Assembly: GCA_002840735.1 (NCBI GenBank)
Contig: PHBY01000008.1
Coordinates: 288,648 to 352,647, forward strand
Direction of reading: 5' to 3'
Origin: Chloroflexi bacterium HGW-Chloroflexi-2
GTDB lineage: Bacteria > Chloroflexota > Anaerolineae > Anaerolineales > Anaerolineaceae
Length of the DNA: 64,000 bases
Positions 1 to 64,000 of this stretch are shown piece by piece; the stretch's first letter is position 1, and the number at the start of each line of letters is the position of its first letter. The notes below the pieces were generated by a model. It did not search any database. It worked only from the letters and a program-made list of their open reading frames with translations, and was not told where the DNA came from. A program made the translations under genes and the position numbers.

Positions 1-76
1 ATACTACTAACAGGTGCCGCCGGCTTCATAGGCTCCAACCTCGCCAGACAGCTCTTATCCCCCAACAATCTTTTAT

Positions 77-172
77 CAGCTCAACAGCTTCTGAAGGACT
101 CCGAGATCTCTTCGAGGAGCAACAGCTCAACAGCTAAAAGAACAGCTCAACAGCTTAACAGCTTAACAGCTT
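77..172 (+). repeat. Octamer array with embedded hairpin-like element inside the SDR gene
   Basis: Units of the type AACAGCTT/AACAGCTC surround a short element (GAAGGACTCCGAG...GAGGAGCAAC) that resembles the elements at 5308-5338 and 7675-7766. The tract has no stop in the gene's frame and adds about 32 Gln/Ser/Leu/Thr-rich residues in the loop after the first Rossmann strand, where relatives have a few residues. Confidence 0.85.
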
Positions 173-787
173 TTATTAGATATAACTCCCGCGCCGACAT
201 CGGCCTCCTCTCTTCCCTCCCACGAGAAATGCTTAATAGCATAGAACTCATCTTCGGCGACCTGCGCGACCCCTCCGCCATCCTCCAGGCCGCCACCGGC
301 TGCGACCTCATCTACCACCTCGGCGCCCTCATCTCCATCCCCTACTCCTACCTCCACCCCGTCGAAACCGTCCAAACCAACATCCTCGGCACCCTCAACA
401 TCCTCGAAGCCGCCCGCCAGCTCAACATCCCCCTCGTCCACACCTCCACCAGCGAAGTCTACGGCACCGCCCTGCGCGTCCCCATCGACGAAACCCACCC
501 CCTCCAGGGTCAATCCCCCTACTCCGCCAGCAAAATTGGCGCCGACAAACTCGTCGAATCCTACTACAGATCCTTCGGAGTCCCCACCATCACCGTCCGC
601 CCCTTCAACACCTATGGTCCGGGACAATCCGCCCGTGCCGTCATCCCCACCATCATCACCCAGGCCCTCACCCAGGACCACATCACCCTCGGCTCCCTCG
701 ACACCCGCCGCGACTTCACCTACATCGACGACACCGTCCAAGGCTTCCTCCTAGCCGGCCAGGCCTTATTGGACGCAGTCCACAATC

Positions 788-927
788 CTCAAAACTCAAA
801 ACTCAATCCTCAATCCTCAAAACTCAATCCTCAACCCTCAACCCTCAATACTCAACCCTCAACCCTCAATCCTCAATCCTCAACCCTCAATCCTCAATCC
901 TCAACCCTCAATACTCAATCCTCAAAA
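788..927 (+). repeat. Heptamer array, 20 units of CTCAANN
   Basis: Twenty contiguous 7-bp units (CTCAATC, CTCAACC, CTCAATA, CTCAAAA) run for 140 bp through the 3' part of the SDR gene. It resembles the short tandemly repeated repetitive heptamers known from cyanobacteria. It lies at a predicted surface loop and shifts the downstream reading frame. Confidence 0.9.
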
Positions 928-937
928 CCGAATTCCC

Positions 938-965
938 CATCAGCCATCAGCCATGAGCCATCAGC
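938..965 (+). repeat. Second heptamer array, 4 units of CATCAGC
   Basis: Four 7-bp units (three CATCAGC, one CATGAGC) follow the CTCAANN array after 10 bp. The ATG at 953, which opens the frame of the SDR C-terminus, lies inside the variant unit. A one-unit loss here would also restore the SDR frame. Confidence 0.8.
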
Positions 966-1250
966 TATTAGGTCAAGAATTCAACCTCGGAACCGGCACC
1001 GAAGTAACCATAGGTCAGGTAACCGAAACCATCCTCCGCATCCTCAACAAACCCAACCTCCCCATCCGCCAGGATCCCACCCGCCTCCGCCCCGCCAACT
1101 CCGAAGTCCTCCGCCTCCTCTCCGACAACACCAAAGCCCGCGACCTCCTCGGCTGGACCCCCACCATCGACCTGGAGGAAGGCCTCACCCGCACCATCGC
1201 CTGGATCTCCGACCACCTCGACCGCTACCGTATAGGCACCTACGAACGAT

Positions 1251-1283
1251 AGCTGTTAAGCTGTTAAGCTATTGAGCTATTAA
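1251..1283. repeat. Octamer array fused to the SDR stop codon
   Basis: The TAG stop at 1250-1252 is continuous with CTGTTAAG units. The opposite orientation of the octamer occurs at 1389-1438, so the two arrays can pair across a loop of about 105 bp. The AT-rich loop holds no gene I can see. Confidence 0.75.
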
Positions 1284-1388
1284 GAAAAATTCCATTAGAA
1301 TTAATCAATACAATTTTGAAATCAAATAAAGTAATCTTATTTTTCTGATACCATGATATTTCCAATATTACGACTTGTAATTAAAATT

Positions 1389-1438
1389 GCTTAACAGCTT
1401 AACAGCTTAACAGCTCAACACCTTAACACCTCAACACC
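1389..1438. repeat. Octamer array switching from AACAGCTT to AACACCTT type
   Basis: The array begins with CTTAACAG units and changes to CTTAACAC/CTCAACAC units at about 1417. This shows that the two octamer families of the window are variants of one repeat. It ends just before the strong ribosome site of the next gene. Confidence 0.8.
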
Positions 1439-1457
1439 TATTTCGGAGGAAAAACCC

Positions 1458-2180
1458 ATGCATGCTGTCATACTAGCCGGAGGCAAAGGCACCCGCCTCG
1501 CCCCCTACACCCGCGTCTTCCCCAAACCCATGATGCCCATCGGCGACAAAACCATCCTCGAGATCCTCCTCCACCAGATGAAAGCCGCCGGCATCAACCA
1601 CGTCACCCTCACCGTCGGACACCTCGCCGGGCTCATGCGCGCCTTCTTCCAGGACGGCTCCCAATACGGCCTCGACATCCAATACGCCTACGAAGCCACC
1701 CCCCTCGGCACCGCCGGACCCCTCGCCAACATCACCCACCTCACCGACACCTTCCTGGTAGCCAACGGCGACGTCCTCTCCCTCATTCCCATCCACGAAC
1801 TCATCCAGTTCCACCGTGAAAAAGGCGGCATCTGCACCATCGCCATGCACCAGCGCGACGTCAAAATCGACCTGGGCGTCATCGAAATGGACGGTGATCA
1901 CCAGGTTACCAACTACATCGAAAAACCCACCATCGACTACAAAGTCAGCATGGGACTCTACGTCTTCGAACCGCGTGTCCTCGACTACATTCCCCAGGGC
2001 CAATACCTCGACTTCCCCGACCTCGTCAAAAAACTCCTCACCGCCGGCGAAAAAGTCATCGGCTACCCCTACACCGGCTACTGGCAAGACCTCGGCCACC
2101 CCGACGACTACGAACAAGCCGTCAACGACTTCGATTCATTAAGACATCTATTTTTACCGAACGAAAAGAAACTCCTTTAG
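1458..2180 (+). CDS. Sugar-phosphate nucleotidyltransferase
   Basis: Transfers a nucleotidyl group to a sugar phosphate, making an activated sugar for glycan assembly. The 240-residue protein starts with the NTP_transferase signature LAGGKGTRLAPYT followed by FPKPMMPIGDK, and has VANGDVL (metal-binding Asp) near residue 100 and a closing GYWQDLGHPDDYEQA segment. It lacks a left-handed beta-helix, so it is a short single-domain form like the guanylyl/uridylyltransferases beside SDR-aminotransferase pairs. The ATG follows a strong GGAGGA site. The TAG stop is the first part of an octamer hairpin. Codons are overwhelmingly C-ending. Nucleotide and sugar specificity cannot be read from sequence. 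Confidence 0.9.
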   Translation: MHAVILAGGKGTRLAPYTRVFPKPMMPIGDKTILEILLHQMKAAGINHVTLTVGHLAGLMRAFFQDGSQYGLDIQYAYEATPLGTAGPLANITHLTDTFLVANGDVLSLIPIHELIQFHREKGGICTIAMHQRDVKIDLGVIEMDGDHQVTNYIEKPTIDYKVSMGLYVFEPRVLDYIPQGQYLDFPDLVKKLLTAGEKVIGYPYTGYWQDLGHPDDYEQAVNDFDSLRHLFLPNEKKLL

Positions 2181-2276
2181 CTGTTAAGCTGTTAAGCTGT
2201 TGAGCCTTTTTTAAAAACAGCTTAATAGCTTAACAGCTTAACAGCTAAAAATAACAGCTTAACAGCCAAAAAAAAC
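2179..2276. repeat. Inverted octamer arrays forming a 28-bp hairpin, then further units
   Basis: The arm 2179-2206 pairs with 2218-2246 over about 28 bp with two mismatches, around an 11-nt loop of mostly T and A. The arm starts inside the stop codon of the nucleotidyltransferase. The T-rich loop and position suggest it could act as a terminator or 3' stabiliser. More TTAACAGC units follow to 2276. Confidence 0.85.
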
Positions 2277-2337
2277 AGCTGGCATTATAAAAATCTAATT
2301 TATTAACATCAATCATACATTATCAAAGGAGCCCCCA

Positions 2338-2724
2338 TTGGACCCCAACACCCTCTCCTACAAAAACCTTGTTGTCTGGCAAAAAAGTCTGGATTTCGCC
2401 AATGCCATCATAGATCAGGTCGAAAATCTCGACACAAAACGCCATCATTATCGCCTGGTTGAACAAATGGAGGCAGCTGCTACATCCATTCCCATGAATA
2501 TTGCCGAGGGCAAAGGTCGCTATTCCAACAAAGAGCTTGCCCACTTCATGATCATCGCCCGTGGTTCCCTTTACGAAGTGATGACCTTACTAGAAATCTT
2601 CAAGAAAAGAAATTGGATCACCGAAGAAAGCTTCAATCAACTGGAGAAAGAAGCCATCGAAATCACCAAAATGATCAACTCCTTCAACAAATCACTCTCC
2701 ATTCGCAAAACCCCAGCAAAGTAA
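2338..2724 (+). CDS. Four-helix-bundle protein, S23/IVS type, copy 1
   Basis: Small all-helical protein of the TIGR02436/PF05635 family, first known from 23S rRNA intervening sequences. Family marks are LVVWQKSLDFA near residue 11, SIPMNIAEGKGR near 50, ARGSLYE near 74 and LEKEAIEITKMINS near 102. The start is TTG behind AAAGGAG at about 2326. The gene sits alone between two octamer arrays and differs from copy 2 (4100-4486) at about 13 of 128 positions. Its molecular role is unknown; relatives such as Avd of diversity-generating retroelements bind nucleic acid, but no reverse transcriptase is present here. Confidence 0.9.
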   Translation: MDPNTLSYKNLVVWQKSLDFANAIIDQVENLDTKRHHYRLVEQMEAAATSIPMNIAEGKGRYSNKELAHFMIIARGSLYEVMTLLEIFKKRNWITEESFNQLEKEAIEITKMINSFNKSLSIRKTPAK

Positions 2725-2756
2725 TATACTATTAATAAATCAAAAAGGAGTAAAAA

Positions 2757-2819
2757 AGCTGAAAAGCTAATAAGCTGTTTTTTTTAACAGCTTAACAGCT
2801 TAACAGCTCAACAGCTGTT
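2757..2819. repeat. Inverted octamer arrays abutting the next start codon
   Basis: AGCTAATAAGCTGTT pairs with AACAGCTTAACAGCT across a T-rich loop, and further CTCAACAG units run up to the ATG at 2820. The array leaves no Shine-Dalgarno sequence for the downstream gene. Confidence 0.8.
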
Positions 2820-3959
2820 ATGAACTGGATAATCCCCCTAGCTGATTTAAACTACAACGAACAGGAAGAAAATGCAGTCATTTCAGTGCTGCGCTCGAAG
2901 TGGCTAACAATGGGAGACGTGACGAACCACTTCGAACAATCCTTCTCCCACCTCACCTCCTCCCCCCACTGCCTCACCGTCTCCAACGCCACCGAAGCCC
3001 TCCACCTTGCCTGCGTCGCCCTCGGCATCGGCCCCGGCGATGAAGTCATCGTCCCCTCGCTCACCTTCGTCGCCACCGCCAACGCCGTCCTCTACACCGG
3101 CGCCCGCGTCGTATTCGCAGACATCACCAGCCCCAACGACCTCACCATCTCCCCCGCATCCATCCAGGCAGCCATCACCCCGCGCACCAAAGCCATCATC
3201 GTCATGCACTACGCCGGCTACCCCTGTGACATGCCCGCCATCCTCGAGATTGCCCGCCAGCACAACCTCCCCGTCATCGAAGATGCAGCCCACGCACCGG
3301 GAGCATCCCTGGAAGGCAAAGCCCTCGGCACCTGGGGCGATATCGGCTGCTTCTCCTTCTTCTCCAACAAAAACCTGGCTACGGGAGAAGGCGGCATGCT
3401 CACCACCAACTCCGACAAAATCGCCGCCAGACTCAAACTCCTGCGCTCCCACGGCATGACCACCCTCACCTACGACCGCCACGCCGGCCACGCCTACACC
3501 TACGACGTCGTTGAGCTGGGATACAACTACCGCATCGACGAAATCCGCGCCGCCTTGGGCATCGAACAGCTCAAAAAACTCCCCGCCAACAACCAGCGCC
3601 GCCGCGAAATCGTCGCCCATTACCGCGCCCACCTCCCCGCCGAAATCATCATACCCTTCAGAGGCCACCCCGGCGTCACCGCTGCTCACATAGCGCCCAT
3701 CCTCCTCCCCGAGGGACACAGCCGCACCGCCTTCCAGGACTACATGAAAGCCCACGGCATCCAGACCAGCATCCACTATCCCCCCATCCACACCTTCAGC
3801 TACTACCGCGAACACTTCCCCGGCCCCCACCAACTCCCCCAAACCGAAACCCTCGCCCCCCGCGAAGTCACCCTCCCCCTCTACCCCACCATGACCGCTG
3901 ACCAAATCGACTACCTGATGGAACAAGTCCCCTTAGCCCTGAAAGCATCGAAGAAATAA
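2820..3959 (+). CDS. DegT/DnrJ/EryC1/StrS-family PLP aminotransferase
   Basis: Transaminates a keto-sugar nucleotide to an amino-deoxy sugar, the expected partner of the SDR dehydratase upstream. The 379-residue protein is of normal length. It has LADLN at the N-terminus, SNATEALHLA near 55, VIEDAAHAPG with the PLP-contacting Asp155, and CFSFFSNKNLATGEGG with the Schiff-base Lys184. The C-terminal GYNYRIDEIRAALG and SIHYPPIH motifs are also typical. The ATG follows directly after octamer repeats with no visible ribosome site, so translation may be weak or leader-independent. The stop is six bases before the next inverted array. Substrate not assignable. Confidence 0.92.
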   Translation: MNWIIPLADLNYNEQEENAVISVLRSKWLTMGDVTNHFEQSFSHLTSSPHCLTVSNATEALHLACVALGIGPGDEVIVPSLTFVATANAVLYTGARVVFADITSPNDLTISPASIQAAITPRTKAIIVMHYAGYPCDMPAILEIARQHNLPVIEDAAHAPGASLEGKALGTWGDIGCFSFFSNKNLATGEGGMLTTNSDKIAARLKLLRSHGMTTLTYDRHAGHAYTYDVVELGYNYRIDEIRAALGIEQLKKLPANNQRRREIVAHYRAHLPAEIIIPFRGHPGVTAAHIAPILLPEGHSRTAFQDYMKAHGIQTSIHYPPIHTFSYYREHFPGPHQLPQTETLAPREVTLPLYPTMTADQIDYLMEQVPLALKASKK

Positions 3960-3965
3960 CACGTC

Positions 3966-4069
3966 AGCTGTTAAGCTGTTAAGCTGTTAAGCTTTTTTTA
4001 ACAGCTCAACAGCTTAACAGCTTAACAGCTAAAAATAACAGCTCAACAGCTCAACAGCTTAACAGCTGC
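3966..4069. repeat. Inverted octamer arrays, 28-bp hairpin plus extra units
   Basis: The arm 3966-3993 pairs with 4003-4030 with one mismatch around a T-rich loop. Further CTCAACAG/TTAACAGC units run to 4069. The layout copies the array at 2179-2276 and again precedes a four-helix-bundle gene. Confidence 0.85.
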
Positions 4070-4099
4070 AAAAATCACACCGTAGAAAGGACACCCCCC

Positions 4100-4486
4100 T
4101 TGGCCCCCAACACCCTTTCCTACAAAAACCTTGTTGTCTGGCAAAAAAGCCTGGAATTCGCCAACGCCATCATTGATCAGGTTGAAAATCTCGAAACAAA
4201 GCGGCACCATTATCGTCTCATTGAACAAATGGAAGCAGCCGCAACTTCAGTTCCTATGAACATCGCTGAAGGAAAAGGTCGATCCACCAGCAAGGAATTA
4301 ATTCGCTTCATGATCATCGCCCGAGGTTCCCTTTACGAAGTGATGACCTTACTCGAAATCTTCAAAAAAAGAAACTGGATTACCGAAGAAAGCTTCAATC
4401 AACTGGAGAAAGAAGCTGTTGAAATCACCAAAATGATCAACTCCTTCAACAAATCACTCTCAATACCCAAAACCCCAGCAAATTAA
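4100..4486 (+). CDS. Four-helix-bundle protein, S23/IVS type, copy 2
   Basis: Near-duplicate of the gene at 2338-2724 (about 90 percent identical by my reading), with the same TTG start and the same markers LVVWQKSLEFA, SVPMNIAEGKGR and ARGSLYE. The most divergent stretch is after the GKGR motif (STSKELIRFM here against YSNKELAHFM). Downstream of both copies lies a conserved AAAGGAGTAAA that looks like a ribosome site but leads into no gene. The gene sits between octamer arrays at 3966-4069 and 4545-4606. Function unknown. Confidence 0.9.
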   Translation: MAPNTLSYKNLVVWQKSLEFANAIIDQVENLETKRHHYRLIEQMEAAATSVPMNIAEGKGRSTSKELIRFMIIARGSLYEVMTLLEIFKKRNWITEESFNQLEKEAVEITKMINSFNKSLSIPKTPAN

Positions 4487-4544
4487 AACCCAATTGCTAA
4501 ATTCTCAAAGGAGTAAACAATCTTAGAGCCTTCATTTAAATCTT

Positions 4545-4606
4545 TTAACAGCTTAACAGCTTAATAGCTCAACAGCGAAAATAACAGCTCAACAGCTCAA
4601 CAGCTA
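4545..4606. repeat. Octamer array downstream of four-helix-bundle copy 2
   Basis: Units TTAACAGC, TTAATAGC and TCAACAGC in one orientation, interrupted by short A-rich gaps. It ends just before the promoter of the toxin-antitoxin pair. Confidence 0.8.
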
Positions 4607-4623
4607 AAAAACACCTTCCCCCT

Positions 4624-4652
4624 TTGCAAATTCAAACAATTTCAGTTATACT
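4624..4652 (+). promoter_or_regulatory. Sigma70-type promoter of the AbrB/PIN pair with overlapping palindrome
   Basis: TTGCAA and TATACT are separated by 17 bp, and start about 40 bp before the antitoxin ATG. The -10 box is embedded in CAGTTATACTG, a short palindrome that could be an operator for autoregulation by the AbrB-type product. The promoter reading is good, the operator reading is inference. Confidence 0.6.
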
Positions 4653-4689
4653 GTCATTGCAGAAATTCAGTAAAATTTGGAGTTAACCT

Positions 4690-4956
4690 ATGGACACCAC
4701 CATACAAGTACGCGAACGCGGCGTGATCACCCTCCCCGCCGAGCTACGTGATAAATACAAAATCGAAACCGGTCAAATCTTCCGCCTGGTCGACCTGGAC
4801 GGCATCTTCGTCTTCGTCCCCATGGTACCCCTTGTCCCCGAACTGGCCAATGAAATCGAGCGACTGCGCCTCGAAGCCGGGCTGAGCATGGAAGATCTCC
4901 TGGTAAGCTTACGCGAACAACGTGAGCAACACACGACCGAGAAATATGGAAAATAA
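4690..4956 (+). CDS. AbrB/MazE-family antitoxin-like DNA-binding protein
   Basis: The 88-residue protein opens with a swapped-hairpin SpoVT-AbrB domain: IQVRERGVITLPAELRDKY, then ETGQIFRLVDLDG. The C-terminal half is acidic and helical (LANEIERLRLEAGLSMEDLL), as expected of the part that caps a toxin. A GGAG site lies 8 bases before ATG. It overlaps the PIN gene by 11 bp, the classic antitoxin-first layout. The likely role is toxin neutralisation and repression of its own promoter. Confidence 0.85.
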   Translation: MDTTIQVRERGVITLPAELRDKYKIETGQIFRLVDLDGIFVFVPMVPLVPELANEIERLRLEAGLSMEDLLVSLREQREQHTTEKYGK

Positions 4957-5422
4957 ACCGGAAAAACCTCGCATCTTCATCGACGCCGATGTCCTCTTCG
5001 TCGGGTCAGCCTCCCCCCAGCAATACAGCGCCAGCCTGGTCATCTTGCGTATGGCGGAGATCACCCTCATCAAAGCCATCACCAGCCAGCAGGTTATTAC
5101 CGAAGTCGAGCGCAACCTCGAACAGAAATTCCCAGCCGCTCTGGTCACCTTTCGCATGCTCGTCAACCGCTGTCTGCAGGTCCTCCCCGATCCCACCGAG
5201 CAGGAAGTTGACGCCCTCACTGGTCTCGCTGATCCCAAAGACCTGCCCATCCTCGCCGCAGCCGTCAAGTACAACTGCCAGTACCTCACCACCCTAGAAT
5301 ATCCTACAGGACTCCGCACGCACTTAGCGGAGCAACACTTCCAACCCGGCACCCCAAACCTCACCGTCCTCCCCCCCGGAGACACCGTCCAAAGCATTCG
5401 TTATCTTTTGAGTAGTATTTAA
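4946..5422 (+). CDS. PIN-domain toxin-like ribonuclease carrying a repeat insertion
   Basis: Putative Mg-dependent RNase toxin (VapC-like fold) paired with the AbrB-type antitoxin. From the chosen ATG at 4946 it has 158 residues; a GTG at 4922 would add eight. Acidic PIN positions are visible in IFIDADVLF, ITEVERNL and LADPKDLPI. Between YLTT and HFQPG, where relatives have a short loop, the sequence TGLRTHLAEQ is encoded by a hairpin element shared with non-coding repeats at 7675-7766. The insertion is in frame and may or may not spoil activity. The TAA stop continues into GCTGTTAAGC, an octamer remnant. Confidence 0.82.
   Translation: MENKPEKPRIFIDADVLFVGSASPQQYSASLVILRMAEITLIKAITSQQVITEVERNLEQKFPAALVTFRMLVNRCLQVLPDPTEQEVDALTGLADPKDLPILAAAVKYNCQYLTTLEYPTGLRTHLAEQHFQPGTPNLTVLPPGDTVQSIRYLLSSI
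5308..5338 (+). repeat. Hairpin element inside the PIN gene
   Basis: AGGACTCCGCACG...TAGCGGAGCAACAC matches the elements at 7675-7766 except for a few loop bases. CTCCGC pairs with GCGGAG. It is translated in frame as part of the PIN protein. Confidence 0.85.
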
Positions 5423-5473
5423 GCTGTTAAGCGCTTCAGTTGGTGACTTTTTTACATTAGATTGGATAACATC

Positions 5474-6304
5474 ATGGCAAACAAGAACGCCAAAAAAGAA
5501 TATTTTGTTGATGAAGCTGGAGACGGTAATCTTTTCAATAAGAAAGGAAATATTATCATTGGGCAGGAAGGATGTTCCAGATATTTTTTGCTTGGAGTTT
5601 TGGATGTCAAAGACCCCAACTCTTTATCAACAGATTTTCTAGCGTTACGTGAACAATTACTCAATGATCCATATTTTAGGAATGTTCCATCAATGCAGAA
5701 GGAATCCAGGAAGACTTATTTTTCTTTTCATGCAAAAGATGATCTTCCTGAAGTTCGCCGTGAAGTCTTCTCACTTATTAAAAAACATGATTTGAGTTTT
5801 CTTGCAGTTGTTCGCGATAAAATGAAAGTTTTGCAATATGTAAACCAAAGAAATCAAAATTTTCCAGACTATCACTATCATCCAAATGAATTATATGATT
5901 TTATGGTAAGGGTTTTATTTAAAAATCTACTTCATAAAAATAGTGAATATGAAATAACTTTTTCTAAGCGTGGTAATCAAGACCGAACAAACAGCCTTAA
6001 AGAAGCGCTTGAAAAAGCTCGTAAACGTTATGAAGACCAATGGCAAAAAACAAATCACTCAATAATAAATGTGTTACCTGATATCCCCTTGAACTCAATC
6101 CCATTACAGATTGTTGATTATTTCCTTTGGTCTTTACAAAGATTTTATGAACGCAAAGAGGATCGGTTCTTAGAATTACTTTGGCCACAATTTAAAATGG
6201 TACACGATTTGGATGACACCAGAAAAGCACGATATGGCTGTTTTTATGATAAAAAAAGACCACTCACAAGAGCAGCCTTTGATGATAACTTACCAGGGAT
6301 ATAG
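5474..6304 (+). CDS. DUF3800 family protein
   Basis: The protein (276 residues from ATG 5474; a TTG at 5462 is possible) begins with YFVDEAGD, the N-terminal acidic motif of DUF3800, a family with an RNase H-like fold and presumed nuclease activity. Later segments such as LQIVDYFLWSLQRFYER fit the conserved Asp near the C-terminus of the family. The gene is more AT-rich than its neighbours and has ordinary codon use, unlike the C-ending codons on both sides, so it was probably acquired separately. DUF3800 genes are frequent in mobile or defence settings; no partner gene is visible here. Confidence 0.75.
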   Translation: MANKNAKKEYFVDEAGDGNLFNKKGNIIIGQEGCSRYFLLGVLDVKDPNSLSTDFLALREQLLNDPYFRNVPSMQKESRKTYFSFHAKDDLPEVRREVFSLIKKHDLSFLAVVRDKMKVLQYVNQRNQNFPDYHYHPNELYDFMVRVLFKNLLHKNSEYEITFSKRGNQDRTNSLKEALEKARKRYEDQWQKTNHSIINVLPDIPLNSIPLQIVDYFLWSLQRFYERKEDRFLELLWPQFKMVHDLDDTRKARYGCFYDKKRPLTRAAFDDNLPGI

Positions 6305-6404
6305 GAGCAAACTCACCTTGGTGGATTGCTCACACGGCATGGAGCCGAATTTCATCCGCTGGTAATATTAGTATAGCACAATATTAAGAAATTTCAATTC
6401 ACGC

Positions 6405-7472
6405 ATGCAAACATCAAACCCTTCAAACTTGCAAAATATTGCCCATTACCTTATTTACAAAAATCATCTGTCTTTCCTGTTCAACAAACTAAAACAAAAC
6501 GACCTTCCATTCCTCGTCCTCAAAGGCTGGTCCTTCATCCCCGACCTTTACCCTGACCCATCCCTCCGCCCCTTTAGCGACATCGACATCCTCATCCACC
6601 CAGCAGACTACCACACCGTCACCACGTGCATGGCAGAGCTTGGCTACTCCGTAAGGGTACTCGTACGGGCGGGTTCCAAACCCGCCCCGTCAGGTTCCAA
6701 ACCCGCTCATCCCCACATCCCCCTCGAAATCACCTTCAGCCACCCCGCCGGCATCCACATCGACCTCCACACCCACCTCCTCACCCTTGCCTGGTGGCAA
6801 CCCGCCTTCCCCATCGACCTCGATCACATCTGGCACACCGCCCAACCCTACCCCGACAGCACCGGCCTCCAACTCCAGCGTCTCTCTCCCGAAGTCACCT
6901 TCCTGCACCTCTGCCTCCACCTCTGGAATCATGAACCCCTCAATCCTCGCTTCCATAGCTACATCGACCTCGTCCTCCTCCTGCGCAAATACACCCCCAG
7001 CATGCATTGGGATCACATCCTCCACCTGGCCGATCAATGGGGCATGCAAAACATCCTTTCAATCGTCACCCAAATCCTTCACCGCGATTACCACACCACC
7101 CTCCCCATCCAAATCAATCCCAAATCTCCCCCCACCTCCCTCCAATACAAATACATCCATTCCCAATTCTCTCAATCCCTAAAATCTCAATCCTCAATAC
7201 TCAATACTCAATCCTCAATCCTCAATACTCAATCCTCAATACTCAATACTCAAACCTCAAATCTCAAACCTCAACCCTCAATACTCAATCCTCCCCCCTG
7301 GCTTTCCTCCTTCCTCCTCCGCCTTGCCCTCATCGACACCCCCACCATCCTCCCCAAACTCCTCTGGAACGCCCTCTTCCCTTCAGCATCCCTGCGCACT
7401 GCCATCCACAACCAACCCCGCACCCTCCTCCAACACTGGGGTACCTACACACACCGCCTCCTCAAGTCCTAA
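6405..7472 (+). CDS. PF14907-type nucleotidyltransferase family protein with two repeat insertions
   Basis: A putative nucleotidyltransferase of the family often found in polysaccharide and peptide-maturation loci. It shows LVLKGWSF, then RPFSDIDILI with metal-binding Asp59 and Asp61, LEITFSHPAG, HIDLHTHL and LHLCLHLWNHE. Two tracts are foreign to the family: GSKPAPSGSKPA, encoded by a hairpin repeat at 6667-6705, and a Ser/Gln/Leu/Asn-rich stretch of 35 residues encoded by 15 heptamers at 7186-7290. Both keep the frame and the C-terminus is intact. The protein is 355 residues. The substrate is unknown. Confidence 0.75.
   Translation: MQTSNPSNLQNIAHYLIYKNHLSFLFNKLKQNDLPFLVLKGWSFIPDLYPDPSLRPFSDIDILIHPADYHTVTTCMAELGYSVRVLVRAGSKPAPSGSKPAHPHIPLEITFSHPAGIHIDLHTHLLTLAWWQPAFPIDLDHIWHTAQPYPDSTGLQLQRLSPEVTFLHLCLHLWNHEPLNPRFHSYIDLVLLLRKYTPSMHWDHILHLADQWGMQNILSIVTQILHRDYHTTLPIQINPKSPPTSLQYKYIHSQFSQSLKSQSSILNTQSSILNTQSSILNTQTSNLKPQPSILNPPPWLSSFLLRLALIDTPTILPKLLWNALFPSASLRTAIHNQPRTLLQHWGTYTHRLLKS
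6667..6705 (+). repeat. GC-rich hairpin repeat inside a coding region
   Basis: GGGCGGGTT-CCA-AACCCGCCC forms a perfect 9-bp stem at 6667-6687, and GGTTCCAAACCCGC repeats directly after it. In frame it encodes two GSKPA units. Confidence 0.8.
7186..7290 (+). repeat. Heptamer array, 15 units of CTCAANN, inside a coding region
   Basis: Fifteen contiguous units (CTCAATC, CTCAATA, CTCAAAC, CTCAAAT, CTCAACC) make 105 bp, a multiple of three, so the host gene stays open. A further CTCAATC lies at 7171. It is the same family as the array at 788-927. Confidence 0.9.
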
Positions 7473-7500
7473 TCCCCAACCCCCAACCCCTATTTCCCCC

Positions 7501-7529
7501 TTGACAAAATAGAAAATATATTCTAAAAT
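7501..7529 (+). promoter_or_regulatory. Strong sigma70-type promoter
   Basis: TTGACA, 17 bp and TAAAAT. The next gene begins 262 bp downstream, past an AT-rich stretch and repeats, so the leader of four-helix-bundle copy 3 would be long, or the promoter makes a small RNA. The bases just before it (7472-7500) are C-rich heptad-like. I see no other gene in 7473-7791. Confidence 0.6.
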
Positions 7530-7651
7530 TACATATGATATGAGTTTTAAGTCGGGAGTTTTGATCATTAAGAAAATTAGAATTGTTTCGAATTGTTTCT
7601 AAGGATCAATTCATTCCTGATAATATGATCCTCAATCCCTATAATATTCAC

Positions 7652-7768
7652 TTAACACCTCAACACCTCAACACCTTCCGAAGGACTCCGCACGTTCTTA
7701 GCGGAGCAACACCTCAACACCTTCCGAAGGACTCCGCACGTTCTTAGCGGAGCAACACCTTAACACCA
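7652..7768. repeat. TTAACACC-type octamers with a 46-bp tandem hairpin element
   Basis: CTTAACAC/CTCAACAC units flank two tandem copies (7675-7720 and 7721-7766) of CTTCCGAAGGACTCCGCACG...TTAGCGGAGCAACACCTC. CTCCGC and GCGGAG form a stem. The array lies just before four-helix-bundle copy 3, and a similar TATAATATTC-(A)CTTAACACC junction recurs downstream of that gene at about 8222-8240. Confidence 0.85.
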
Positions 7769-7791
7769 ATCTTTTCTCGAAAGGACCCCCC

Positions 7792-8205
7792 ATGCCAGAA
7801 ATCACCACACTCTCCTACAAAGACCTCCTCGTTTGGCAAAAAAGCCTCGAATTCGCCAACAACATCATTGACCTGGTAGAAAATCTCGACACAAAAAGAA
7901 ACCATTACCGTCTGATTGAACAAATCGAAGCAGCATCAACCTCCATACCCATGAACATCGCAGAAGGCAAAGGGCGCTACTCGACCAAAGAATTGCAACA
8001 CTTTATGGTCATAGCCCGAGGTTCACTCTACGAAACCATGACACTCCTGGAAATCTTCAAAAAACGACAATGGATAACTCAAGAAAAATTTATTACACTC
8101 GAAAAAGAAGCCATCGAAATCACCAAAATGATCAACGCCTACAACAAATCAATCTCTAACCGTCAATCATCAACAAACAATACCCAAAAATCCAAAAATG
8201 CATAA
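7792..8205 (+). CDS. Four-helix-bundle protein, S23/IVS type, copy 3
   Basis: Third and most divergent paralogue (137 residues) with LLVWQKSLEFANNIIDLVENLDTKR, interrupted only by conservative changes, SIPMNIAEGKGR, ARGSLYETM and LEKEAIEITKMIN. It starts with ATG behind GAAAGGA. The C-terminal tail is longer and Asn/Ser-rich. TTAACACC-type octamer arrays lie on both sides, where copies 1 and 2 have the TTAACAGC type. Function unknown. Confidence 0.9.
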   Translation: MPEITTLSYKDLLVWQKSLEFANNIIDLVENLDTKRNHYRLIEQIEAASTSIPMNIAEGKGRYSTKELQHFMVIARGSLYETMTLLEIFKKRQWITQEKFITLEKEAIEITKMINAYNKSISNRQSSTNNTQKSKNA

Positions 8206-8232
8206 CATAACACTCATCCTTTATAATATTCC

Positions 8233-8296
8233 TTAACACCTTAACACCTTAACACCTTAACACCTTAACACCTTAACACCTTAACACCTCAACACC
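8233..8296. repeat. Near-perfect octamer array, 8 units of TTAACACC
   Basis: Seven identical TTAACACC units followed by TCAACACC make 64 bp in register. It is the purest array in the window and therefore likely the youngest or most recently expanded. Confidence 0.92.
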
Positions 8297-8315
8297 TACC
8301 CTCTTGGACAAATCA

Positions 8316-8609
8316 ATGAACCTTATAAATTGGAATTCGTTAATCTCAAACAGTATATGGATCATCTCCCTCTCCTGGCTCCTCGCCGTCCTCTCCATGT
8401 CCCTCTGGTCAGCCCGCGAAAACAACCGCAAACTCAGCACAGAGCTCGACCGCCCCAACCGCCAGATGCAGCTCAACCTGGGTGGCATGCTCTTCTGTGT
8501 CGGATTAGCCCTCGTCTCCGAACAACTCTGGCAAATGCTCATCCTCATCGCTCTGGGCGTACTGTTCCTTGTCCAGCTGGTACTGGCAGCTCGTGCCATG
8601 CAACAATAA
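8316..8609 (+). CDS. Small two-helix membrane protein of unknown function
   Basis: From ATG 8316 the protein has 97 residues (a TTG at 8304 would add four). Two or three hydrophobic helices (ISLSWLLAVLSMSLW, LGGMLFCVGLALV and LILIALGVLFLVQLVLAA) surround a polar loop RENNRKLSTELDRPNRQMQ. I do not recognise the family. The gene follows an octamer array at once and has only a weak ribosome site. Confidence 0.6.
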   Translation: MNLINWNSLISNSIWIISLSWLLAVLSMSLWSARENNRKLSTELDRPNRQMQLNLGGMLFCVGLALVSEQLWQMLILIALGVLFLVQLVLAARAMQQ

Positions 8610-8657
8610 GGTCAATCCTAACCAATCTCTAACAAATCCACCCAAATATCTACATAT

Positions 8658-8686
8658 TTGACAAAATGTGGCATAATACTTGTATT
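8658..8686 (+). promoter_or_regulatory. Probable promoter of the LysM gene
   Basis: TTGACA at 8658-8663 and TGTATT at 8681-8686 are 17 bp apart, followed by AGGAGG at 8699-8704 and a TTG start at 8710. The -10 match is moderate. Confidence 0.45.
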
Positions 8687-8709
8687 CCGATCGCACACAG
8701 GAGGGAAGT

Positions 8710-9687
8710 TTGCCCGCAGTAAGACGCTGTCCCAGCCTGGGACTCGATGATGATCAAGATACCTGCATGACTTTCGCCACCGAGAGCCATCATTGTTATC
8801 GTCTTGCCAAACATAAAGCTGTCCCGCTCGATCATCAATACCAGTACTGCCTGAATGAAAATCACATCCGCTGTCCCATCTTCTTGCATGGGGATCGCTT
8901 ATTTCCGAAAGCAGCCCGAACACCGGTAACGGCAACACCTCCTCCTCGCACCACACCTCGTGTAAGCATTCCAAAATCAGCCATCAGATGGACGATTGCT
9001 CTGGCAGCCATCTTTGTATTGGCATACGTCAGCTGGTGGGTCTTCGCAAAAACGGATATCTTTACCCGCCCCGATCCCCCCGTTCAAGCCTTCGGAGACC
9101 TGCCACCCGGCGTCACGCCCACCATCACCCGCACCGTCATGGAGTTTTCCCCCAACATGACCATGATCTACGAATTGACCGCTGTCGCAACCGCTACCGG
9201 TAACCCACAATTGTCACAGGTGATCCCGGTCACCGGTGAGAGCACATCTACCTTAACAGTAACTCCAACGCCAACGACAATCGCCTGTTCCTTACCGGAT
9301 GGGTGGGTCGTTTATACCGTCAAGCTCTGGGATACTCTCTACTGGCTCAGTTTATCCGTGCGCACATCCATGGAATACCTGATAGAAGTGAACTGTCTTA
9401 CTTCAACCACGGTAGTCGTTGGCCAGGAGCTTTATTTGCCCTATTATCCACCCAAAGCCAGCTTCACTTCCACGAAATCTCCCACCCCAACCAGAACGGA
9501 CATTCCGCCTACCCGCACATATACCAGTACGTTCACTGCGACACCAACACCCACTCCGACTTTCACTTTCACAAATACGCCAGTTCCGCCCACAGCAACC
9601 AGTGTCCCTCCAACACTCACTCCGACCGATACATCAACGCCTACTCCAACTGAAATACCTGAGACTTCTGAAACCCCCGAGGAGTGA
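8710..9687 (+). CDS. LysM-domain membrane protein with Cys-rich cytoplasmic head
   Basis: A single-pass cell-surface protein. Residues 1-75 hold spaced cysteines (CPSLGLDDDQDTC, HHCYRL, YCLNENHIRCPIF), likely a metal- or disulfide-stabilised cytoplasmic head. A transmembrane helix follows (WTIALAAIFVLAYVSWWVF), then one LysM repeat (YTVKLWDTLYWLSLSV to VVVGQELYLP) that should bind peptidoglycan-like glycan, and a Thr/Pro/Ser-rich tail (TPTPTPTFTFT). The TTG at 8710 is chosen because AGGAGG lies five bases before it and an upstream TTG sits inside the promoter. Architecture is common in Chloroflexota. Confidence 0.75.
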   Translation: MPAVRRCPSLGLDDDQDTCMTFATESHHCYRLAKHKAVPLDHQYQYCLNENHIRCPIFLHGDRLFPKAARTPVTATPPPRTTPRVSIPKSAIRWTIALAAIFVLAYVSWWVFAKTDIFTRPDPPVQAFGDLPPGVTPTITRTVMEFSPNMTMIYELTAVATATGNPQLSQVIPVTGESTSTLTVTPTPTTIACSLPDGWVVYTVKLWDTLYWLSLSVRTSMEYLIEVNCLTSTTVVVGQELYLPYYPPKASFTSTKSPTPTRTDIPPTRTYTSTFTATPTPTPTFTFTNTPVPPTATSVPPTLTPTDTSTPTPTEIPETSETPEE

Positions 9688-9718
9688 AAGACTCTTCATT
9701 CATTTTACTGGATGAACT

Positions 9719-10696
9719 TTGAAGCACTTACCTGCTAAGCGACATCTCGCCACCATACTCAAAATTGCTTTGGGATTGCTGCTCCTCTACCTTTCCTTCC
9801 AGCGTGTCGATTGGCCAATCCTGCTGGATGCGCTGCGATCCGTCTCCGGGCTCTGGCTGGTGATAGCAGTTCTCAGTGTGCTACTCAGCCTGGCGTTCAA
9901 AGTCTGGCGTTGGGATCTGCTCCTGCACAATTATCAGCTGCGTTTACCACTCAGGCGTCTCATCTCGGCATTCTTTCTCGGTCAGGCAGCCAATATCCTG
10001 CTGGTCATCCGCGGCGGTGAGATTGTACGCGTCACCAGCGCACATCAGCCCGGGCAGAACGATTGGGTCGAGATCAGCGCCACCATTGCCATCGAAAAAT
10101 ACCTCGATCTGCTCTTCCTGGTGCTGCTCATGCTGGCGATGGCAACCAACCTGCCCCCTCTGGCTCGCGAAACGATGGGCAGCCTTTACCCACTACTCAT
10201 CATTATGACGATCCTGCTCTTGCTGGCAGTATTGTTGGGTCCCACGCTCTGGCGCAGGTTCTTCCCGACGGAGAGCAAAACACCCTGGTTGGCGAAAGTC
10301 CAGCACAAACTCGACCAGTTCCTGCAAGCCAGTCTCTGGCTGCGCGAGCCAAGCAAGCTGCTGCCTTCTCTTGGCATCACCCTGCTCATCTGGGTCGTGA
10401 TGGCGCTCACCAACTGGCTGGTTTTGCAATCCCTGGCGATCAATCTGGGTTGGGATGTAGCGCTTCTGGTGCTCATCCTGGTATATATTGGCGTTCTACC
10501 CGCGCTCATGCCCGGCAATCTCGGTCCCTTCGTCTTCTTTGCCCAGCTGGCGCTCATCCCCTATGCAGTCCCAAATGAACGGGCAGTTGCCTTTGCCATC
10601 ATCCTGTACGCTATCGTCACCCTGCCTCCCTTACTGATCTCCGGATTGCTCCTGCTGCTGCCCAACCGTCTCAAACCCGAGGTCCCGCATGCCTGA
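9719..10696 (+). CDS. Flippase-like / lysylphosphatidylglycerol synthase TM-type membrane protein (UPF0104, AglD-like)
   Basis: A polytopic membrane protein of 325 residues with about eight helices. GGEIVRV near residue 100 with the preceding FFLGQAANILL, and MPGNLGPF near 260, are the family's conserved loops. Relatives include the N-terminal flippase part of MprF and AglD-like proteins, thought to move lipids or lipid-linked sugars. It starts with TTG and overlaps the next gene by 8 bp, tying it to the fused glycosyltransferase downstream. The transported substrate is not known. Confidence 0.8.
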   Translation: MKHLPAKRHLATILKIALGLLLLYLSFQRVDWPILLDALRSVSGLWLVIAVLSVLLSLAFKVWRWDLLLHNYQLRLPLRRLISAFFLGQAANILLVIRGGEIVRVTSAHQPGQNDWVEISATIAIEKYLDLLFLVLLMLAMATNLPPLARETMGSLYPLLIIMTILLLLAVLLGPTLWRRFFPTESKTPWLAKVQHKLDQFLQASLWLREPSKLLPSLGITLLIWVVMALTNWLVLQSLAINLGWDVALLVLILVYIGVLPALMPGNLGPFVFFAQLALIPYAVPNERAVAFAIILYAIVTLPPLLISGLLLLLPNRLKPEVPHA

Positions 10697-12308
10697 TAGT
10701 TCACTGCAACTATCGGTGATCGTCCCGGCTAAAGACGCCGCAACCACCATCGTGGATTGTCTGCACGCACTCACGCAACAGCAGGGCTACACCCTGAGTC
10801 GCGATTACGAGATCATCCTCGTCGATGATGGCTCCCGGGATAATACCGCCCGCATCGCAGAAGATCTCGGTGTGCGGGTCATCCGTCAGGCGAACGCAGG
10901 TCCGGCCGTCGCGCGCAATACCGGTGTCGGGCATGCGCTGGGGGATCTGGTCTGCTTCACCGACGCCGATTGCATCCCCACCCCGGATTGGCTCACTCAA
11001 ATAACTGCTCCGTTCAAACATCCGGAGGTCGTCGGTGTCAAAGGCGCTTATCTATGCCGGGAGAAGCATCTGGTTCCTCGCTTCGTCCAGCAGGAGTTCG
11101 AGTATAAGTACCAGGCACTGACTAAACTACCCAAAATCGACTTTATCGATACCTACTCCGCCGCCTACCGCAAAAGCATTTTCCTCGAAAATGGCGGCTT
11201 CGATCCACGTTTCCCGGTGCCTTCGGTCGAAGATCAGGAGTTCTCCTTCCGCCTGGCGCGCAAAGGCTATCGCCTGGCCTTCCAACCCGCAGCCAAAGTC
11301 TATCACCGCCACGATCTCGACCTCTGGCAGTACATCCGCCGTAAATGGGGCATTGGCTACTGGAAAGCCTTTATGCTGCGCTGGTTGCCGGAAAAGACCC
11401 TCTCCGACAGCTACACGCCCGCTTCCCAACGCGCACAAATTTTACTGACAGCTGTCCTATTAGTCGCCTTAGGCGGGTCCATTTTTTACACACCGCTTCT
11501 CTGGCTAGCGCTGGCAGCCATCCTGGTCTTTCTTGAAAGTGCGCTATCTTTCCTTAAACTGATCAGGGATCAGGATCGACGAATCCTCCTGCCAGCTATC
11601 CCGCTCTTGTTTACCAGGTCTGCTGCATTGGGATTTGGTCTCCTAGCCGGGTTGCTCTTTCCACCCAGGCTGAAGATACCTCCTCGCAGTGGACTCACAT
11701 TCATAGAGCGGCTTGCAAAACGCTTGCTGGATATCTTCGCATCCATCGCCGGTCTGATTCTCTTTTCGCCGGTGTTGTTGCTTGCCAGCATTTTCATACG
11801 CTTAGACTCACCTGGAAAAGCTATCTTCTCCCAGGAACGCATCGGAGAAAACGGCAAGCCTTTCCGAATCTACAAACTGCGCACCATGCTGGTCGATGCC
11901 CAACAAAAATTGCAGCAAGTACTTGAGCAAAATAATATTCAGCTCGATCAGCCTGCATTTAAAATTCCGCATGATCAGCGGGTGACACGTGTGGGACGTT
12001 TCCTGCGCCGCTGGAGTCTCGATGAAGTCCCTCAATTCTGGAACATCCTGCGTGGAGAGATGAGCCTGGTCGGACCCCGCCCGGAAGAATCCTGGGTGGT
12101 AGCCCTGTACAATGATCACCAACGCCAACGTCTGGCGGTCAAACCCGGTCTCACCGGTCCCATGCAGGTCAGCGGCCGTGGTGATCTCGACCTGGAGAGT
12201 CGTCTGGCGGTCGAATTGGACTACATCCAGCACTACACCTTCTGGCTGGATCTGAAAATCATCTGGAAATCGTTGGGAGTTATCATTTCGGGAAAGGGTG
12301 CTTATTGA
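10689..12308 (+). CDS. Fusion of family 2 glycosyltransferase and polyprenyl-phosphate sugar-1-phosphate transferase
   Basis: Two catalytic units in one 539-residue chain. Residues 1-240 are a GT2 domain with VIVPAKDA, LVDDGSRDNT, the TDADC metal motif at 91-95 and EDQEF at 181. Residues 248-325 hold membrane helices. Residues 339-539 are a PF02397 sugar transferase with RLLDIF, the membrane helix, SQERIGENGKPF, YKLRTM, RRWSLDEVPQFWNIL, SLVGPRPEE and KPGLTGPMQVSGRG. The second half should load a sugar phosphate on undecaprenyl phosphate, and the GT2 half could add the next sugar. Fusion of these two is unusual; they are normally separate genes. No frameshift seen at the joint. Confidence 0.9.
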   Translation: MPDSSLQLSVIVPAKDAATTIVDCLHALTQQQGYTLSRDYEIILVDDGSRDNTARIAEDLGVRVIRQANAGPAVARNTGVGHALGDLVCFTDADCIPTPDWLTQITAPFKHPEVVGVKGAYLCREKHLVPRFVQQEFEYKYQALTKLPKIDFIDTYSAAYRKSIFLENGGFDPRFPVPSVEDQEFSFRLARKGYRLAFQPAAKVYHRHDLDLWQYIRRKWGIGYWKAFMLRWLPEKTLSDSYTPASQRAQILLTAVLLVALGGSIFYTPLLWLALAAILVFLESALSFLKLIRDQDRRILLPAIPLLFTRSAALGFGLLAGLLFPPRLKIPPRSGLTFIERLAKRLLDIFASIAGLILFSPVLLLASIFIRLDSPGKAIFSQERIGENGKPFRIYKLRTMLVDAQQKLQQVLEQNNIQLDQPAFKIPHDQRVTRVGRFLRRWSLDEVPQFWNILRGEMSLVGPRPEESWVVALYNDHQRQRLAVKPGLTGPMQVSGRGDLDLESRLAVELDYIQHYTFWLDLKIIWKSLGVIISGKGAY

Positions 12309-12781
12309 TCGATCACATTACAGCAACCATCAACAGACATCATCAAAAAGCAATTCTCGTCTTCATCACCCTCAGCATCCTTCTCCTTTGCTATGGGATG
12401 TATCAACGACTGACGCCTACAGTCCGGATTGCATGGACGACGGAAAGCGAAGTCGATACCCTTGGATTCAACCTGCTTCGGGAAGATTTGACAGATCCAG
12501 GGAATGGACACCAAGTCAACCCGCATCTTATCCTGGCACAAGGATCACCTATTTCAGGCATAAACTACCACTTCATAGATCGCAAGGTTCAGGCGGGAAT
12601 GTCATACATTTACCATTTGCAGGAGATCAATAATAATCATGAAGTCGTGGAACTGGAATCCATTGAGATTCGTGTCAAACAAAAAGGTGTGATAGAAATC
12701 GGGATTGCCCTGGTCCTGTTATGCATGGCATTATTTTTTTACATGAGAAAACAAAAACCTCATTCAGGAATCCAATCATGA
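12305..12781 (+). CDS. Membrane-anchored protein with FN3-like extracytoplasmic domain
   Basis: The 158-residue protein has an N-terminal helix (AILVFITLSILLLCYGMY), a middle domain with WTTESEVDTLGFNLLRED and SYIYHLQEINNNHEV, and a second helix near the C-terminus (IGIALVLLCMALFFYM). The middle resembles FN3-type beta-sandwiches that carry the 'W.T..E....GF...R' pattern. The TTG start overlaps the stop of the fused glycosyltransferase, and its own stop overlaps the next ATG, so the three form one operon. Function unknown. Confidence 0.65.
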   Translation: MIDHITATINRHHQKAILVFITLSILLLCYGMYQRLTPTVRIAWTTESEVDTLGFNLLREDLTDPGNGHQVNPHLILAQGSPISGINYHFIDRKVQAGMSYIYHLQEINNNHEVVELESIEIRVKQKGVIEIGIALVLLCMALFFYMRKQKPHSGIQS

Positions 12782-13569
12782 CAGATTTTGAATTTCGGCT
12801 ACCGGTTGGAAATTATTATCTGCACATTACAACACAACATGCAAGGTTGCATCAGAGCCTGGTCAAGTGGTATCAGTTTACTCGAAATCCATCAGATTTA
12901 AAATTAGGTACCATCCAAATAGTAACGACAGAAGAGGATTTTTCTTTGCAACCCATAGCACCAGAGACCAAATGGGAAGATAATCGTTGCCATTATTTTG
13001 GTATAGGTTGTAGGGGTATTGTTGACACAACAGATCCCGCGATTCTATGGATTAATCCATTTGTAGGTTTTCAATACATAGAGTTATTTTTCAGAGTGGT
13101 GACTGCCATTCGAATTTTCTACATTGGTGGGTTCATGCTGCATGCTGCTGGTGTTGTGAGAGATCAGCTTGGCTACATTTTCACCGGATACTCAGGTGCC
13201 GGAAAAACGACGGTCTGCCGGTTATCGGAAGGCTGCACAGTTCTGAATGATGATATGGTAATTCTGAGTCCAGCAGATTCCGGCTGGCAAATCAGTGCTA
13301 CTCCTTTTACCAATCCGACACAGGTCCGTCCTGGCTCTGGCAGCGCTCCCTTACATCAGATATTGTTCTTGAAACAGGATAAAGATCATCATCTGGAAGA
13401 TATCCCAAATTCCAAGGCGATTGCAGAATTATTGACTCATGTTCCGGTCATTTCAATTTCATCTCAACACACATCCTCATTGGTGAATCGCTGTGAGGAT
13501 ATCATTCGCAAAACACCAGTAAAAGAACTGCATTTCCTGCCAGATAAAGGTTTTTGGGATCTCTTATGA
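12778..13569 (+). CDS. HprK-like P-loop protein
   Basis: The 263-residue protein resembles the C-terminal part of HPr kinase/phosphorylase: FMLHAAGVV, the Walker A loop GYSGAGKTT and LNDDMVIL. The region before it is unlike the HprK N-terminal domain. Such stand-alone HprK-like proteins occur in peptide-maturation and exopolysaccharide loci. ATG at 12778 is chosen because it overlaps the previous stop (ATGA). The protein likely binds ATP; a phosphorylation target is not evident. A terminator follows at 13616. Confidence 0.72.
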   Translation: MTDFEFRLPVGNYYLHITTQHARLHQSLVKWYQFTRNPSDLKLGTIQIVTTEEDFSLQPIAPETKWEDNRCHYFGIGCRGIVDTTDPAILWINPFVGFQYIELFFRVVTAIRIFYIGGFMLHAAGVVRDQLGYIFTGYSGAGKTTVCRLSEGCTVLNDDMVILSPADSGWQISATPFTNPTQVRPGSGSAPLHQILFLKQDKDHHLEDIPNSKAIAELLTHVPVISISSQHTSSLVNRCEDIIRKTPVKELHFLPDKGFWDLL

Positions 13570-13615
13570 ATAGGTGATTAATTAAATTTCCATCAACCAG
13601 ACAATAATCCGATCA

Positions 13616-13645
13616 AATCCCAATCGCTACACGTTGGGATTTTTT
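13616..13645 (+). terminator. Rho-independent terminator
   Basis: AATCCCAA and TTGGGATT form a perfect 8-bp stem around a 10-nt loop, followed by a T run. It closes the operon ending with the HprK-like gene. Confidence 0.85.
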
Positions 13646-13963
13646 GATGGGGGACTATTAATATAATAGAATCAGATAAAAACTACCTGAAAAGTATACA
13701 AAACCTTGAATTTTTACTTTGACACTTTACACTCAATCTATGTCCCAATTTTTGTGTAGAAATAAAATAGTTCGATCCAGCATATTGGATGGGGATTTTA
13801 AACGGAGGATTTGCTGGATAAGGTGAATATCAAAGCGATAACTTTTCCCTCTTTCACCTGAAACAAATTTTCAATAATTTGGAGGTGTCTATTTCAATAA
13901 ATACGAATAAGATGTAGCAAATTTGATAAATCAACCCAATTGTAAGTAAGGAGATACTAAGTG
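13646..13963 (+). promoter_or_regulatory. Long leader region of the subtilase gene with a stem-loop
   Basis: No gene is seen. ATCCAGCA (13775-13782) and TGCTGGAT (13812-13819) form a perfect 8-bp stem around a 29-nt loop rich in G and A. AAGGAG at 13948-13953 is the ribosome site for the subtilase. No riboswitch family is recognised. Confidence 0.35.
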
Positions 13964-16900
13964 ATGAAACGTAAAATATTCTATGCTTTTTTAGCACTTG
14001 TATTAGTGTTATCTAATACAGTCACCGTCTTTGCTCAGGACGCTACACCCGATCGATTGGATGGTCGGGAATTACCAGCAAGCGTCGAAGCACTTAAACT
14101 TGATTCACCTGTAATGGTAGAAGGCCAGTTTAATGATGTACTTGATCGTGCTCTTGTGGGTGTCGTCGGTTCAGGTCGTGTGATAATCAGACTCTCGGCT
14201 GATTCTGGCACACAAGCTTTTGCAAAGGGATTGGATACCGCCAGAGCGAAATCCAATGCAAAAGCTCAACAGGACGATTTCCTTAGCACAGTCTTTGCTG
14301 CAGATCCCAATGCCCGTGTTTTAGCGCAGGTGCAAACGGTTCTGAACGCGATTTTTGTGGAAGTGGATACCTCCGTTTTGGAAAGCCTGGCAACAGATTC
14401 ACGAGTTGTTCGGATCGCTCCCGTTGGCGATTATGAATTAGATCTATCTGAAACCGTACCGTATATTGGTTCCACAGCTGTGCAGGCATCCGGTTTTGAT
14501 GGTAGTGGCATTAAAGTGGCTGTGTTGGATAGTGGTATTGATTATACCCATGCAGCTCTTGGTGGCTCTGGTGATCCGGCAGATTTCGCATCAAATGATC
14601 CCACATTTATTGAACTAGGCACCTTTCCCACAGCCAAGGTTGTGGGTGGTTATGATTTCGTTGGTAGTGTCTGGCCGAATGGCCCTGAAATGCCCGATCC
14701 AGACCCGTTAGATGATGGTCCTGCCAATGGACATGGTACCCATGTGGCGCATATCATTGGTGGTATGGGTGGTGTAGCCCCCGGAGTGTACCTGTATGCA
14801 GTCAAGGTTTGTTCTTCCGTTTCAACTTCATGTTCAGGGGTGGCTTTAATTCAGGGCATGGACTTTGCAGTTGATCCCAACGGTGATGGAAAATATAATG
14901 ACCGCGTAGATATCATCAATATGTCCCTTGGGTCATCATACGGACAACCATTCGATGATGATCTCTCTTTGGCAGTTGAAAATGCCACCAAAGCTGGTGT
15001 CCTGACGGTTGCTTCTGCTGGTAATTCTGCGGACAAGCCGTATGCAAATGGGACTCCTTCATCTTCCCCATCAGCTCTTTCTGTAGCGCAGACCAGTGTC
15101 CCCAGTGGTTTCCTGCCTTTGATGCAGATTCTTGCCCCTGCCAATATTGTAGGAAATTATCCAGCTGTCTTCCAACCCTGGTCAGCGCCATTAATGTCGG
15201 TCATTGAAGCACCGGTCCAATATGGCAATGGTGCAGGTGGCAATTTACTCGGTTGTGATCCATATCCTGCAGGTTCTTTAGCTGGCAAAATTGTGCTGGT
15301 CGACCGCGGTGTTTGTTCCTTCAGTATAAAAATAGCGAATGTGGGCGCAGCTGGTGGATTGATCGGAATCATCGGTCTGGTTGCTCCTGGTGATCCATTT
15401 GAAGGTGGCTATGGGGGTGGGGATGTAACCATTCCGGGTTACATGATCAGTCAGACAGTATCCAATCGACTGAAATCAGGTTTACCCAATACAGTTGTAC
15501 GCTTTGACCCAAATGTGGGTGTTCCATTGGCGGGTACGATGGTGGGTAGTTCATCAAGAGGCCCACAACATGAAAACACCACTCTCATTAAACCAGAAAT
15601 TGGTGCTCCTGGTGCGTCTGTATCTGCAATCGCAGGTACCGGAACAGGTGAAGATGCATTTGGTGGTACCTCCGGTGCTGCCCCGATGGTTTCAGGTTCT
15701 GCAGCTTTATTACTCCAGGGATTTGGCGGCACGAAAACCACTGCCAATGGCACGGTTTCTGGAAATGGTGTAGGGCTTGGGCTCACCCCGGTTGAAGTCA
15801 AAGCTCTATTGATGAATAATGGTGAAACAAATGTAATTAATGATGCCTTGACTGGCGCTTTAGCACCCATTACGCGTATTGGTGGGGGAGAGGTGCGCGT
15901 TGATCGGGCACTATCCGCTCCAGTGGTAGCTTTCGATCGTGATGTTCCTTCTGGTGCATTAAGTTTTGGTTTTGTGAATGTGGCTGATGATGTGGTTACC
16001 ATAACCAAGACAGTCCAGATTCGAAATCTGGATAACAATAAACACACTTACACAGTTACACCAACCTTCCGGTTTGAGAATGACGTGACAAATGGTGCTG
16101 TCACAGTTTCTGCACCAGCATCAGTTGAAGTAAAACCAGGCAAGGGTACATTTACTTACTTTGATGTGACCATGACGATTGATGGTTCCAAATTACGTGG
16201 TAATTTCATGAACTCTGGTAGTGCAGGAGCTGATCCGGCTACATTGACACTCAACGAATACGATGGTTATCTGATCCTCGATGATGGAACACATCCAATC
16301 CATCTCGCCTGGCATGTATTGCCGCGTAAAGACGCTCAAGTCGTTCCGGATACAGAAGAATTAGTTTCTGGTGCTTTCCCACAGGTGATTGGTTTGAATA
16401 ACACCGGTGTTGGAATTGCTCAGAATGATGCCTATGCTTTATTGGCTGTCAGCGATTATTTGCCAGAAGGTGGTCTGGGGCAGCAATCCCCAACCCCTGA
16501 TATCCGTGCGGTAGGTATCAATACCTACCCGGTTCCTGCTGGTTATTGTTCCGCAAACCCCTCATTCTTATGGGCATTTGCTATCAACACCTGGGAAACA
16601 CAACAACATTTGCTTCCTGTCAGCCATCAAGTCTGGCTGGATACCAATCAGGATGGAATTGACGATTATGTCGTCCTTAATCGTGATGCTTCAGGATTAG
16701 GAACTATCACTGATGGTCGCCAATTGGCTTGGGTTCTTAATCTGGCAACTGGATCAGCCTCTGCTTTCTTCTTTGCGGAACACTCCACCAACACAGGTAA
16801 TACCGTTTTGCTCATTTGTGGCGAACAAATCGGTATGAATGCAACCAACCTGTTGGTCACAAATGTAGATTTGGATGTTTATACTCAGGATTTCTACTAT

Positions 16901-17146
16901 GGTGGTCCTGGCGATTTGATCGAAGGATTGACTGTTACCCCATTAGGTGAGCAATTCTATGGTGTAGCTAATGATGTGCCAGGTAAGACTTATGATCCTG
17001 CTGGTTTGTCTGTCTATGACTTTGGTCCATTCCCAGGAAATACATCAGAACTTGGATTAATGCTGGTAACCAATGGTGATCGTGGTGCTGGAAACCGTGG
17101 TGGAGCTACTCAGGAAACTGAAGCATTGTTATTCTTTGCTCCATAA
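13964..17146 (+). CDS. Secreted subtilisin-like serine protease (S8) with inserted PA domain
   Basis: An extracellular protease of about 1,060 residues. A signal peptide (FYAFLALVLVLSNTVTVFA) is followed by an inhibitor-like propeptide to about residue 160. The catalytic triad is Asp190 in VAVLDSGID, His258 in GHGTHVAHI and Ser571 in GGTSGAAPM, numbered from the GTG at 13961. A PA domain (about 395-520, KIVLVDRGVCSF) sits between His and Ser as in Vpr-type subtilases. The rest is beta-rich, with no visible anchor. ATG 13964 lies 10 bases from AAGGAG, and GTG 13961 is also possible. The gene stands alone with its own terminator. Confidence 0.92.
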   Translation: MKRKIFYAFLALVLVLSNTVTVFAQDATPDRLDGRELPASVEALKLDSPVMVEGQFNDVLDRALVGVVGSGRVIIRLSADSGTQAFAKGLDTARAKSNAKAQQDDFLSTVFAADPNARVLAQVQTVLNAIFVEVDTSVLESLATDSRVVRIAPVGDYELDLSETVPYIGSTAVQASGFDGSGIKVAVLDSGIDYTHAALGGSGDPADFASNDPTFIELGTFPTAKVVGGYDFVGSVWPNGPEMPDPDPLDDGPANGHGTHVAHIIGGMGGVAPGVYLYAVKVCSSVSTSCSGVALIQGMDFAVDPNGDGKYNDRVDIINMSLGSSYGQPFDDDLSLAVENATKAGVLTVASAGNSADKPYANGTPSSSPSALSVAQTSVPSGFLPLMQILAPANIVGNYPAVFQPWSAPLMSVIEAPVQYGNGAGGNLLGCDPYPAGSLAGKIVLVDRGVCSFSIKIANVGAAGGLIGIIGLVAPGDPFEGGYGGGDVTIPGYMISQTVSNRLKSGLPNTVVRFDPNVGVPLAGTMVGSSSRGPQHENTTLIKPEIGAPGASVSAIAGTGTGEDAFGGTSGAAPMVSGSAALLLQGFGGTKTTANGTVSGNGVGLGLTPVEVKALLMNNGETNVINDALTGALAPITRIGGGEVRVDRALSAPVVAFDRDVPSGALSFGFVNVADDVVTITKTVQIRNLDNNKHTYTVTPTFRFENDVTNGAVTVSAPASVEVKPGKGTFTYFDVTMTIDGSKLRGNFMNSGSAGADPATLTLNEYDGYLILDDGTHPIHLAWHVLPRKDAQVVPDTEELVSGAFPQVIGLNNTGVGIAQNDAYALLAVSDYLPEGGLGQQSPTPDIRAVGINTYPVPAGYCSANPSFLWAFAINTWETQQHLLPVSHQVWLDTNQDGIDDYVVLNRDASGLGTITDGRQLAWVLNLATGSASAFFFAEHSTNTGNTVLLICGEQIGMNATNLLVTNVDLDVYTQDFYYGGPGDLIEGLTVTPLGEQFYGVANDVPGKTYDPAGLSVYDFGPFPGNTSELGLMLVTNGDRGAGNRGGATQETEALLFFAP

Positions 17147-17199
17147 AAATACTTAGTAATTCAAGACAAAAATAAAGATATTTGATAATCTTGTAACCG

Positions 17200-17229
17200 A
17201 AAACGGAGTTCATACCAGAACTCCGTTTT
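17200..17229. terminator. Bidirectional terminator between convergent genes
   Basis: AAAACGGAGTT (17200-17210) and AACTCCGTTTT (17219-17229) make a perfect 11-bp stem with an 8-nt loop. A and T runs on the two sides allow it to serve the subtilase and the - strand protease gene. Confidence 0.85.
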
Positions 17230-17248
17230 ACGTATCCATCAAAATTTG

Positions 17249-18346
17249 TCAGACACCCTGTCTGATCGAAGATCGTTTCAGAGCAGATTGGATCATCAAA
17301 AATTCTCCAATATTGTCCATGGTCACCAGACCAATTAATTGTTCATTTTCAAAGATCGGCACAGTGTGGCAACCACAGTTTTGCAATCGTTCGGATACTC
17401 GTTCCAGCATTTCATTCGAATCGGCTGTTATGAAGGATTGATCCATCACACTGGCAATATTTGCGGTAGGACCATCTTTTGCCAGCCCCTTAACTAAGGC
17501 AGAACGGGTCAAAATACCGACCATCTCATCCCCTTTCATAACTGGAAAATCCTGTTGATAACCGGTGAGAATGGCATCTATGGCGTCCGACAATCTTTGG
17601 TTGTGATCAAGGGTTTGAAATTGAGTCAGCATGGCGCGTTTGATGGGGATGCCGGAGATGGCTTCTTTGACTTGTACAGAACTGGATTCCTGACTGGCCC
17701 CAATCCACACAAATAATGCAATAAAGATTAAGAAGGGATTGAAGAGCAGACCGACCAATCCGAATATAAGGGCAAAACCCTGTCCTATTGTTGCAGCTGT
17801 CTGTGTTGCCTGTGTATACTCCATTCTCATAGCAAGGAATGCTCGTAAAACCCGACCCCCATCCATTGGAAAAGCAGGGATCAAATTGAAAAGCAAAAGG
17901 GTCAGGTTCACGATCGCCAGGCGTTGCAACAATGAACCCTCCGTCACAGTTGCTGTGAACAATCCACCCAATCCATTTGTGAAGAGTAACCACCCAAATA
18001 ATAGAATTGCTATAACCAGATTCACCAAAGGACCTGCAAAGGCTACCCATAATTCCTGTTTCGGCTCTTTAGGCATTCTTTCTAACCTTGCCAGACCCCC
18101 AATCGGTAACAAGGTGATATCACGTGTATCGATTCCATATTTCCTGGCTGCTAAAGCATGACCAAATTCATGCATGAGCACAAATAGGAACAACAACAGG
18201 ATGAAGATGATCCCATTGGCAACTGCATTCAATGAACGTTGAGTGACCCAATAGGAAAACCCTATCCAGGCAATTAATATGAAAAATGTGCTGTGAATAA
18301 ACACATCAATTCCGGCAACTCTGGCAACTTTCCAGGACCATTTCAT
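17249..18346 (-). CDS. M50 site-2 metalloprotease with two CBS domains
   Basis: An intramembrane zinc protease of 365 residues. It has the HEFGH zinc motif in a membrane helix near residue 60 and NLIPAFPMDGGR near 160, which supplies the third zinc ligand. Two CBS domains fill residues 235-360 (KRAMLTQFQTLDHNQRLSD, then VMDQSFITADSNEML) and may sense adenine nucleotides. This is the Rip3/SpoIVFB-like CBS class. It ends close to the shared terminator and starts divergently from the superoxide dismutase. Its substrate is probably a membrane-bound regulator, not identifiable here. Confidence 0.92.
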   Translation of the reverse strand: MKWSWKVARVAGIDVFIHSTFFILIAWIGFSYWVTQRSLNAVANGIIFILLLFLFVLMHEFGHALAARKYGIDTRDITLLPIGGLARLERMPKEPKQELWVAFAGPLVNLVIAILLFGWLLFTNGLGGLFTATVTEGSLLQRLAIVNLTLLLFNLIPAFPMDGGRVLRAFLAMRMEYTQATQTAATIGQGFALIFGLVGLLFNPFLIFIALFVWIGASQESSSVQVKEAISGIPIKRAMLTQFQTLDHNQRLSDAIDAILTGYQQDFPVMKGDEMVGILTRSALVKGLAKDGPTANIASVMDQSFITADSNEMLERVSERLQNCGCHTVPIFENEQLIGLVTMDNIGEFLMIQSALKRSSIRQGV

Positions 18347-18475
18347 TTTTACCTCCTTGAACTCCTTACCAACAAATTAGTTCTATTATTTATAATCATA
18401 CAATTTTTGTATAGGAATTAGATTAAAACGCAGAAGGTTTTATAGATTTCTTATAAAACGCTTATACAAAGTTGA

Positions 18476-18505
18476 TTGACATTTCCTCATCAAGGGTAAT
18501 ATAAT
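18476..18505 (+). promoter_or_regulatory. Consensus sigma70-type promoter of the superoxide dismutase gene
   Basis: TTGACA (18476-18481), an 18-bp spacer and TATAAT (18500-18505), about 60 bp before the ATG. Both boxes match consensus exactly. Confidence 0.8.
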
Positions 18506-18565
18506 AATTAATATGATAAATATCTAATAAATTCCCAATTGGGGATCATAGAAAGAGGTGAAATA

Positions 18566-19183
18566 ATGTCACAAAAATTTGTTCTACCGGAATTAGGTTA
18601 TGCTTATAATGCACTTGAAGCTGCGATTGATGCACAAACGATGGAAATCCATCACAGCAAACATCATGCTGCTTATGTAAATAATCTTAATGCAGCACTC
18701 GAAAATGCTCCGAAATTCTTTATGGATTCCATTGAAGATGTTCTCCGCAATATTAATGATGTTCCTCAGGAAATTCGTCAGGCAGTCATCAACAATGGTG
18801 GTGGTCATGCCAACCACTCATTATTCTGGAAAATTCTTACACCTGGTGGTAGTAATACCCCTGTTGGAGATGTTTCTCGCGAAATAAATAGTTTGTTTGG
18901 TTCATTTGAAAACTTTGTTGATGCATTCTCAAAAGCAGGTGCTACTCGTTTTGGTTCTGGTTGGGCTTGGCTGGTCATAAATGAACAAAAGAAATTAGAA
19001 GTTTATTCCACTGCCAATCAGGATAGTCCGCTTTCAAAAGGACATACACCATTGCTAACATTGGATGTTTGGGAGCATGCGTATTATCTGAGATATCAGA
19101 ATCGACGTCCGGATTATATCAAGGCATTCTGGTCAGTCGTGAACTGGGATAAAGTAAATCAGTTCTACCAGGAAAATAAGTAG
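18566..19183 (+). CDS. sodA: Fe/Mn superoxide dismutase
   Basis: Converts superoxide to hydrogen peroxide and oxygen in the cytoplasm. The 205-residue protein has the family layout: [12 protein letters not shown], the first metal ligand His29 in [10 protein letters not shown], the second in [10 protein letters not shown], and the Asp and His of [10 protein letters not shown] near the C-terminus. GSGWAWLV is also present. Loss of the usual LPPLPY to LPELGY is mild. ATG 18566 is chosen because of the AAAGAGGTGA site just upstream. Whether it uses iron or manganese cannot be told, so the symbol is generic. Confidence 0.93.
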
Positions 19184-19208
19184 TAATTTCCTATTTGAAA
19201 TGATTACA

Positions 19209-19238
19209 GAGTATATGTGGATCTTTCCATGTATACTC
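19209..19238. terminator. Bidirectional terminator
   Basis: GAGTATATGTGGA and TCCATGTATACTC form a 13-bp stem with two G-T wobbles and a TCTT loop between the convergent dismutase and lipoprotein genes. A short T-rich tail follows. Confidence 0.7.
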
Positions 19239-19240
19239 AT

Positions 19241-20383
19241 TTAATTTAATTTGAAGAATTTAAGATTTAAACCTTCACCAATACTTACTAAAATTGTTCC
19301 ATCCGGTGAGAACAGAACCTGCGATAAGGCTTCAGTTTCGGACACGAATTGATTAGCAACTTGTTGAGTCTCCAAATCATATAAAGATATGGAATTACCC
19401 AATGACAAAGCCAACTTTGAATTATCCGGTGAAAATTTCATGCCATAAACAGCCTTCGCTGTTGTGAATTTGTCCATCAACTCACCCGATTTAAAATTAT
19501 ATAGGAAAACTGTTGGCATAAATTCATCATTGACAGCTTCAGCAGCTGAGGTAGCCAGTAGCGTTCCTTTTGCGTTCAAGTCAAATCCCATAATGAAGTC
19601 CTGATGATAGATGGCTGGAAACAATTGATTGGAAGAGATTTCACTTACCTGGATTGTTGCCCGGGCGATCCAGATGGCGTAATCATCGCTCTGCCCAAAG
19701 CGCACATCATACACGGGAGCAGCTGTCTCAAATCCGAATAGCTTTACCATCTGTTCACCGGCCTCAATATCAAAAATAAGAGCACCCCATTCATCCATAC
19801 TGGTCACCATGACTTTCGACCCATCGGGAGAAAATTCCGCACTCATAAAGAATGTACCGGTTGGAATAACCTTTTCAGTCCCTAATTTCCAATTTCGAAG
19901 AAGTAAATCCTCATTATTATTGGTTGTTGCATACATGCTTCCATCCGGAGAGATATCTAACAAAAATTCATTTTCAGCGATCTCATAGGAAAATAATTCA
20001 TTGAAATCAGGGTAGGAAAGAACCTTCAGATAATCGTATCCAATAACTGAAATACATGTTTGATCTGTACACCATTCCACTCGGGCAGGTTGATCCAATG
20101 TAAATTCAGCAATGAGTTCCATGAACTCAGGTCCTTCCATGGGTGGTGTGTCTGTGATAATGGGAGCCGGATAGGCAGCTTCAGGTGTTGGTTCCTTTAC
20201 AACCGGAGGATATCCACTCATCTGTGAATCGGTAATAACAGGAGCGGGATAAGATAAATCCGGAGTATACGTTGGAATGACCGTTTCAGTTTCTTGATTT
20301 GTTTTATTACAGGACGATAATATAAACAGACTCACCACAAAAATAAGCAAGACTCTTTTGTTATATTTCATAATTTTTCTCAT
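19241..20383 (-). CDS. Beta-propeller (WD40-like) lipoprotein
   Basis: A secreted lipoprotein of 380 residues. The lipobox LSSC follows a hydrophobic segment (VLLIFVVSLFIL), then a Tyr/Pro/Ala repeat (YPAPVITDSQMSGYPP and YPAPIITDTPPMEG) acts as a linker. From about residue 90 the chain has WD40-type blades: FSPDGSKVMVTS, FSPDNSKLALSLG and FSPDGTILVSIG. These usually form a binding platform. The start could be ATG 20383 or 20371. It stands alone, facing the dismutase. The partner is unknown. Confidence 0.8.
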   Translation of the reverse strand: MRKIMKYNKRVLLIFVVSLFILSSCNKTNQETETVIPTYTPDLSYPAPVITDSQMSGYPPVVKEPTPEAAYPAPIITDTPPMEGPEFMELIAEFTLDQPARVEWCTDQTCISVIGYDYLKVLSYPDFNELFSYEIAENEFLLDISPDGSMYATTNNNEDLLLRNWKLGTEKVIPTGTFFMSAEFSPDGSKVMVTSMDEWGALIFDIEAGEQMVKLFGFETAAPVYDVRFGQSDDYAIWIARATIQVSEISSNQLFPAIYHQDFIMGFDLNAKGTLLATSAAEAVNDEFMPTVFLYNFKSGELMDKFTTAKAVYGMKFSPDNSKLALSLGNSISLYDLETQQVANQFVSETEALSQVLFSPDGTILVSIGEGLNLKFFKLN

Positions 20384-20477
20384 TGTTGAATACTTTCAAT
20401 TATTAAACCAAACTCATGCCAACCGCGGATGATTGGATGATACCTTTGTCTTATATGAACAAGACGATTAGATAGCC

Positions 20478-22148
20478 TTAATTGTTCCTGAGTGACATGT
20501 TCTCTTCTATTCTATCAAATGATTGATTGAGTAGATTATAAATTTTCCCCTCAGCCCAATCCAAAGCTTTTTCACCTAGATTAGATATCTGAGCATCAAA
20601 CCACGAATCCACCCGACCTTTCTGATGATTGACTAATTTCTTTAAGCCATCATCCATTCGGTGGGTGAGGCTTGTAACCAGATTTGGATTTTGTTGAATA
20701 AGTATTACCGGGAATTCATTCACGTAGATGGTCAACGACTGATCCGAAGATACGGTTAATTCCATCCCACCTTCTACACTCAAATCTTGGGTGTTGGCTG
20801 CATAGGCTCTATAGTTCTTTCCTGGCAGGTCATTGAAAGTAATCAGGAATGGAGATTCTCCACCGGATGCCGTCCAGGCATAAATAATCAATCGACCTTC
20901 CTTACGAAATCGGAATTCATATATTCCTAAATCTTGAGGCGTCGCATAACTACTTAATTGCTGGAATTGACCCAGAGAGCGCGCTCCTCCCAGAAGTCTG
21001 CCAATATTCCTCAATGCTTGTTGACCTTCTGATCCCAAAACAAATCCGGGATTTACAGGATCTTCATTTAACGAATACCAGAATATTTTCTCCACATTAT
21101 CTTCTGAGATCAGAGGGATGATACTTCTGACAATATAATTGGCTTCCACCTGATCAGTTGTGATGAAGTGTTGTGCAGCGGGATACGATAGCCAATCTTC
21201 ACGCCAGCCGATTTCAGTAATCCAGATCGGATTCTTGCCATTCTGGTTCGCAAAATCACGAATTGTGCGTATTTCATCAACCAGATTAGAACTACCTGTA
21301 CTGGATGAATCGCAACTCAATAATTCCGGATCAACTTCTGGCCCGCGCGGCATCCAGGCTTCCGGTGGGTTGTTTTCCCAGTAGGGATTAATCGCAATCA
21401 CATCAAAGTGTTTCCAGGCACCGGCATTCTTAATTTCATTCAAAAATATAAGAGGCGTTGTTTCGCAAGTGTTGGCAGGTGAACTATATAAACCACCCAA
21501 AATGACAGTGTCTCTCGAGTTGTGTTTTTTTATCACTTTTTCCGCGGTTGTAAGCATGCGAGCAAATAAGAATGGGTTTGGATCACTGCTGGCATCCAGA
21601 TTCGTAGGAAACATGACTTTTCCCCAGGTGTCTGCGTTATTGGCCTGGGGATTGATCTCCCAATAATCGATCTGGTCTCCAAAGCGATCTACGACCGCCT
21701 GGACATAATTTTTCCAATTTTCAACCAACAAATCCACATCCACGCTCTGATCCGGATAGACATGCGGCAGGTAAGCGGGACCGGTGGATAACACCGCCAC
21801 CACCTCCAGATCATGCTTTTCAGCCTCATCCAACATAAAATGGAAATCACGGTACGTTGTTCCATTCGAGTAATACCATTGATATTGACCGGGTGTCTGT
21901 TCCACTTCCCGCCAGGGGATCTCCTCCCGCACCCAGTGCACATTCATGTCTTCAAGTTGCTGGTAAGCACCGGGGAGTCCATCCGTGCCTACTCTTAAAT
22001 GGATCGAAGAGCCCATCCCAATGCTATCCAGGTTTGCCTGACCAATCTCTTTCTCTTTTGGTTTGATGAATGCACTGAGCATCAGCAATACAACAACCAC
22101 CCCGACAATTTTTACCCAGAAGAACGAATGATTTAAACGAATACCCAT
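20478..22148 (-). CDS. Membrane-anchored GH39/GH5-like TIM-barrel protein, acid/base Glu apparently missing
   Basis: The 556-residue protein has an N-terminal anchor (VKIVGVVVVLLMLSAF) and a clan-A-like (beta/alpha)8 barrel: VHWVREEIPWREVE near 70, YWEINPQAN at 162-170, FDVIAINPYW near 248, and PIWITEIGW with the putative nucleophile Glu312. Where homologues read YWEIWNEP, this one has NPQ, so the acid/base Glu is not where expected. After the barrel lies a small beta domain to about 480 and a helical tail. It may be a carbohydrate-binding pseudo-enzyme or a hydrolase using another acid. Related genes with intact motifs are at 46845 and 49519. Confidence 0.78.
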   Translation of the reverse strand: MGIRLNHSFFWVKIVGVVVVLLMLSAFIKPKEKEIGQANLDSIGMGSSIHLRVGTDGLPGAYQQLEDMNVHWVREEIPWREVEQTPGQYQWYYSNGTTYRDFHFMLDEAEKHDLEVVAVLSTGPAYLPHVYPDQSVDVDLLVENWKNYVQAVVDRFGDQIDYWEINPQANNADTWGKVMFPTNLDASSDPNPFLFARMLTTAEKVIKKHNSRDTVILGGLYSSPANTCETTPLIFLNEIKNAGAWKHFDVIAINPYWENNPPEAWMPRGPEVDPELLSCDSSSTGSSNLVDEIRTIRDFANQNGKNPIWITEIGWREDWLSYPAAQHFITTDQVEANYIVRSIIPLISEDNVEKIFWYSLNEDPVNPGFVLGSEGQQALRNIGRLLGGARSLGQFQQLSSYATPQDLGIYEFRFRKEGRLIIYAWTASGGESPFLITFNDLPGKNYRAYAANTQDLSVEGGMELTVSSDQSLTIYVNEFPVILIQQNPNLVTSLTHRMDDGLKKLVNHQKGRVDSWFDAQISNLGEKALDWAEGKIYNLLNQSFDRIEENMSLRNN

Positions 22149-22272
22149 AACAACCTCACAGTTTTATTATGGGTTATGGTGCAAGATGTGTGCGAGGAGG
22201 GGATGAGAAATATCTATTTTCAGAGAAGCTTACAAAAACAACAACAAATTCATTATCAAAAGAAGGAAAATC

Positions 22273-25200
22273 TTAACTGACTAAACCCCGACCACAGTAA
22301 TGATCATCTAGTACAATTTTGGACAAAAATTCTAATTCTTTAGTAGATTGAGCCAAGAAAAGAGATTCTATTAACATTTTTGCAGTCCATGTTGATGGTT
22401 TGAATGACGGTAGGACTTTATTCCTAATTTTTACAGCATCTTTCACAAAATCCAAAGCGCCATTATGGATCTCTTTTCTTATTGGATTAGTATTAATTTC
22501 CAAAATCTCAAGTTCACGGAATCTACCAATTGGCTCATTTTTATCATTCATTTCATAATATTCTATTTGGGGATCCATGGAACTATGCAACTTCTCAAGA
22601 TCGAAATTATATTTATACATCAATGGATAATCTAGTTTCTTATCAATATTCTCATAAAAACAACCATTTAAATTTACATTGAATTTTTCTGAAACTTGTT
22701 TCGCTCGATCATCTGTCATTAAATAAAAACCATGAACTTTATTTCCAATCAAGCTATTTAAGTAACCCTGAACGGATCCGCCATAACCAATATCCACGAC
22801 AGCCTGGTTATCATCAACTAACATCTCCATTCTTGTTATATAACTCATTAATCCTTTTTGCTCATATATACTTCTATTATAAATATCTTCTTCTACTTCT
22901 TTCAGTATTGGAATTAGATAATCTATTCGTTTATCATAAATACAGATTTCTTTTTTAGCAGACCATTCTAATTTATTTGATATTTTCCCCCATTTTTCAT
23001 CAACTAATTTTAATCCATAACGAGTAAATAAAAAATTCTCAATAGTATTTGGAAAATAGGTCGTTTTAGCAATTTCTAAAATATCAACAAAATTTTTAAT
23101 TGATGCTACTCCAGCACACCTTCTTGAAATTACAAGATAGTGTGATTTTAAATTATTATCAATTCCATTGACCCAATAATCAAAAATATCTTTGATCAAT
23201 TTCCCTTCTCTTGAAAGAAAATACAACCTTTTAATTTCATTTTCTTTGCTTTGTTCTAAAAGCCAATTTGCAAAACTTACTAATAAAGGTCCGATAATAC
23301 TATATCCATAATTGTGTGGTGTTACCTCAATTAATGAATTTATGTCAAAAGATGTTGAGAAATTTATTGGAGAAAAATTTTTCTGAACAACAAGACCCAA
23401 AGTGAGTTCAGCATCAATATTATTCGATTTTTCATGTAATTCTAAAATGTTTGAAAATCTTGGTAAACCTCTTGCCAATTCGGTGGGCTTTAGTAGGTGC
23501 ACAAAAGATGAGCCCATATCACACGGAATTTGAACATCAGAACGTTCATTATCACCTACCATTAAAAATTGGTCTGGGGAAATTTGATAATGGTCAAATG
23601 CATATTCGTATAATTTTTGATTATCTTTTCGTAATCCAATTTCTGAGGATACTAACAATAAATCCCAAAATTTGATGTTATGTTTAATTAATAATTTTTC
23701 AATTATGCTTCTATGTAAAAACATATCAGATAATATAACCACTGGTTTTTTAGTTCCAATTGCTTCATTATAAATTTGGATAGCTTCTGGACGAGGTTGT
23801 AGCAAAGACTCTTCAATTTGAATTTCTAAGTTTTTTAATTCTTCGATTTTTTCTACAGACAAATCTGAAATTTCACGAAATTTATTATATATCTCATTAA
23901 TATCAACATCCAAACCCTTCATTTGCCTGGCTTGGTGCTCTGCAATTCCTCTATATTTTTTATAAATTTTTCCAGTTTGATCATCTACTCTGTTGGCAAC
24001 GATATTTTTTATTGCCTCAGGTTCTAATAAAGGGCGGGTAAACAAGGTGTCGAATATGTCAAATCCTATAATTTTTACCCTGGAAGAATTCAATAATCTT
24101 TGAATAGAATTAAAATCCCTGCTTAAATATTGATCGAATCTCCAAGATGACCAGCTTTTATATGTTGGGTCTTTAATTATTCCTGGTTTGAATCCATTTT
24201 GTTGGGAGCATAAAACAAACAATCGTTCTAATGTATGAGCAAGAGTACCATCATTTTGTCCATTTTCTTCAGGAAAATCATTAAATGTTATATCTGCATT
24301 GAAAAGTAAAGTTAATGCTTTACTTTGAGCCCAGAACATTGAACTAGCTGGATAATCAAAATATCCAGTTGGAAATATATTTATTCCTATTCGTCGAGTC
24401 CAATGTCTGGCAGATTCTTTATTTGCTAACCATGTATTAGCCCAATAAGGTAAAAGAACAAAATTTTGTGGATAAATTATTCCATAATTATTATCTTTAT
24501 TAAACAATGTAAAAATTTTTTGAATTTGCTCTTTACTTCCAAGAAGAGATTTAAAAAGATAATCACGCCATCCTAAAGTAGCCTCATTATTATAAACAGA
24601 TTTTTTTGTGTGCAGGTGAGCAATATAATCATATTTTTGCAATTCCTCACCAAAAAGACAGATAAATGATGCAATATCTCTTCCTCGATTTGGTGCTACT
24701 TTAATTTCTTGTTTATTGCATAAAGGTAAGTTCTTAAAACTTTTTAGACAAATTTCATATGAATCGTCATTTGTAACTGAAATAAAAAGATCATATGGGA
24801 AAGGCATATTTTTTAAATAATTGATTAATTCATCAACCAAATCATCATAAAAGATATGCAAGTGAATACCAATACTTCCATTTGGTTTTTTTGCTGGTTC
24901 TTCTAAATCTAAATCGATCAATTGATTATTTAATAAATTGACGTTTTGAGAGTCAAATTTCCCTGATTTATAATAAAAATTTATAATTTCAATATGTAAT
25001 TTTTGAAAGTGTGATCCAATAAAATTTTGAATTTTTGAACGATATTTTGATGGCAAAGACTTATAAAAATTCATTCCGATTGAGAAAATTTTATTTTTAA
25101 TTTTTCTAATCAAAGTCACATTCTTGATTTGTGAAGTTTTTGAAATTATAGTTCCTTGAAGTTTGTTGATTGACCGTTTTTCTCGAACACCATACCTAAT

Positions 25201-25434
25201 ATAATGAACCAATGGATTCATTCTGGATTCTTTTACGTCAGGATATTGACTCAAATAATAGGATGTGTCGAAATCTTCAGATGGGTTTCGACCTTCTTTC
25301 CAACCAAATCTTAAAAAATGCAAGAGAGGATCCACATCTGCAAGTCTACAATCAGGATATTTGGTGATATAGTAAATTGGATCAAAAAATCCGCTTTTTT
25401 TAACAATTAAATAATCAAAAATTTCTTTAATCAT
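22273..25434 (-). CDS. RgpF-type glycan synthesis protein fused to a HAD domain
   Basis: A large multidomain protein of 1,053 residues. Residues 18-88 are two copies of a motif of about 35 residues (YYITKYPDCRLADVDPLLHF and YYLSQYPDVKESRMNPLVHY). Residues 188-430 match the rhamnan synthesis F domain (HLHIFYDDL, APNRGRDIASF, HLHTKKS). Residues 455-670 are a HAD-like domain with FDIFDT (Asp459, Asp462), ILSDMF and GDNERSD. The last 350 residues have VVDIGYGGSVQGYL and follow the HAD domain in related surface-glycan proteins. It likely takes part in polymer synthesis or decoration. The upstream GT4 gene overlaps it by 8 bp. Confidence 0.85.
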   Translation of the reverse strand: MIKEIFDYLIVKKSGFFDPIYYITKYPDCRLADVDPLLHFLRFGWKEGRNPSEDFDTSYYLSQYPDVKESRMNPLVHYIRYGVREKRSINKLQGTIISKTSQIKNVTLIRKIKNKIFSIGMNFYKSLPSKYRSKIQNFIGSHFQKLHIEIINFYYKSGKFDSQNVNLLNNQLIDLDLEEPAKKPNGSIGIHLHIFYDDLVDELINYLKNMPFPYDLFISVTNDDSYEICLKSFKNLPLCNKQEIKVAPNRGRDIASFICLFGEELQKYDYIAHLHTKKSVYNNEATLGWRDYLFKSLLGSKEQIQKIFTLFNKDNNYGIIYPQNFVLLPYWANTWLANKESARHWTRRIGINIFPTGYFDYPASSMFWAQSKALTLLFNADITFNDFPEENGQNDGTLAHTLERLFVLCSQQNGFKPGIIKDPTYKSWSSWRFDQYLSRDFNSIQRLLNSSRVKIIGFDIFDTLFTRPLLEPEAIKNIVANRVDDQTGKIYKKYRGIAEHQARQMKGLDVDINEIYNKFREISDLSVEKIEELKNLEIQIEESLLQPRPEAIQIYNEAIGTKKPVVILSDMFLHRSIIEKLLIKHNIKFWDLLLVSSEIGLRKDNQKLYEYAFDHYQISPDQFLMVGDNERSDVQIPCDMGSSFVHLLKPTELARGLPRFSNILELHEKSNNIDAELTLGLVVQKNFSPINFSTSFDINSLIEVTPHNYGYSIIGPLLVSFANWLLEQSKENEIKRLYFLSREGKLIKDIFDYWVNGIDNNLKSHYLVISRRCAGVASIKNFVDILEIAKTTYFPNTIENFLFTRYGLKLVDEKWGKISNKLEWSAKKEICIYDKRIDYLIPILKEVEEDIYNRSIYEQKGLMSYITRMEMLVDDNQAVVDIGYGGSVQGYLNSLIGNKVHGFYLMTDDRAKQVSEKFNVNLNGCFYENIDKKLDYPLMYKYNFDLEKLHSSMDPQIEYYEMNDKNEPIGRFRELEILEINTNPIRKEIHNGALDFVKDAVKIRNKVLPSFKPSTWTAKMLIESLFLAQSTKELEFLSKIVLDDHYCGRGLVS

Positions 25435-26719
25435 TTTTTTTTCTCAAATATAATCTTCTAATTTTTCTAAGTGGGCGTGTAAATTGCCAGCTTTTACTTA
25501 AATAATAAGTTAGGATCTCATCTATCATTTGTTGATTTTCTTTTTCAAGTTGATCTATTTTCTGGTCATTAACAAATATCATTTTATTCAAATGATCCAT
25601 AAAATCATGATTCTGTTTATTAATTGAATTGATTACTTCTAGTGGATTTTGATTTACAATTTTCAATGGTAAAGTTACCTTTTGGAGAATATTTTCAATT
25701 ATTTGTTTGTTTCTAGAAAGCAACCAATTATCTTTCAAAAACACCAGTGCATTTTGTGCAAGTTCAAATCGAAAATCTGGTTTTTCAATTAATTCCACCA
25801 AACATTCTTTCCAGTCTTCCAACGATTGAGCCAATAAGCCTGTAGTTCTATTGTCAATGATATTCGAATAGGGTTCAATTGAACTATATACACCTGGGAC
25901 CCCTAGCGAAGAATATTCAAGAAATTTAAGAGGACTTTTGCACTCATTAAATTCATTATTCAATAAAGGTGATATAAAAATATCAGCTTGTTGTGTTTGA
26001 AAAAAGTGGGCGAACTGTTGATAATCCAATGAATAAAAAGGTATCCACTCAACATTTGGATTTGATAAAAAATCTTCGGGTGGTTTTATCCCCCAAAATC
26101 GAAATTTCACTCTATTTGGATAAGTAAACAATAAATCCTTCAATACAGGAAAAATATATATTAAATCTGCTTGGTGAGAATTAGTTCCCATGTATCCAAT
26201 GACAATGTCCATAGAATTATTTTTATCCAAAACTGGATTTCTCAATTTCCAAATATTATCATCAAGATAATTAGGTAAAACTTCAATATTTGGATTTAAT
26301 TGATCAAGTGCTTGTTTTAATCTTGGTGTTGTAACAGTAACATAGTTCGCTTCCATAATCGCTTGAAATATTGGAAGTAATGATGAAGTAAAAGTATGGT
26401 TTAATCGGTCCGGATGGTTTTCGGGTAGAAAGAAAAACAAATCATCAATATCGAAAATTACTGGTTTTTGATAATAACGGGCGTTTTCAATAACCTGTGT
26501 ATATTTGGAGAAATTATTGGGGAAGTTCCTCTGAATAATGACTATATCAGAAAATTCAATGGGATGAATTTTTATTTCATTGTTTTCAATACCTGGAATG
26601 ATTTCATAGTCCGCATTTGTGTAAGGTGCGACAATTCTCAAATAACCCATAGCGTCTGCATCTTGAACACCGTTCAAAGAATATGAGTAGCAGACTACTT
26701 TTTTTTTGGTATTTATCAT
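25427..26719 (-). CDS. Family 4-type glycosyltransferase
   Basis: A GT-B enzyme of 430 residues from the chosen ATG (a TTG at 26755 would add 12). VIFDIDDLFF near 95, TVTTPRLKQAL near 130, DIVIGYMGTNSHQADL near 185, and FLEYSSLGVPGVYS near 280 mark the two Rossmann domains. The last has the acceptor/donor-site pattern of GT4 enzymes, though the usual EX7E is degenerate (ECKSPLKFLE). It overlaps the RgpF gene by 8 bp and probably feeds the same glycan. AT-rich like the rest of the locus. Confidence 0.82.
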   Translation of the reverse strand: MINTKKKVVCYSYSLNGVQDADAMGYLRIVAPYTNADYEIIPGIENNEIKIHPIEFSDIVIIQRNFPNNFSKYTQVIENARYYQKPVIFDIDDLFFFLPENHPDRLNHTFTSSLLPIFQAIMEANYVTVTTPRLKQALDQLNPNIEVLPNYLDDNIWKLRNPVLDKNNSMDIVIGYMGTNSHQADLIYIFPVLKDLLFTYPNRVKFRFWGIKPPEDFLSNPNVEWIPFYSLDYQQFAHFFQTQQADIFISPLLNNEFNECKSPLKFLEYSSLGVPGVYSSIEPYSNIIDNRTTGLLAQSLEDWKECLVELIEKPDFRFELAQNALVFLKDNWLLSRNKQIIENILQKVTLPLKIVNQNPLEVINSINKQNHDFMDHLNKMIFVNDQKIDQLEKENQQMIDEILTYYLSKSWQFTRPLRKIRRLYLRKKND

Positions 26720-26976
26720 AGAATGAATTCCGTCGAAAAAAGGTTTTTTACACAAAAAAGAAAATTGACTAAACTATTAGTAAAGTAGATTACATTATAA
26801 ACAACAGTACACTGGTCGACAAGTTCACATCCCCTTTAAATATTGTCAATCATTCTTTTGATACTCAAATCCTATCTCAACAATGTTAATTTCTCCTATT
26901 TATTGATTCTAAATAAATTATTGATTATAGTGATAAGATTCCTTCAATTAAAATAAGTTTCGACAAGGAGAATGAA

Positions 26977-27869
26977 ATGAAACCAGCATTGCCATCTATT
27001 TGGTTAGGAGATTTTGAGTCAAAATCGGAATTTGATCAAGTATTTCAAAATTCATTAAACACCTCAAAGATATTTGATTGGATTGATGATCAATTGTTGG
27101 TTTCCAGACACCCTTTTTCTTATCCTGCGTTTTGTACTGTATGTGAGAATACCACAAAAATAAAAATTAACTGGATGTATGGAGGATGGAGTAATTTAAC
27201 AAAATCAATCCATCCCGCTTGGACTGAGACTGGTGTTTGTGAAAAGTGTGGTCTGAATAGTAGAATGCGTGCATTAATTGACTTTCTAAAAAATTATATT
27301 CAAATTGATACTGACCTTAAAGTATACATTGCAGAAGAAATTACCCCATTTTTCAAAAAATTAAAAGTATTATTTCCGAAAATAATTGGTAGTGAATACA
27401 TCGGCCGAAATATTGAAAGTGGAAAAATAGTTTTTTCAGGTCGTGGATTAAAAAGAATTCGCCATGAAGATCTTACCAATTTGTCATTTAATTCTGAGAC
27501 ATTTGATTTAATGATTACTCTAGATGTATTTGAGCATATTCCAGATTATAGTAAGGCTTTCAGAGAATCTTTCCGAATTTTATCTCCAAAAGGTTACCTA
27601 ATTTTCACAATCCCATTTTTTTTGACCGTGAAAAAACTATAATTCGGGCAACAATTGATAACACAGGTGAGATTAATCATATCCTTCCCGCTGAGATACA
27701 TGGAAATCCAGTATCTAATAATGGATCATTATGCTTTCAAAATTTTGGATGGGATATTTTAGGCGAGTTAAAACATGCTGGTTTTTCTGATGCGAAAGCT
27801 TCATTGTACTGGGGACCATGGCAAGGACACTTAGGTTATCCATTTTTTGTTTTTTCAGCTAAAAAATAA
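26977..27869 (+). pseudogene. SAM-dependent methyltransferase with N-terminal zinc-ribbon-like part, frameshifted at a T8 run
   Basis: Frame 1 starts at ATG 26977 behind AAGGAG and carries two CxxC pairs (FCTVCENT and VCEKCGLNS), then the class I methyltransferase stretch FDLMITLDVFEHIPD and FRILSPKGYLIFTIPF. It breaks at eight T residues (27616-27623). The correct continuation, DREKTIIRATIDNTGEINH to a TAA at 27867, is in the next frame and stays open for 81 codons. One more T, or two fewer, would restore the gene. It could be a sequencing slip, a real mutation or slippage-controlled expression. Separate transcription from neighbours, both on the - strand. Confidence 0.75.
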
Positions 27870-28039
27870 TTAATTCAAGAAATACTATTAATATCTGAAG
27901 AAGAAATGTAAGATAGTAAATAGAAAAATTCTAGATTTTGGATAGATTATAATTCCGACATGTTTACATTTTCATTATTCTATTTAATCCTCAAAAATGA
28001 TCAAGTTATTGGTTTGTAAAAAAAATTGTTAAAAAATAG

Positions 28040-30184
28040 TTATTTACTTATGACTGGCAAAAAAAAAAAAATAGAAGTAGAAAAAGCTCTTGTTTCAGCA
28101 GATGATGCGATCAATTGATTATCCAAACTCAAGGCGTTAATTTTGATGGTATAAATTTTAAAGTTTGTCAAATCAGTCAATAAGTAATTGGTAATACTTC
28201 CAATATTTTTTACCTTATTACAACTTAATTGGTTTGGCGGGTTAGCACCGTCTTCACAAAAAACTGTGATTTCATAATGTAAATCTACTCCATTAAATGT
28301 CTGGATGCTTTTACTCCAATCACCTAACAATTGGGTATCACCAGGGACGATGGAAAGGTAAAAAGGATGATACTCATCGGCACCATAATCTACATTTGAT
28401 CCATAGAGACGGGATTGATAATCAATATCGAACGGTGAAAGAATCTCACTGAATTTGTCACGCGCAATCGATCCTTGCCTTAGGTGATAGTTATAGTACG
28501 GGTCTATAGGTGCTACAAAACCAGCATCCGGGGAGCTATCAATTGTTTCCAAACCATTTATTGAACCATTCAGAACTGGCTTACCATCGGAATTTATATT
28601 TTTGGAGTTACCAGAGAATAAACCATGATCAAATAATAACTCACTGTTTTTTTGAACAACAATAGCTGGAATGTTATCCTTTTGGTGATTTGCAATAATA
28701 CTATTAGAGAGTACCAATTTAGCATTATAGTCAACAACATCAGGACTTGGCCAGGGTTGAATGAGAAACCCCTGTCCGAGAACCAAAGTAGAGCCAATTT
28801 CATTCGCAGCAATTGTCGAATTTTGGATTGTCGCATTGATGCCATGAATCACTACACCTCCGCCCCCACCATTTCCTAATGAACCTGTACCAATTCTCCC
28901 TTGGTCTGCATAATTATTGGCAATAATTACATCGCTTAGAGTTGCTGTAAATTCCCCGTCCCTTACTTTAAATACATATAATCCACCTCCAGCTCCAGGT
29001 CCAACAGTAGCTCCGTTTCCCCCAATGACTGTGTTTTGAATGATTGATGTTCTATTAATTGTGATATTACTACTATCTACATCAATACCACCTCCTGCAC
29101 CATTTCCACCAATTGCTCCATTTCCTGCAATTGCCTGATTTCTTGCGATTGATGAATCGGTAATTTTGACAGTAGTCACTCTTGCGCCAAAATCTTCGAT
29201 AAAAATACCTCCTCCATATGCGCCCCCTCCATATTTCGTTCCATTTCCACCGAGCACTCTGTTATCAGTTACTTCAACATTGGTAATAGTAACATCACCT
29301 TCCATAATTGCAATTCCACCACCTAATGCGTCTGCACTTAAATTATTGAAAATACCTACTCCAGTTGTACTCCCTGCTTGAGCAACATTATTGATAAATT
29401 TTGAATCCTCAATAATAACCTTTGCTTTATAAGAGTATAGAGCTCCAAAAGCGACCCCTCCTCTATCGGGGCCATTGCCACCAAATGATGTGTTATTTTC
29501 AAAAACCACACGTTGGAGAATTGATGTTGTCCCGATAGGTGGTTCTTCTATTCTTAAGCCTGCACCATCTGCCTGACCACCAGCTCCTGATCCAGTATTT
29601 GCGCCAATTGCCTGATTATTTCGAATAATTATATCCCTGAGCGTTACAGATGCATGTTGAACTAACATGCCAGCCCCAACACCACTTGGATCGTATGGAT
29701 TTAAATAGGTGGGTCCAAATGCTCTGGAATTTTGAATAATAAACCCAATCATCTCTAAATGGGCATTTGTAGTGTTGTAACCAATTGCTGCTACGCCTCG
29801 ATAGTTACTCGAGCCATCAATAATTGTTATATTATTCGTTGGGTCAGATCCATACCAATTGTTATCAGTATAACCACCAAGAATTGTTAATCGTTTATCA
29901 AGAGAACAAACGACTGCTCTTGTTCTTAGAAAACTACATGTATCAGAATTCTGATTGTATGTGTAAGTTCCTTCAGATACCAGGATCATATCGCCTGAAA
30001 CTGATTTGTTAATAGCATATTGAATTGATCTGCAAGGTGTCTGGGAAGTTGTACAATCCCCTTGGTCTATTCCATTAATTGATACAAATCTCGTTGTTTG
30101 TGTAAAAGCATTTGCAGCTATTTCCTTTAATGGGTATAAAAAGAAAAAAGTCGTTAAAATTAAGATAAATAATCTCTTATACAT
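28040..30184 (-). CDS. Secreted right-handed beta-helix protein
   Basis: The 714-residue protein has a signal peptide (LFILILTTFFFLYPLKEIAA), the opener RFVSINGIDQGDCTTSQTPC and PCRSIQYAINKSVSGDMI that marks pectate-lyase-like or choice-of-anchor proteins, and then long Asn/Gly-rich turns (NNQAIGANTGSGAGG, GGAYGGGIFIEDFG) of a parallel beta-helix to about residue 560. GADEYHPFYL closes the helix, a FN3-like part follows, and the chain ends FFFLPVISK. Such proteins bind or cleave polysaccharide outside the cell; catalytic residues are not evident. It starts behind GGAGAATT. Confidence 0.8.
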   Translation of the reverse strand: MYKRLFILILTTFFFLYPLKEIAANAFTQTTRFVSINGIDQGDCTTSQTPCRSIQYAINKSVSGDMILVSEGTYTYNQNSDTCSFLRTRAVVCSLDKRLTILGGYTDNNWYGSDPTNNITIIDGSSNYRGVAAIGYNTTNAHLEMIGFIIQNSRAFGPTYLNPYDPSGVGAGMLVQHASVTLRDIIIRNNQAIGANTGSGAGGQADGAGLRIEEPPIGTTSILQRVVFENNTSFGGNGPDRGGVAFGALYSYKAKVIIEDSKFINNVAQAGSTTGVGIFNNLSADALGGGIAIMEGDVTITNVEVTDNRVLGGNGTKYGGGAYGGGIFIEDFGARVTTVKITDSSIARNQAIAGNGAIGGNGAGGGIDVDSSNITINRTSIIQNTVIGGNGATVGPGAGGGLYVFKVRDGEFTATLSDVIIANNYADQGRIGTGSLGNGGGGGVVIHGINATIQNSTIAANEIGSTLVLGQGFLIQPWPSPDVVDYNAKLVLSNSIIANHQKDNIPAIVVQKNSELLFDHGLFSGNSKNINSDGKPVLNGSINGLETIDSSPDAGFVAPIDPYYNYHLRQGSIARDKFSEILSPFDIDYQSRLYGSNVDYGADEYHPFYLSIVPGDTQLLGDWSKSIQTFNGVDLHYEITVFCEDGANPPNQLSCNKVKNIGSITNYLLTDLTNFKIYTIKINALSLDNQLIASSAETRAFSTSIFFFLPVISK

Positions 30185-30581
30185 AATAATTCTCCTAAAT
30201 TATTAAATTTTAACACAGTATGTAGTTGAAATTCTTTGTAATCTCTTAACAAAAAACAAGAAATAATAGGGCAGGTGTTGCCATCAATTTCACTCCGCAT
30301 CAATAATTAATTTCCTTTGGGTAACAATTTTCATTTGTGAACGATTTAGTTGAATCCGTTGAAAGGAAATTGAGCCATAAAGAAATTCCTTTTATGGAAT
30401 TTGATTATTTTGTTGATACGTTAATAATAATTTTGAACGAAAATTGATCTTAGTTGTGCTTTGATGGTAGCCTGAATTTGTGGTATTCTTTCAAATGACA
30501 AATTAATGAATTAGATTCTAATTAAAATGTAGTATTTTGTAATAAAGAAAATCCTCTCTACATAAAAAACTATTAAAAGGT
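30185..30581. other. AT-rich divergent intergenic region, no gene seen
   Basis: It separates the - strand beta-helix gene from the + strand glycan genes. ATTAGA-T-TCTAAT near 30508 is a short palindrome. No clear promoter boxes were found in either direction, and no open frame of note. Confidence 0.5.
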
Positions 30582-31592
30582 ATGAATTGGGTGGAAGAAT
30601 TATCAGAAAAACAAAATCCGAAATTTTCCATTATTATTCTTTTTTGGAATAATGGTCAATATTTTCAGAAATGTTTGGATTCATTATCAAACCAAATTGT
30701 AAATGATTTTGAAATAATCATCATAGATAATGGTTCTCAGGAACCAATTATTCAGGAATTATTGCAAGATTTTCCAAATCTTCAAATTGAATTAATTCAA
30801 TTACCTGAAAACATTGGTTTTTCTGCTGGAAATAACCTGGGTGTAGAGCACTCCAGAGGTAAATACATCATCACATTAAATGCGGATGCTTTTCCGGAAA
30901 AAGAGTGGTTGGAGAATATCCATAAAGCGATTGAGAAATACCCGGATTGTTTTTTTGCTTCCAAATTGATAATTGCTAATGATCCCGTGAAAATAGATGG
31001 TGCAGGAGATGTGTATCATTTCACTGGTCAGGTTTGGAGGAAATATCACAACTACGAAGAAAAGTCTCTTCAATTAAAAGAAAAAGAAGTATTTAGTGCG
31101 TGTGGAGCAGCAGCGATTTATCCAAAAGAAGCATTTCTTAAAGTTGGCGGTTTTGATCCGGATTACTTTTCTTATGTCGAAGATATAGACTTAGGATTCC
31201 GATTAAGATTAGCTGGATACAATTGTATCTTTTTACCAGATGCTGTAGTTCATCATGTAGGGTCTGGAAGCACTGGAAAAAAAAGTGATTTCTCAGTCTA
31301 TTATGGTCAACGTAATTTGGTTTGGACATTCATGAAAAATATGCCAGGGTTGTTATTCTGGATGTTATTACCTTTTCATGTCATTTTAAATATTTTGGCT
31401 ATTGGGTTGTCTTTAATCAGGAAACAGGGGAAAGTAACAATAAAAGCAAAAATTGATGCTCTGAATTGCCTGCCAGGGATCTTGAGCAAAAGAAGGAATA
31501 TCCAAAAAAATCGTCAGGTTTCAATATTTCATATAATTCAAGTTGTAGATTGGAATTTCATTTCTCCCTTAAAGAAATTATTATTAGGATAG
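30582..31592 (+). CDS. Family 2 glycosyltransferase
   Basis: A GT-A enzyme of 336 residues, similar to rhamnosyltransferase-type GT2 proteins. FSIIILFWNNG opens the fold, IIIIDNGSQEP is the nucleotide loop, NIGFSAGNNLG is the typical third motif, ITLNADAFP carries the metal-binding Asp, and YVEDIDLGFRLRLAG the catalytic ED. A hydrophobic C-terminal segment (LLFWMLLPFHVILNILAIGLSL) may hold it at the membrane. AT-rich cargo gene placed before the Wzz gene. Confidence 0.9.
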   Translation: MNWVEELSEKQNPKFSIIILFWNNGQYFQKCLDSLSNQIVNDFEIIIIDNGSQEPIIQELLQDFPNLQIELIQLPENIGFSAGNNLGVEHSRGKYIITLNADAFPEKEWLENIHKAIEKYPDCFFASKLIIANDPVKIDGAGDVYHFTGQVWRKYHNYEEKSLQLKEKEVFSACGAAAIYPKEAFLKVGGFDPDYFSYVEDIDLGFRLRLAGYNCIFLPDAVVHHVGSGSTGKKSDFSVYYGQRNLVWTFMKNMPGLLFWMLLPFHVILNILAIGLSLIRKQGKVTIKAKIDALNCLPGILSKRRNIQKNRQVSIFHIIQVVDWNFISPLKKLLLG

Positions 31593-31682
31593 CATGATAA
31601 AATTAGCTTTTACTATATATTTATTTAAGATTGATTTAATACTAAGAGAGAAAAGAAGAAAATCATTTTTGAGGTAAGCGGT

Positions 31683-31704
31683 TTATTCAAGCTTGGTTGA
31701 ATAA
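31683..31704. promoter_or_regulatory. Small stem-loop upstream of the Wzz-type gene
   Basis: TTATTCAA and TTGAATAA form a perfect 8-bp stem with a 6-nt loop. There is no T run, so it may be an operator or a weak terminator of the preceding gene. Confidence 0.4.
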
Positions 31705-31744
31705 GTATCTCAGGAAAATATATTCTCTTCGAATCACTACAAGT

Positions 31745-31773
31745 TTGACAGGCTAAATTTCAGAGTTTATACT
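31745..31773 (+). promoter_or_regulatory. Consensus sigma70-type promoter for the wzz-wzx block
   Basis: TTGACA (31745-31750), 17 bp, TATACT (31768-31773), 43 bp before the Wzz-type ATG. It is the best promoter in the polysaccharide locus and may drive much of it. Confidence 0.78.
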
Positions 31774-31815
31774 TGAAAATTATTTAATCATATTGAAAAT
31801 TAGAGAGTGTGCAAA

Positions 31816-33060
31816 ATGGATGATGTAATAGAGATCGATTTACGGAAACTGATCTTGAACTTGCTTGCCAACTGGAAATTAATCATAGGAATCAGCTTTG
31901 TTCTTGGATTAGCTGCCTTCTTATATTCCTTTCTTCAACCAGATATCTACCAGGCTAAAGCGGTTATAGCTGTCACCAAGCCACGCTATATCGCTAATTT
32001 TGATCCCCAATACCAAACCGTTAATACCACTGCACCTACCAGCAAAGCATTGCTGGATGTTGTCAATAGCGATGTGATCCTTTCGCAGGTCTACGATTTC
32101 TGGCAGGGGGAGAAAAAAGAACTCGTCAGTTTTGACAATTTTCGAGATAATGCCATTGAAGCTTCAGCCGGTGGGGATACATCGATCCTTGTGTTGAAAG
32201 TGATGCTTGAAAATCCCAATGAAGCAGCTGCATTGGCGAACCAATGGGCACAATTATCGGTCAAGCGAATTAATTCCCTGTACTCCGGGGTAGATGATAA
32301 TCAGCTCCTGTTTTTCGATAACCAGATCGAAATTACCACACAGAATCTGGATAATGCAAAGATTGCCCTGGAGGAATTCGAAGCCAGAGACCAGTCAACA
32401 TTAATTAGCAACGAATTGGATTCATTATTTGCATTACAATCTAGCAGCCTGCGCAAACAACGCCTGCTGGAAAATGCTCGCCAGGATGCCCTCGGTATAT
32501 TACAAACTTTGGAAAACAGCAATGCCAGCACCCAGGTAGTAAGCCAGATCCACGATAATTTTAAAGTTTTACAACTCAGGCTTTATGCTGATTCGGGTTT
32601 TGAACAATCACCTCTGCAGCTGCAACTTTCCAATTCGCCAGTTGGCGAAAGCCTGACCGTTGCCCAATTACGAATCTTGATCAATGACTGGGTGGAAGTG
32701 TTGGACGATCAATATGAAGAATTGGAAGGTAACACAACCCTGGTGGAAGAGCAGGTATTGGCATACCAACAACAATTGCGGAAATACTACAACCAACACC
32801 AAACCTTGGAACTTCAATATAAGGTGATCAAAGATACCTACGAAACGCTGTTACGTAAACAACGAGAAGTTCGCATCTCCAGCGATGAGCATAGCGGTGA
32901 TGCCCAGGTGGCTTCACAGGCGAGAGTACCGGAAGAACGCATGCCGCATAATACGGTGCGCAACACAGCCATTGCACTGGTAGCTGGAGGTATTCTGGAA
33001 GTAATCTTTGTGATCTTACACGGTTGGTTTAAAGAAAAGAATAATCAACAGGCATCGTGA
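31816..33060 (+). CDS. Wzz-type chain-length determinant / polysaccharide co-polymerase
   Basis: A 414-residue inner-membrane protein controlling polymer length. EIDLRKLILNLLANWKLIIG leads into the first membrane helix (ISFVLGLAAFLYSF), a large periplasmic coiled-coil region spans about 50-370 (for instance NLDNAKIALEEFEARDQ and EQVLAYQQQLRKYYNQHQ), ISSDEHSGDAQVASQARVPEERM is the proline/Arg stretch before the second helix, and the second helix is TAIALVAGGILEVIFVILHG. There is no C-terminal kinase domain. ATG 31816 is preferred over GTG 31807. It is less AT-rich than neighbours, so it is part of the conserved backbone. It overlaps the next GTG by 4 bp. Confidence 0.88.
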   Translation: MDDVIEIDLRKLILNLLANWKLIIGISFVLGLAAFLYSFLQPDIYQAKAVIAVTKPRYIANFDPQYQTVNTTAPTSKALLDVVNSDVILSQVYDFWQGEKKELVSFDNFRDNAIEASAGGDTSILVLKVMLENPNEAAALANQWAQLSVKRINSLYSGVDDNQLLFFDNQIEITTQNLDNAKIALEEFEARDQSTLISNELDSLFALQSSSLRKQRLLENARQDALGILQTLENSNASTQVVSQIHDNFKVLQLRLYADSGFEQSPLQLQLSNSPVGESLTVAQLRILINDWVEVLDDQYEELEGNTTLVEEQVLAYQQQLRKYYNQHQTLELQYKVIKDTYETLLRKQREVRISSDEHSGDAQVASQARVPEERMPHNTVRNTAIALVAGGILEVIFVILHGWFKEKNNQQAS

Positions 33061-34073
33061 AAAAATATAGAAAAATTTTAGTAATAATTTTTCTGCTAAT
33101 CCTTACCGTACTATTTTTGTCATGGATAACACCACGTGTTTTTTATTTTGTTTATTTGAACAAAGGAGGAAATCAAATAGAAAGTATACTGGAATCCACC
33201 GACTTCACACAATCAGGCTTACCTGTATGCGGATTACCAACCAATTTTGTTCTAGATCAAAAGGAATTATTAATTTCTGCCAAACAAAATTTTGAAACTG
33301 CTAGAAAATGGATACCTCAAAACACGCATATATATCTCCTTTTAGGAAGGGTTTATTGTTTATTGGGTGATTATGACAGAGCGATTGATTCTTTTTTGGT
33401 TTATTCTGAAAAGAGGCCATTGAATAAAATTGGATATATTGAGAGTGGATTTGCGAATGAAAAAAATAATAATTACACTGAATCAGTAAACCAATGGAAT
33501 AAAGCTGGTTTATCATTTATAAATTTCACTAATAATGGTGATAATTTAAGAAAGAGTTTTAAATTTAAAGAATCAGATATTTGGTACAAACGGGGGGAGG
33601 CTATGTTTGGCAAACCATTGGATGATGTTTCAACTATTGAACTGTTCTCAGTTCAAATTCTTGAAAGTTTTGCCACATCACAAAATTGGTTTGCATACCC
33701 AAATAATTCTAAAGGGTTTTTTTCAACTAACGATGGTATTTTAACAATGTCTTATGAAAATGATTTGGAGAAAAGAGATTTCTTCACATATTATTTTATT
33801 ATTAACAACGTATATGTAAACGAATACAATGAATTAGTTTTTAGGTTAAAGAGCGATACTCATTCCTATTTGACTATTGAAACAGTTCTCAATGGAGAAC
33901 GAAGTCGCCCAGTCAGTTATACGAACGTACCAAATCAATGGAGTATTTGGTTTGTACCCTTTGAACAAGGTGAGTTATCAAATATTACTATTGGAATAAG
34001 TGAGCCTGATAATATATTAACTAATCAAACGTATGAAATTCAAATTGACTGGATAGGGGTAAAGGGAAATTGA
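33057..34073 (+). CDS. Membrane-anchored TPR-like protein with C-terminal beta domain
   Basis: The 338-residue protein has an N-terminal helix (ILVIIFLLILTVLFLSWI), then two TPR-like units near 85-145 (HIYLLLGRVYCLLGDYDRAIDSFLVY and NNNYTESVNQWNKAGL, given here with the first shortened in function to one repeat), and a C-terminal beta-rich part (about 200-338) like a jelly-roll that could bind sugar. The GTG start overlaps the Wzz stop. Role unknown; the position suggests scaffolding of the polymerisation machinery. Confidence 0.6.
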   Translation: MKKYRKILVIIFLLILTVLFLSWITPRVFYFVYLNKGGNQIESILESTDFTQSGLPVCGLPTNFVLDQKELLISAKQNFETARKWIPQNTHIYLLLGRVYCLLGDYDRAIDSFLVYSEKRPLNKIGYIESGFANEKNNNYTESVNQWNKAGLSFINFTNNGDNLRKSFKFKESDIWYKRGEAMFGKPLDDVSTIELFSVQILESFATSQNWFAYPNNSKGFFSTNDGILTMSYENDLEKRDFFTYYFIINNVYVNEYNELVFRLKSDTHSYLTIETVLNGERSRPVSYTNVPNQWSIWFVPFEQGELSNITIGISEPDNILTNQTYEIQIDWIGVKGN

Positions 34074-34275
34074 AGTTTAAAACCTAATTTTCTAAAAGCT
34101 TTTCGCTCAAATAAATGGACAAACTAAGAATGAATCAAAAAGTTTTTAATAGAAGGTTTTCATAATAGTGATGAAGATGACACACCTTAGAAAAAGCCTT
34201 TTACTCAAATTAGTATCAATTTAAACTACTCAAAAAAAAAATTAAATTTCCCTAACCCCAAAATATGAATTGAAA

Positions 34276-35895
34276 ATGAAAATGTCTCAATCTGATCAAG
34301 TAAACAAAATTCCTGCAACCTCACAATTATTGACCGACCCCAATGTCGCTAATGAGGAAGTTTCAAATTTAAAAAACAGTAATCTTACTGCCAGGACTTT
34401 CAACGGACTGAAATGGAGCTATCTTGATACGGGCATCAATGCAGTCCTACAAATCGGTTACACGGCAGTAATGGCGCGTTTATTATCCCCAGCTGACTTC
34501 GGTCTGGTGGCAATGGCGAATGTGGTATTGCGTTTTGGCTCGTATTTTGCTCAGATGGGCATGGGGTCTGCCTTAGTGCAAAAGAAGGATCTCAGTGAGA
34601 AAGAGATTCGTGCTGGGTTCACTTCAAATGTTTTTCTTTCTGTGTTGATGTTTGCCATCTTTTGGTTTGGGGCACCTCTATCGACATACATATTTAACAA
34701 TCAAGCGGTGGTGCCCATTGTTCGCTGGTTAGCACTTTCCTTTATCTTTACAGGAATATCCACAACAGCTATTAGTTTATTACGTCGTGAGCTTAATTTT
34801 CGCTCAATTGCAATCATTCATATCATTTCTTTTATCCTTGGGTATGCAGGTATTGGTATTGTGATGGCATTGAATGGTTTTGGGGTGTATAGCCTGGTAG
34901 GAGCAGCATTAAGCCAGGGGACAATTCTGGCAGTTCTGGCTTATTTGTTTTCACGGCATAATTTGCTTTTTGTTTTTAAGTGGAAATATTACAAACAATT
35001 ATACAGTTTCGGTGCTCGTGTATCGATCATAAGTTTCATGGAATTTATCAGTTCTAACCTGGACACGATGGCAATCGGACGTTTCCTGGGAGATATTGCC
35101 TTGGGTTTTTATAACAGAGCTTTTATGTTGATTAATCTTCCTATGTATTATCTGGTTAATAGTCTTTCAAGGGTGCTAATGCCATCCTACAGTCGAATAC
35201 AAGATGACATCACTCGATTACGAAAAACATACTTGTCTTCTATTCTATTAGTTAGTAGCATAATTATACCTTTGAGTTGGGGGCTTAGTGCTGCATCAAA
35301 TGAAGTTATCAACCTTGTATTAGGTAGAAACTGGGGACCTTCCATACCAATTTTACAAATATTGGCATTAACAATCCCATTTTATTTTCTTTCGCATTTG
35401 GCAGCAATAATTTTAGAAGCAACGGCAAAATTATCTGTAAAAATTTTCATTCAAATTATATCTATAATTTTATTAATCTTTCTTTTTGTTTTCCTTTTTG
35501 AATATGGAATAATAGGTTTTACAATTGCTGTAGGAATTAGCAAACTAATAGAATTTTTTCTGTATTTAATGGTAATTAAGAGTTTTCTAGAAATTAATTT
35601 TAAAGAAATAATTTCAAATTATTCTCCAGGTATTCTCATAGGCACCTTCGTGTTTTTAACTATCTATATTCTTAGATATTTTTTATCAAGTTATATTTCA
35701 TCAAATTCCTTAATTTTCCTGATTGAAATTTTTCTATCCGGTATTATTATTTTAGCATTGTTTGTATTTTCTGGTTTTTGTTATAATCTTCGAAAGGAAC
35801 TTCGGGAGAGATTTTTGTTTTCAGGTTCAAGAATTAATGAAAATTCATTTTTTACAAGTTTATTACTTTATATTTTTCATGAAAATCCAAAATAA
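34276..35895 (+). CDS. wzx: Wzx-type oligosaccharide flippase (MOP/PST family)
   Basis: Moves lipid-linked repeat units across the membrane. The protein has about 540 residues and 12-14 helices; the family opener FNGLKWSYLDTGINAVLQIG and ARLLSPADFGLVAMA are clear, as in TuaB/WzxC-type flippases, and SLSRVLMPSYSRIQDD lies near 300. ATG 34276 is chosen; 34270 TTG and 34282 ATG are alternatives. Base composition changes at about 35.2 kb: the first half is balanced, the second very AT-rich, which suggests a recombinant gene. Downstream lie AT-rich glycosyltransferases. Confidence 0.88.
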   Translation: MKMSQSDQVNKIPATSQLLTDPNVANEEVSNLKNSNLTARTFNGLKWSYLDTGINAVLQIGYTAVMARLLSPADFGLVAMANVVLRFGSYFAQMGMGSALVQKKDLSEKEIRAGFTSNVFLSVLMFAIFWFGAPLSTYIFNNQAVVPIVRWLALSFIFTGISTTAISLLRRELNFRSIAIIHIISFILGYAGIGIVMALNGFGVYSLVGAALSQGTILAVLAYLFSRHNLLFVFKWKYYKQLYSFGARVSIISFMEFISSNLDTMAIGRFLGDIALGFYNRAFMLINLPMYYLVNSLSRVLMPSYSRIQDDITRLRKTYLSSILLVSSIIIPLSWGLSAASNEVINLVLGRNWGPSIPILQILALTIPFYFLSHLAAIILEATAKLSVKIFIQIISIILLIFLFVFLFEYGIIGFTIAVGISKLIEFFLYLMVIKSFLEINFKEIISNYSPGILIGTFVFLTIYILRYFLSSYISSNSLIFLIEIFLSGIIILALFVFSGFCYNLRKELRERFLFSGSRINENSFFTSLLLYIFHENPK

Positions 35896-36017
35896 TTACT
35901 CGCCTTTAAGAAGGATATTAATGACTGTTTCAAATTATTCTCTATATGATTGAAAATATGTGTACTTATTTAAAAATTAATAAAATAAAGAAAAAAAGAT
36001 AAAAATATAAGTGAGAT

Positions 36018-37121
36018 ATGAAAATATTAATTGATATTCCTTCTACAGGGTGGTCCACAACAAAAATGTGGGCAAATATTCTTCCAAAAATAAATCAGGC
36101 TGAAAATGTTGATTTATCAGTATTGTTGGGTAATGATATGGATAGTATAAGGTTAGAAAATTTACTAATAAATTATGGTGTTAAATGTAGAAAGAGATTT
36201 ATTTCTCAAAATTTTAGACCTGCTCGGGTTCAATGGTTTTTTGAAGACCTATTTAGCAGTGTGTATTCATACTCTGGAAAATTTGATGTCTTTCATTCTA
36301 GTACAGTGCGCACACCTTATTTTGGAAAATGGAAAAAATGTATAACAATTCATGATACGATTCGAGAAATATTTCCATCTGAATTTGGAGAAGCAAACAA
36401 ATATATTTTAAAAATAAGACAAAATGCCGTTTTGAGATCTGATCGAATTCTAACAGTTTCTGAATATTCAAAAAAATGTATTCTGGAGATTTTTAATGTA
36501 AGTTCAGAGAAAATTTTTGTGAGTTATCATGGAGTAAATCGAATACCGATAAAATCAATATATCCAAACCATCAAACTAATAAAACCTTTTCAAAATATC
36601 CTTTTCCTTATGTCTTGTTCGTTGGAAACCGGTCAGGATACAAGAATTTTAATATTCTTCCGAAAGCGTTAATTTCTAATCAAGATTTAAAAGAAGTTCA
36701 TTTACTTATTGTTGGAGGTGGAAAGCTAACAGAACATGAAAATGAATATATAAAAAAACTTGGATTATCGGGCAGATATAAGCATTTTATTGATATAGAT
36801 GAAGATGTTTTGCATGAATTATATAAAAATGCCTTGGTTTTTGTTTATCCATCAAAAATGGAGGGTTTTGGTTTACCGATTCTTGAATCTCAATCATTTG
36901 GTTGTCCAGTAATTGCCTCAAATACTGGTCCCTTGCCGGAAGTGGCTGGTAATGGAGCTTTATACTTTGATCCTGATGATTACAACCAACTTTCCCAGTT
37001 AATTGAAACTCTATTGAATTCATTCAAGAGAAAAGAATTAGTTGTTTTTGGTTATAAAAATTTGGAAAAATTTTCTTGGCAAAATTCAGCTGACACAATA
37101 ATTAACATGTATTTATCTTAA
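36018..37121 (+). CDS. Family 4 glycosyltransferase
   Basis: A GT-B enzyme of 367 residues. Motifs: ILTVSEYSKKCILEIF near 150, YVLFVGNRSGYKNF near 200 (donor domain start), LVFVYPSKMEGFGLPILESQSFGCPVIAS near 275-305 in two parts, with the E of GFGLP and that of ILESQ in the EX7E spacing, and VAGNGALYFDPDD near 315. The set matches mannosyltransferase-like GT4 enzymes of O-antigen loci. Donor sugar unknown. Very AT-rich. Confidence 0.9.
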   Translation: MKILIDIPSTGWSTTKMWANILPKINQAENVDLSVLLGNDMDSIRLENLLINYGVKCRKRFISQNFRPARVQWFFEDLFSSVYSYSGKFDVFHSSTVRTPYFGKWKKCITIHDTIREIFPSEFGEANKYILKIRQNAVLRSDRILTVSEYSKKCILEIFNVSSEKIFVSYHGVNRIPIKSIYPNHQTNKTFSKYPFPYVLFVGNRSGYKNFNILPKALISNQDLKEVHLLIVGGGKLTEHENEYIKKLGLSGRYKHFIDIDEDVLHELYKNALVFVYPSKMEGFGLPILESQSFGCPVIASNTGPLPEVAGNGALYFDPDDYNQLSQLIETLLNSFKRKELVVFGYKNLEKFSWQNSADTIINMYLS

Positions 37122-37222
37122 TTATAAGTTTCCAATTTACGCCCATAGGTACCAAGTAATTCAAATTACTTTTATTTAGGATTTTCAATATTATTTTTCA
37201 ATAGAATAATCGGTCAGATATT

Positions 37223-38317
37223 ATGAAAATATTGCATATATTGAATAGAATAGAATTTTCAGGAGCTGAGATTATGTTGAATAATGCTGCTCCTTTCTTT
37301 ATTTCTAAAAGTATTGAAACGCATATTCTTAGTACAGGTTGTGATGTTGGCCCTTATAGCTCAGAATTAATTGAATCTGGTTATAAAGTCCATCACATTT
37401 CATTTAAAAAATCTCCTCAATATTTGTGGAGATTGTTGTTGTTTTTCAAAAAAGAGAAGTTTGATGTTATTCATATTCATCCTGAAAGAGGATTTATGAT
37501 GCATGCATTAACTGCAAAATTAGCGGGTGTTGGCAAAATTTTCCGTACTTACCATAGCGTATTTCTCTTTTCAGGATTTCTTCGAAAACGTAAGAAACTT
37601 GAAAGGTGGTTACTGGTCCATTTATTGGGACTGAAGAATATTAGTATTGGATCTTCAGTACAGCAGGTTGAGAGAAATTTGTTTAACAATCAAACAACAA
37701 TAATTCCTAATTGGGCTGATAATCAAAAATTTTATCCTGCATCAGAAGGTGAACGAAGAGAATTACGATCAATATATGGTTTATTTGATTCAGATATTGT
37801 CCTTGTTTCTGTTGGTTCCTGTTCACAAGTTAAAAATCATGCGGCGATCATAAATGCCTTAGAAAAGGTAAAAGAAAAAGTTCCAAATATAGTTTACTTT
37901 CATGCAGGTGAAGGAGAGCTGTTGCAAAGTGAACAGGAATTGGCAAAACAAAAAGGAGTTACAAATTTCACTCGCTTTTTTGGGAATACCAATCAGGTTC
38001 GTGAAATATTAGCACTGAGTGATATTTACATTATGCCTTCTCTTCATGAAGGGTTTGGCATTTCAGCTTTGGAGGCTTCTTATTGTGGGTTACCTATAAT
38101 TGCTTATGATGTCTATGGGTTACGAGATATTGTAATTAATAATGTTAATGGTTTCTTGATTGATCCAAATCAAGAGAAACTTGTTGATGCAATTGTTAAA
38201 TTATCAAAGAATGATGAACTTCGTAAAAAAATGGGAGGGGAGGCAAGAGGATTAGCATTAGCAAATTTTGACATGGAAAGTTCAATATCACTACTCATTG
38301 AAAGTTACAATAATTAG
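37223..38317 (+). CDS. Family 4 glycosyltransferase
   Basis: A GT-B enzyme of 364 residues. GAEIMLNNAAPFF near 15 is the acceptor-domain glycine loop, DVIHIHPERGFMMHAL near 85, TIIPNWADNQKFYPA near 160 starts the linker, LVSVGSCSQVKNHAAII near 193 the donor domain, and YIMPSLHEGFGISALEASYCGLP near 275 carries EX7E. It resembles EpsF/WbbQ-type transferases. It is 100 bp after the previous GT4 gene and probably co-transcribed. Confidence 0.9.
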   Translation: MKILHILNRIEFSGAEIMLNNAAPFFISKSIETHILSTGCDVGPYSSELIESGYKVHHISFKKSPQYLWRLLLFFKKEKFDVIHIHPERGFMMHALTAKLAGVGKIFRTYHSVFLFSGFLRKRKKLERWLLVHLLGLKNISIGSSVQQVERNLFNNQTTIIPNWADNQKFYPASEGERRELRSIYGLFDSDIVLVSVGSCSQVKNHAAIINALEKVKEKVPNIVYFHAGEGELLQSEQELAKQKGVTNFTRFFGNTNQVREILALSDIYIMPSLHEGFGISALEASYCGLPIIAYDVYGLRDIVINNVNGFLIDPNQEKLVDAIVKLSKNDELRKKMGGEARGLALANFDMESSISLLIESYNN

Positions 38318-38695
38318 GAATTTCAATTGATTGGATTTATCAAAAAGGTAAAAAAGATTCATAATTGCCAAAAATATATATGATTTTCAACCCTTGAAAA
38401 CCTTGTTTTAAATTTGTTTAAAAAGTTGATGAACACAAAATAAAACCATTTTTTTAAAATCATAATTATAGAGATAGAAAGAATTGATGAAATTTCGAAC
38501 CCATTTATTGTTAGAAAAAATTATTTATTGAACACATTGAATAATTTTGTTTTTTTAAGCATAGCAATCTTGGAGCGATTTTGATTAATAGAGTAAAATA
38601 GCTTCAGGAAAGTGGACTAATAAATAATGATTTGTTAAATGTTGACAATGGTGGAAAGTTAAGAAATTGAAGCGATAAAAATTTTATCAAAAAAA
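38318..38695. other. AT-rich spacer before the polymerase gene, no gene seen
   Basis: No coding potential is visible. TTGACA at 38642 lacks a good -10 partner at 17 bp. The stretch may be scar sequence from cassette exchange. Confidence 0.5.
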
Positions 38696-40006
38696 TTGGA
38701 ATATTTGAGTTCTTTATTCTACCCAAAAATCGAATTGTTAATGAAATATAGAAATTACCTTTACTACTTTGATATCTTTGCATATTTCCTAATACTTCTA
38801 AATTTCTTTGTGATCGGGGTTTTTGAAAATTTAGACTTTTCAGTGAGTATCGGGGCTGTAAGTTTATATTTGTCCGATATCTTAATTGCCCTGATTTTAT
38901 TTTTTATCGTGATTAAATTATTCTTAAAAAAAATAACAAATTATCAAAAAATTACTTTAGTCATACTCTTTTTTGTCATGATGATTATTTCTTTATTACT
39001 AGGGGTGTATAAATTTGGATTAGAACAATCAGGAAATTCATCCAGGTCATATTTCTATTTTTTTGCCGTTGTTTTGTTTTCTTCAATCTCCACCCCCCAA
39101 AAAAAACTGATTAAAGGGATATTTACTCTATGGGCTTGGTTTGCCTTAGTTTTGATATTAATAGCGATTTATAGATGGATTTTTATATCAACAAGTTCTA
39201 ATTATATATCTATCTGGGCAAGTGCTAGCGGAGATCCTTTTAGAGTACTAAATGCAGGTGTTACATTTTTCTTACTCCAAGGATTTATTATTTATTGGTA
39301 TGCAAAAAAACTTCATTTGAAATTACTATTCCCAAAAATTATCCCTGCGTTGTTAATTATAGGTGTAATAATTTTACAACATCGCACGGTTTGGGTCGTA
39401 ATGGTCACGATTATTTTATTAATGGTTTTTTTGGACGGTCATCTCAACAAAAAAATATTTATTATTTCCATTTTTGTTTTTATTATTGGATTAGCAATTG
39501 TCTTCATTTTTGGAGAGCAATTAATCAATTCATTATCAACTTCAGCTTCAAATTTACAAAATTATTATTGGCGGTTGGAGGGTTGGAAATTTCTTATAAG
39601 CCCTCAAAACATGGGTTCATTTATAAATTACATACTTGGTCATGCATTTGGCACCGGATATGCACGTGAAATACTAGGATCAACAATAACAGCATCGCCC
39701 CACAATTACTACATTCAATTACTTCACGATTTTGGGTTTTTGGGGTTATCGATCTTCGGATTATTATATTTTGGTTTATCAATTAGGTTTTTTAAATTTC
39801 ACAAAGTAGAACCAGCTAATAGAATAATGCTTGTATTATTATCTTCCCAGCTAATCTTTAATTTGGCTTACTCACCAAATCTTGAACAAGGTATTATTTT
39901 AGGATTAGCTTTAGCAATAAATCGAATTCCAAAGGATTTAGAAAAATTTAATATTTGGGTTGAAGATGATAATTTCCTAAAAGATGAGATGAAAGTCACA
40001 CTTTAA
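38696..40006 (+). CDS. wzy: Wzy-like O-antigen polymerase / ligase family membrane protein
   Basis: A polytopic protein of 436 residues (TTG 38696; ATG 38741 is an alternative giving 421) with about 11 helices. The O-antigen ligase signature lies near ILQHRTVWVVMV (residue 222) and PHNYYIQLLHDFGFLGL (residue 340), with a large outer loop between them (about 275-335). The single polymerase-like gene beside Wzx and Wzz suggests it polymerises the repeat unit. WaaL-type ligase activity is the alternative. Very AT-rich. Confidence 0.82.
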   Translation: MEYLSSLFYPKIELLMKYRNYLYYFDIFAYFLILLNFFVIGVFENLDFSVSIGAVSLYLSDILIALILFFIVIKLFLKKITNYQKITLVILFFVMMIISLLLGVYKFGLEQSGNSSRSYFYFFAVVLFSSISTPQKKLIKGIFTLWAWFALVLILIAIYRWIFISTSSNYISIWASASGDPFRVLNAGVTFFLLQGFIIYWYAKKLHLKLLFPKIIPALLIIGVIILQHRTVWVVMVTIILLMVFLDGHLNKKIFIISIFVFIIGLAIVFIFGEQLINSLSTSASNLQNYYWRLEGWKFLISPQNMGSFINYILGHAFGTGYAREILGSTITASPHNYYIQLLHDFGFLGLSIFGLLYFGLSIRFFKFHKVEPANRIMLVLLSSQLIFNLAYSPNLEQGIILGLALAINRIPKDLEKFNIWVEDDNFLKDEMKVTL

Positions 40007-40011
40007 TAAAT

Positions 40012-40869
40012 ATGGAAAAGAATTCAATTTTTGTAGTAATACCTGTTTTCAATCGAATTAAATTTACCAGAAATTGTTTAGAGAGTCTTTATCATCAAAC
40101 ATGGAAAAACTTTAAGGTTATTGTAATTGATGATGGGTCAAATGATGGAACTTCAAGAATGATTGAAACTCAATTTCCTGAAGTCATACTTATCAAAGGT
40201 GATGGGAATCTCTGGTGGACAAAAGCTACAAATTTAGGGGTAGCATATGCATTAGATTACAATGCAGATTTTATATTTACTCTAAATAATGACACTATAC
40301 TACATAAAGAATTTTTAGAAAAAATGATTATATGGGCGCTACAAAAACCTAATGCGTTGTTAGGAGCATTAGCGGTGGATGTCCATTCCAACCGAGTTGT
40401 TTATGGGGGAGAAAAGATCAATTGGAAATTGGCGACGTATGAAAAGATCATTGATAAAATACCAATTAGTTCAAGAAACGGAGTTCATGAAGTATCACAT
40501 TTTCCTGGTCGTGGTTTGTTAATACCTTCTATTGTTTTTAAAAATATTGGATTATTCGATGAAATTCGTTTTCCTCACTATGCCGCTGACTTCGATTTCA
40601 CACATAGAGCAGCACGCAAAGGGTTTCCGATATTTATAAATTACGACGCAAAATTGTTTGTATATCCGGAAGAAAGTGGAAGTGTGCAATTAAGAAAATC
40701 AAGATCGATTCGCAATTATGTGAACCATTTATTTGGAATTAGAGGAGGAGGAAATTTAATTAATTTCGTAAATTTTGCTAAGATGAATTGCCCCAAAAAA
40801 TATCTTATTTCTTTCTTATTACTCGGTACTCTTCGTAGGATATTTGGATATTGGATTAACAATGAATAA
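40012..40869 (+). CDS. Family 2 glycosyltransferase
   Basis: A short GT-A enzyme of 285 residues: FVVIPVFNRIKFTRNCLESL, IVIDDGSNDGTSRMI, NLWWTKATNLGVAYAL, TLNNDTILHKEFL with the metal-binding Asp, and FPGRGLLIPSIVFKNIGLFDE. The NLWW motif is typical of a GT2 subgroup seen with dTDP-rhamnose or related transfer. The C-terminus may be amphipathic. It begins 5 bp after the Wzy stop and overlaps the next gene. Confidence 0.9.
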   Translation: MEKNSIFVVIPVFNRIKFTRNCLESLYHQTWKNFKVIVIDDGSNDGTSRMIETQFPEVILIKGDGNLWWTKATNLGVAYALDYNADFIFTLNNDTILHKEFLEKMIIWALQKPNALLGALAVDVHSNRVVYGGEKINWKLATYEKIIDKIPISSRNGVHEVSHFPGRGLLIPSIVFKNIGLFDEIRFPHYAADFDFTHRAARKGFPIFINYDAKLFVYPEESGSVQLRKSRSIRNYVNHLFGIRGGGNLINFVNFAKMNCPKKYLISFLLLGTLRRIFGYWINNE

Positions 40870-42019
40870 AAAAGTAGTAATAATTTATCGTTATATTCCA
40901 AATTACCGAAAAACTTTTTATGAAAAATTGAAATCCAGCTTGATTAGTCAAAATATTGATTTAATTTTGGTTTATGGCCAACCAGGAAATTTTGATATGG
41001 CGAAGAATGATAGCGTTGAAATACAATGGGGGAAAAAAATTAATAACAAAATCTTTTACTTATTTGGAAAGGAAATCTACTGGCAGCCAGCATTTTGTCA
41101 CATAAAAAATGCAGATTTGATTATTGTTGAACAGGCAAGTAAGTTATTAATTAATTATATATTTATATTATTAAATGTACTTCGATTAAAAAGGATTGCG
41201 TTTTGGGGTCATGGTAAGAATTTTCAGCAAGAAAAAGCTAGCCAAGTAGGTGAGTGGATAAAAAGAATAATTTCAAAAAATGTGTTCTGGTGGTTTGCTT
41301 ATAATGATTATAGTAAGATGATTATCAAACAACTAGGTTTTCCTGAAAACCGTATAACCTCAGTTCAAAATGCAATTGATACTGAAGAATTAATTGTAGC
41401 CAAAAATCAATTTTCAAGAATAGAAATAAACAAATTTAAATTAAGTCGAGAAGTCAATGGCTCCCATATTGGTTTATTTGTAGGTGGAATGTATTATGAA
41501 AAGAATTTGCCTTTTTTGTTTTCTGCTTGCGAACTGATCAGATTAAAGATCCCTGATTTTGAAATGATATTTATTGGTTCTGGTAAGGATGTTTCATTGG
41601 TGAAAGAATTCGATGCCAAGTATGATTGGGTACATTATGTTGGACCAAAATTTGGGAAAGATATTGTCCCTTATTTTCTTTTAGCCGATCTTTTCTTGAT
41701 GCCTGGACTTGTTGGTTTAGCTATCTTAGATTGTTTTGTCATGAACGTTCCACTTGTGACAATAAATCACAATAACCATAGTCCTGAGATTTCTTATCTT
41801 GAGGATGGTGTTAATGGAATTATTATTAAGGAAAATGACCCGAAAAAATATGCAGAAGCAATAATAAACCTATTTAGTGATGATGAATTATTAACGAACT
41901 TAAGAAAAGGCTGCGAGGTTTCTTCACGGAAATATTCATTAGATAATATGGTGAACAATTTTCAGAATGGAATAATTCATGCATTAAAAACAAAAAGGTG
42001 GGATTTAAATGAATATTAA
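40862..42019 (+). CDS. Family 4-type glycosyltransferase
   Basis: A GT-B enzyme of 385 residues from ATG 40862, overlapping the previous gene by 8 bp. IIYRYIPNYRKTFYEKL opens it, ADLIIVEQASKLLIN near 105, IAFWGHGKNFQ near 125, HIGLFVGGMYYEKNLPFLFSA near 205 is the donor-domain start, and FLMPGLVGLAILDCFVMNVPLVT near 290 replaces the usual EGFG and EX7E stretch, with no Glu at either place. The same subgroup is seen in other O-antigen loci. Confidence 0.85.
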   Translation: MNKKVVIIYRYIPNYRKTFYEKLKSSLISQNIDLILVYGQPGNFDMAKNDSVEIQWGKKINNKIFYLFGKEIYWQPAFCHIKNADLIIVEQASKLLINYIFILLNVLRLKRIAFWGHGKNFQQEKASQVGEWIKRIISKNVFWWFAYNDYSKMIIKQLGFPENRITSVQNAIDTEELIVAKNQFSRIEINKFKLSREVNGSHIGLFVGGMYYEKNLPFLFSACELIRLKIPDFEMIFIGSGKDVSLVKEFDAKYDWVHYVGPKFGKDIVPYFLLADLFLMPGLVGLAILDCFVMNVPLVTINHNNHSPEISYLEDGVNGIIIKENDPKKYAEAIINLFSDDELLTNLRKGCEVSSRKYSLDNMVNNFQNGIIHALKTKRWDLNEY

Positions 42020-42641
42020 TATTCATGATGTTTATAAAATTTTCCAGAATTTCTTTCGGAAAAAAAGAATGAGAGAATTTCAATTTTTTTTTCAAATAAA
42101 AGAAAATACAAAAATCATTGACATAGGTGGAACACCAACTAATTGGGAATATATAGGAACTATTCCTGATCTTTTGTTGGTAAATGTATTTTTTCCAAAG
42201 GTTAAAAACCAAAACTGCAAGTACCTAGTTGCAGATGGTCGAAATCTACCTTTTAAAAATCAAGCTTTTGATATTGCTTATAGTAACTCTGTGATCGAGC
42301 ATCTTCAAAATATTGAAAATCAAATAAAGTTTTGTGAAGAAGTTCAGCGAGTGGGAAAAAATTACTATGTGCAAACACCTAATAAATTTTTTTTCATCGA
42401 ACCGCATTATATTACACCATTTATCCATTTTTTTCCTAAATTTGAACAAAAAAAATTATTGAGATACTTTTCAATTTGGGGTTTGATTACAAAACCTTCA
42501 AAAGAATCCATAAAGAAGATCGTAAATGAAATAAAATTACTTGGACCAAAAGAAATGCGAGAGTTATTTCCTGATTCAAAAATAATTTTTGAGCGGTTTC
42601 TTTTTATGGCAAAATCCATTATCGTGGTGAAGCGAGTATAG
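42009..42641 (+). CDS. Class I SAM-dependent methyltransferase
   Basis: The 210-residue protein has motif I as TKIIDIGGTPTNWEYIG (near 36), NCKYLVADGRNLPF near 73, and FDIAYSNSVIEHLQNIENQ near 87, the family's motif for methyltransferase type 11. It ends with VQTPNKFFFIEPHY and a basic tail. It overlaps the GT4 gene by 11 bp behind a GGTGGG site, so translation is coupled. It may methylate a sugar of the repeat unit or cap the chain. Confidence 0.85.
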   Translation: MNINIHDVYKIFQNFFRKKRMREFQFFFQIKENTKIIDIGGTPTNWEYIGTIPDLLLVNVFFPKVKNQNCKYLVADGRNLPFKNQAFDIAYSNSVIEHLQNIENQIKFCEEVQRVGKNYYVQTPNKFFFIEPHYITPFIHFFPKFEQKKLLRYFSIWGLITKPSKESIKKIVNEIKLLGPKEMRELFPDSKIIFERFLFMAKSIIVVKRV

Positions 42642-42646
42642 AAAAC

Positions 42647-43411
42647 ATGCAATCAAATCTCAGGTTTTCTAATATTCTCGGAGTTCATATCAATGCTCTA
42701 AATATTACCAATACACTCAATATTATTGAAAATTGGATAGAACAAAAAAACAACAATTACATTTGTGTTACACCCGCTCACTCAATTATGGATTGTTACA
42801 AGGATTTTGAGCTTCGTAATATTTTCAATCAGAGTGGATTAACAACTCCGGATGGAATGGCAGTAGTTTGGATCATGCGATTAATGGGATTCAAGGAAAC
42901 CGGAAGAGTGTATGGACCAGATTTGATGAATTCAGTTTGCAAATTATCCGAATCAAAAGGCTGGAAACATTTTTTTTATGGTAGCGCTCCAGGTGTTGTG
43001 GAATCTCTTAAACAAAGGCTTTCATTTCGATTCCCTGGTTTGTGCGTTGTAGGAAATTATTGTCCACCATTTCGCGAGTTGACGAAAGAGGAAGACGACC
43101 AAATTATCCAACAAATAAACCAATCAGGTGCGGATATTATTTGGGTAGGGATTAGCAGTCCCAAACAGGAACGCTGGATGTATAACCACCTTGGAAAAAT
43201 TAATGCTCCTGTTATGATCGGTGTCGGAGCTGCATTTGATTTTCTCTCAGGAAATAAAAAGCAAGCTCCTCTATGGATACAAAGGAGTGGTTTTGAGTGG
43301 CTATATCGTTTTTTGCAAGAACCAAAAAGATTATGGCCGCGTTATAAAAAGTACCCGCTTTTTATTGTTTTAGTGCTTTTGCAATTACTTGGAATCAAAG
43401 ATTACTCTTGA
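42647..43411 (+). CDS. WecB/TagA/CpsF-family glycosyltransferase (GT26)
   Basis: The 254-residue enzyme shows the family motifs: ICVTPAHSIMDCYKD near 41, TTPDGMAVVWIMRLMG near 65, RVYGPDLMNSV near 86, FFYGSAPGVVESL near 105, WVGISSPKQERWM near 166, GVGAAFDFLSGNKKQAPLW near 190 and GFEWLYRFLQEPKR near 215. These transfer N-acetylmannosamine(uronic acid) or glucose to a lipid-linked sugar, the second step after the initiating transferase. That gene follows directly, which fits. Confidence 0.93.
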   Translation: MQSNLRFSNILGVHINALNITNTLNIIENWIEQKNNNYICVTPAHSIMDCYKDFELRNIFNQSGLTTPDGMAVVWIMRLMGFKETGRVYGPDLMNSVCKLSESKGWKHFFYGSAPGVVESLKQRLSFRFPGLCVVGNYCPPFRELTKEEDDQIIQQINQSGADIIWVGISSPKQERWMYNHLGKINAPVMIGVGAAFDFLSGNKKQAPLWIQRSGFEWLYRFLQEPKRLWPRYKKYPLFIVLVLLQLLGIKDYS

Positions 43412-43497
43412 TTTGTAAAATTACAATTTTGTATAGAAACACCTAATTAATTGTGCTAAAATTCTTTAATATCAATTTAATTAGAGTTGGGGATTTT

Positions 43498-44913
43498 ATG
43501 TTCCGCAGGTTTTCTAATGATTTTGCCATTTTGAGTATTTTTCTTGATGCCTTTTTAATATCATTAACATTGCGGATTTCATATTTAATTCGCCCTACTT
43601 TGGATGGTCTCAGTATTTTTATTCGTGATATCCAGATAGTTCCTGAAATTCCAACTTATTTTTACTTTGTCTTTCCTTTAATCTGGGTCATAGTATTTCT
43701 CTCAGCTTCCGTCTACGATTCGAGTAAGAATCTGCGGGTTGCTGATGAATTAAACAGCATCATCATGAGTTCTGTTCTTGCCGGTACCATCATTGCTGGA
43801 TTACTCTTTCTCTCTTATAGGGAAATTTCACGCGTACTCTTTCTTTCCTTTGTTTTAATTGCGGTTGTATTGTTGATTAGTTATCGGTTGATTTACCGGC
43901 TTGCCTACCGAAAAAAATTTTTACGCAAAGTGGAGGAAAAACGGGTGCTTATCATTGGTGCCGGTTTGGTGGGCAGGCAGCTGGAAAAGAAAATGCGGGG
44001 ATTTCACACCCTGGGTTTTAAAATTGTTGGCTTTGTCGATGACAATAAAGACCTTATTGCTCGCAAAGCCGATGTGCTTGGAGATTTATCGGAGGCTGTG
44101 AATATCACCAAAAATTCATACATTACAGATATTGTTTTTGCTTTACCGCAACGGGCATACGATAAAGTAAATCGGCTGGTCGGGGAGTTACACAGCCTGC
44201 CGGTGCGTATCTGGGTCATTCCTGATTATTTTGCACTGGCATTGAATCAGGCAGCTGTACTTGAATTTGCTGGTCTACCAATGATTGATTTGCGCGCTCC
44301 CGCTTTGAACGAATATCAACGCATGACCAAACGGTTGTTCGATCTGATGGTAACTTTCCCTCTGATCATTTTGGCAACACCTATTTATGCTTTGATTGCT
44401 ATAGCCATCAAGCTGGATTCTCCCGGTCCGGTATTCTATCATTCTCAACGCGTAGGTGAAAATGGCAGAACTTTCCAAATGTTCAAATTCCGATCTATGA
44501 TTCTGGATGCTGATAAGAAATTACTTCAGGTTACCAAATATGATAAAAAAGGACGAATGATCCATAAAAACCCCAATGATCCGCGGGTAACACGGGTGGG
44601 AAAGTTGTTACGCCGTACCAGCCTGGATGAATTACCTCAGTTGATCAACATTCTTAAAGGCGATATGAGCCTGGTTGGACCCAGACCGGAACTGCCAGCT
44701 CTGGTAGAAAAATACGAACCCTGGCAGCGAAAGCGCTTCAGTGTACCACAGGGGTTGACCGGCTGGTGGCAGGTCAATGGGCGCAGTGATAAACCTATGC
44801 ATTTGCACACGGAGGAAGATCTATACTACATCCAGCATTATTCCATCTGGTTGGATCTGCAAATCCTTTTGAAGACAGTCTGGGTAGTTTTAAGGCGCAA
44901 AGGTGCGTTTTAA
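43498..44913 (+). CDS. Undecaprenyl-phosphate sugar-1-phosphate transferase (WbaP/CpsE type)
   Basis: The initiating enzyme of polysaccharide assembly: it loads a hexose-1-phosphate on undecaprenyl phosphate. The 471-residue protein has four N-terminal helices, a CoA-binding/NAD-like middle domain (VLIIGAGLVGRQLEKKM, near 148), and the PF02397 catalytic C-terminus from about 275: RLFDLMVTFPLIILA, SQRVGENGRTFQMFKFRSM, RVTRVGKLLRRTSLDELPQ, SLVGPRPELPAL and PQGLTGWWQVNGRSD. ATG 43498 is chosen because GGGGAT lies upstream; an earlier TTG would add 15 residues. Composition is more balanced than the AT-rich genes before it. Confidence 0.93.
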   Translation: MFRRFSNDFAILSIFLDAFLISLTLRISYLIRPTLDGLSIFIRDIQIVPEIPTYFYFVFPLIWVIVFLSASVYDSSKNLRVADELNSIIMSSVLAGTIIAGLLFLSYREISRVLFLSFVLIAVVLLISYRLIYRLAYRKKFLRKVEEKRVLIIGAGLVGRQLEKKMRGFHTLGFKIVGFVDDNKDLIARKADVLGDLSEAVNITKNSYITDIVFALPQRAYDKVNRLVGELHSLPVRIWVIPDYFALALNQAAVLEFAGLPMIDLRAPALNEYQRMTKRLFDLMVTFPLIILATPIYALIAIAIKLDSPGPVFYHSQRVGENGRTFQMFKFRSMILDADKKLLQVTKYDKKGRMIHKNPNDPRVTRVGKLLRRTSLDELPQLINILKGDMSLVGPRPELPALVEKYEPWQRKRFSVPQGLTGWWQVNGRSDKPMHLHTEEDLYYIQHYSIWLDLQILLKTVWVVLRRKGAF

Positions 44914-44919
44914 AGCGGT

Positions 44920-46821
44920 ATGCGATCCTTCTTAAGCACACTATTGACTAAATATCGAGTGCAGCTTATTTTACTTGTCAGTCTGATAAATGGGATGGCT
45001 TATCTGATATTGGTGCCACCCTGGCAGCATTACGATGAGCCCGGGCATTTTGAATATGCCTGGTTGGCAGCAAATCTGGATCATTGGCCACTATCAGGCG
45101 AATATGATCAATACATGCGTCGTGAAGTTGCAGCTTCGATGATTGAGCATGATTTTTATCGAGGTATGTCAGGCTTACCAAATTTGTTGGAAATCAATAA
45201 ACCAGTAGAAATTGGGATTGCACAGACAGGGGACTTGCCAGCCTATTATTTTCTGGCCTCCATCCCGCTGCGAATAATGAAATTCACGGATATTACCTGG
45301 CAGCTTTATTGTACCCGCATGGTTTCGGTATTGTTTTTAGTATTCACGGTTTTTCTGGCATTTAAGACCAGTTGCCTGGTTTTTGGTGATGATCATCCAT
45401 TAGTCTGGATGGTTCCGTTATTTATGGCTTTTTTACCTGCTCTGGTGGACTTGATGAGCGCGGTCAACAACGACGTTGCTGCCATCGCTTTCTTTACCCT
45501 GTTTGTTTATGCTGCTGTGCGATTGAATAAAAAGGGTGTGAACTTATTTAACCTGGGGCTGTTATTCGCTGCGATGGTTTTGTGTATGTTTACCAAAAGC
45601 ACCGCCTGGCTTGCACTACCATTAGGTGGTTTGAGCTTGATAATGGCGTTGTTTAAGAAGAAATGGCTATGGGTTTATATCTTATTGGGTTTTCTGGCAA
45701 TTATTATGGGTGGATATGTTCTTATGGATTGGAAGCAACCAGCGCCAGCATTATTTTACGCCAGTTCGGATTCAGTTGTCCCCAGAGCCATAAAATCAGA
45801 AAATGCGCCAGTCGGTGAAAATATTTTTATTCAAACCGGGCAGACCTATTCAAGCCAGGGTTTTTACCATTTTCTAGACCCGAATACCTTTCAAGAACAT
45901 CTCGGAAAATCAGTGACCTTGGGTTTTTGGATCTGGGCGGATCAACCAACCATGTTACATCCACCTGTGCTTGAACTTGAAGGTCAAACGATTCGATTTC
46001 GTGAAGAGAACCTGGAGGTAACCGAGCAACCAGAATTCTTTGTATTAACTACACAGCTACCTGAAAAAGGATTGCGCTTATGGCTACGAACCTTCGCCAT
46101 TAAGGATAAAGATAATCGTCTCTATTGGGATGGGTTCTTTTTGGCTCCTGGGGATCTGAGTGATATGCCGGGCATTCCCCAATATCTGGATATAAATGGT
46201 GACACGATCCTGTGGGGTGGGACAACACACACAAACCTGATCCGTAACGGATCGGCTGAACGCATATGGCCACTACTTTCATCAAAACTTTTCCAAGTAT
46301 TGGGCAGTCAGATCAATGTATCGACCACCCACATTTGGTCTATTTTCGATTTGGATGCAAACGGTTGGTATTATCGCTCAGCATTAACCCACATGTTTCG
46401 TTCTTTCTGGGCGGTTTTTGGTTGGTCACATGTATTTCTGGTTGGCGGCAAGCCCTATCGGTTCTTATTCGTAGTTAGTCTCCTCAGTCTTGTTGGCCTG
46501 GTTTATTCACTGTTTACAAGAAAAGATAAACTGGAAGGTCGTGTTGTAATGTTATTCCTGACCATGATCATTTTTCAGTTGGCCGTTGTAGTCATGCGTG
46601 GGGCAGGCAGCTGGTTGAATTACACGATGTTACCAGCATCCCGTTATTTTTTCCCGGTGGTGCTGCCTGTGGCTATCTTTTTAGTGTCAGGATGGTATGT
46701 TGTATTCAAGATATTGTTTGATATAATTCGAATTCCAGCAAAACTTCAGGCACTCTTCTTTATTTTTTCATTGGTGATGCTGGAGATTTGGGCTTTGTAT
46801 TCGATTTACCAATTCTACTAA
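44920..46821 (+). CDS. GT-C type membrane glycosyltransferase / DUF2142-like protein
   Basis: A polytopic protein of 633 residues. After the first helix comes HYDEPGHFEYAWLA (near residue 38), whose Asp-Glu fits the catalytic acidic pair of GT-C enzymes that use lipid-linked sugars. About 9-11 helices follow, and a soluble beta-rich insert of about 210 residues (280-490) lies between helices. It starts 6 bp after the initiating transferase. Together with the genes down to 51030 it forms one operon. The shorter gene at 54929 is a relative of its N-terminus. Confidence 0.8.
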   Translation: MRSFLSTLLTKYRVQLILLVSLINGMAYLILVPPWQHYDEPGHFEYAWLAANLDHWPLSGEYDQYMRREVAASMIEHDFYRGMSGLPNLLEINKPVEIGIAQTGDLPAYYFLASIPLRIMKFTDITWQLYCTRMVSVLFLVFTVFLAFKTSCLVFGDDHPLVWMVPLFMAFLPALVDLMSAVNNDVAAIAFFTLFVYAAVRLNKKGVNLFNLGLLFAAMVLCMFTKSTAWLALPLGGLSLIMALFKKKWLWVYILLGFLAIIMGGYVLMDWKQPAPALFYASSDSVVPRAIKSENAPVGENIFIQTGQTYSSQGFYHFLDPNTFQEHLGKSVTLGFWIWADQPTMLHPPVLELEGQTIRFREENLEVTEQPEFFVLTTQLPEKGLRLWLRTFAIKDKDNRLYWDGFFLAPGDLSDMPGIPQYLDINGDTILWGGTTHTNLIRNGSAERIWPLLSSKLFQVLGSQINVSTTHIWSIFDLDANGWYYRSALTHMFRSFWAVFGWSHVFLVGGKPYRFLFVVSLLSLVGLVYSLFTRKDKLEGRVVMLFLTMIIFQLAVVVMRGAGSWLNYTMLPASRYFFPVVLPVAIFLVSGWYVVFKILFDIIRIPAKLQALFFIFSLVMLEIWALYSIYQFY

Positions 46822-46844
46822 TAAGGTTTGGAGGATAACTACCG

Positions 46845-48278
46845 ATGCAAAATATCCAAAAGATTTTGGTTTTAATATTAATTCTGGTGATTGGTGTGAG
46901 CGCCATACCAGGTGCAGCGCAAGATCAGGAGGATGAATTCCAACTATATTTGCCCATCTTGATGCGTAATTACCCTCACCACCCCATTTTTGGAGTAGAA
47001 ATTACAAAAAATGGCTTCATGGATGAGGCTGCAGCAGCAGGGAATCACTGGGTGCGTTATAACGGATTATTATGGTCTGAAGTGCAACCGGTTGAGGAAC
47101 CTATATTCAATTGGAATTCTACGCTCGAGGCTGATTTGATTACAGCCAGCGAAGCCGGTATGGAGGTAATTCTTGTCGTACGCAGTACACCAACATGGAC
47201 ACAAAAATATAATGGTTATTTTTGTGGACCTCCAGCTGATCTGAATGCCTTTGCCAGTTTTATGAGTAATGTTGTTAAAAGATACAGCAGTCCGCCATTC
47301 AATGTGAAGTATTACGAAATTTGGAATGAACCGGATGTTGACCCTTATGAACATTATACATCTATAACTAGCCAATATGGATGTTGGGGAAATGCTAAGG
47401 ATGCGTATTATGGTGGTGGATACTATGCAGAGATGCTAAAAGTTGTCTATCCTGCCATGAAAGCAGCAAATCCAAGTGTTAATGTGGTATTGGGCGGTCT
47501 TTTGTTGGATTGTGATCCGCGCAGTTTTGGAGATGGATATTGCCCAACTGAGGAAAGAACCAAAGCACCTAAATTTTTTGAAGGAATATTAAAAAATGAA
47601 GGCGGTGCTTTTTTTGATGTGGTTAGTTTTCATGGGTATCCTACCTTTCAAAAAGACGTAAATCCAATTCAAAGTGAGATCAATTATTCAGCCTGGTCAG
47701 CGGCTGGAGGGGTTGTTGTGGGGAAATTGGATTTTATTAAAGAACTGATGTCGCAATATGGGATTAATAAACCAATTTTCCATACCGAAGGGGCATTACT
47801 CCTTCCAAATGATGGTAGTTCATCAACGGATGAGTTTGAACGAGCAAAAGCTAATTACCTGCCATGGTTATATGCTCGGAACTGGTCAGAAGGGATTCTG
47901 GCAACAAATTGGTATACACTCAATGGGCCAGGTTGGCGGCAGAGTGCATTATTAGCTGCTGATCAATCACCTAGAGAAGCGTATACTGCTTTTTCCCTGA
48001 TGACAGAGAAATTAGGAAAAGCAGAATTTGTTTCATATACAATTTTGGGGGTGGTTTTACCGGAACCAAATTATGATCCAAATGAAATTCATCGATTTGA
48101 ATTTAAAACAAACGATATGCGTATCTGGTTGTTGTTTGGAACGAAAGACAATAATTCACGCATCATTGCAGTTCCATCAAAATTTATTCAAGCTTATGAT
48201 ATTGTTGGATCACCAGTCAATCCAGTTGGAGAGTCCATAACATTTGATCGCCCAATTTATATTGAAATGGATAAATGA
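46845..48278 (+). CDS. Secreted GH39/GH5-like glycoside hydrolase
   Basis: A (beta/alpha)8 hydrolase of 477 residues. A signal peptide (KILVLILILVIGVSA) is followed by LYLPILMRNY, a motif I see near the ends of secreted proteins of this organism. The barrel has VRYNGLLWSEVQP near 70, YYEIWNEPDVDP with acid/base Glu162, FDVVSFHGY near 257 and PIFHTEGAL with nucleophile Glu315. A GGAGG site precedes the ATG. Its stop overlaps the next ATG. The paralogue at 49519 shares long stretches (CPTEERT, GWR). It probably trims or remodels the polymer made by the locus. Confidence 0.85.
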   Translation: MQNIQKILVLILILVIGVSAIPGAAQDQEDEFQLYLPILMRNYPHHPIFGVEITKNGFMDEAAAAGNHWVRYNGLLWSEVQPVEEPIFNWNSTLEADLITASEAGMEVILVVRSTPTWTQKYNGYFCGPPADLNAFASFMSNVVKRYSSPPFNVKYYEIWNEPDVDPYEHYTSITSQYGCWGNAKDAYYGGGYYAEMLKVVYPAMKAANPSVNVVLGGLLLDCDPRSFGDGYCPTEERTKAPKFFEGILKNEGGAFFDVVSFHGYPTFQKDVNPIQSEINYSAWSAAGGVVVGKLDFIKELMSQYGINKPIFHTEGALLLPNDGSSSTDEFERAKANYLPWLYARNWSEGILATNWYTLNGPGWRQSALLAADQSPREAYTAFSLMTEKLGKAEFVSYTILGVVLPEPNYDPNEIHRFEFKTNDMRIWLLFGTKDNNSRIIAVPSKFIQAYDIVGSPVNPVGESITFDRPIYIEMDK

Positions 48279-49522
48279 TTATTAAATTACTTGGTCCACT
48301 CTGGGCTTTATGGTTAATGTTCCTTTTTCTATGGATCTTAAAAAAGAAACATGTAAGAATCTCAATTAAACACCCGATCATTTGGCTATTGGTAATAACT
48401 ATTTTAGTGAGAATAATCCCCGCTTTTATTCTCCAGCCAGGAAGTAATTATGACATCGATTCCTTTCGGTTGGTTGCGGATAATGTTCGCGATCTGAAAG
48501 ATATTTACACAGTGGTTGATACTGGAAACCGACACCCTTACCTACCATTACAAATGTATTGGATAGGTTTTTCTGGCTGGTTCGCAGATAAAACTGGCCT
48601 TGGATTCAACTCCATAGTGCGATTGGCTCCAATTATTGCAGATTGTTTGATTGTGTTATTGCTTTATAAAGTGTTCTTGAAAAAGCAAATTATGGATCCA
48701 ATCATTGGGGGATTGCTTTATGCCCTCAATCCTGTTGCTGTGTATGTGTCTGCCTATCATGGTCAATTTGATTCGATTCCTCTATTGTTTTTACTGGTTT
48801 CCTTGTTTTATGCAGGCACATCGGCTTATAAGTCTGGGTTCTGGTTGGGGTTAGGCATCTGGATCAAAAGCTGGCCTGTTATCGGATTGCCAATAATTAT
48901 AAATTCCTTTCGCGGTTGTAAAAAGAAAATTCAGTTTGGGTTAGCTATGGTGATTTTCCCTTTGGTGGGAGTGATCATCTATTTGCTGGTATTTCAAGCG
49001 GATTTTTTCACGACAATCGGCAAAGCCTTGGGGTACAATCATGGAATTGGTGTTTGGGGATACACATATTTATTAAAGATACTGGCCAATTCCTTGTTTC
49101 CCAAGGTAAACATTTGGGAAGTATTTGGATTCAGTCGATTCGTGACGATTGGCATTTTAGGTTTGGTCTGGTTTTTCTATGCCAGGAAGCAATCACCATT
49201 TTCTGGGGTGTTAACATTATTATTGACTTTTTTTGTTTTTACGCATGCATTTTCAATACAATACTTGGTTTGGCTAATTCCATTTGGGATACTCATTGGT
49301 GATCTTAAATGGATAAAATGGTATACAATGGCTGCTTTTGCTTATATGTTCCTGGTGTATCATACGCTCATTTTGGAGATGACAATTACCAATATTATGC
49401 CCTGGCCATTGGCAGATACACTTCTAATAATACCGGCCAGTATCCCGGTATGGTTAGTGACAATATTCTGGCTGACCGACCGATGGCAAATATATAAATT
49501 TAATAAGGAAGATAAAAAATGA
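48275..49522 (+). CDS. GT-C mannosyltransferase-like membrane protein (GT87 type)
   Basis: A 415-residue polytopic protein with about 10 helices. NYDIDSFRLVADNV near residue 63 carries the acidic pair of GT-C enzymes, and RHPYLPLQMYWIG is the usual second loop. YHGQFDSIPLLFLL near 160 is also a common family mark. It overlaps both neighbours by 4 bp (ATGA), so it is translated together with the two hydrolases that enclose it. Donor presumably polyprenyl-phosphate sugar. Confidence 0.82.
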   Translation: MIIKLLGPLWALWLMFLFLWILKKKHVRISIKHPIIWLLVITILVRIIPAFILQPGSNYDIDSFRLVADNVRDLKDIYTVVDTGNRHPYLPLQMYWIGFSGWFADKTGLGFNSIVRLAPIIADCLIVLLLYKVFLKKQIMDPIIGGLLYALNPVAVYVSAYHGQFDSIPLLFLLVSLFYAGTSAYKSGFWLGLGIWIKSWPVIGLPIIINSFRGCKKKIQFGLAMVIFPLVGVIIYLLVFQADFFTTIGKALGYNHGIGVWGYTYLLKILANSLFPKVNIWEVFGFSRFVTIGILGLVWFFYARKQSPFSGVLTLLLTFFVFTHAFSIQYLVWLIPFGILIGDLKWIKWYTMAAFAYMFLVYHTLILEMTITNIMPWPLADTLLIIPASIPVWLVTIFWLTDRWQIYKFNKEDKK

Positions 49523-51030
49523 AGAAACGATTTTTTCCACAATTTTTCATGTTAAGCATTTTGATAGCAAGTTTAAGTGCATGTGCACAAAGCAAACAAA
49601 TTCCCGATCCACAAGTTTCTCCTCAAACGGAGCAACAATCCACTGATACACTGCTAGAAACAAATGATCAATCAGGTTTATCTACCCCAATTGCAACGAT
49701 AGAAACGGAAGAGGAATTGATTATTCCAGCAGAGAACTTTTCACTAGCCGTTGAAGTAACTCATACAGGAATTGAAGGACTTGATTATGAGTTATTAGAA
49801 GCGATGGGTGTGAAATACATTCGATTTAATGGCATTCTTTGGTCCGAGATCCAACCGACTGAAGATATTTTTTTCTGGGAAAGTATGGCTCAGGAAGAAG
49901 AATTTTTTCGCCGAGCCAATCAGGTTGGAATAACAGTCATACCAATCGTTCGTGGAACTCCAGTTTGGGCGCAAAAGGTATATGGTTATTATTGTGGAGC
50001 CATTCTCGAGGAAAAAATGGAGTCCTTTGGTTTTTTTATGGGTGAATTGGTGAGTCGTTATCAAACCGATGAATACAATATCCATTATTGGGAAATTTGG
50101 AATGAACCGGATGTGCATCCACAAGTTTTACCAAATACTAGCCAATTTGGTTGTTGGGGTGACTTAAACGATCAATATTATGGTGGTGAGTATTACGCCA
50201 GGATGCTGAGTGTTGTTACACCAACCATAAAAAATTCTGACAATTCTGCGAAAATATTAATTGGGGGTTTATTATTAGATTGTGATCCACGACTAACCGG
50301 GTCCGGATACTGTCCAACAGAAGAAAGAACAATAGGACCAAAATTCCTAGAAGGTGTATTGATATATGGAGGAGGAGATTATTTTGATATTGTCAGTTTC
50401 CATGGTTATACATCAGAAGGTGATTTTAAAACAGCGCCTTGGATGATTGAAGAAGAATTTCCCAATTGGTCTGCCCGTGGTGGGGTAATTATGGGAAAGT
50501 ATGATTATATCAATCATATATTGAATGAATATGGTTATGAAAAATCTGTTTTTCTGACAGAAACAGGATATTTGTGTAAAGATAATAACCTTGATTGTGT
50601 TAAGGACAAAAATACATTTTACGATCGTCAAGCTCAATATAGCGTCTGGTTGTTGGTGCGCAATTGGATGGAGGGTATTGATCAATCCTTCTGGTATAGC
50701 TACAATGGACCAGGTTGGCGAGATGGTGGAATTTTAAATAAAGAACAACAACCGAAACCGGTTTATTCATCAATTCAAATCCTTAATCAAAGGATGCAAG
50801 GAGCACTTACTGCCCAGAAGTTAGCAGATTTACCCGAAGGGTTGCAAGGATATGCAATAAATTTTGATGATCATACCATTTGGGTTGTAGTATCAAATGA
50901 CAACGATCCACATTTATTAGAATTATCAGATTATGAATATTCTGCTTATGATGTATTTAACGAAAAAATAGAGATTATAGATGGGAATCTTGAAATTTAT
51001 TATCCTGTATATATTGATTTTGAAAATTAA
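49519..51030 (+). CDS. GH39/GH5-like glycoside hydrolase lipoprotein
   Basis: Paralogue of the hydrolase at 46845, made as a lipoprotein: LSAC with Cys22, then a Gln/Thr/Glu-rich linker to about residue 70. The barrel has IRFNGILWSEIQP near 101, YWEIWNEPDVHP with acid/base Glu196, FDIVSFHGYTSEGD near 289 and SVFLTETGYL with nucleophile Glu348. Both active-site Glu are present. It closes the operon that begins with the initiating transferase, and a weak AT-rich terminator follows. A membrane-bound and a free hydrolase in one operon suggests processing at two places. Confidence 0.86.
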   Translation: MKKRFFPQFFMLSILIASLSACAQSKQIPDPQVSPQTEQQSTDTLLETNDQSGLSTPIATIETEEELIIPAENFSLAVEVTHTGIEGLDYELLEAMGVKYIRFNGILWSEIQPTEDIFFWESMAQEEEFFRRANQVGITVIPIVRGTPVWAQKVYGYYCGAILEEKMESFGFFMGELVSRYQTDEYNIHYWEIWNEPDVHPQVLPNTSQFGCWGDLNDQYYGGEYYARMLSVVTPTIKNSDNSAKILIGGLLLDCDPRLTGSGYCPTEERTIGPKFLEGVLIYGGGDYFDIVSFHGYTSEGDFKTAPWMIEEEFPNWSARGGVIMGKYDYINHILNEYGYEKSVFLTETGYLCKDNNLDCVKDKNTFYDRQAQYSVWLLVRNWMEGIDQSFWYSYNGPGWRDGGILNKEQQPKPVYSSIQILNQRMQGALTAQKLADLPEGLQGYAINFDDHTIWVVVSNDNDPHLLELSDYEYSAYDVFNEKIEIIDGNLEIYYPVYIDFEN

Positions 51031-51033
51031 GAC

Positions 51034-51073
51034 AACTTATAAGAATACAATTTATTAAATTGTTTAATAAGTT
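51034..51073. terminator. AT-rich nested palindrome between convergent genes
   Basis: AACTTAT and ATAAGTT enclose CAATTTA-T-TAAATTG. It covers the gap between the hydrolase operon and the - strand gene. A terminator role is likely but the stem is weak. Confidence 0.5.
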
Positions 51074-52647
51074 ACAGGGCTAAGGTTTTTACAGAATAAA
51101 CCTGATTTATATCCATTTAGATACATGTGTTCGGAAATTTCTGGTGAAACGATGACCCATGGGAGAATTCCTCCATTTTCTGAAGTATTAGCTAATGCAA
51201 TTAAAGAATAATTAGTTCGTATTTCTTCTGAATAAGCCAATAAACCAGCTGAATTTGGTTCACCTTTCATATTAATCCAGGAAAAAATGCAATCCGGATC
51301 CTGCTCGAGAATATATTCAGGATCATATTTCTCGTGTGCAATGGTCCCTAATCCTGTTAGAACAGGTAAGTGAGCGATATGGAGGTCAGTTAAACCATAC
51401 ATATCAATAGTATAGAAATTTGTGTAGAAAGGGATTATTCCAGCTGCATCGGTCGCTAATGTTGTATTTTTTGGAAGATTATCATTCATCCAAACACTTA
51501 ATTCTCTCCAACCTTGCATTTGATGCGAGAAATAGGTTAGTTTGTCACCTAGGGTTGGCCATGAATACCTCAATGTTAAAAAAAGAATAATACAAAAGAT
51601 TATGATTCGTGGTATATGTATTTTTGTTTTATCGATTATCAATAAATATGTAACTTCCCATATCCCTATTAATATGATGACAATGCTCAATGGAAGCAGT
51701 GGCAGTAAAAAACGAGGTCCAAACCAAATAACAAAATCACCACCAACGTAAATAAAATACAAAAAAATGCCCAGAATCAATATGCAAGATTGGTAAAAGA
51801 TTTCACTTTTTTTGCTGAAAAATATAGCTGAGAGAATTAAAACTAGATATGGCCAGTAAAACCAATGATTAAGCACCCAAACTAATTCAGACAGACCTCG
51901 TGATATTCTTTGTAATGAGAACCCGGAAGCCTTTGCATAATAGGTATTAGGGAATATAAAACCATAGTAAGAAAACCTCCAAAGTAAATGGGGGATAAAT
52001 AATAACGAAAACCCTAGCCCAATTGGAAATAATCTATGATATTGCCTTTTATTAGATATTATAATGAAAAAAATTATTATCCCAAGATACATTGCACCTT
52101 CTGGTCTACATAAACTTGCTAAACCATAAAATATGCCTGTGAGTAAGTCTTTCTTCAAAAAATAAAAGGAATAAATGGATAAACTTAATAAAAATGTAAA
52201 AAGATGGGTTTCCATTCCGGACATCACGTATCTGGCTTGCGAACCCATTAATGAGAATATTGATACTGCAAATAAGCCTGCAAGCCACTTTTGTTTTGAA
52301 AAATATTCAAATTTATAAACCATCAAAACCATGATGTACATGGTTCCTAAGGCGCTTATAAAGCTAAGCACAACTGCACATTTACTGACACTGAAACCAA
52401 TTGATATGCAGAATGATAAGATAATTGTCCATAAGAAATTTGTATATCCTTCAACATTTTCTCCTTGATTGAAAACTAATCCAAAACCATCGGAAAAATT
52501 CTTTGCGTAACGAAAACTAATATATGCATCATCCATAAGTAGATTAATATTTAATAAAGGAATAATTCTCAGAAATAGGAAAATACCCCCGATTAATAAA
52601 ATATAATATTTTTGAAACTTATCAATGTGTTTTTGAATGGACTTCAA
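51064..52647 (-). CDS. GT-C membrane glycosyltransferase, AftB-like
   Basis: The 527-residue membrane protein has MDDAYISFRYAKNFSDGFG near residue 38 and FNQGENVEGYTNFLW near 58, the marks of the arabinofuranosyltransferase-like GT-C group that includes mycobacterial AftB. About 10 helices follow; the last 130 residues are a soluble extracytoplasmic part (PKNTTLATDAAGIIPFYTNF). The start is TTG behind AGAGGAA. It is a paralogue of the next gene upstream on the same strand. The sugar is unknown. Confidence 0.82.
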   Translation of the reverse strand: MKSIQKHIDKFQKYYILLIGGIFLFLRIIPLLNINLLMDDAYISFRYAKNFSDGFGLVFNQGENVEGYTNFLWTIILSFCISIGFSVSKCAVVLSFISALGTMYIMVLMVYKFEYFSKQKWLAGLFAVSIFSLMGSQARYVMSGMETHLFTFLLSLSIYSFYFLKKDLLTGIFYGLASLCRPEGAMYLGIIIFFIIISNKRQYHRLFPIGLGFSLLFIPHLLWRFSYYGFIFPNTYYAKASGFSLQRISRGLSELVWVLNHWFYWPYLVLILSAIFFSKKSEIFYQSCILILGIFLYFIYVGGDFVIWFGPRFLLPLLPLSIVIILIGIWEVTYLLIIDKTKIHIPRIIIFCIILFLTLRYSWPTLGDKLTYFSHQMQGWRELSVWMNDNLPKNTTLATDAAGIIPFYTNFYTIDMYGLTDLHIAHLPVLTGLGTIAHEKYDPEYILEQDPDCIFSWINMKGEPNSAGLLAYSEEIRTNYSLIALANTSENGGILPWVIVSPEISEHMYLNGYKSGLFCKNLSPVTY

Positions 52648-52697
52648 TTATTCCTCTAATAATCATTATTCATTCAGTCGATTTCGTTAAAAATAAT

Positions 52698-54122
52698 TTA
52701 ATAATGACACTGAAATATTTCCATATTAACGTAGTTATATTCCTCACCTGAAAATGTTTGTAACAACTTGCAATCTCCTGTTAGTTTTTTGAGGTTTTCA
52801 TCTGTTAAAAAATTCTCGTGAAGTATAACAAAATCAGGTTGGGACATATTTATCGCCCAAATTGAAGTTTCTTGATAAGTTGAAGTATTTTTCATCTGCT
52901 TGGCTACATCTGGTTGAATTAATCCTGCAAAATCGACCATCGTTCTATCTGAATAGAAACCAATAATACCAACTTCCAGAACTCCAATTTTGCTTTCTGG
53001 AGGAGTGTTGTCTGAAATCCATGTTCCAATCTCTTTATAAATTTCGATTCTTTTATCTTTATTCGTGCTAAGGTTTCGTAATCCAATGAATTGAAAAGAA
53101 ATGGTTGCAAATAAAATGAGAAGATAAGTAAGATATCGGAATTTTGGATTTTTTAAGTGGCTTAACCACTCGAAGCCTAAAGCTGATAGCAAAACAAACG
53201 TAGGAACTAATGGAGCATAATACCAAAAATATCGGGTAACACCGAGAACAGTATATGCAAGAAAATACAATGCATTCCAGCTTACGATGATCCAAAGTGG
53301 AAGATATTGTTTTTTTGATAATTTGGCAATACCTAGTAGAGAAATTATGAAATAAATCCAGTAAACTTTGTTTTGAGCATAATTTTTCAATAGTCCAATG
53401 AATCCAGCTGGAAAAAGTTGACTGATTGCCATTTCACCCTGGCTTTGTTTGACCATTAATGTAACTGGCAATGGATTCCCAAAATAGAACCAGGCAAAAC
53501 CAAACCATAAACAAATAATAATTCCCGCCCCAATAATGAATTTGAAATTAATTTTTTTCTCTTTAGAAAAATAATATAGCACTAATATGAAAGGTAACAA
53601 AACGCCATCAGGACGAGTTATGACCAACAGCCCCGATAGTATGGATGATGGGATGTGTTTTTCTTCAATAAAAAAATATATACTAAAAAGTCCTAAAGCA
53701 ATATACAAGGGAGTTTCAGAACTGGTTGTATTAATGACTGCAGGGAAAAGAGAGTAAAGAATCAGTCCATACCAGGAGGCGAAATTCAGTCCAAATTTTT
53801 TAAGAATCATCCATATTGCCAAACCCCCAGCTGAAACACTTAATAAACTGACAATGATAGCAACTTTAGGAATATCAATAAATGGATTCTTGAGGGCAGC
53901 TAATAAAATAGCAAAAAATGGAGTTGTAGTGCTAAGAATTTTTTCCCCTTGATTGTAAATAAAGCCATTGCCATTGGCTAAATTTTCCGCATATCGATAA
54001 GTAATGAAAGGATCATCATAAGTCCAATCCCCCATATATACCTGAAGAACTAGATTTAATAATATTGTCAATATAATAGCATATAAAAAATGGTTTCTAA
54101 AACTTGAGGTGAATTTATCCAT
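52698..54122 (-). CDS. GT-C membrane glycosyltransferase
   Basis: A 474-residue paralogue of the gene at 51064. TYDDPFITYRYAENLANGNG near residue 35 and IYNQGEKILSTTTPFF near 55 match its acidic first loop, and the C-terminal soluble part opens with PPESKIGVLEVGIIGFYSDR. It has about 10 helices. It lies 50 bp upstream of its paralogue, in one likely transcript. An IS200-type element lies upstream of its start. Confidence 0.82.
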   Translation of the reverse strand: MDKFTSSFRNHFLYAIILTILLNLVLQVYMGDWTYDDPFITYRYAENLANGNGFIYNQGEKILSTTTPFFAILLAALKNPFIDIPKVAIIVSLLSVSAGGLAIWMILKKFGLNFASWYGLILYSLFPAVINTTSSETPLYIALGLFSIYFFIEEKHIPSSILSGLLVITRPDGVLLPFILVLYYFSKEKKINFKFIIGAGIIICLWFGFAWFYFGNPLPVTLMVKQSQGEMAISQLFPAGFIGLLKNYAQNKVYWIYFIISLLGIAKLSKKQYLPLWIIVSWNALYFLAYTVLGVTRYFWYYAPLVPTFVLLSALGFEWLSHLKNPKFRYLTYLLILFATISFQFIGLRNLSTNKDKRIEIYKEIGTWISDNTPPESKIGVLEVGIIGFYSDRTMVDFAGLIQPDVAKQMKNTSTYQETSIWAINMSQPDFVILHENFLTDENLKKLTGDCKLLQTFSGEEYNYVNMEIFQCHY

Positions 54123-54282
54123 GTATCATTTGCTTCAAATTTTTATTAGCTTATTTTACCATTCAATACTTCCAGATATCCTTATTTGGTGATTAAGTGA
54201 AATTTACTTAATACCCGAAAATTCTATTCGAGGACTATTTTATGGATTAATTTTTTATTGTCTGTAAATTGGGTTCAAAACC

Positions 54283-54817
54283 CCTGCCTTTAGGCAGGCC
54301 GTTTTAACACCAGTCGTTATAATAAAGGCATGGGATATCGAAAAACTGCACACTCAGTATATGACCTAAAATACCATATTGTATGGATAACGAAGTACCG
54401 AAAGCCGATATTGCATGGAGGCATCGGGTTGAGAGTACGAGAGTTGATCCAACAAACATGTGCGAGTTTGGATGTGTACATAGAGAAAGGGCATGTGGCA
54501 AAAGATCACGTGCATCTGTTGGTATCAGTACCTCCGAATATAGCGGTGAGTGAATTGGTGCAAAGGTTAAAAGGCCGAAGTAGTAGATTGATGCTGCAAG
54601 AGTTTGGTGAGTTGAAAAAAACATATTGGGGGCAGCACCTATGGGCACGAGGGTATTTTGTAGCAAGTACAGGGAATGTGACGGATGCAATCATTGCTGA
54701 GTATATCGAGAAGCAGGGTCAACAAGACCTCGATGCTGGAGAGCAAGACTTCAGTGTGGAAGGATGACTTTAGGCGAATTTCATTCGCTCTTCAAACCTA
54801 TCGCCTTTAGGCGATAG
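54283..54817 (+). mobile_element. IS200/IS605-family element, tnpA only
   Basis: A Y1 transposase gene lies between subterminal hairpins: CCTGCC-TTTA-GGCAGG at 54283-54298 on the left and CTATCGCC-TTTA-GGCGATAG at 54798-54817 on the right. Both share the TTTA loop flanked by GCC and GGC. Real ends extend somewhat beyond them. There is no tnpB. The element sits between two GT-C genes. Confidence 0.82.
54330..54767 (+). CDS. tnpA: IS200/IS605 Y1-type transposase TnpA
   Basis: The 145-residue single-strand transposase is full length. YDLKYHIVWITKYRKPIL opens it, HVHLLVSVPP carries the HUH metal-binding pair near residue 70, and AEYIEKQG carries the catalytic Tyr near 127. It cuts and rejoins single-stranded DNA at the hairpin-bearing ends. 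No defects seen, so the element may be active. Confidence 0.93.
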   Translation: MGYRKTAHSVYDLKYHIVWITKYRKPILHGGIGLRVRELIQQTCASLDVYIEKGHVAKDHVHLLVSVPPNIAVSELVQRLKGRSSRLMLQEFGELKKTYWGQHLWARGYFVASTGNVTDAIIAEYIEKQGQQDLDAGEQDFSVEG

Positions 54818-54928
54818 TAGTTTAGTGTTGGTTAGAATTGATATATCCTTTTTTTGAAATATTTTATGTTCTACATTTCGGTAATGAGCTTTTTACCAGA
54901 AATAACAACTTAAAAAATCTGAGAGAAG

Positions 54929-55390
54929 ATGACACTTACAATACATAAAGTAAAAGAATTTTGGCATCAGAATAATACAAAGATTGTTTTACTATTAATT
55001 CTAGCAATCTTCCTATCTTATTCCCTCTTTTTAGCCACTAATCTAAAACGAGGCATTATCCCGGATGAACCAGCACATCTGATTTTCTCCAAGCATTATT
55101 CCACGACCTGGGGTATTCCAGAAGATACCGTTGAGACTTATTCACAAGGCTGGTATATCCAGCACAATCCATTTCTTTATTATTGGATAAACGGACGAGG
55201 AATCAATTTCATCCAATCAGTTTACCCACCAGTCAGTGAATGGCAGATTTTGGTTTCACTGAGAATTTTGAGTGTGCCCTACTCTTTGGGTTCTTTAATT
55301 TTATGTTACCTGATTTCTAAGGAAATTTTTTTCAGGAAAATAGTGCCAGCTGATAGCAGTTTACCTATTACCAGACACTTTAATATTTGA
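54929..55390 (+). pseudogene. Truncated GT-C / DUF2142-like membrane protein
   Basis: The 153 residues match only the beginning of a GT-C protein: one helix (IVLLLILAIFLSYSLFLA), IPDEPAHLIFSKHY near residue 45 as in the gene at 44920, and the start of a second helix. After ISKEIFF the sequence is no longer family-like and stops. A GAGAGAAG site precedes the ATG. The following 380 bp contain no continuation I can defend. Decayed remnant, perhaps linked to the nearby IS. Confidence 0.65.
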
Positions 55391-55770
55391 ATTTCTGGAA
55401 ACAATAGAAGTTGATATTGTTGCAATTACTTGTGTGCCATTGCTATCAGTATTTTCAGATTTTCATCAATATGAACCCTGCCAATATGAATTATCTTGAA
55501 AATCTTTCCTTTTTGTTTGTAAACAATTTGAACTGCCGTTGCTCCACTTGTCGTTGTTATTTTCCGAATGAATGCCATGATTATTATTGTAGTTCACCTA
55601 TGATCCCCAGCTAGTGTCCCCAAAATTCATTTTTTACGCTAAAAATCATATTTATTTTTACAGTTAAAGATTTTAAATGATCAGTCAATTGGTCGTAAGC
55701 AAGAATTTGGCGTTTTTCAATCCACCTCCATGTACTTTTCAATTTTCGGTGACAGATACAAAGGGATTTT
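55391..55770. other. Non-coding remnant region
   Basis: No intact gene is seen. Hydrophobic codon runs in more than one + frame (for instance VCHCYQYFQIFI) suggest decayed membrane-protein sequence continuing the truncated gene. Confidence 0.4.
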
Positions 55771-58179
55771 TTAGTTAAGCAAGGGGATAACGATTAACTT
55801 ATGTCCACCTTTTATCACCAAATTCGACTCAATTAATTCATATTTGACATTTTCCCATTCAACACTTGTTACAAGTGTTATTAAGGTTTCTTCTTTTTGA
55901 AGATTTATCTTAACGATATCATTTTGCTCTGTCTCAGAAAATTGTTTTATGGTTTTGCCATTATATACAAGGTAAAAAATTTTTCCACATGTATTCGATT
56001 TATCTTTATTCATTGGGCAATTTGCAGAAGTATTTTGATGCCAGGTTATCTCGGTGGTATTTCCATCAGTACGATCTAATATACTGATGACACCCTGATT
56101 AAATGCATATACTTCACGTGATAATGAAGTTCCATACCAATTATTCATTGTGATTTTTGCGTAATCTTTCTCTGTGGAGGTTTTAAAATCTTCGACTGAT
56201 GCATAGTAAGGAGGGTCTTGTGTCCAAAGGCTTTTTTGATCAATTAATTTATTTATTACCCAATCTAATCCATTCCTCTTAATTAAAAATCCATTTAGAT
56301 TTTCTATAGGTATGCGTTTATCCCGAATCAAGCTGCGTCCAGCAGGTAGCCAAGAATAGGTACTATTTTTTAAATTATCCGATACCAACACTTCTCCTGC
56401 ATAGATTGTGGTTACCGTACCAGTTCCTTTATATCGATGCCAGCCTGTAAATCGAAGGTTTAACAGAATAAAAATATCTTCATCATTCCAGCCACTTCGC
56501 AAGACAATTTTATCTGGAGCTAATGGACCATGTTGATTCGGCAAACCGGAATTTCCGTATAATAAACAAGAACCAAATGCAGGTTGCTCGCCGTCAACCA
56601 ACTCGGTTATCAATTCGATCCCTGGATAAGCTTTAATAAATTCTTCTCCTTTTGGCAAAGCCTGAATAGCCTTTGCAGCCATCCAGGTGTAATTTGGATT
56701 ATCTGTTAAATATGCGCCGAAAATCATCGGATTAATTAGAGTTGCTTTAAATGGGAAATTGTATTGAGGTGCCTGACCATTAGGTAAGGCTTGGTTCAAT
56801 AGCCATTCAAATGATTGATCAACAAATTTCGGATTAACTGATCCCCAATAAAGATTTTGAAAGTACGCATTTGTAATCCAATCTTGTTGGTAGATCAAGG
56901 CGTCGTCTGTGTTTCTAAATCTCATTTCCCAACCACGTCGATTTTCCTCTAAATATTGTCTGTTCTTAATTGATAAATTTGGATCCGCTAATTTTTCCTT
57001 TTCTAAAATAGCCAACAAACCAATTCCTATTTCCTGATTTTCATAAGGTCCAATTGGCCACATCGTAAAAGCGGTTGAATACAACAAATCAACCCATTCA
57101 ACTGTCAATGCACGCCGATTGATTGCATGGAACCAATCAACAATTTCCTCATTCTCACTAGAAGAAAATAAACCAGGAAATTGGCTTAGCATTCGCCCAT
57201 AATAATATGCGCGAATGGCCGCAGAATATTGGTCATATTTGATACTATTAGCTGGCCCAGTATATTTTTTCTCTCGGACTTCTACAAGCAGTGATTCATG
57301 AAACTGAGCTGCCCAACTTTGATCATTTTCAATTATTGCTAAGGAAGCAAATTCCGGTACCCCTTTATTGGGATTAGATTCTAACAATTCTTTATAACGT
57401 ATTAACACCTCACTACCAGAAATTAATTCATTCGATTCTAAATCTATTTCCTCGCATAAAAATGGTTGGTCGGTTGTTATTCCAGGATATATTGGTACTG
57501 ACTTTGGATAAAAGCTCCCTTGATATCTTTTTATTACAAACCCTCCACCAGCCAAAGTTAATAGTATGACAATGATGAACAAATGAAGGCGAGATACAGT
57601 AAATGAATTTTTGAATTCAATTATTTGGGTCAATTTATATAAATGATTTCTAGCAATGAGAATAAAAAATAAGTAAACAGACAAAATAATTACTTGTAAA
57701 GCTATAAAAAATTCTTCTTCTGAAAAATTTTTGATGATTTGGTTAAAAACTACTAAAATTCCACTTAATATTAATGTCCCCAAGCTCCATGAAATTATCT
57801 TCCAAATCATCTTTTTCGTGTCAGCCAGAATATCAAGAATTCCTATTCCAATTGCCCAGAGTATCGCTAACCCTAATCCGCTAAGCCACATCCAATGAAA
57901 TTGATAAGATATATAAATTGCTACAACTCCGAAACCCAACAATAATATTCCCAACCAAGGAAAAAACCATTTTTGATCAACTTTCCGTGGCTTAATGATT
58001 AGCAATGCATACATTAAAACCGTCAAGATTAATCTGGAAATAGTATCACGATAAGAAAACTCATTACCCGCAATATACTGGACACATTCCAAATATAAAA
58101 CAGGAAGGAATAAACATACAAAAGAAAAAAATTTGTGTAAAATAAGATTTTTCCTGGTGTAATTCTCACCTACAAACAT
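55771..58179 (-). CDS. Membrane protein with heparinase/alginate-lyase-like domain
   Basis: The 802-residue protein has about seven helices in its first 230 residues, then a helical region (about 280-520) followed by a beta-rich part. DKIVLRSGWNDEDIFILLNL near 555, then TGWHRYKGTGTVTTIYAGE and LVSDN resemble the C-terminal beta-sandwich of heparinase II/III-type lyases, which follows an alpha toroid. Conserved catalytic residues could not be placed, so lyase activity is inference. Its start overlaps the end of the next gene upstream by 14 bp, so the two are co-translated. Confidence 0.6.
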   Translation of the reverse strand: MFVGENYTRKNLILHKFFSFVCLFLPVLYLECVQYIAGNEFSYRDTISRLILTVLMYALLIIKPRKVDQKWFFPWLGILLLGFGVVAIYISYQFHWMWLSGLGLAILWAIGIGILDILADTKKMIWKIISWSLGTLILSGILVVFNQIIKNFSEEEFFIALQVIILSVYLFFILIARNHLYKLTQIIEFKNSFTVSRLHLFIIVILLTLAGGGFVIKRYQGSFYPKSVPIYPGITTDQPFLCEEIDLESNELISGSEVLIRYKELLESNPNKGVPEFASLAIIENDQSWAAQFHESLLVEVREKKYTGPANSIKYDQYSAAIRAYYYGRMLSQFPGLFSSSENEEIVDWFHAINRRALTVEWVDLLYSTAFTMWPIGPYENQEIGIGLLAILEKEKLADPNLSIKNRQYLEENRRGWEMRFRNTDDALIYQQDWITNAYFQNLYWGSVNPKFVDQSFEWLLNQALPNGQAPQYNFPFKATLINPMIFGAYLTDNPNYTWMAAKAIQALPKGEEFIKAYPGIELITELVDGEQPAFGSCLLYGNSGLPNQHGPLAPDKIVLRSGWNDEDIFILLNLRFTGWHRYKGTGTVTTIYAGEVLVSDNLKNSTYSWLPAGRSLIRDKRIPIENLNGFLIKRNGLDWVINKLIDQKSLWTQDPPYYASVEDFKTSTEKDYAKITMNNWYGTSLSREVYAFNQGVISILDRTDGNTTEITWHQNTSANCPMNKDKSNTCGKIFYLVYNGKTIKQFSETEQNDIVKINLQKEETLITLVTSVEWENVKYELIESNLVIKGGHKLIVIPLLN

Positions 58180-60634
58180 TTTGATTCACTTTATATATTT
58201 CCACTTTATCTTGATTGTAAACTCTTGTAAATAAATCTCTATTTTGTAACTCGATGCTCGAAAATAATTGAGTAGCTCCAGCGCCAATTTCACCATTACC
58301 CTGACCGATATACAAATGGGTTATTCCCCATTCACATAGGCTTTGTAAACTTTCTGGAGAATCTACAGAAAATTGTTCTAATAATGTCACCAAATCAACA
58401 ACCTTCTGGGAGTGTGAGGGGATTGTGGGTTGCTCATTCAGTAATGCGTATTGAGGGGGCATTGTATTGCTTCGTTTTGTAAGGAGAGGTATCCACCAAC
58501 CAGCATCAGATCCGACTGCTGATTTCCCATCATAGATACGAAACCCTTCGACAAGAAACAAAGAATCCTGGGAAGTGTTTTCATTTATCCAGTTCATTGC
58601 TTGTAAATCCGGATATTTAACAAGAGCAAATTGATTTTCATCCAAGATTTTTCGTTGGTCATTCGCCCCAATCAAAACTAGGACAACTAAGAATAAGATG
58701 CTCAAGGTGGACCGCCAATAGTACTTGTCAATTTTTAGGAAAATTGATAATTTAAATAACAACCAACCAATTAATATTGATACAGGAATATATATTGCAA
58801 TAATGACTGCAAAGCTTTGCATCATGTTCGCTCCAGGAAGATTAATCAACATTCCAGCAGGAGTTACCGCTAAAAATGCAAACCAAATTGGTATACTGAT
58901 TACCTTCCAATCACGGCTTACAATTACCAATAACAGGCTCATACATGTAATAGCTATCAAAGTTTGGGGAAGAAAACTTGTTAATGATTTCCAAACCTGG
59001 AAATCATTAACTACTGTTGAGTAAGAAACTGATTGGGTTGTACCGGCTTCAATTGCTGACGAAAGATTGCTTTCAGTAACATTTGATAGCCATGGAAGGA
59101 TAAATATGAACGAAACCACTATAACAATTCCAAAAATTAAAACATTTTTCTTGAATTCTTTAAAATCTTTTAGCCATCTTGGCAGAAAAATTGTTAAGAT
59201 CAGTGCTATTATAAAAGTAACATAAAAAAATGGCATCCGGTAATACCCAAGACACATTCCTGATAATGTAATCGCAGATAAAAGTGCACGATTTAGCGAG
59301 AAATCTTCATCTATGGCAGTCCAAATCATCCACAAACTGACTGGGAACACTGTATGGCCGAATAATTGTGCAAATCGTCCCCAATTGGCATATTGACCTG
59401 GTAGAGGAGAAAGTAACCCGCCAACAATTAATACTCCTATACCTGTCCAGGAACTTTTAGGAGCAAATTTCAGCGCAAGCGGAACAATCGTCAGAATGGA
59501 CAATCCATTGATTAATTGCCCCACAATTAATGTATTTTTAGGGATTGACAAATTATTAATCCAGGAATAGGCAGCAGTTGCAGTTGGAAATCCAAAATGG
59601 ACTGTAAAAGTATCATATGGTGTATAAGGAGTCCATGACTCAAATAATCCATTGTGATCTACAATGAGCTGTGCAATAGTAGCATGTTGATAAGAATCTC
59701 CCCACAAAGGAATGTCTTGTGTTCGAATAGCCCAAAAACGGACAAAAAATATTATTATCAGAACAAATAATATAAACCCGTTGGGTATCCATATATGTTT
59801 AAGATTTCTAAGATCGACAATGAAACCATTTTTACGGATTTTAATGAAGACTTTATAAAGTAAATAAATAAAGGAGACGCCTATAATGAACCAAACAATA
59901 AAGTTTCCGATAAATAAATGTAGGGTCGAACTCCAAAGGATTAACAATGGATAAACAGCCAAACTTGTCCCTGCAGCCAATCCAACTTTCTCAATCCAAG
60001 TATAAAAGGAAAATTTTGGCAACAATAAATTCAGAATAGCTAATCCAGGCACGATAAAAACCAGGAAGGCAAGGAATAACCATTTTACCCACTCCACAGC
60101 CTGAATGAGAATTCCAATTAATGCAAATTTCTTACTATAATCCAGATTAAATGCCATATGCCCATTTACTGGGTTGTCGTTCAAAAATAATGATCCATAA
60201 TAATAAGCGTTTGATGGCCCGGTACCAATTGTTAATTTTCCATTCCCCTCAATTGCTAATTTAATATAATAAGATCGATTGAACGAATCTTTTTGTACCG
60301 GTAAAACGATATTATAATATCTTTGCGATGAAATGTTTTCTAAAGAGAAAATATCAGAAAATATAGTTTGATCACTATCCTTTTCAATAACAGTGATTTG
60401 TAAATACCCATTCTCTGGTTCAATCGATTTGATATAAAAAGAGATGCCATTAAGTCCAGCATATCTTGGGACAAAACTTTGGCCAACACTTTGATTATTT
60501 TTAATTATTGCTTCATTTTGATCAATAACGGGTTGACCAGGACTTTTGAGTGATGAGCATCCCGCTAACAAAAACATTGTGAAAATTAAAAGGATTAATT
60601 TCTTTTTGTAAAACCATCGGCACACGAATCTCAT
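58166..60634 (-). CDS. Large GT-C-like membrane protein with N-terminal lipoprotein-like signal
   Basis: The 822-residue protein begins with a hydrophobic segment and LAGCSS lipobox, then a beta-rich extracytoplasmic domain (about 35-165, FVPRYAGLNGISFYI), and from about 175 a polytopic region with some 12 helices. IPLWGDSYQHATIAQLIVDH near 310 has the Asp typical of GT-C first loops. The C-terminus is soluble (NWINENTSQDSLFLVEGF). ATG 60634 is chosen since AGAGGAAG lies at good distance; GTG 60643 is too close to it. Glycan-related role is likely from context. Confidence 0.65.
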   Translation of the reverse strand: MRFVCRWFYKKKLILLIFTMFLLAGCSSLKSPGQPVIDQNEAIIKNNQSVGQSFVPRYAGLNGISFYIKSIEPENGYLQITVIEKDSDQTIFSDIFSLENISSQRYYNIVLPVQKDSFNRSYYIKLAIEGNGKLTIGTGPSNAYYYGSLFLNDNPVNGHMAFNLDYSKKFALIGILIQAVEWVKWLFLAFLVFIVPGLAILNLLLPKFSFYTWIEKVGLAAGTSLAVYPLLILWSSTLHLFIGNFIVWFIIGVSFIYLLYKVFIKIRKNGFIVDLRNLKHIWIPNGFILFVLIIIFFVRFWAIRTQDIPLWGDSYQHATIAQLIVDHNGLFESWTPYTPYDTFTVHFGFPTATAAYSWINNLSIPKNTLIVGQLINGLSILTIVPLALKFAPKSSWTGIGVLIVGGLLSPLPGQYANWGRFAQLFGHTVFPVSLWMIWTAIDEDFSLNRALLSAITLSGMCLGYYRMPFFYVTFIIALILTIFLPRWLKDFKEFKKNVLIFGIVIVVSFIFILPWLSNVTESNLSSAIEAGTTQSVSYSTVVNDFQVWKSLTSFLPQTLIAITCMSLLLVIVSRDWKVISIPIWFAFLAVTPAGMLINLPGANMMQSFAVIIAIYIPVSILIGWLLFKLSIFLKIDKYYWRSTLSILFLVVLVLIGANDQRKILDENQFALVKYPDLQAMNWINENTSQDSLFLVEGFRIYDGKSAVGSDAGWWIPLLTKRSNTMPPQYALLNEQPTIPSHSQKVVDLVTLLEQFSVDSPESLQSLCEWGITHLYIGQGNGEIGAGATQLFSSIELQNRDLFTRVYNQDKVEIYKVNQNVCR

Positions 60635-60643
60635 TGTGGTCAC

Positions 60644-60950
60644 TTCCTCTAATGAGGTTTAAGATTGCAAGATGCTATGTATAATAAGTCGGGGACAGAA
60701 TCGATAATATATTTTGAGCGAAAAAAACTCGTAAAAATTCTTCGCTACCTTGTTTCTTAATTTGGCAGCATCCGTTTATACCAGGGCAATCTACTTATTT
60801 GGTTATCCAATTCCAATGTCATTGGAGGCAATCTTGATTATCAGATAATTAAGAAAAAATATTATCATAACCTTGGGAAAATTGTTATAAATGTCCAATT
60901 TGTTTTATTATCAAAGTATACCATTGAACTCATTTCGAGAATTGATCAAA
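60644..60950. other. Intergenic, no gene seen
   Basis: AT-rich sequence between the large membrane protein gene and the IS remnants. No convincing frame, hairpin or promoter. Confidence 0.45.
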
Positions 60951-60954
60951 TAAC

Positions 60955-61157
60955 CTTTAAACCAATCGCTTTTGCAATATCGTTGAGCAAATCTCCTTTC
61001 TCCTTTCTAAATGCTTTTTTATATCGTCCGCACATCTTCTGCTTTAATTTTCTGCATTCATTTTTATTCATTGGTTCTGTTCGGATATCTTTATACTAGG
61101 TAACATTTACTAATGGACTAAGGATTGTATTTCAGTACATTTTATATGAGCTAATGC
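60955..61157 (-). mobile_element. Remnant A of a DDE-transposase IS (5' end only)
   Basis: Read on the - strand, TEPMNKNECRK and GRYKKAFRKEKGDLLNDI from 61080 to about 60960 parallel TEPMNVNDRRK and GRYKKANKKEKGDLINEI of remnant B. The IS end (61108-61157, ATTGTATTTCAGTACATTTTATATGAGCTAATGC region) is nearly identical to 61686-61735. The rest of the element is gone. Confidence 0.7.
61108..61157. repeat. IS terminal sequence, copy A
   Basis: About 50 bp, GGACTAAGGATTGTATTTC and on to GAGCTAATGC, repeated at 61686-61735 with few changes. Interpreted as the same IS end in direct orientation. Confidence 0.75.
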
Positions 61158-61683
61158 TCAGGAATATCCCATGCGATTTTACTCATTGGATATTCCTTTC
61201 GAATACTGGTATACCTTGGCTTCCTGGATTTCTTTTCAGCCAATTTAGGCTCACTGCGACCTAAACGTTTGAGAATTCTTTTTAGCGATGAAACATTGGT
61301 CCTCTGTAGACTTTCTTTGGTTTTTTCTTGCAAATCTAGCTCACCTTGGTGTTCCAGATGATCAGCCATCCAATCCAAATTATGGTGTAATCTCTCAGCA
61401 CATGGATAATCTAACTTGTTGCAATCTTCCTGATGGCATCATCCACATCGACACCATACGTTCGTCCTCTTTCTCTGCTAAGTTTATTCCATGATAACTG
61501 ATTATTGAGTAACTGGATTATTGATTCCCGATGCATTCCAACAACTGCTACAATTTCGTTGATTAAATCCCCCTTCTCCTTTTTGTTTGCTTTTTTATAT
61601 CGTCCTCTCAATTTGTGTATGCATTTCCTGCGGTCATTTACATTCATTGGTTCTGTTTCAGACATTGTTATCCTCGGTGACAT
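61151..61683 (-). pseudogene. Transposase remnant B, frameshifted and truncated
   Basis: N-terminal part of an integrase-type DDE transposase (ISNCY/IS481-like). The first 90 codons run from 61683 (MNVNDRRKCIHKLRGRYKK, EIVAVVGMHRESIIQLLN, RGRTYGVDVDDAIRKIATS). One missing base then shifts the frame, and it resumes as LDYPCAERLHHNLDWMADHL to AWDIPEH at 61151. The catalytic DDE domain is absent, because remnant A's IS end begins there and supplies the stop codon. So an A-type element apparently inserted in B. Confidence 0.75.
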
Positions 61684-61685
61684 TT

Positions 61686-61735
61686 TCTTTTGGACTAAAG
61701 ATTGTATTTCAGTAACATTTTATATGAGCTAATGC
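61686..61735. repeat. IS terminal sequence, copy B
   Basis: GGACTAAAGATTGTATTTC and on to GAGCTAATGC, the outer end upstream of remnant B's transposase start. Direct repeat of 61108-61157. Confidence 0.75.
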
Positions 61736-61818
61736 GTTCCACTAAACTTATTCTTTCAAATTGAGTAAAATTATATTGTTTAATTACTGCTGATATTTAT
61801 TTATAGGATAATTAGTTG

Positions 61819-62961
61819 ATGGAAAAGAATTTAACAGTTTGTTACTTTGGTACCTATAGGTCTGAGTATTCTCGCAATCGAATAATGATCAAAGGATTAC
61901 GAAAAAACAACGTAGAAGTTATTGAATGCCATGAAAACCTTTGGACTGGAATTGAAGATAGAGTTAAGGCGGTAGAGCATGGTATAATCAACCCCAATTT
62001 ATGGAAAAGAATGATTGGGGCATATTTCCGATTATTTAAGAAATTTAAAAACTTACCCGATTTTGATGTGTTAGTAGTTGGTTATCCTGGACAATTTGAT
62101 GTTTTTTTTGCCAAATTATTGACTATATTCAAGAAAAAACCAATTATTTGGGATGTTTTTATGTCTATTTATTTAATTTCCAAAGAAAGAAACCTACATT
62201 TAAAAAATCCCATCTCTGTTAAATTATTAAAAATTATTGAACATTTAGCTTTAAGATTACCTGAGAAATTAATCATAGATACAAAACAATACGCTGATTG
62301 GTTTTACCGAAATTATAAAATTCCATTTGAAAAATTTTGCATAATCCCCACAGGGGCAGACGACGATGTTTTCTGCCTGGATCAGTATGTGGAATATCAA
62401 CCAAAAGAGAAATTTATTGTGTTATATTATGGTACATATATTCCCAACCATGGGGTTCCCTATATGATTGAAGCTGCAAAATATTTAAATAATGATTCCA
62501 CAATAACTTTTCAATTTATTGGAGAAGGTCCAGAATTAGATGTTTGTCAAAAACTTATAAAAAAATACAACTTACAAAATGTAGAACTATATTCCTGGAT
62601 GGAACAGGAGGAACTAAAAAAATACATTCGTGAGGCGGATATCGTACTTGGAGCTTTTGGGAATACCCCCCAATCTTTAATGACGATACAAAATAAAATA
62701 TACGAAGGTATGGCAATGGGTAAAGTAGTAATAACTGGTGATAGTGAAACAATAAGAAGTTTGTTTATTAATTATAGAGAAATTATATATTGCAACCGAG
62801 ACAATCCAGAAGAATTAGTAAAAGTAATTAGCAAATTAAAATCTAATCCCACTTTGGTTTCCCAAATTTCACGTTATGGTTTTTTTTGTTATAAACAGAA
62901 TTATTCAATTAAAAGAAATGTGCAAAAATTTGCAAATTGCTTGAATATACTAAACTTATGA
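61819..62961 (+). CDS. Family 4 glycosyltransferase
   Basis: A GT-B enzyme of 380 residues. VCYFGTYRSEYSRNRIMIKGL opens the fold (shown here only to mark the glycine-free loop), PDFDVLVVGYPGQFDVF near 90, PTGADDDVFCLD near 180, FIVLYYGTYIPNHGVPYMI near 198 begins the donor domain, and TIQNKIYEGMAMGKVVI near 293 replaces EX7E with a single Glu. ATG 61819 follows a TTG by one base. It overlaps the next gene by 4 bp (ATGA). AT-rich. Confidence 0.87.
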   Translation: MEKNLTVCYFGTYRSEYSRNRIMIKGLRKNNVEVIECHENLWTGIEDRVKAVEHGIINPNLWKRMIGAYFRLFKKFKNLPDFDVLVVGYPGQFDVFFAKLLTIFKKKPIIWDVFMSIYLISKERNLHLKNPISVKLLKIIEHLALRLPEKLIIDTKQYADWFYRNYKIPFEKFCIIPTGADDDVFCLDQYVEYQPKEKFIVLYYGTYIPNHGVPYMIEAAKYLNNDSTITFQFIGEGPELDVCQKLIKKYNLQNVELYSWMEQEELKKYIREADIVLGAFGNTPQSLMTIQNKIYEGMAMGKVVITGDSETIRSLFINYREIIYCNRDNPEELVKVISKLKSNPTLVSQISRYGFFCYKQNYSIKRNVQKFANCLNILNL

Positions 62962-64000
62962 AAATTACTTTTTTCCTAACCCAAGATCTAAATAGCCCTT
63001 CAGGATTAGGGAGATATTTCCCATGGGCTAAAGAATTGTCAAAATTAAATCATGAAATCAAAATTTATGCATTACATTCAAATTATTCATCTCTCAACAA
63101 TAAAAGAGAAATTATTGATGGTGTTGAAGTGCATTATATTGGTCAAATGCATGTAAAGAAATTTGCAAACTCAAAAGTTTACTTCGGTAGTTTGACGTTA
63201 TTAGCATTGATGATAAGTGCAACAATTAAATTTATTTATTATTCTCTTTTTGACGATTACAATGTATTGATTATTGGGAAACCACATCCTATGAATGGAA
63301 TTGCGTCTATTTTCTCAAAAATTGTTAGAAGGAAAAATATAATTGTTGATTGTGATGATGATGAAACCCATTCAGGCAATTTTAAAAAAACATGGCAAAA
63401 ATTAGTGATTTGTTTCTTTGAAAAAAGCATTCCAAAAATTGCAGATGTAGTAACAACAAACACGAAATATACAGAACAACGATTAATTAAAGATGGAATT
63501 TCTAAGGAAAAAATTTTCTACTTAACAAATGGTGTCGATCCAGACCGATTTACAAATATTGATGAGAATCGATTATTTACATTGAGAAGAGAATTGGGAC
63601 TAGAAAATAAAAAAGTTGTTGCATATCTTGGAAGTATGAGTTTAGCAAGTCATGCTATTAATTTATTGATTGATGCCTTTGAAGAAATAGTAAAAGAAAA
63701 TACAGATATAATGATGTTATTAGTTGGGGGAGGTGAAGATTTTGATTACATTCAGAAAATTGTTAATAAAAAAGGCATAATATCCAGGACAGTTTTTACT
63801 GGAAGGGTTAACTCTGGTGATATAAAGTATTATTATAAATTAGCTGATATTACCGTGGACCCTGTTTATAATGACATTGCAGCAAAAGCCAGATCACCTT
63901 TAAAAATATTTGAAAGTTGGGCTTGTGGTGTTCCAGTGCTAACTAGCAAAGTAGGTGATAGGAATGAATTATTCAGAGATAACTTTTCCTGTTTGAGGGT
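62958..64000 (+). CDS. Family 4 glycosyltransferase, cut by window end
   Basis: The frame is open from ATG 62958 to the last base, at least 347 codons. SGLGRYFPWAKELSKLNHEI opens it; IVDCDDDETHSG, TTNTKYTEQRLI and LTNGVDPDRF follow, then VVAYLGSMSLASHAINLL starts the donor domain, VDPVYNDIAAKARSPLKIFE and SWACGVPVLTS carry the EX7E-type region. It is translationally coupled to the previous GT4 gene. The end of the protein lies beyond the window. Confidence 0.88.
   Translation, partial: MKITFFLTQDLNSPSGLGRYFPWAKELSKLNHEIKIYALHSNYSSLNNKREIIDGVEVHYIGQMHVKKFANSKVYFGSLTLLALMISATIKFIYYSLFDDYNVLIIGKPHPMNGIASIFSKIVRRKNIIVDCDDDETHSGNFKKTWQKLVICFFEKSIPKIADVVTTNTKYTEQRLIKDGISKEKIFYLTNGVDPDRFTNIDENRLFTLRRELGLENKKVVAYLGSMSLASHAINLLIDAFEEIVKENTDIMMLLVGGGEDFDYIQKIVNKKGIISRTVFTGRVNSGDIKYYYKLADITVDPVYNDIAAKARSPLKIFESWACGVPVLTSKVGDRNELFRDNFSCLR

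Follow-up and report, generated by a model that had tools for sequence, protein, structure and literature searches.

The window analysed here is a stretch of 64,000 nt from a draft genome of 4.1 Mb in 40 contigs (labelled G000), and it contains, on the plus strand at 6405..7472, a gene for an NTP_transf_5 (PF14907) nucleotidyltransferase of 355 aa, recognised as an ORF with a profile match. Two tracts of repeated DNA lie within this gene, in the same orientation. The first, obtained by sequence search and frame reading, is a GC-palindrome tract at 6667..6711 with two copies 21 bp apart: the palindrome GGCGGGTTCCAAACCCGCC occupies 6668-6686, GGTTCCAAACCCGC occurs at 6672 and at 6693, and residues 88-103 of the protein, which the tract encodes in frame, are VRAGSKPAPSGSKPAHP. 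The second, at 7186..7293, is a CTCAAYM-like heptamer array for which TRF reports 15.4 units (87% matches; score 139 at period 7 and 160 at period 21), and which encodes residues 261-297, also in frame. As the initial annotation had proposed, the ORF is open across both repeat types.

The family core had likewise been described as intact, and the PF14907 match agrees: it covers residues 9-226 (E 1.5e-36, 126.6 bits against a Pfam gathering cut-off of 31.2), hence the core of the enzyme is preserved, with the heptamer tract lying C-terminal to it. In an AlphaFold model built on seven sequences (mean pLDDT 74), values below 50 were found at residues 1-4, 87-102 and 254-293, so that structure prediction, recommended earlier as a check on the exposure of the tracts, puts both of them in predicted low-confidence loops, the two long ones. 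The top Foldseek matches of this model were the nucleotidyltransferases MenT1, LnuA and ANT(2''), with E values from 2.8e-4 to 1e-2 and a TM-score to the query of at most 0.36. At the level of the model, a nucleotidyltransferase-like fold is thus confirmed for an enzyme whose activity is a predicted one; the Foldseek search did not indicate the substrate.

Distribution of the two repeat families

Allowing at most one mismatch, the palindrome occurs 7 times in G000, 8 times in G001 and 6 times in G006, three genomes in which the control gave no match; it was present at least once in 21 of 61 genomes, some of the others among which also gave control matches. For the heptamers, CTCAAYHCTCAAYHCTCAAYH had 53 (overlapping) matches genome-wide as against none for the reversed control. 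The strict CTCAAYM triple was restricted to 3 of the 61 genomes, all within the genus, a pattern so strict that it misses the degenerate array of the congener G007 described below. Arrays with a period of 7-8 bp are concentrated around the NTP gene, with 33 in 60 kb; control stretches from five genomes of the same genus, 400 kb in all, had 4.

The sense strand of the array at 7186-7293 has no stops in any of its three frames, and the antisense strand has stops in all three. We also looked for a coding-specific 21-bp register in 13 arrays, 3 of them coding, and found none: the non-coding arrays likewise peak at lag 21 or 14, for which reason we rejected a register arising from units gained in threes. 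Another hairpin repeat, GGACTCCG...CGGAG, is present at 5309-5332, in frame near the C-terminus of a PIN-domain gene (4922-5422), and at 7683-7706 and 7729-7752, in a spacer.

Homologues of the NTP gene

A search of 101 genomes gave matches in 23, and 26 homologues from 22 of these were aligned; L053, L059 and L060 were excluded, as they matched the repeat tract only (L053 and L060 are other heptamer arrays in relatives, and L059 is an array of the window genome itself, in the LegB gene considered below). The orthologue in the congener G001, with 80% identity in the best segment and 77% in the multiple alignment, has at the first site a palindrome array of 4.7 copies with VRAGSNPA-like residues and a period of 24 bp, instead of the 21 bp of the window genome, and at the second site two or three heptamers, after which other sequence follows. 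Since both periods are multiples of three, the gain or loss of whole palindrome units cannot shift the frame.

The repeat-encoded residues are missing at both sites from 24 of the 26 homologues, with the positions of the sites approximate in these 24 distant sequences because of their low identities; one of the homologues (L052) has an unrelated insert near the palindrome site. It had been anticipated that homologues with the same residues, encoded by DNA that is not repeated, would make the tract true protein sequence, and the alignment shows the opposite. This bears on whether the tracts were retained as functional linkers for the sake of their protein sequence. Their being open and placed at domain edges of the model would suit such a role, against which stand the 24 homologues without the tract residues and the fact that the residues at the same loops differ between congeners; we consider it extremely unlikely.

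Repeat inserts in LegB and in a neighbouring gene

The NTP gene shares a sugar-pathway cluster with a LegB-type dehydratase (SDR) gene on the plus strand at 1..1275, whose 5' end precedes the window; its first frame ends at 1275, and a different frame (953-1252) is open for the C-terminal part. By TRF and alignment, this gene has an octamer (AACAGCTY) and hairpin tract in frame at 60..175 (+), in what we call loop 1, and heptamer (TCCTCAA) and CCATCAG arrays at 779..965 (+), in loop 2, the region in which the frame changes. We aligned 30 LegB loci, fetched from the 32 of 101 genomes that match at E 1e-80 or better, and only G000, G001 and G007 have repeat inserts at both loops. The families mostly differ among these three species: loop 1 contains AACAGCTY octamers with a hairpin in G000, GAGCTAC heptamers in G001 and CAACTTT heptamers in G007, and loop 2 contains CTCAAYM-like and CCATCAG heptamers in G000 and G007 and CTATCAGCCATCAG in G001. 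In G003 a short insert without repeats lies at loop 2 and another one elsewhere, and the LegB of L144 has one elsewhere. In G000, a fused sugar-transferase gene (PF02397) preceding LegB contains an octamer-hairpin-octamer unit and a palindrome, both in frame and both missing from G001.

In the window genome LegB is frameshifted within its array region, and its orthologues in G001 and G007 are open. A run of 29 N lies at window positions -28 to 0 with the LegB 5' end on either side of it, which is likely an assembly duplication; as the frameshift is about 0.8 kb from this gap, the 'off' state may be an assembly error. The NTP gene had been presented as the 'on' counterpart of the SDR gene, and of this pairing the frame changes of LegB stand, in the assembly, against open copies in two congeners, with the 'off' state itself in doubt.

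One may further ask whether short-read assembly produced the unit numbers, or the tracts themselves, considering the 40 contigs of the draft and, immediately ahead of the window, the N-run with the duplicated LegB 5' end. Other assemblies of the genus, however, also have tracts at the same loops, so an artefact could account for unit counts and hardly for the tracts as such; as an explanation of the whole we regard it as very unlikely.

Frame keeping and the possibility of switching

Considering the tracts in genes with an orthologue for comparison, 11 of 12 are in frame (5 of 6 in G000, 4 of 4 in G001 and 2 of 2 in G007). If lengths were random and independent, at least 11 of 12 would be expected with a probability of 4.7e-5 and at least 5 of 6 with one of 0.018; given the common ancestry of the 12 tracts, the excess is weaker than these values suggest.

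We consider it probable that the two unrelated, dispersed repeat families are tolerated passengers in loops under selection for keeping the frame, and that they do not form a purpose-built switch. According to this reading, both families, dispersed in a genus of Anaerolineaceae, would have inserted into two unstructured loops of the NTP enzyme and expanded there; the tracts, which are part of the ORF, would be translated and neutral, and selection would hold the summed length of the inserts at a multiple of three. The palindrome tract would change in steps of 21 or 24 bp with no effect on the frame. Because stops are absent from all three sense frames of the heptamer array, it can be read through with any net insert whose length is a multiple of three; gaining or losing one or two heptamers net would disrupt the NTP gene, so that accidental phase variation may occur there. 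Counting against the passenger reading are the out-of-frame LegB, the lack of the coding-specific 21-bp register that had been expected, and the small set of seven sequences behind the structural model. The earlier proposal that a change in unit number would switch the gene off is kept as a possibility for single heptamers, which would shift the frame, and dropped for the palindrome units of 21 or 24 bp, which cannot.

The alternative is phase variation proper, with heptamer slippage toggling LegB and the NTP gene and so varying a surface sugar, presumably by a route of nonulosonic-acid type to judge from the LegB name. It has in its favour a 7-bp unit, not divisible by three, inside an ORF (for the second tract only), a LegB gene out of frame here and open in G001 and G007, and the location of both genes in a sugar-pathway cluster; moreover, a switching population that is mostly 'on' would look identical. 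Against it are the 11 tracts of 12 in frame, the inability of the palindrome tract to switch, the arrays themselves, which are degenerate instead of pure, and the proximity of the LegB array to an assembly gap. On balance we judge it unlikely. The heptanucleotide repeats of Haemophilus, described as simple-sequence contingency loci (PMC2651432, PMC8262952), resemble the present arrays as tandem repeats whose unit number could change expression; they differ from the first NTP tract, which cannot shift the frame, and here each species is represented by one genome.

The closest precedent for the passenger reading is given by the Rickettsia palindromic elements (Ogata et al. 2000, 2002, as reviewed in PMC10969869), palindromic repeats that sit in frame within protein genes unrelated to one another and that the encoded proteins can accommodate. 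The palindrome of the window behaves in the same way, being dispersed over its 7 places in G000 and in frame within the NTP gene. The Rickettsia elements are about 150 bp long with a conserved peptide, whereas here there are tandem units of 21-24 bp together with 7-8-bp arrays, in Chloroflexota. In sister species, enzymes of one operon have taken up repeat DNA of different kinds at the same loops, mostly keeping the frame, and the tract-bearing enzymes constitute a natural record of repeats turning into protein sequence.

Arrays around S23/IVP genes

The window includes three S23/IVP genes, all on the plus strand and each flanked by octamer arrays on both sides: a four-helix-bundle gene at 2338..2724 (arrays 2179-2205 and 2216-2280 on the left, 2784-2816 on the right), a second at 4100..4486 (3966-4067 and 4545-4617) and a third at 7792..8205 (7654-7676 and 8231-8297; PF05635 E 9.6e-33, TIGR02436 E 1.6e-32), which the spacer with two of the GGACTCCG...CGGAG copies precedes. 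For the S23 loci of the genus, a 7-8-bp array was present within 350 bp on at least one side in 19 of 20 and on both sides in 12 of 20, compared with 0.76% and none, respectively, when 5,000 placements were drawn at random in control DNA unmatched for intergenic DNA. In this S23 set L156 and L158 represent a single gene in two pieces, and the array-rich island, where arrays also adjoin non-S23 genes, accounts for five loci; outside the island an array accompanies 13 of 14 loci.

Across the phylum, with the gene placed at fixed locus coordinates in all loci except three, an array was found within 350 bp in 21 of 29 S23 loci and none in the other 8; the period was 7 in 26 of 29 near-gene arrays, and there were 29 arrays in the 20.0 kb near the S23 gene and 16 in the 63.6 kb further out. 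Plasmid records matching S23 at E 1e-8 or better were all cyanobacterial (10 of 10), with a near-gene heptamer array in 8 of 9 distinct loci. Outside Chloroflexota and cyanobacteria, one of three loci, from 2 of the 5 genomes reached, had a called array.

Omitting L158 and L228 as duplicates and L219 as too short, inverted exact matches of at least 14 nt around the S23 gene were found in 8 of 19 loci of the genus, 4 of 28 of the phylum, 6 of 9 cyanobacterial and 0 of 3 other loci, and in 0 of 400 controls. Direct matches were equally frequent in the genus (8 of 19) and present in 1 of 28 loci of the phylum, and on account of this equality and of the 4 of 28 we rejected the idea that inverted arms mark S23 loci in general.

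The arrays near S23 genes have many different unit sequences (L069-L075, L148-L160, L191-L219, L220-L229 and the window genes); L075, a locus of the island, has flanking CTCAA heptamers that resemble the NTP tract, and we infer that the NTP heptamers belong to this class of 7-8-bp arrays. Between LegB and the sugar nucleotidyltransferase gene there is an S23 gene in G001 and arrays only in G000; between the sugar nucleotidyltransferase gene and LegC there is an S23 gene in G000 and a different small ORF in G001. To the extent that sequence comparison can tell, these differences between sister species suggest movement or loss of S23 genes. The small ORF of G001 (L064, at 16.5-17.4 kb of the reverse complement), which we take to resemble GxxExxY proteins, lies between inverted GAACCGC...CTTCG-type repeats.

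Tentatively, and with less than even confidence, S23/IVP genes with their flanking 7-8-bp arrays could be widespread small mobile elements, a class to which the rRNA intervening sequence would belong, with S23 activity creating or spreading the arrays and the in-frame NTP and LegB arrays being solo by-products; S23 genes may instead simply insert at existing arrays. A simple link is opposed by the island arrays next to non-S23 genes, by the patchy occurrence of inverted arms and by the single called array among three loci of other phyla. If true, the mobile-element reading would explain why heptamer repeats are puzzlingly overrepresented in bacteria; the link between S23 genes and arrays offers a testable candidate origin both for these repeats and for the rRNA intervening sequences.

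In the 23S rRNA intervening sequence (IVS) of Coxiella, two or three heptamers, in a strain-dependent number, precede the S23p ORF (PMC4990558). The loci studied here share with it an S23 four-helix ORF, defined by PF05635 and TIGR02436, and heptamers by the ORF. The complementary ends of the Coxiella IVS have a counterpart here in the inverted arms of only part of the S23 loci, and, unlike 23S rRNA IVS, the three S23 genes of the window lie between protein-coding ORFs and not in a 23S rRNA gene, as do the annotated plasmid S23 loci between protein genes. Heptamer arrays have been described for TAACTGA in bacteria (PMC4679880) and for GGGAATC and GGGGAYT in Xanthomonas and Nostoc (PMC4692102). 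To judge from the covered portions of both texts, those arrays are similarly tandem 7-mers, mostly intergenic, with some in ORFs in the stop-free orientation; the unit sequences are other ones here, several families occupy the same loops of orthologous genes, and the association with S23 genes is absent from those portions. A general association of S23 genes with heptamer or tandem repeats was not found in the open-licence literature searched, PMC4990558 being the one paper in which both were seen together.

Two further observations concern the surroundings of S23 genes. Opposed octamer arrays at 2179-2272 and at 3966-4067 are predicted to fold into long RNA hairpins of -44.6 and -48.2 kcal/mol, and in two cyanobacterial type I-D CRISPR operons (L220, L226) an S23 gene lies between cas6 and cas4.
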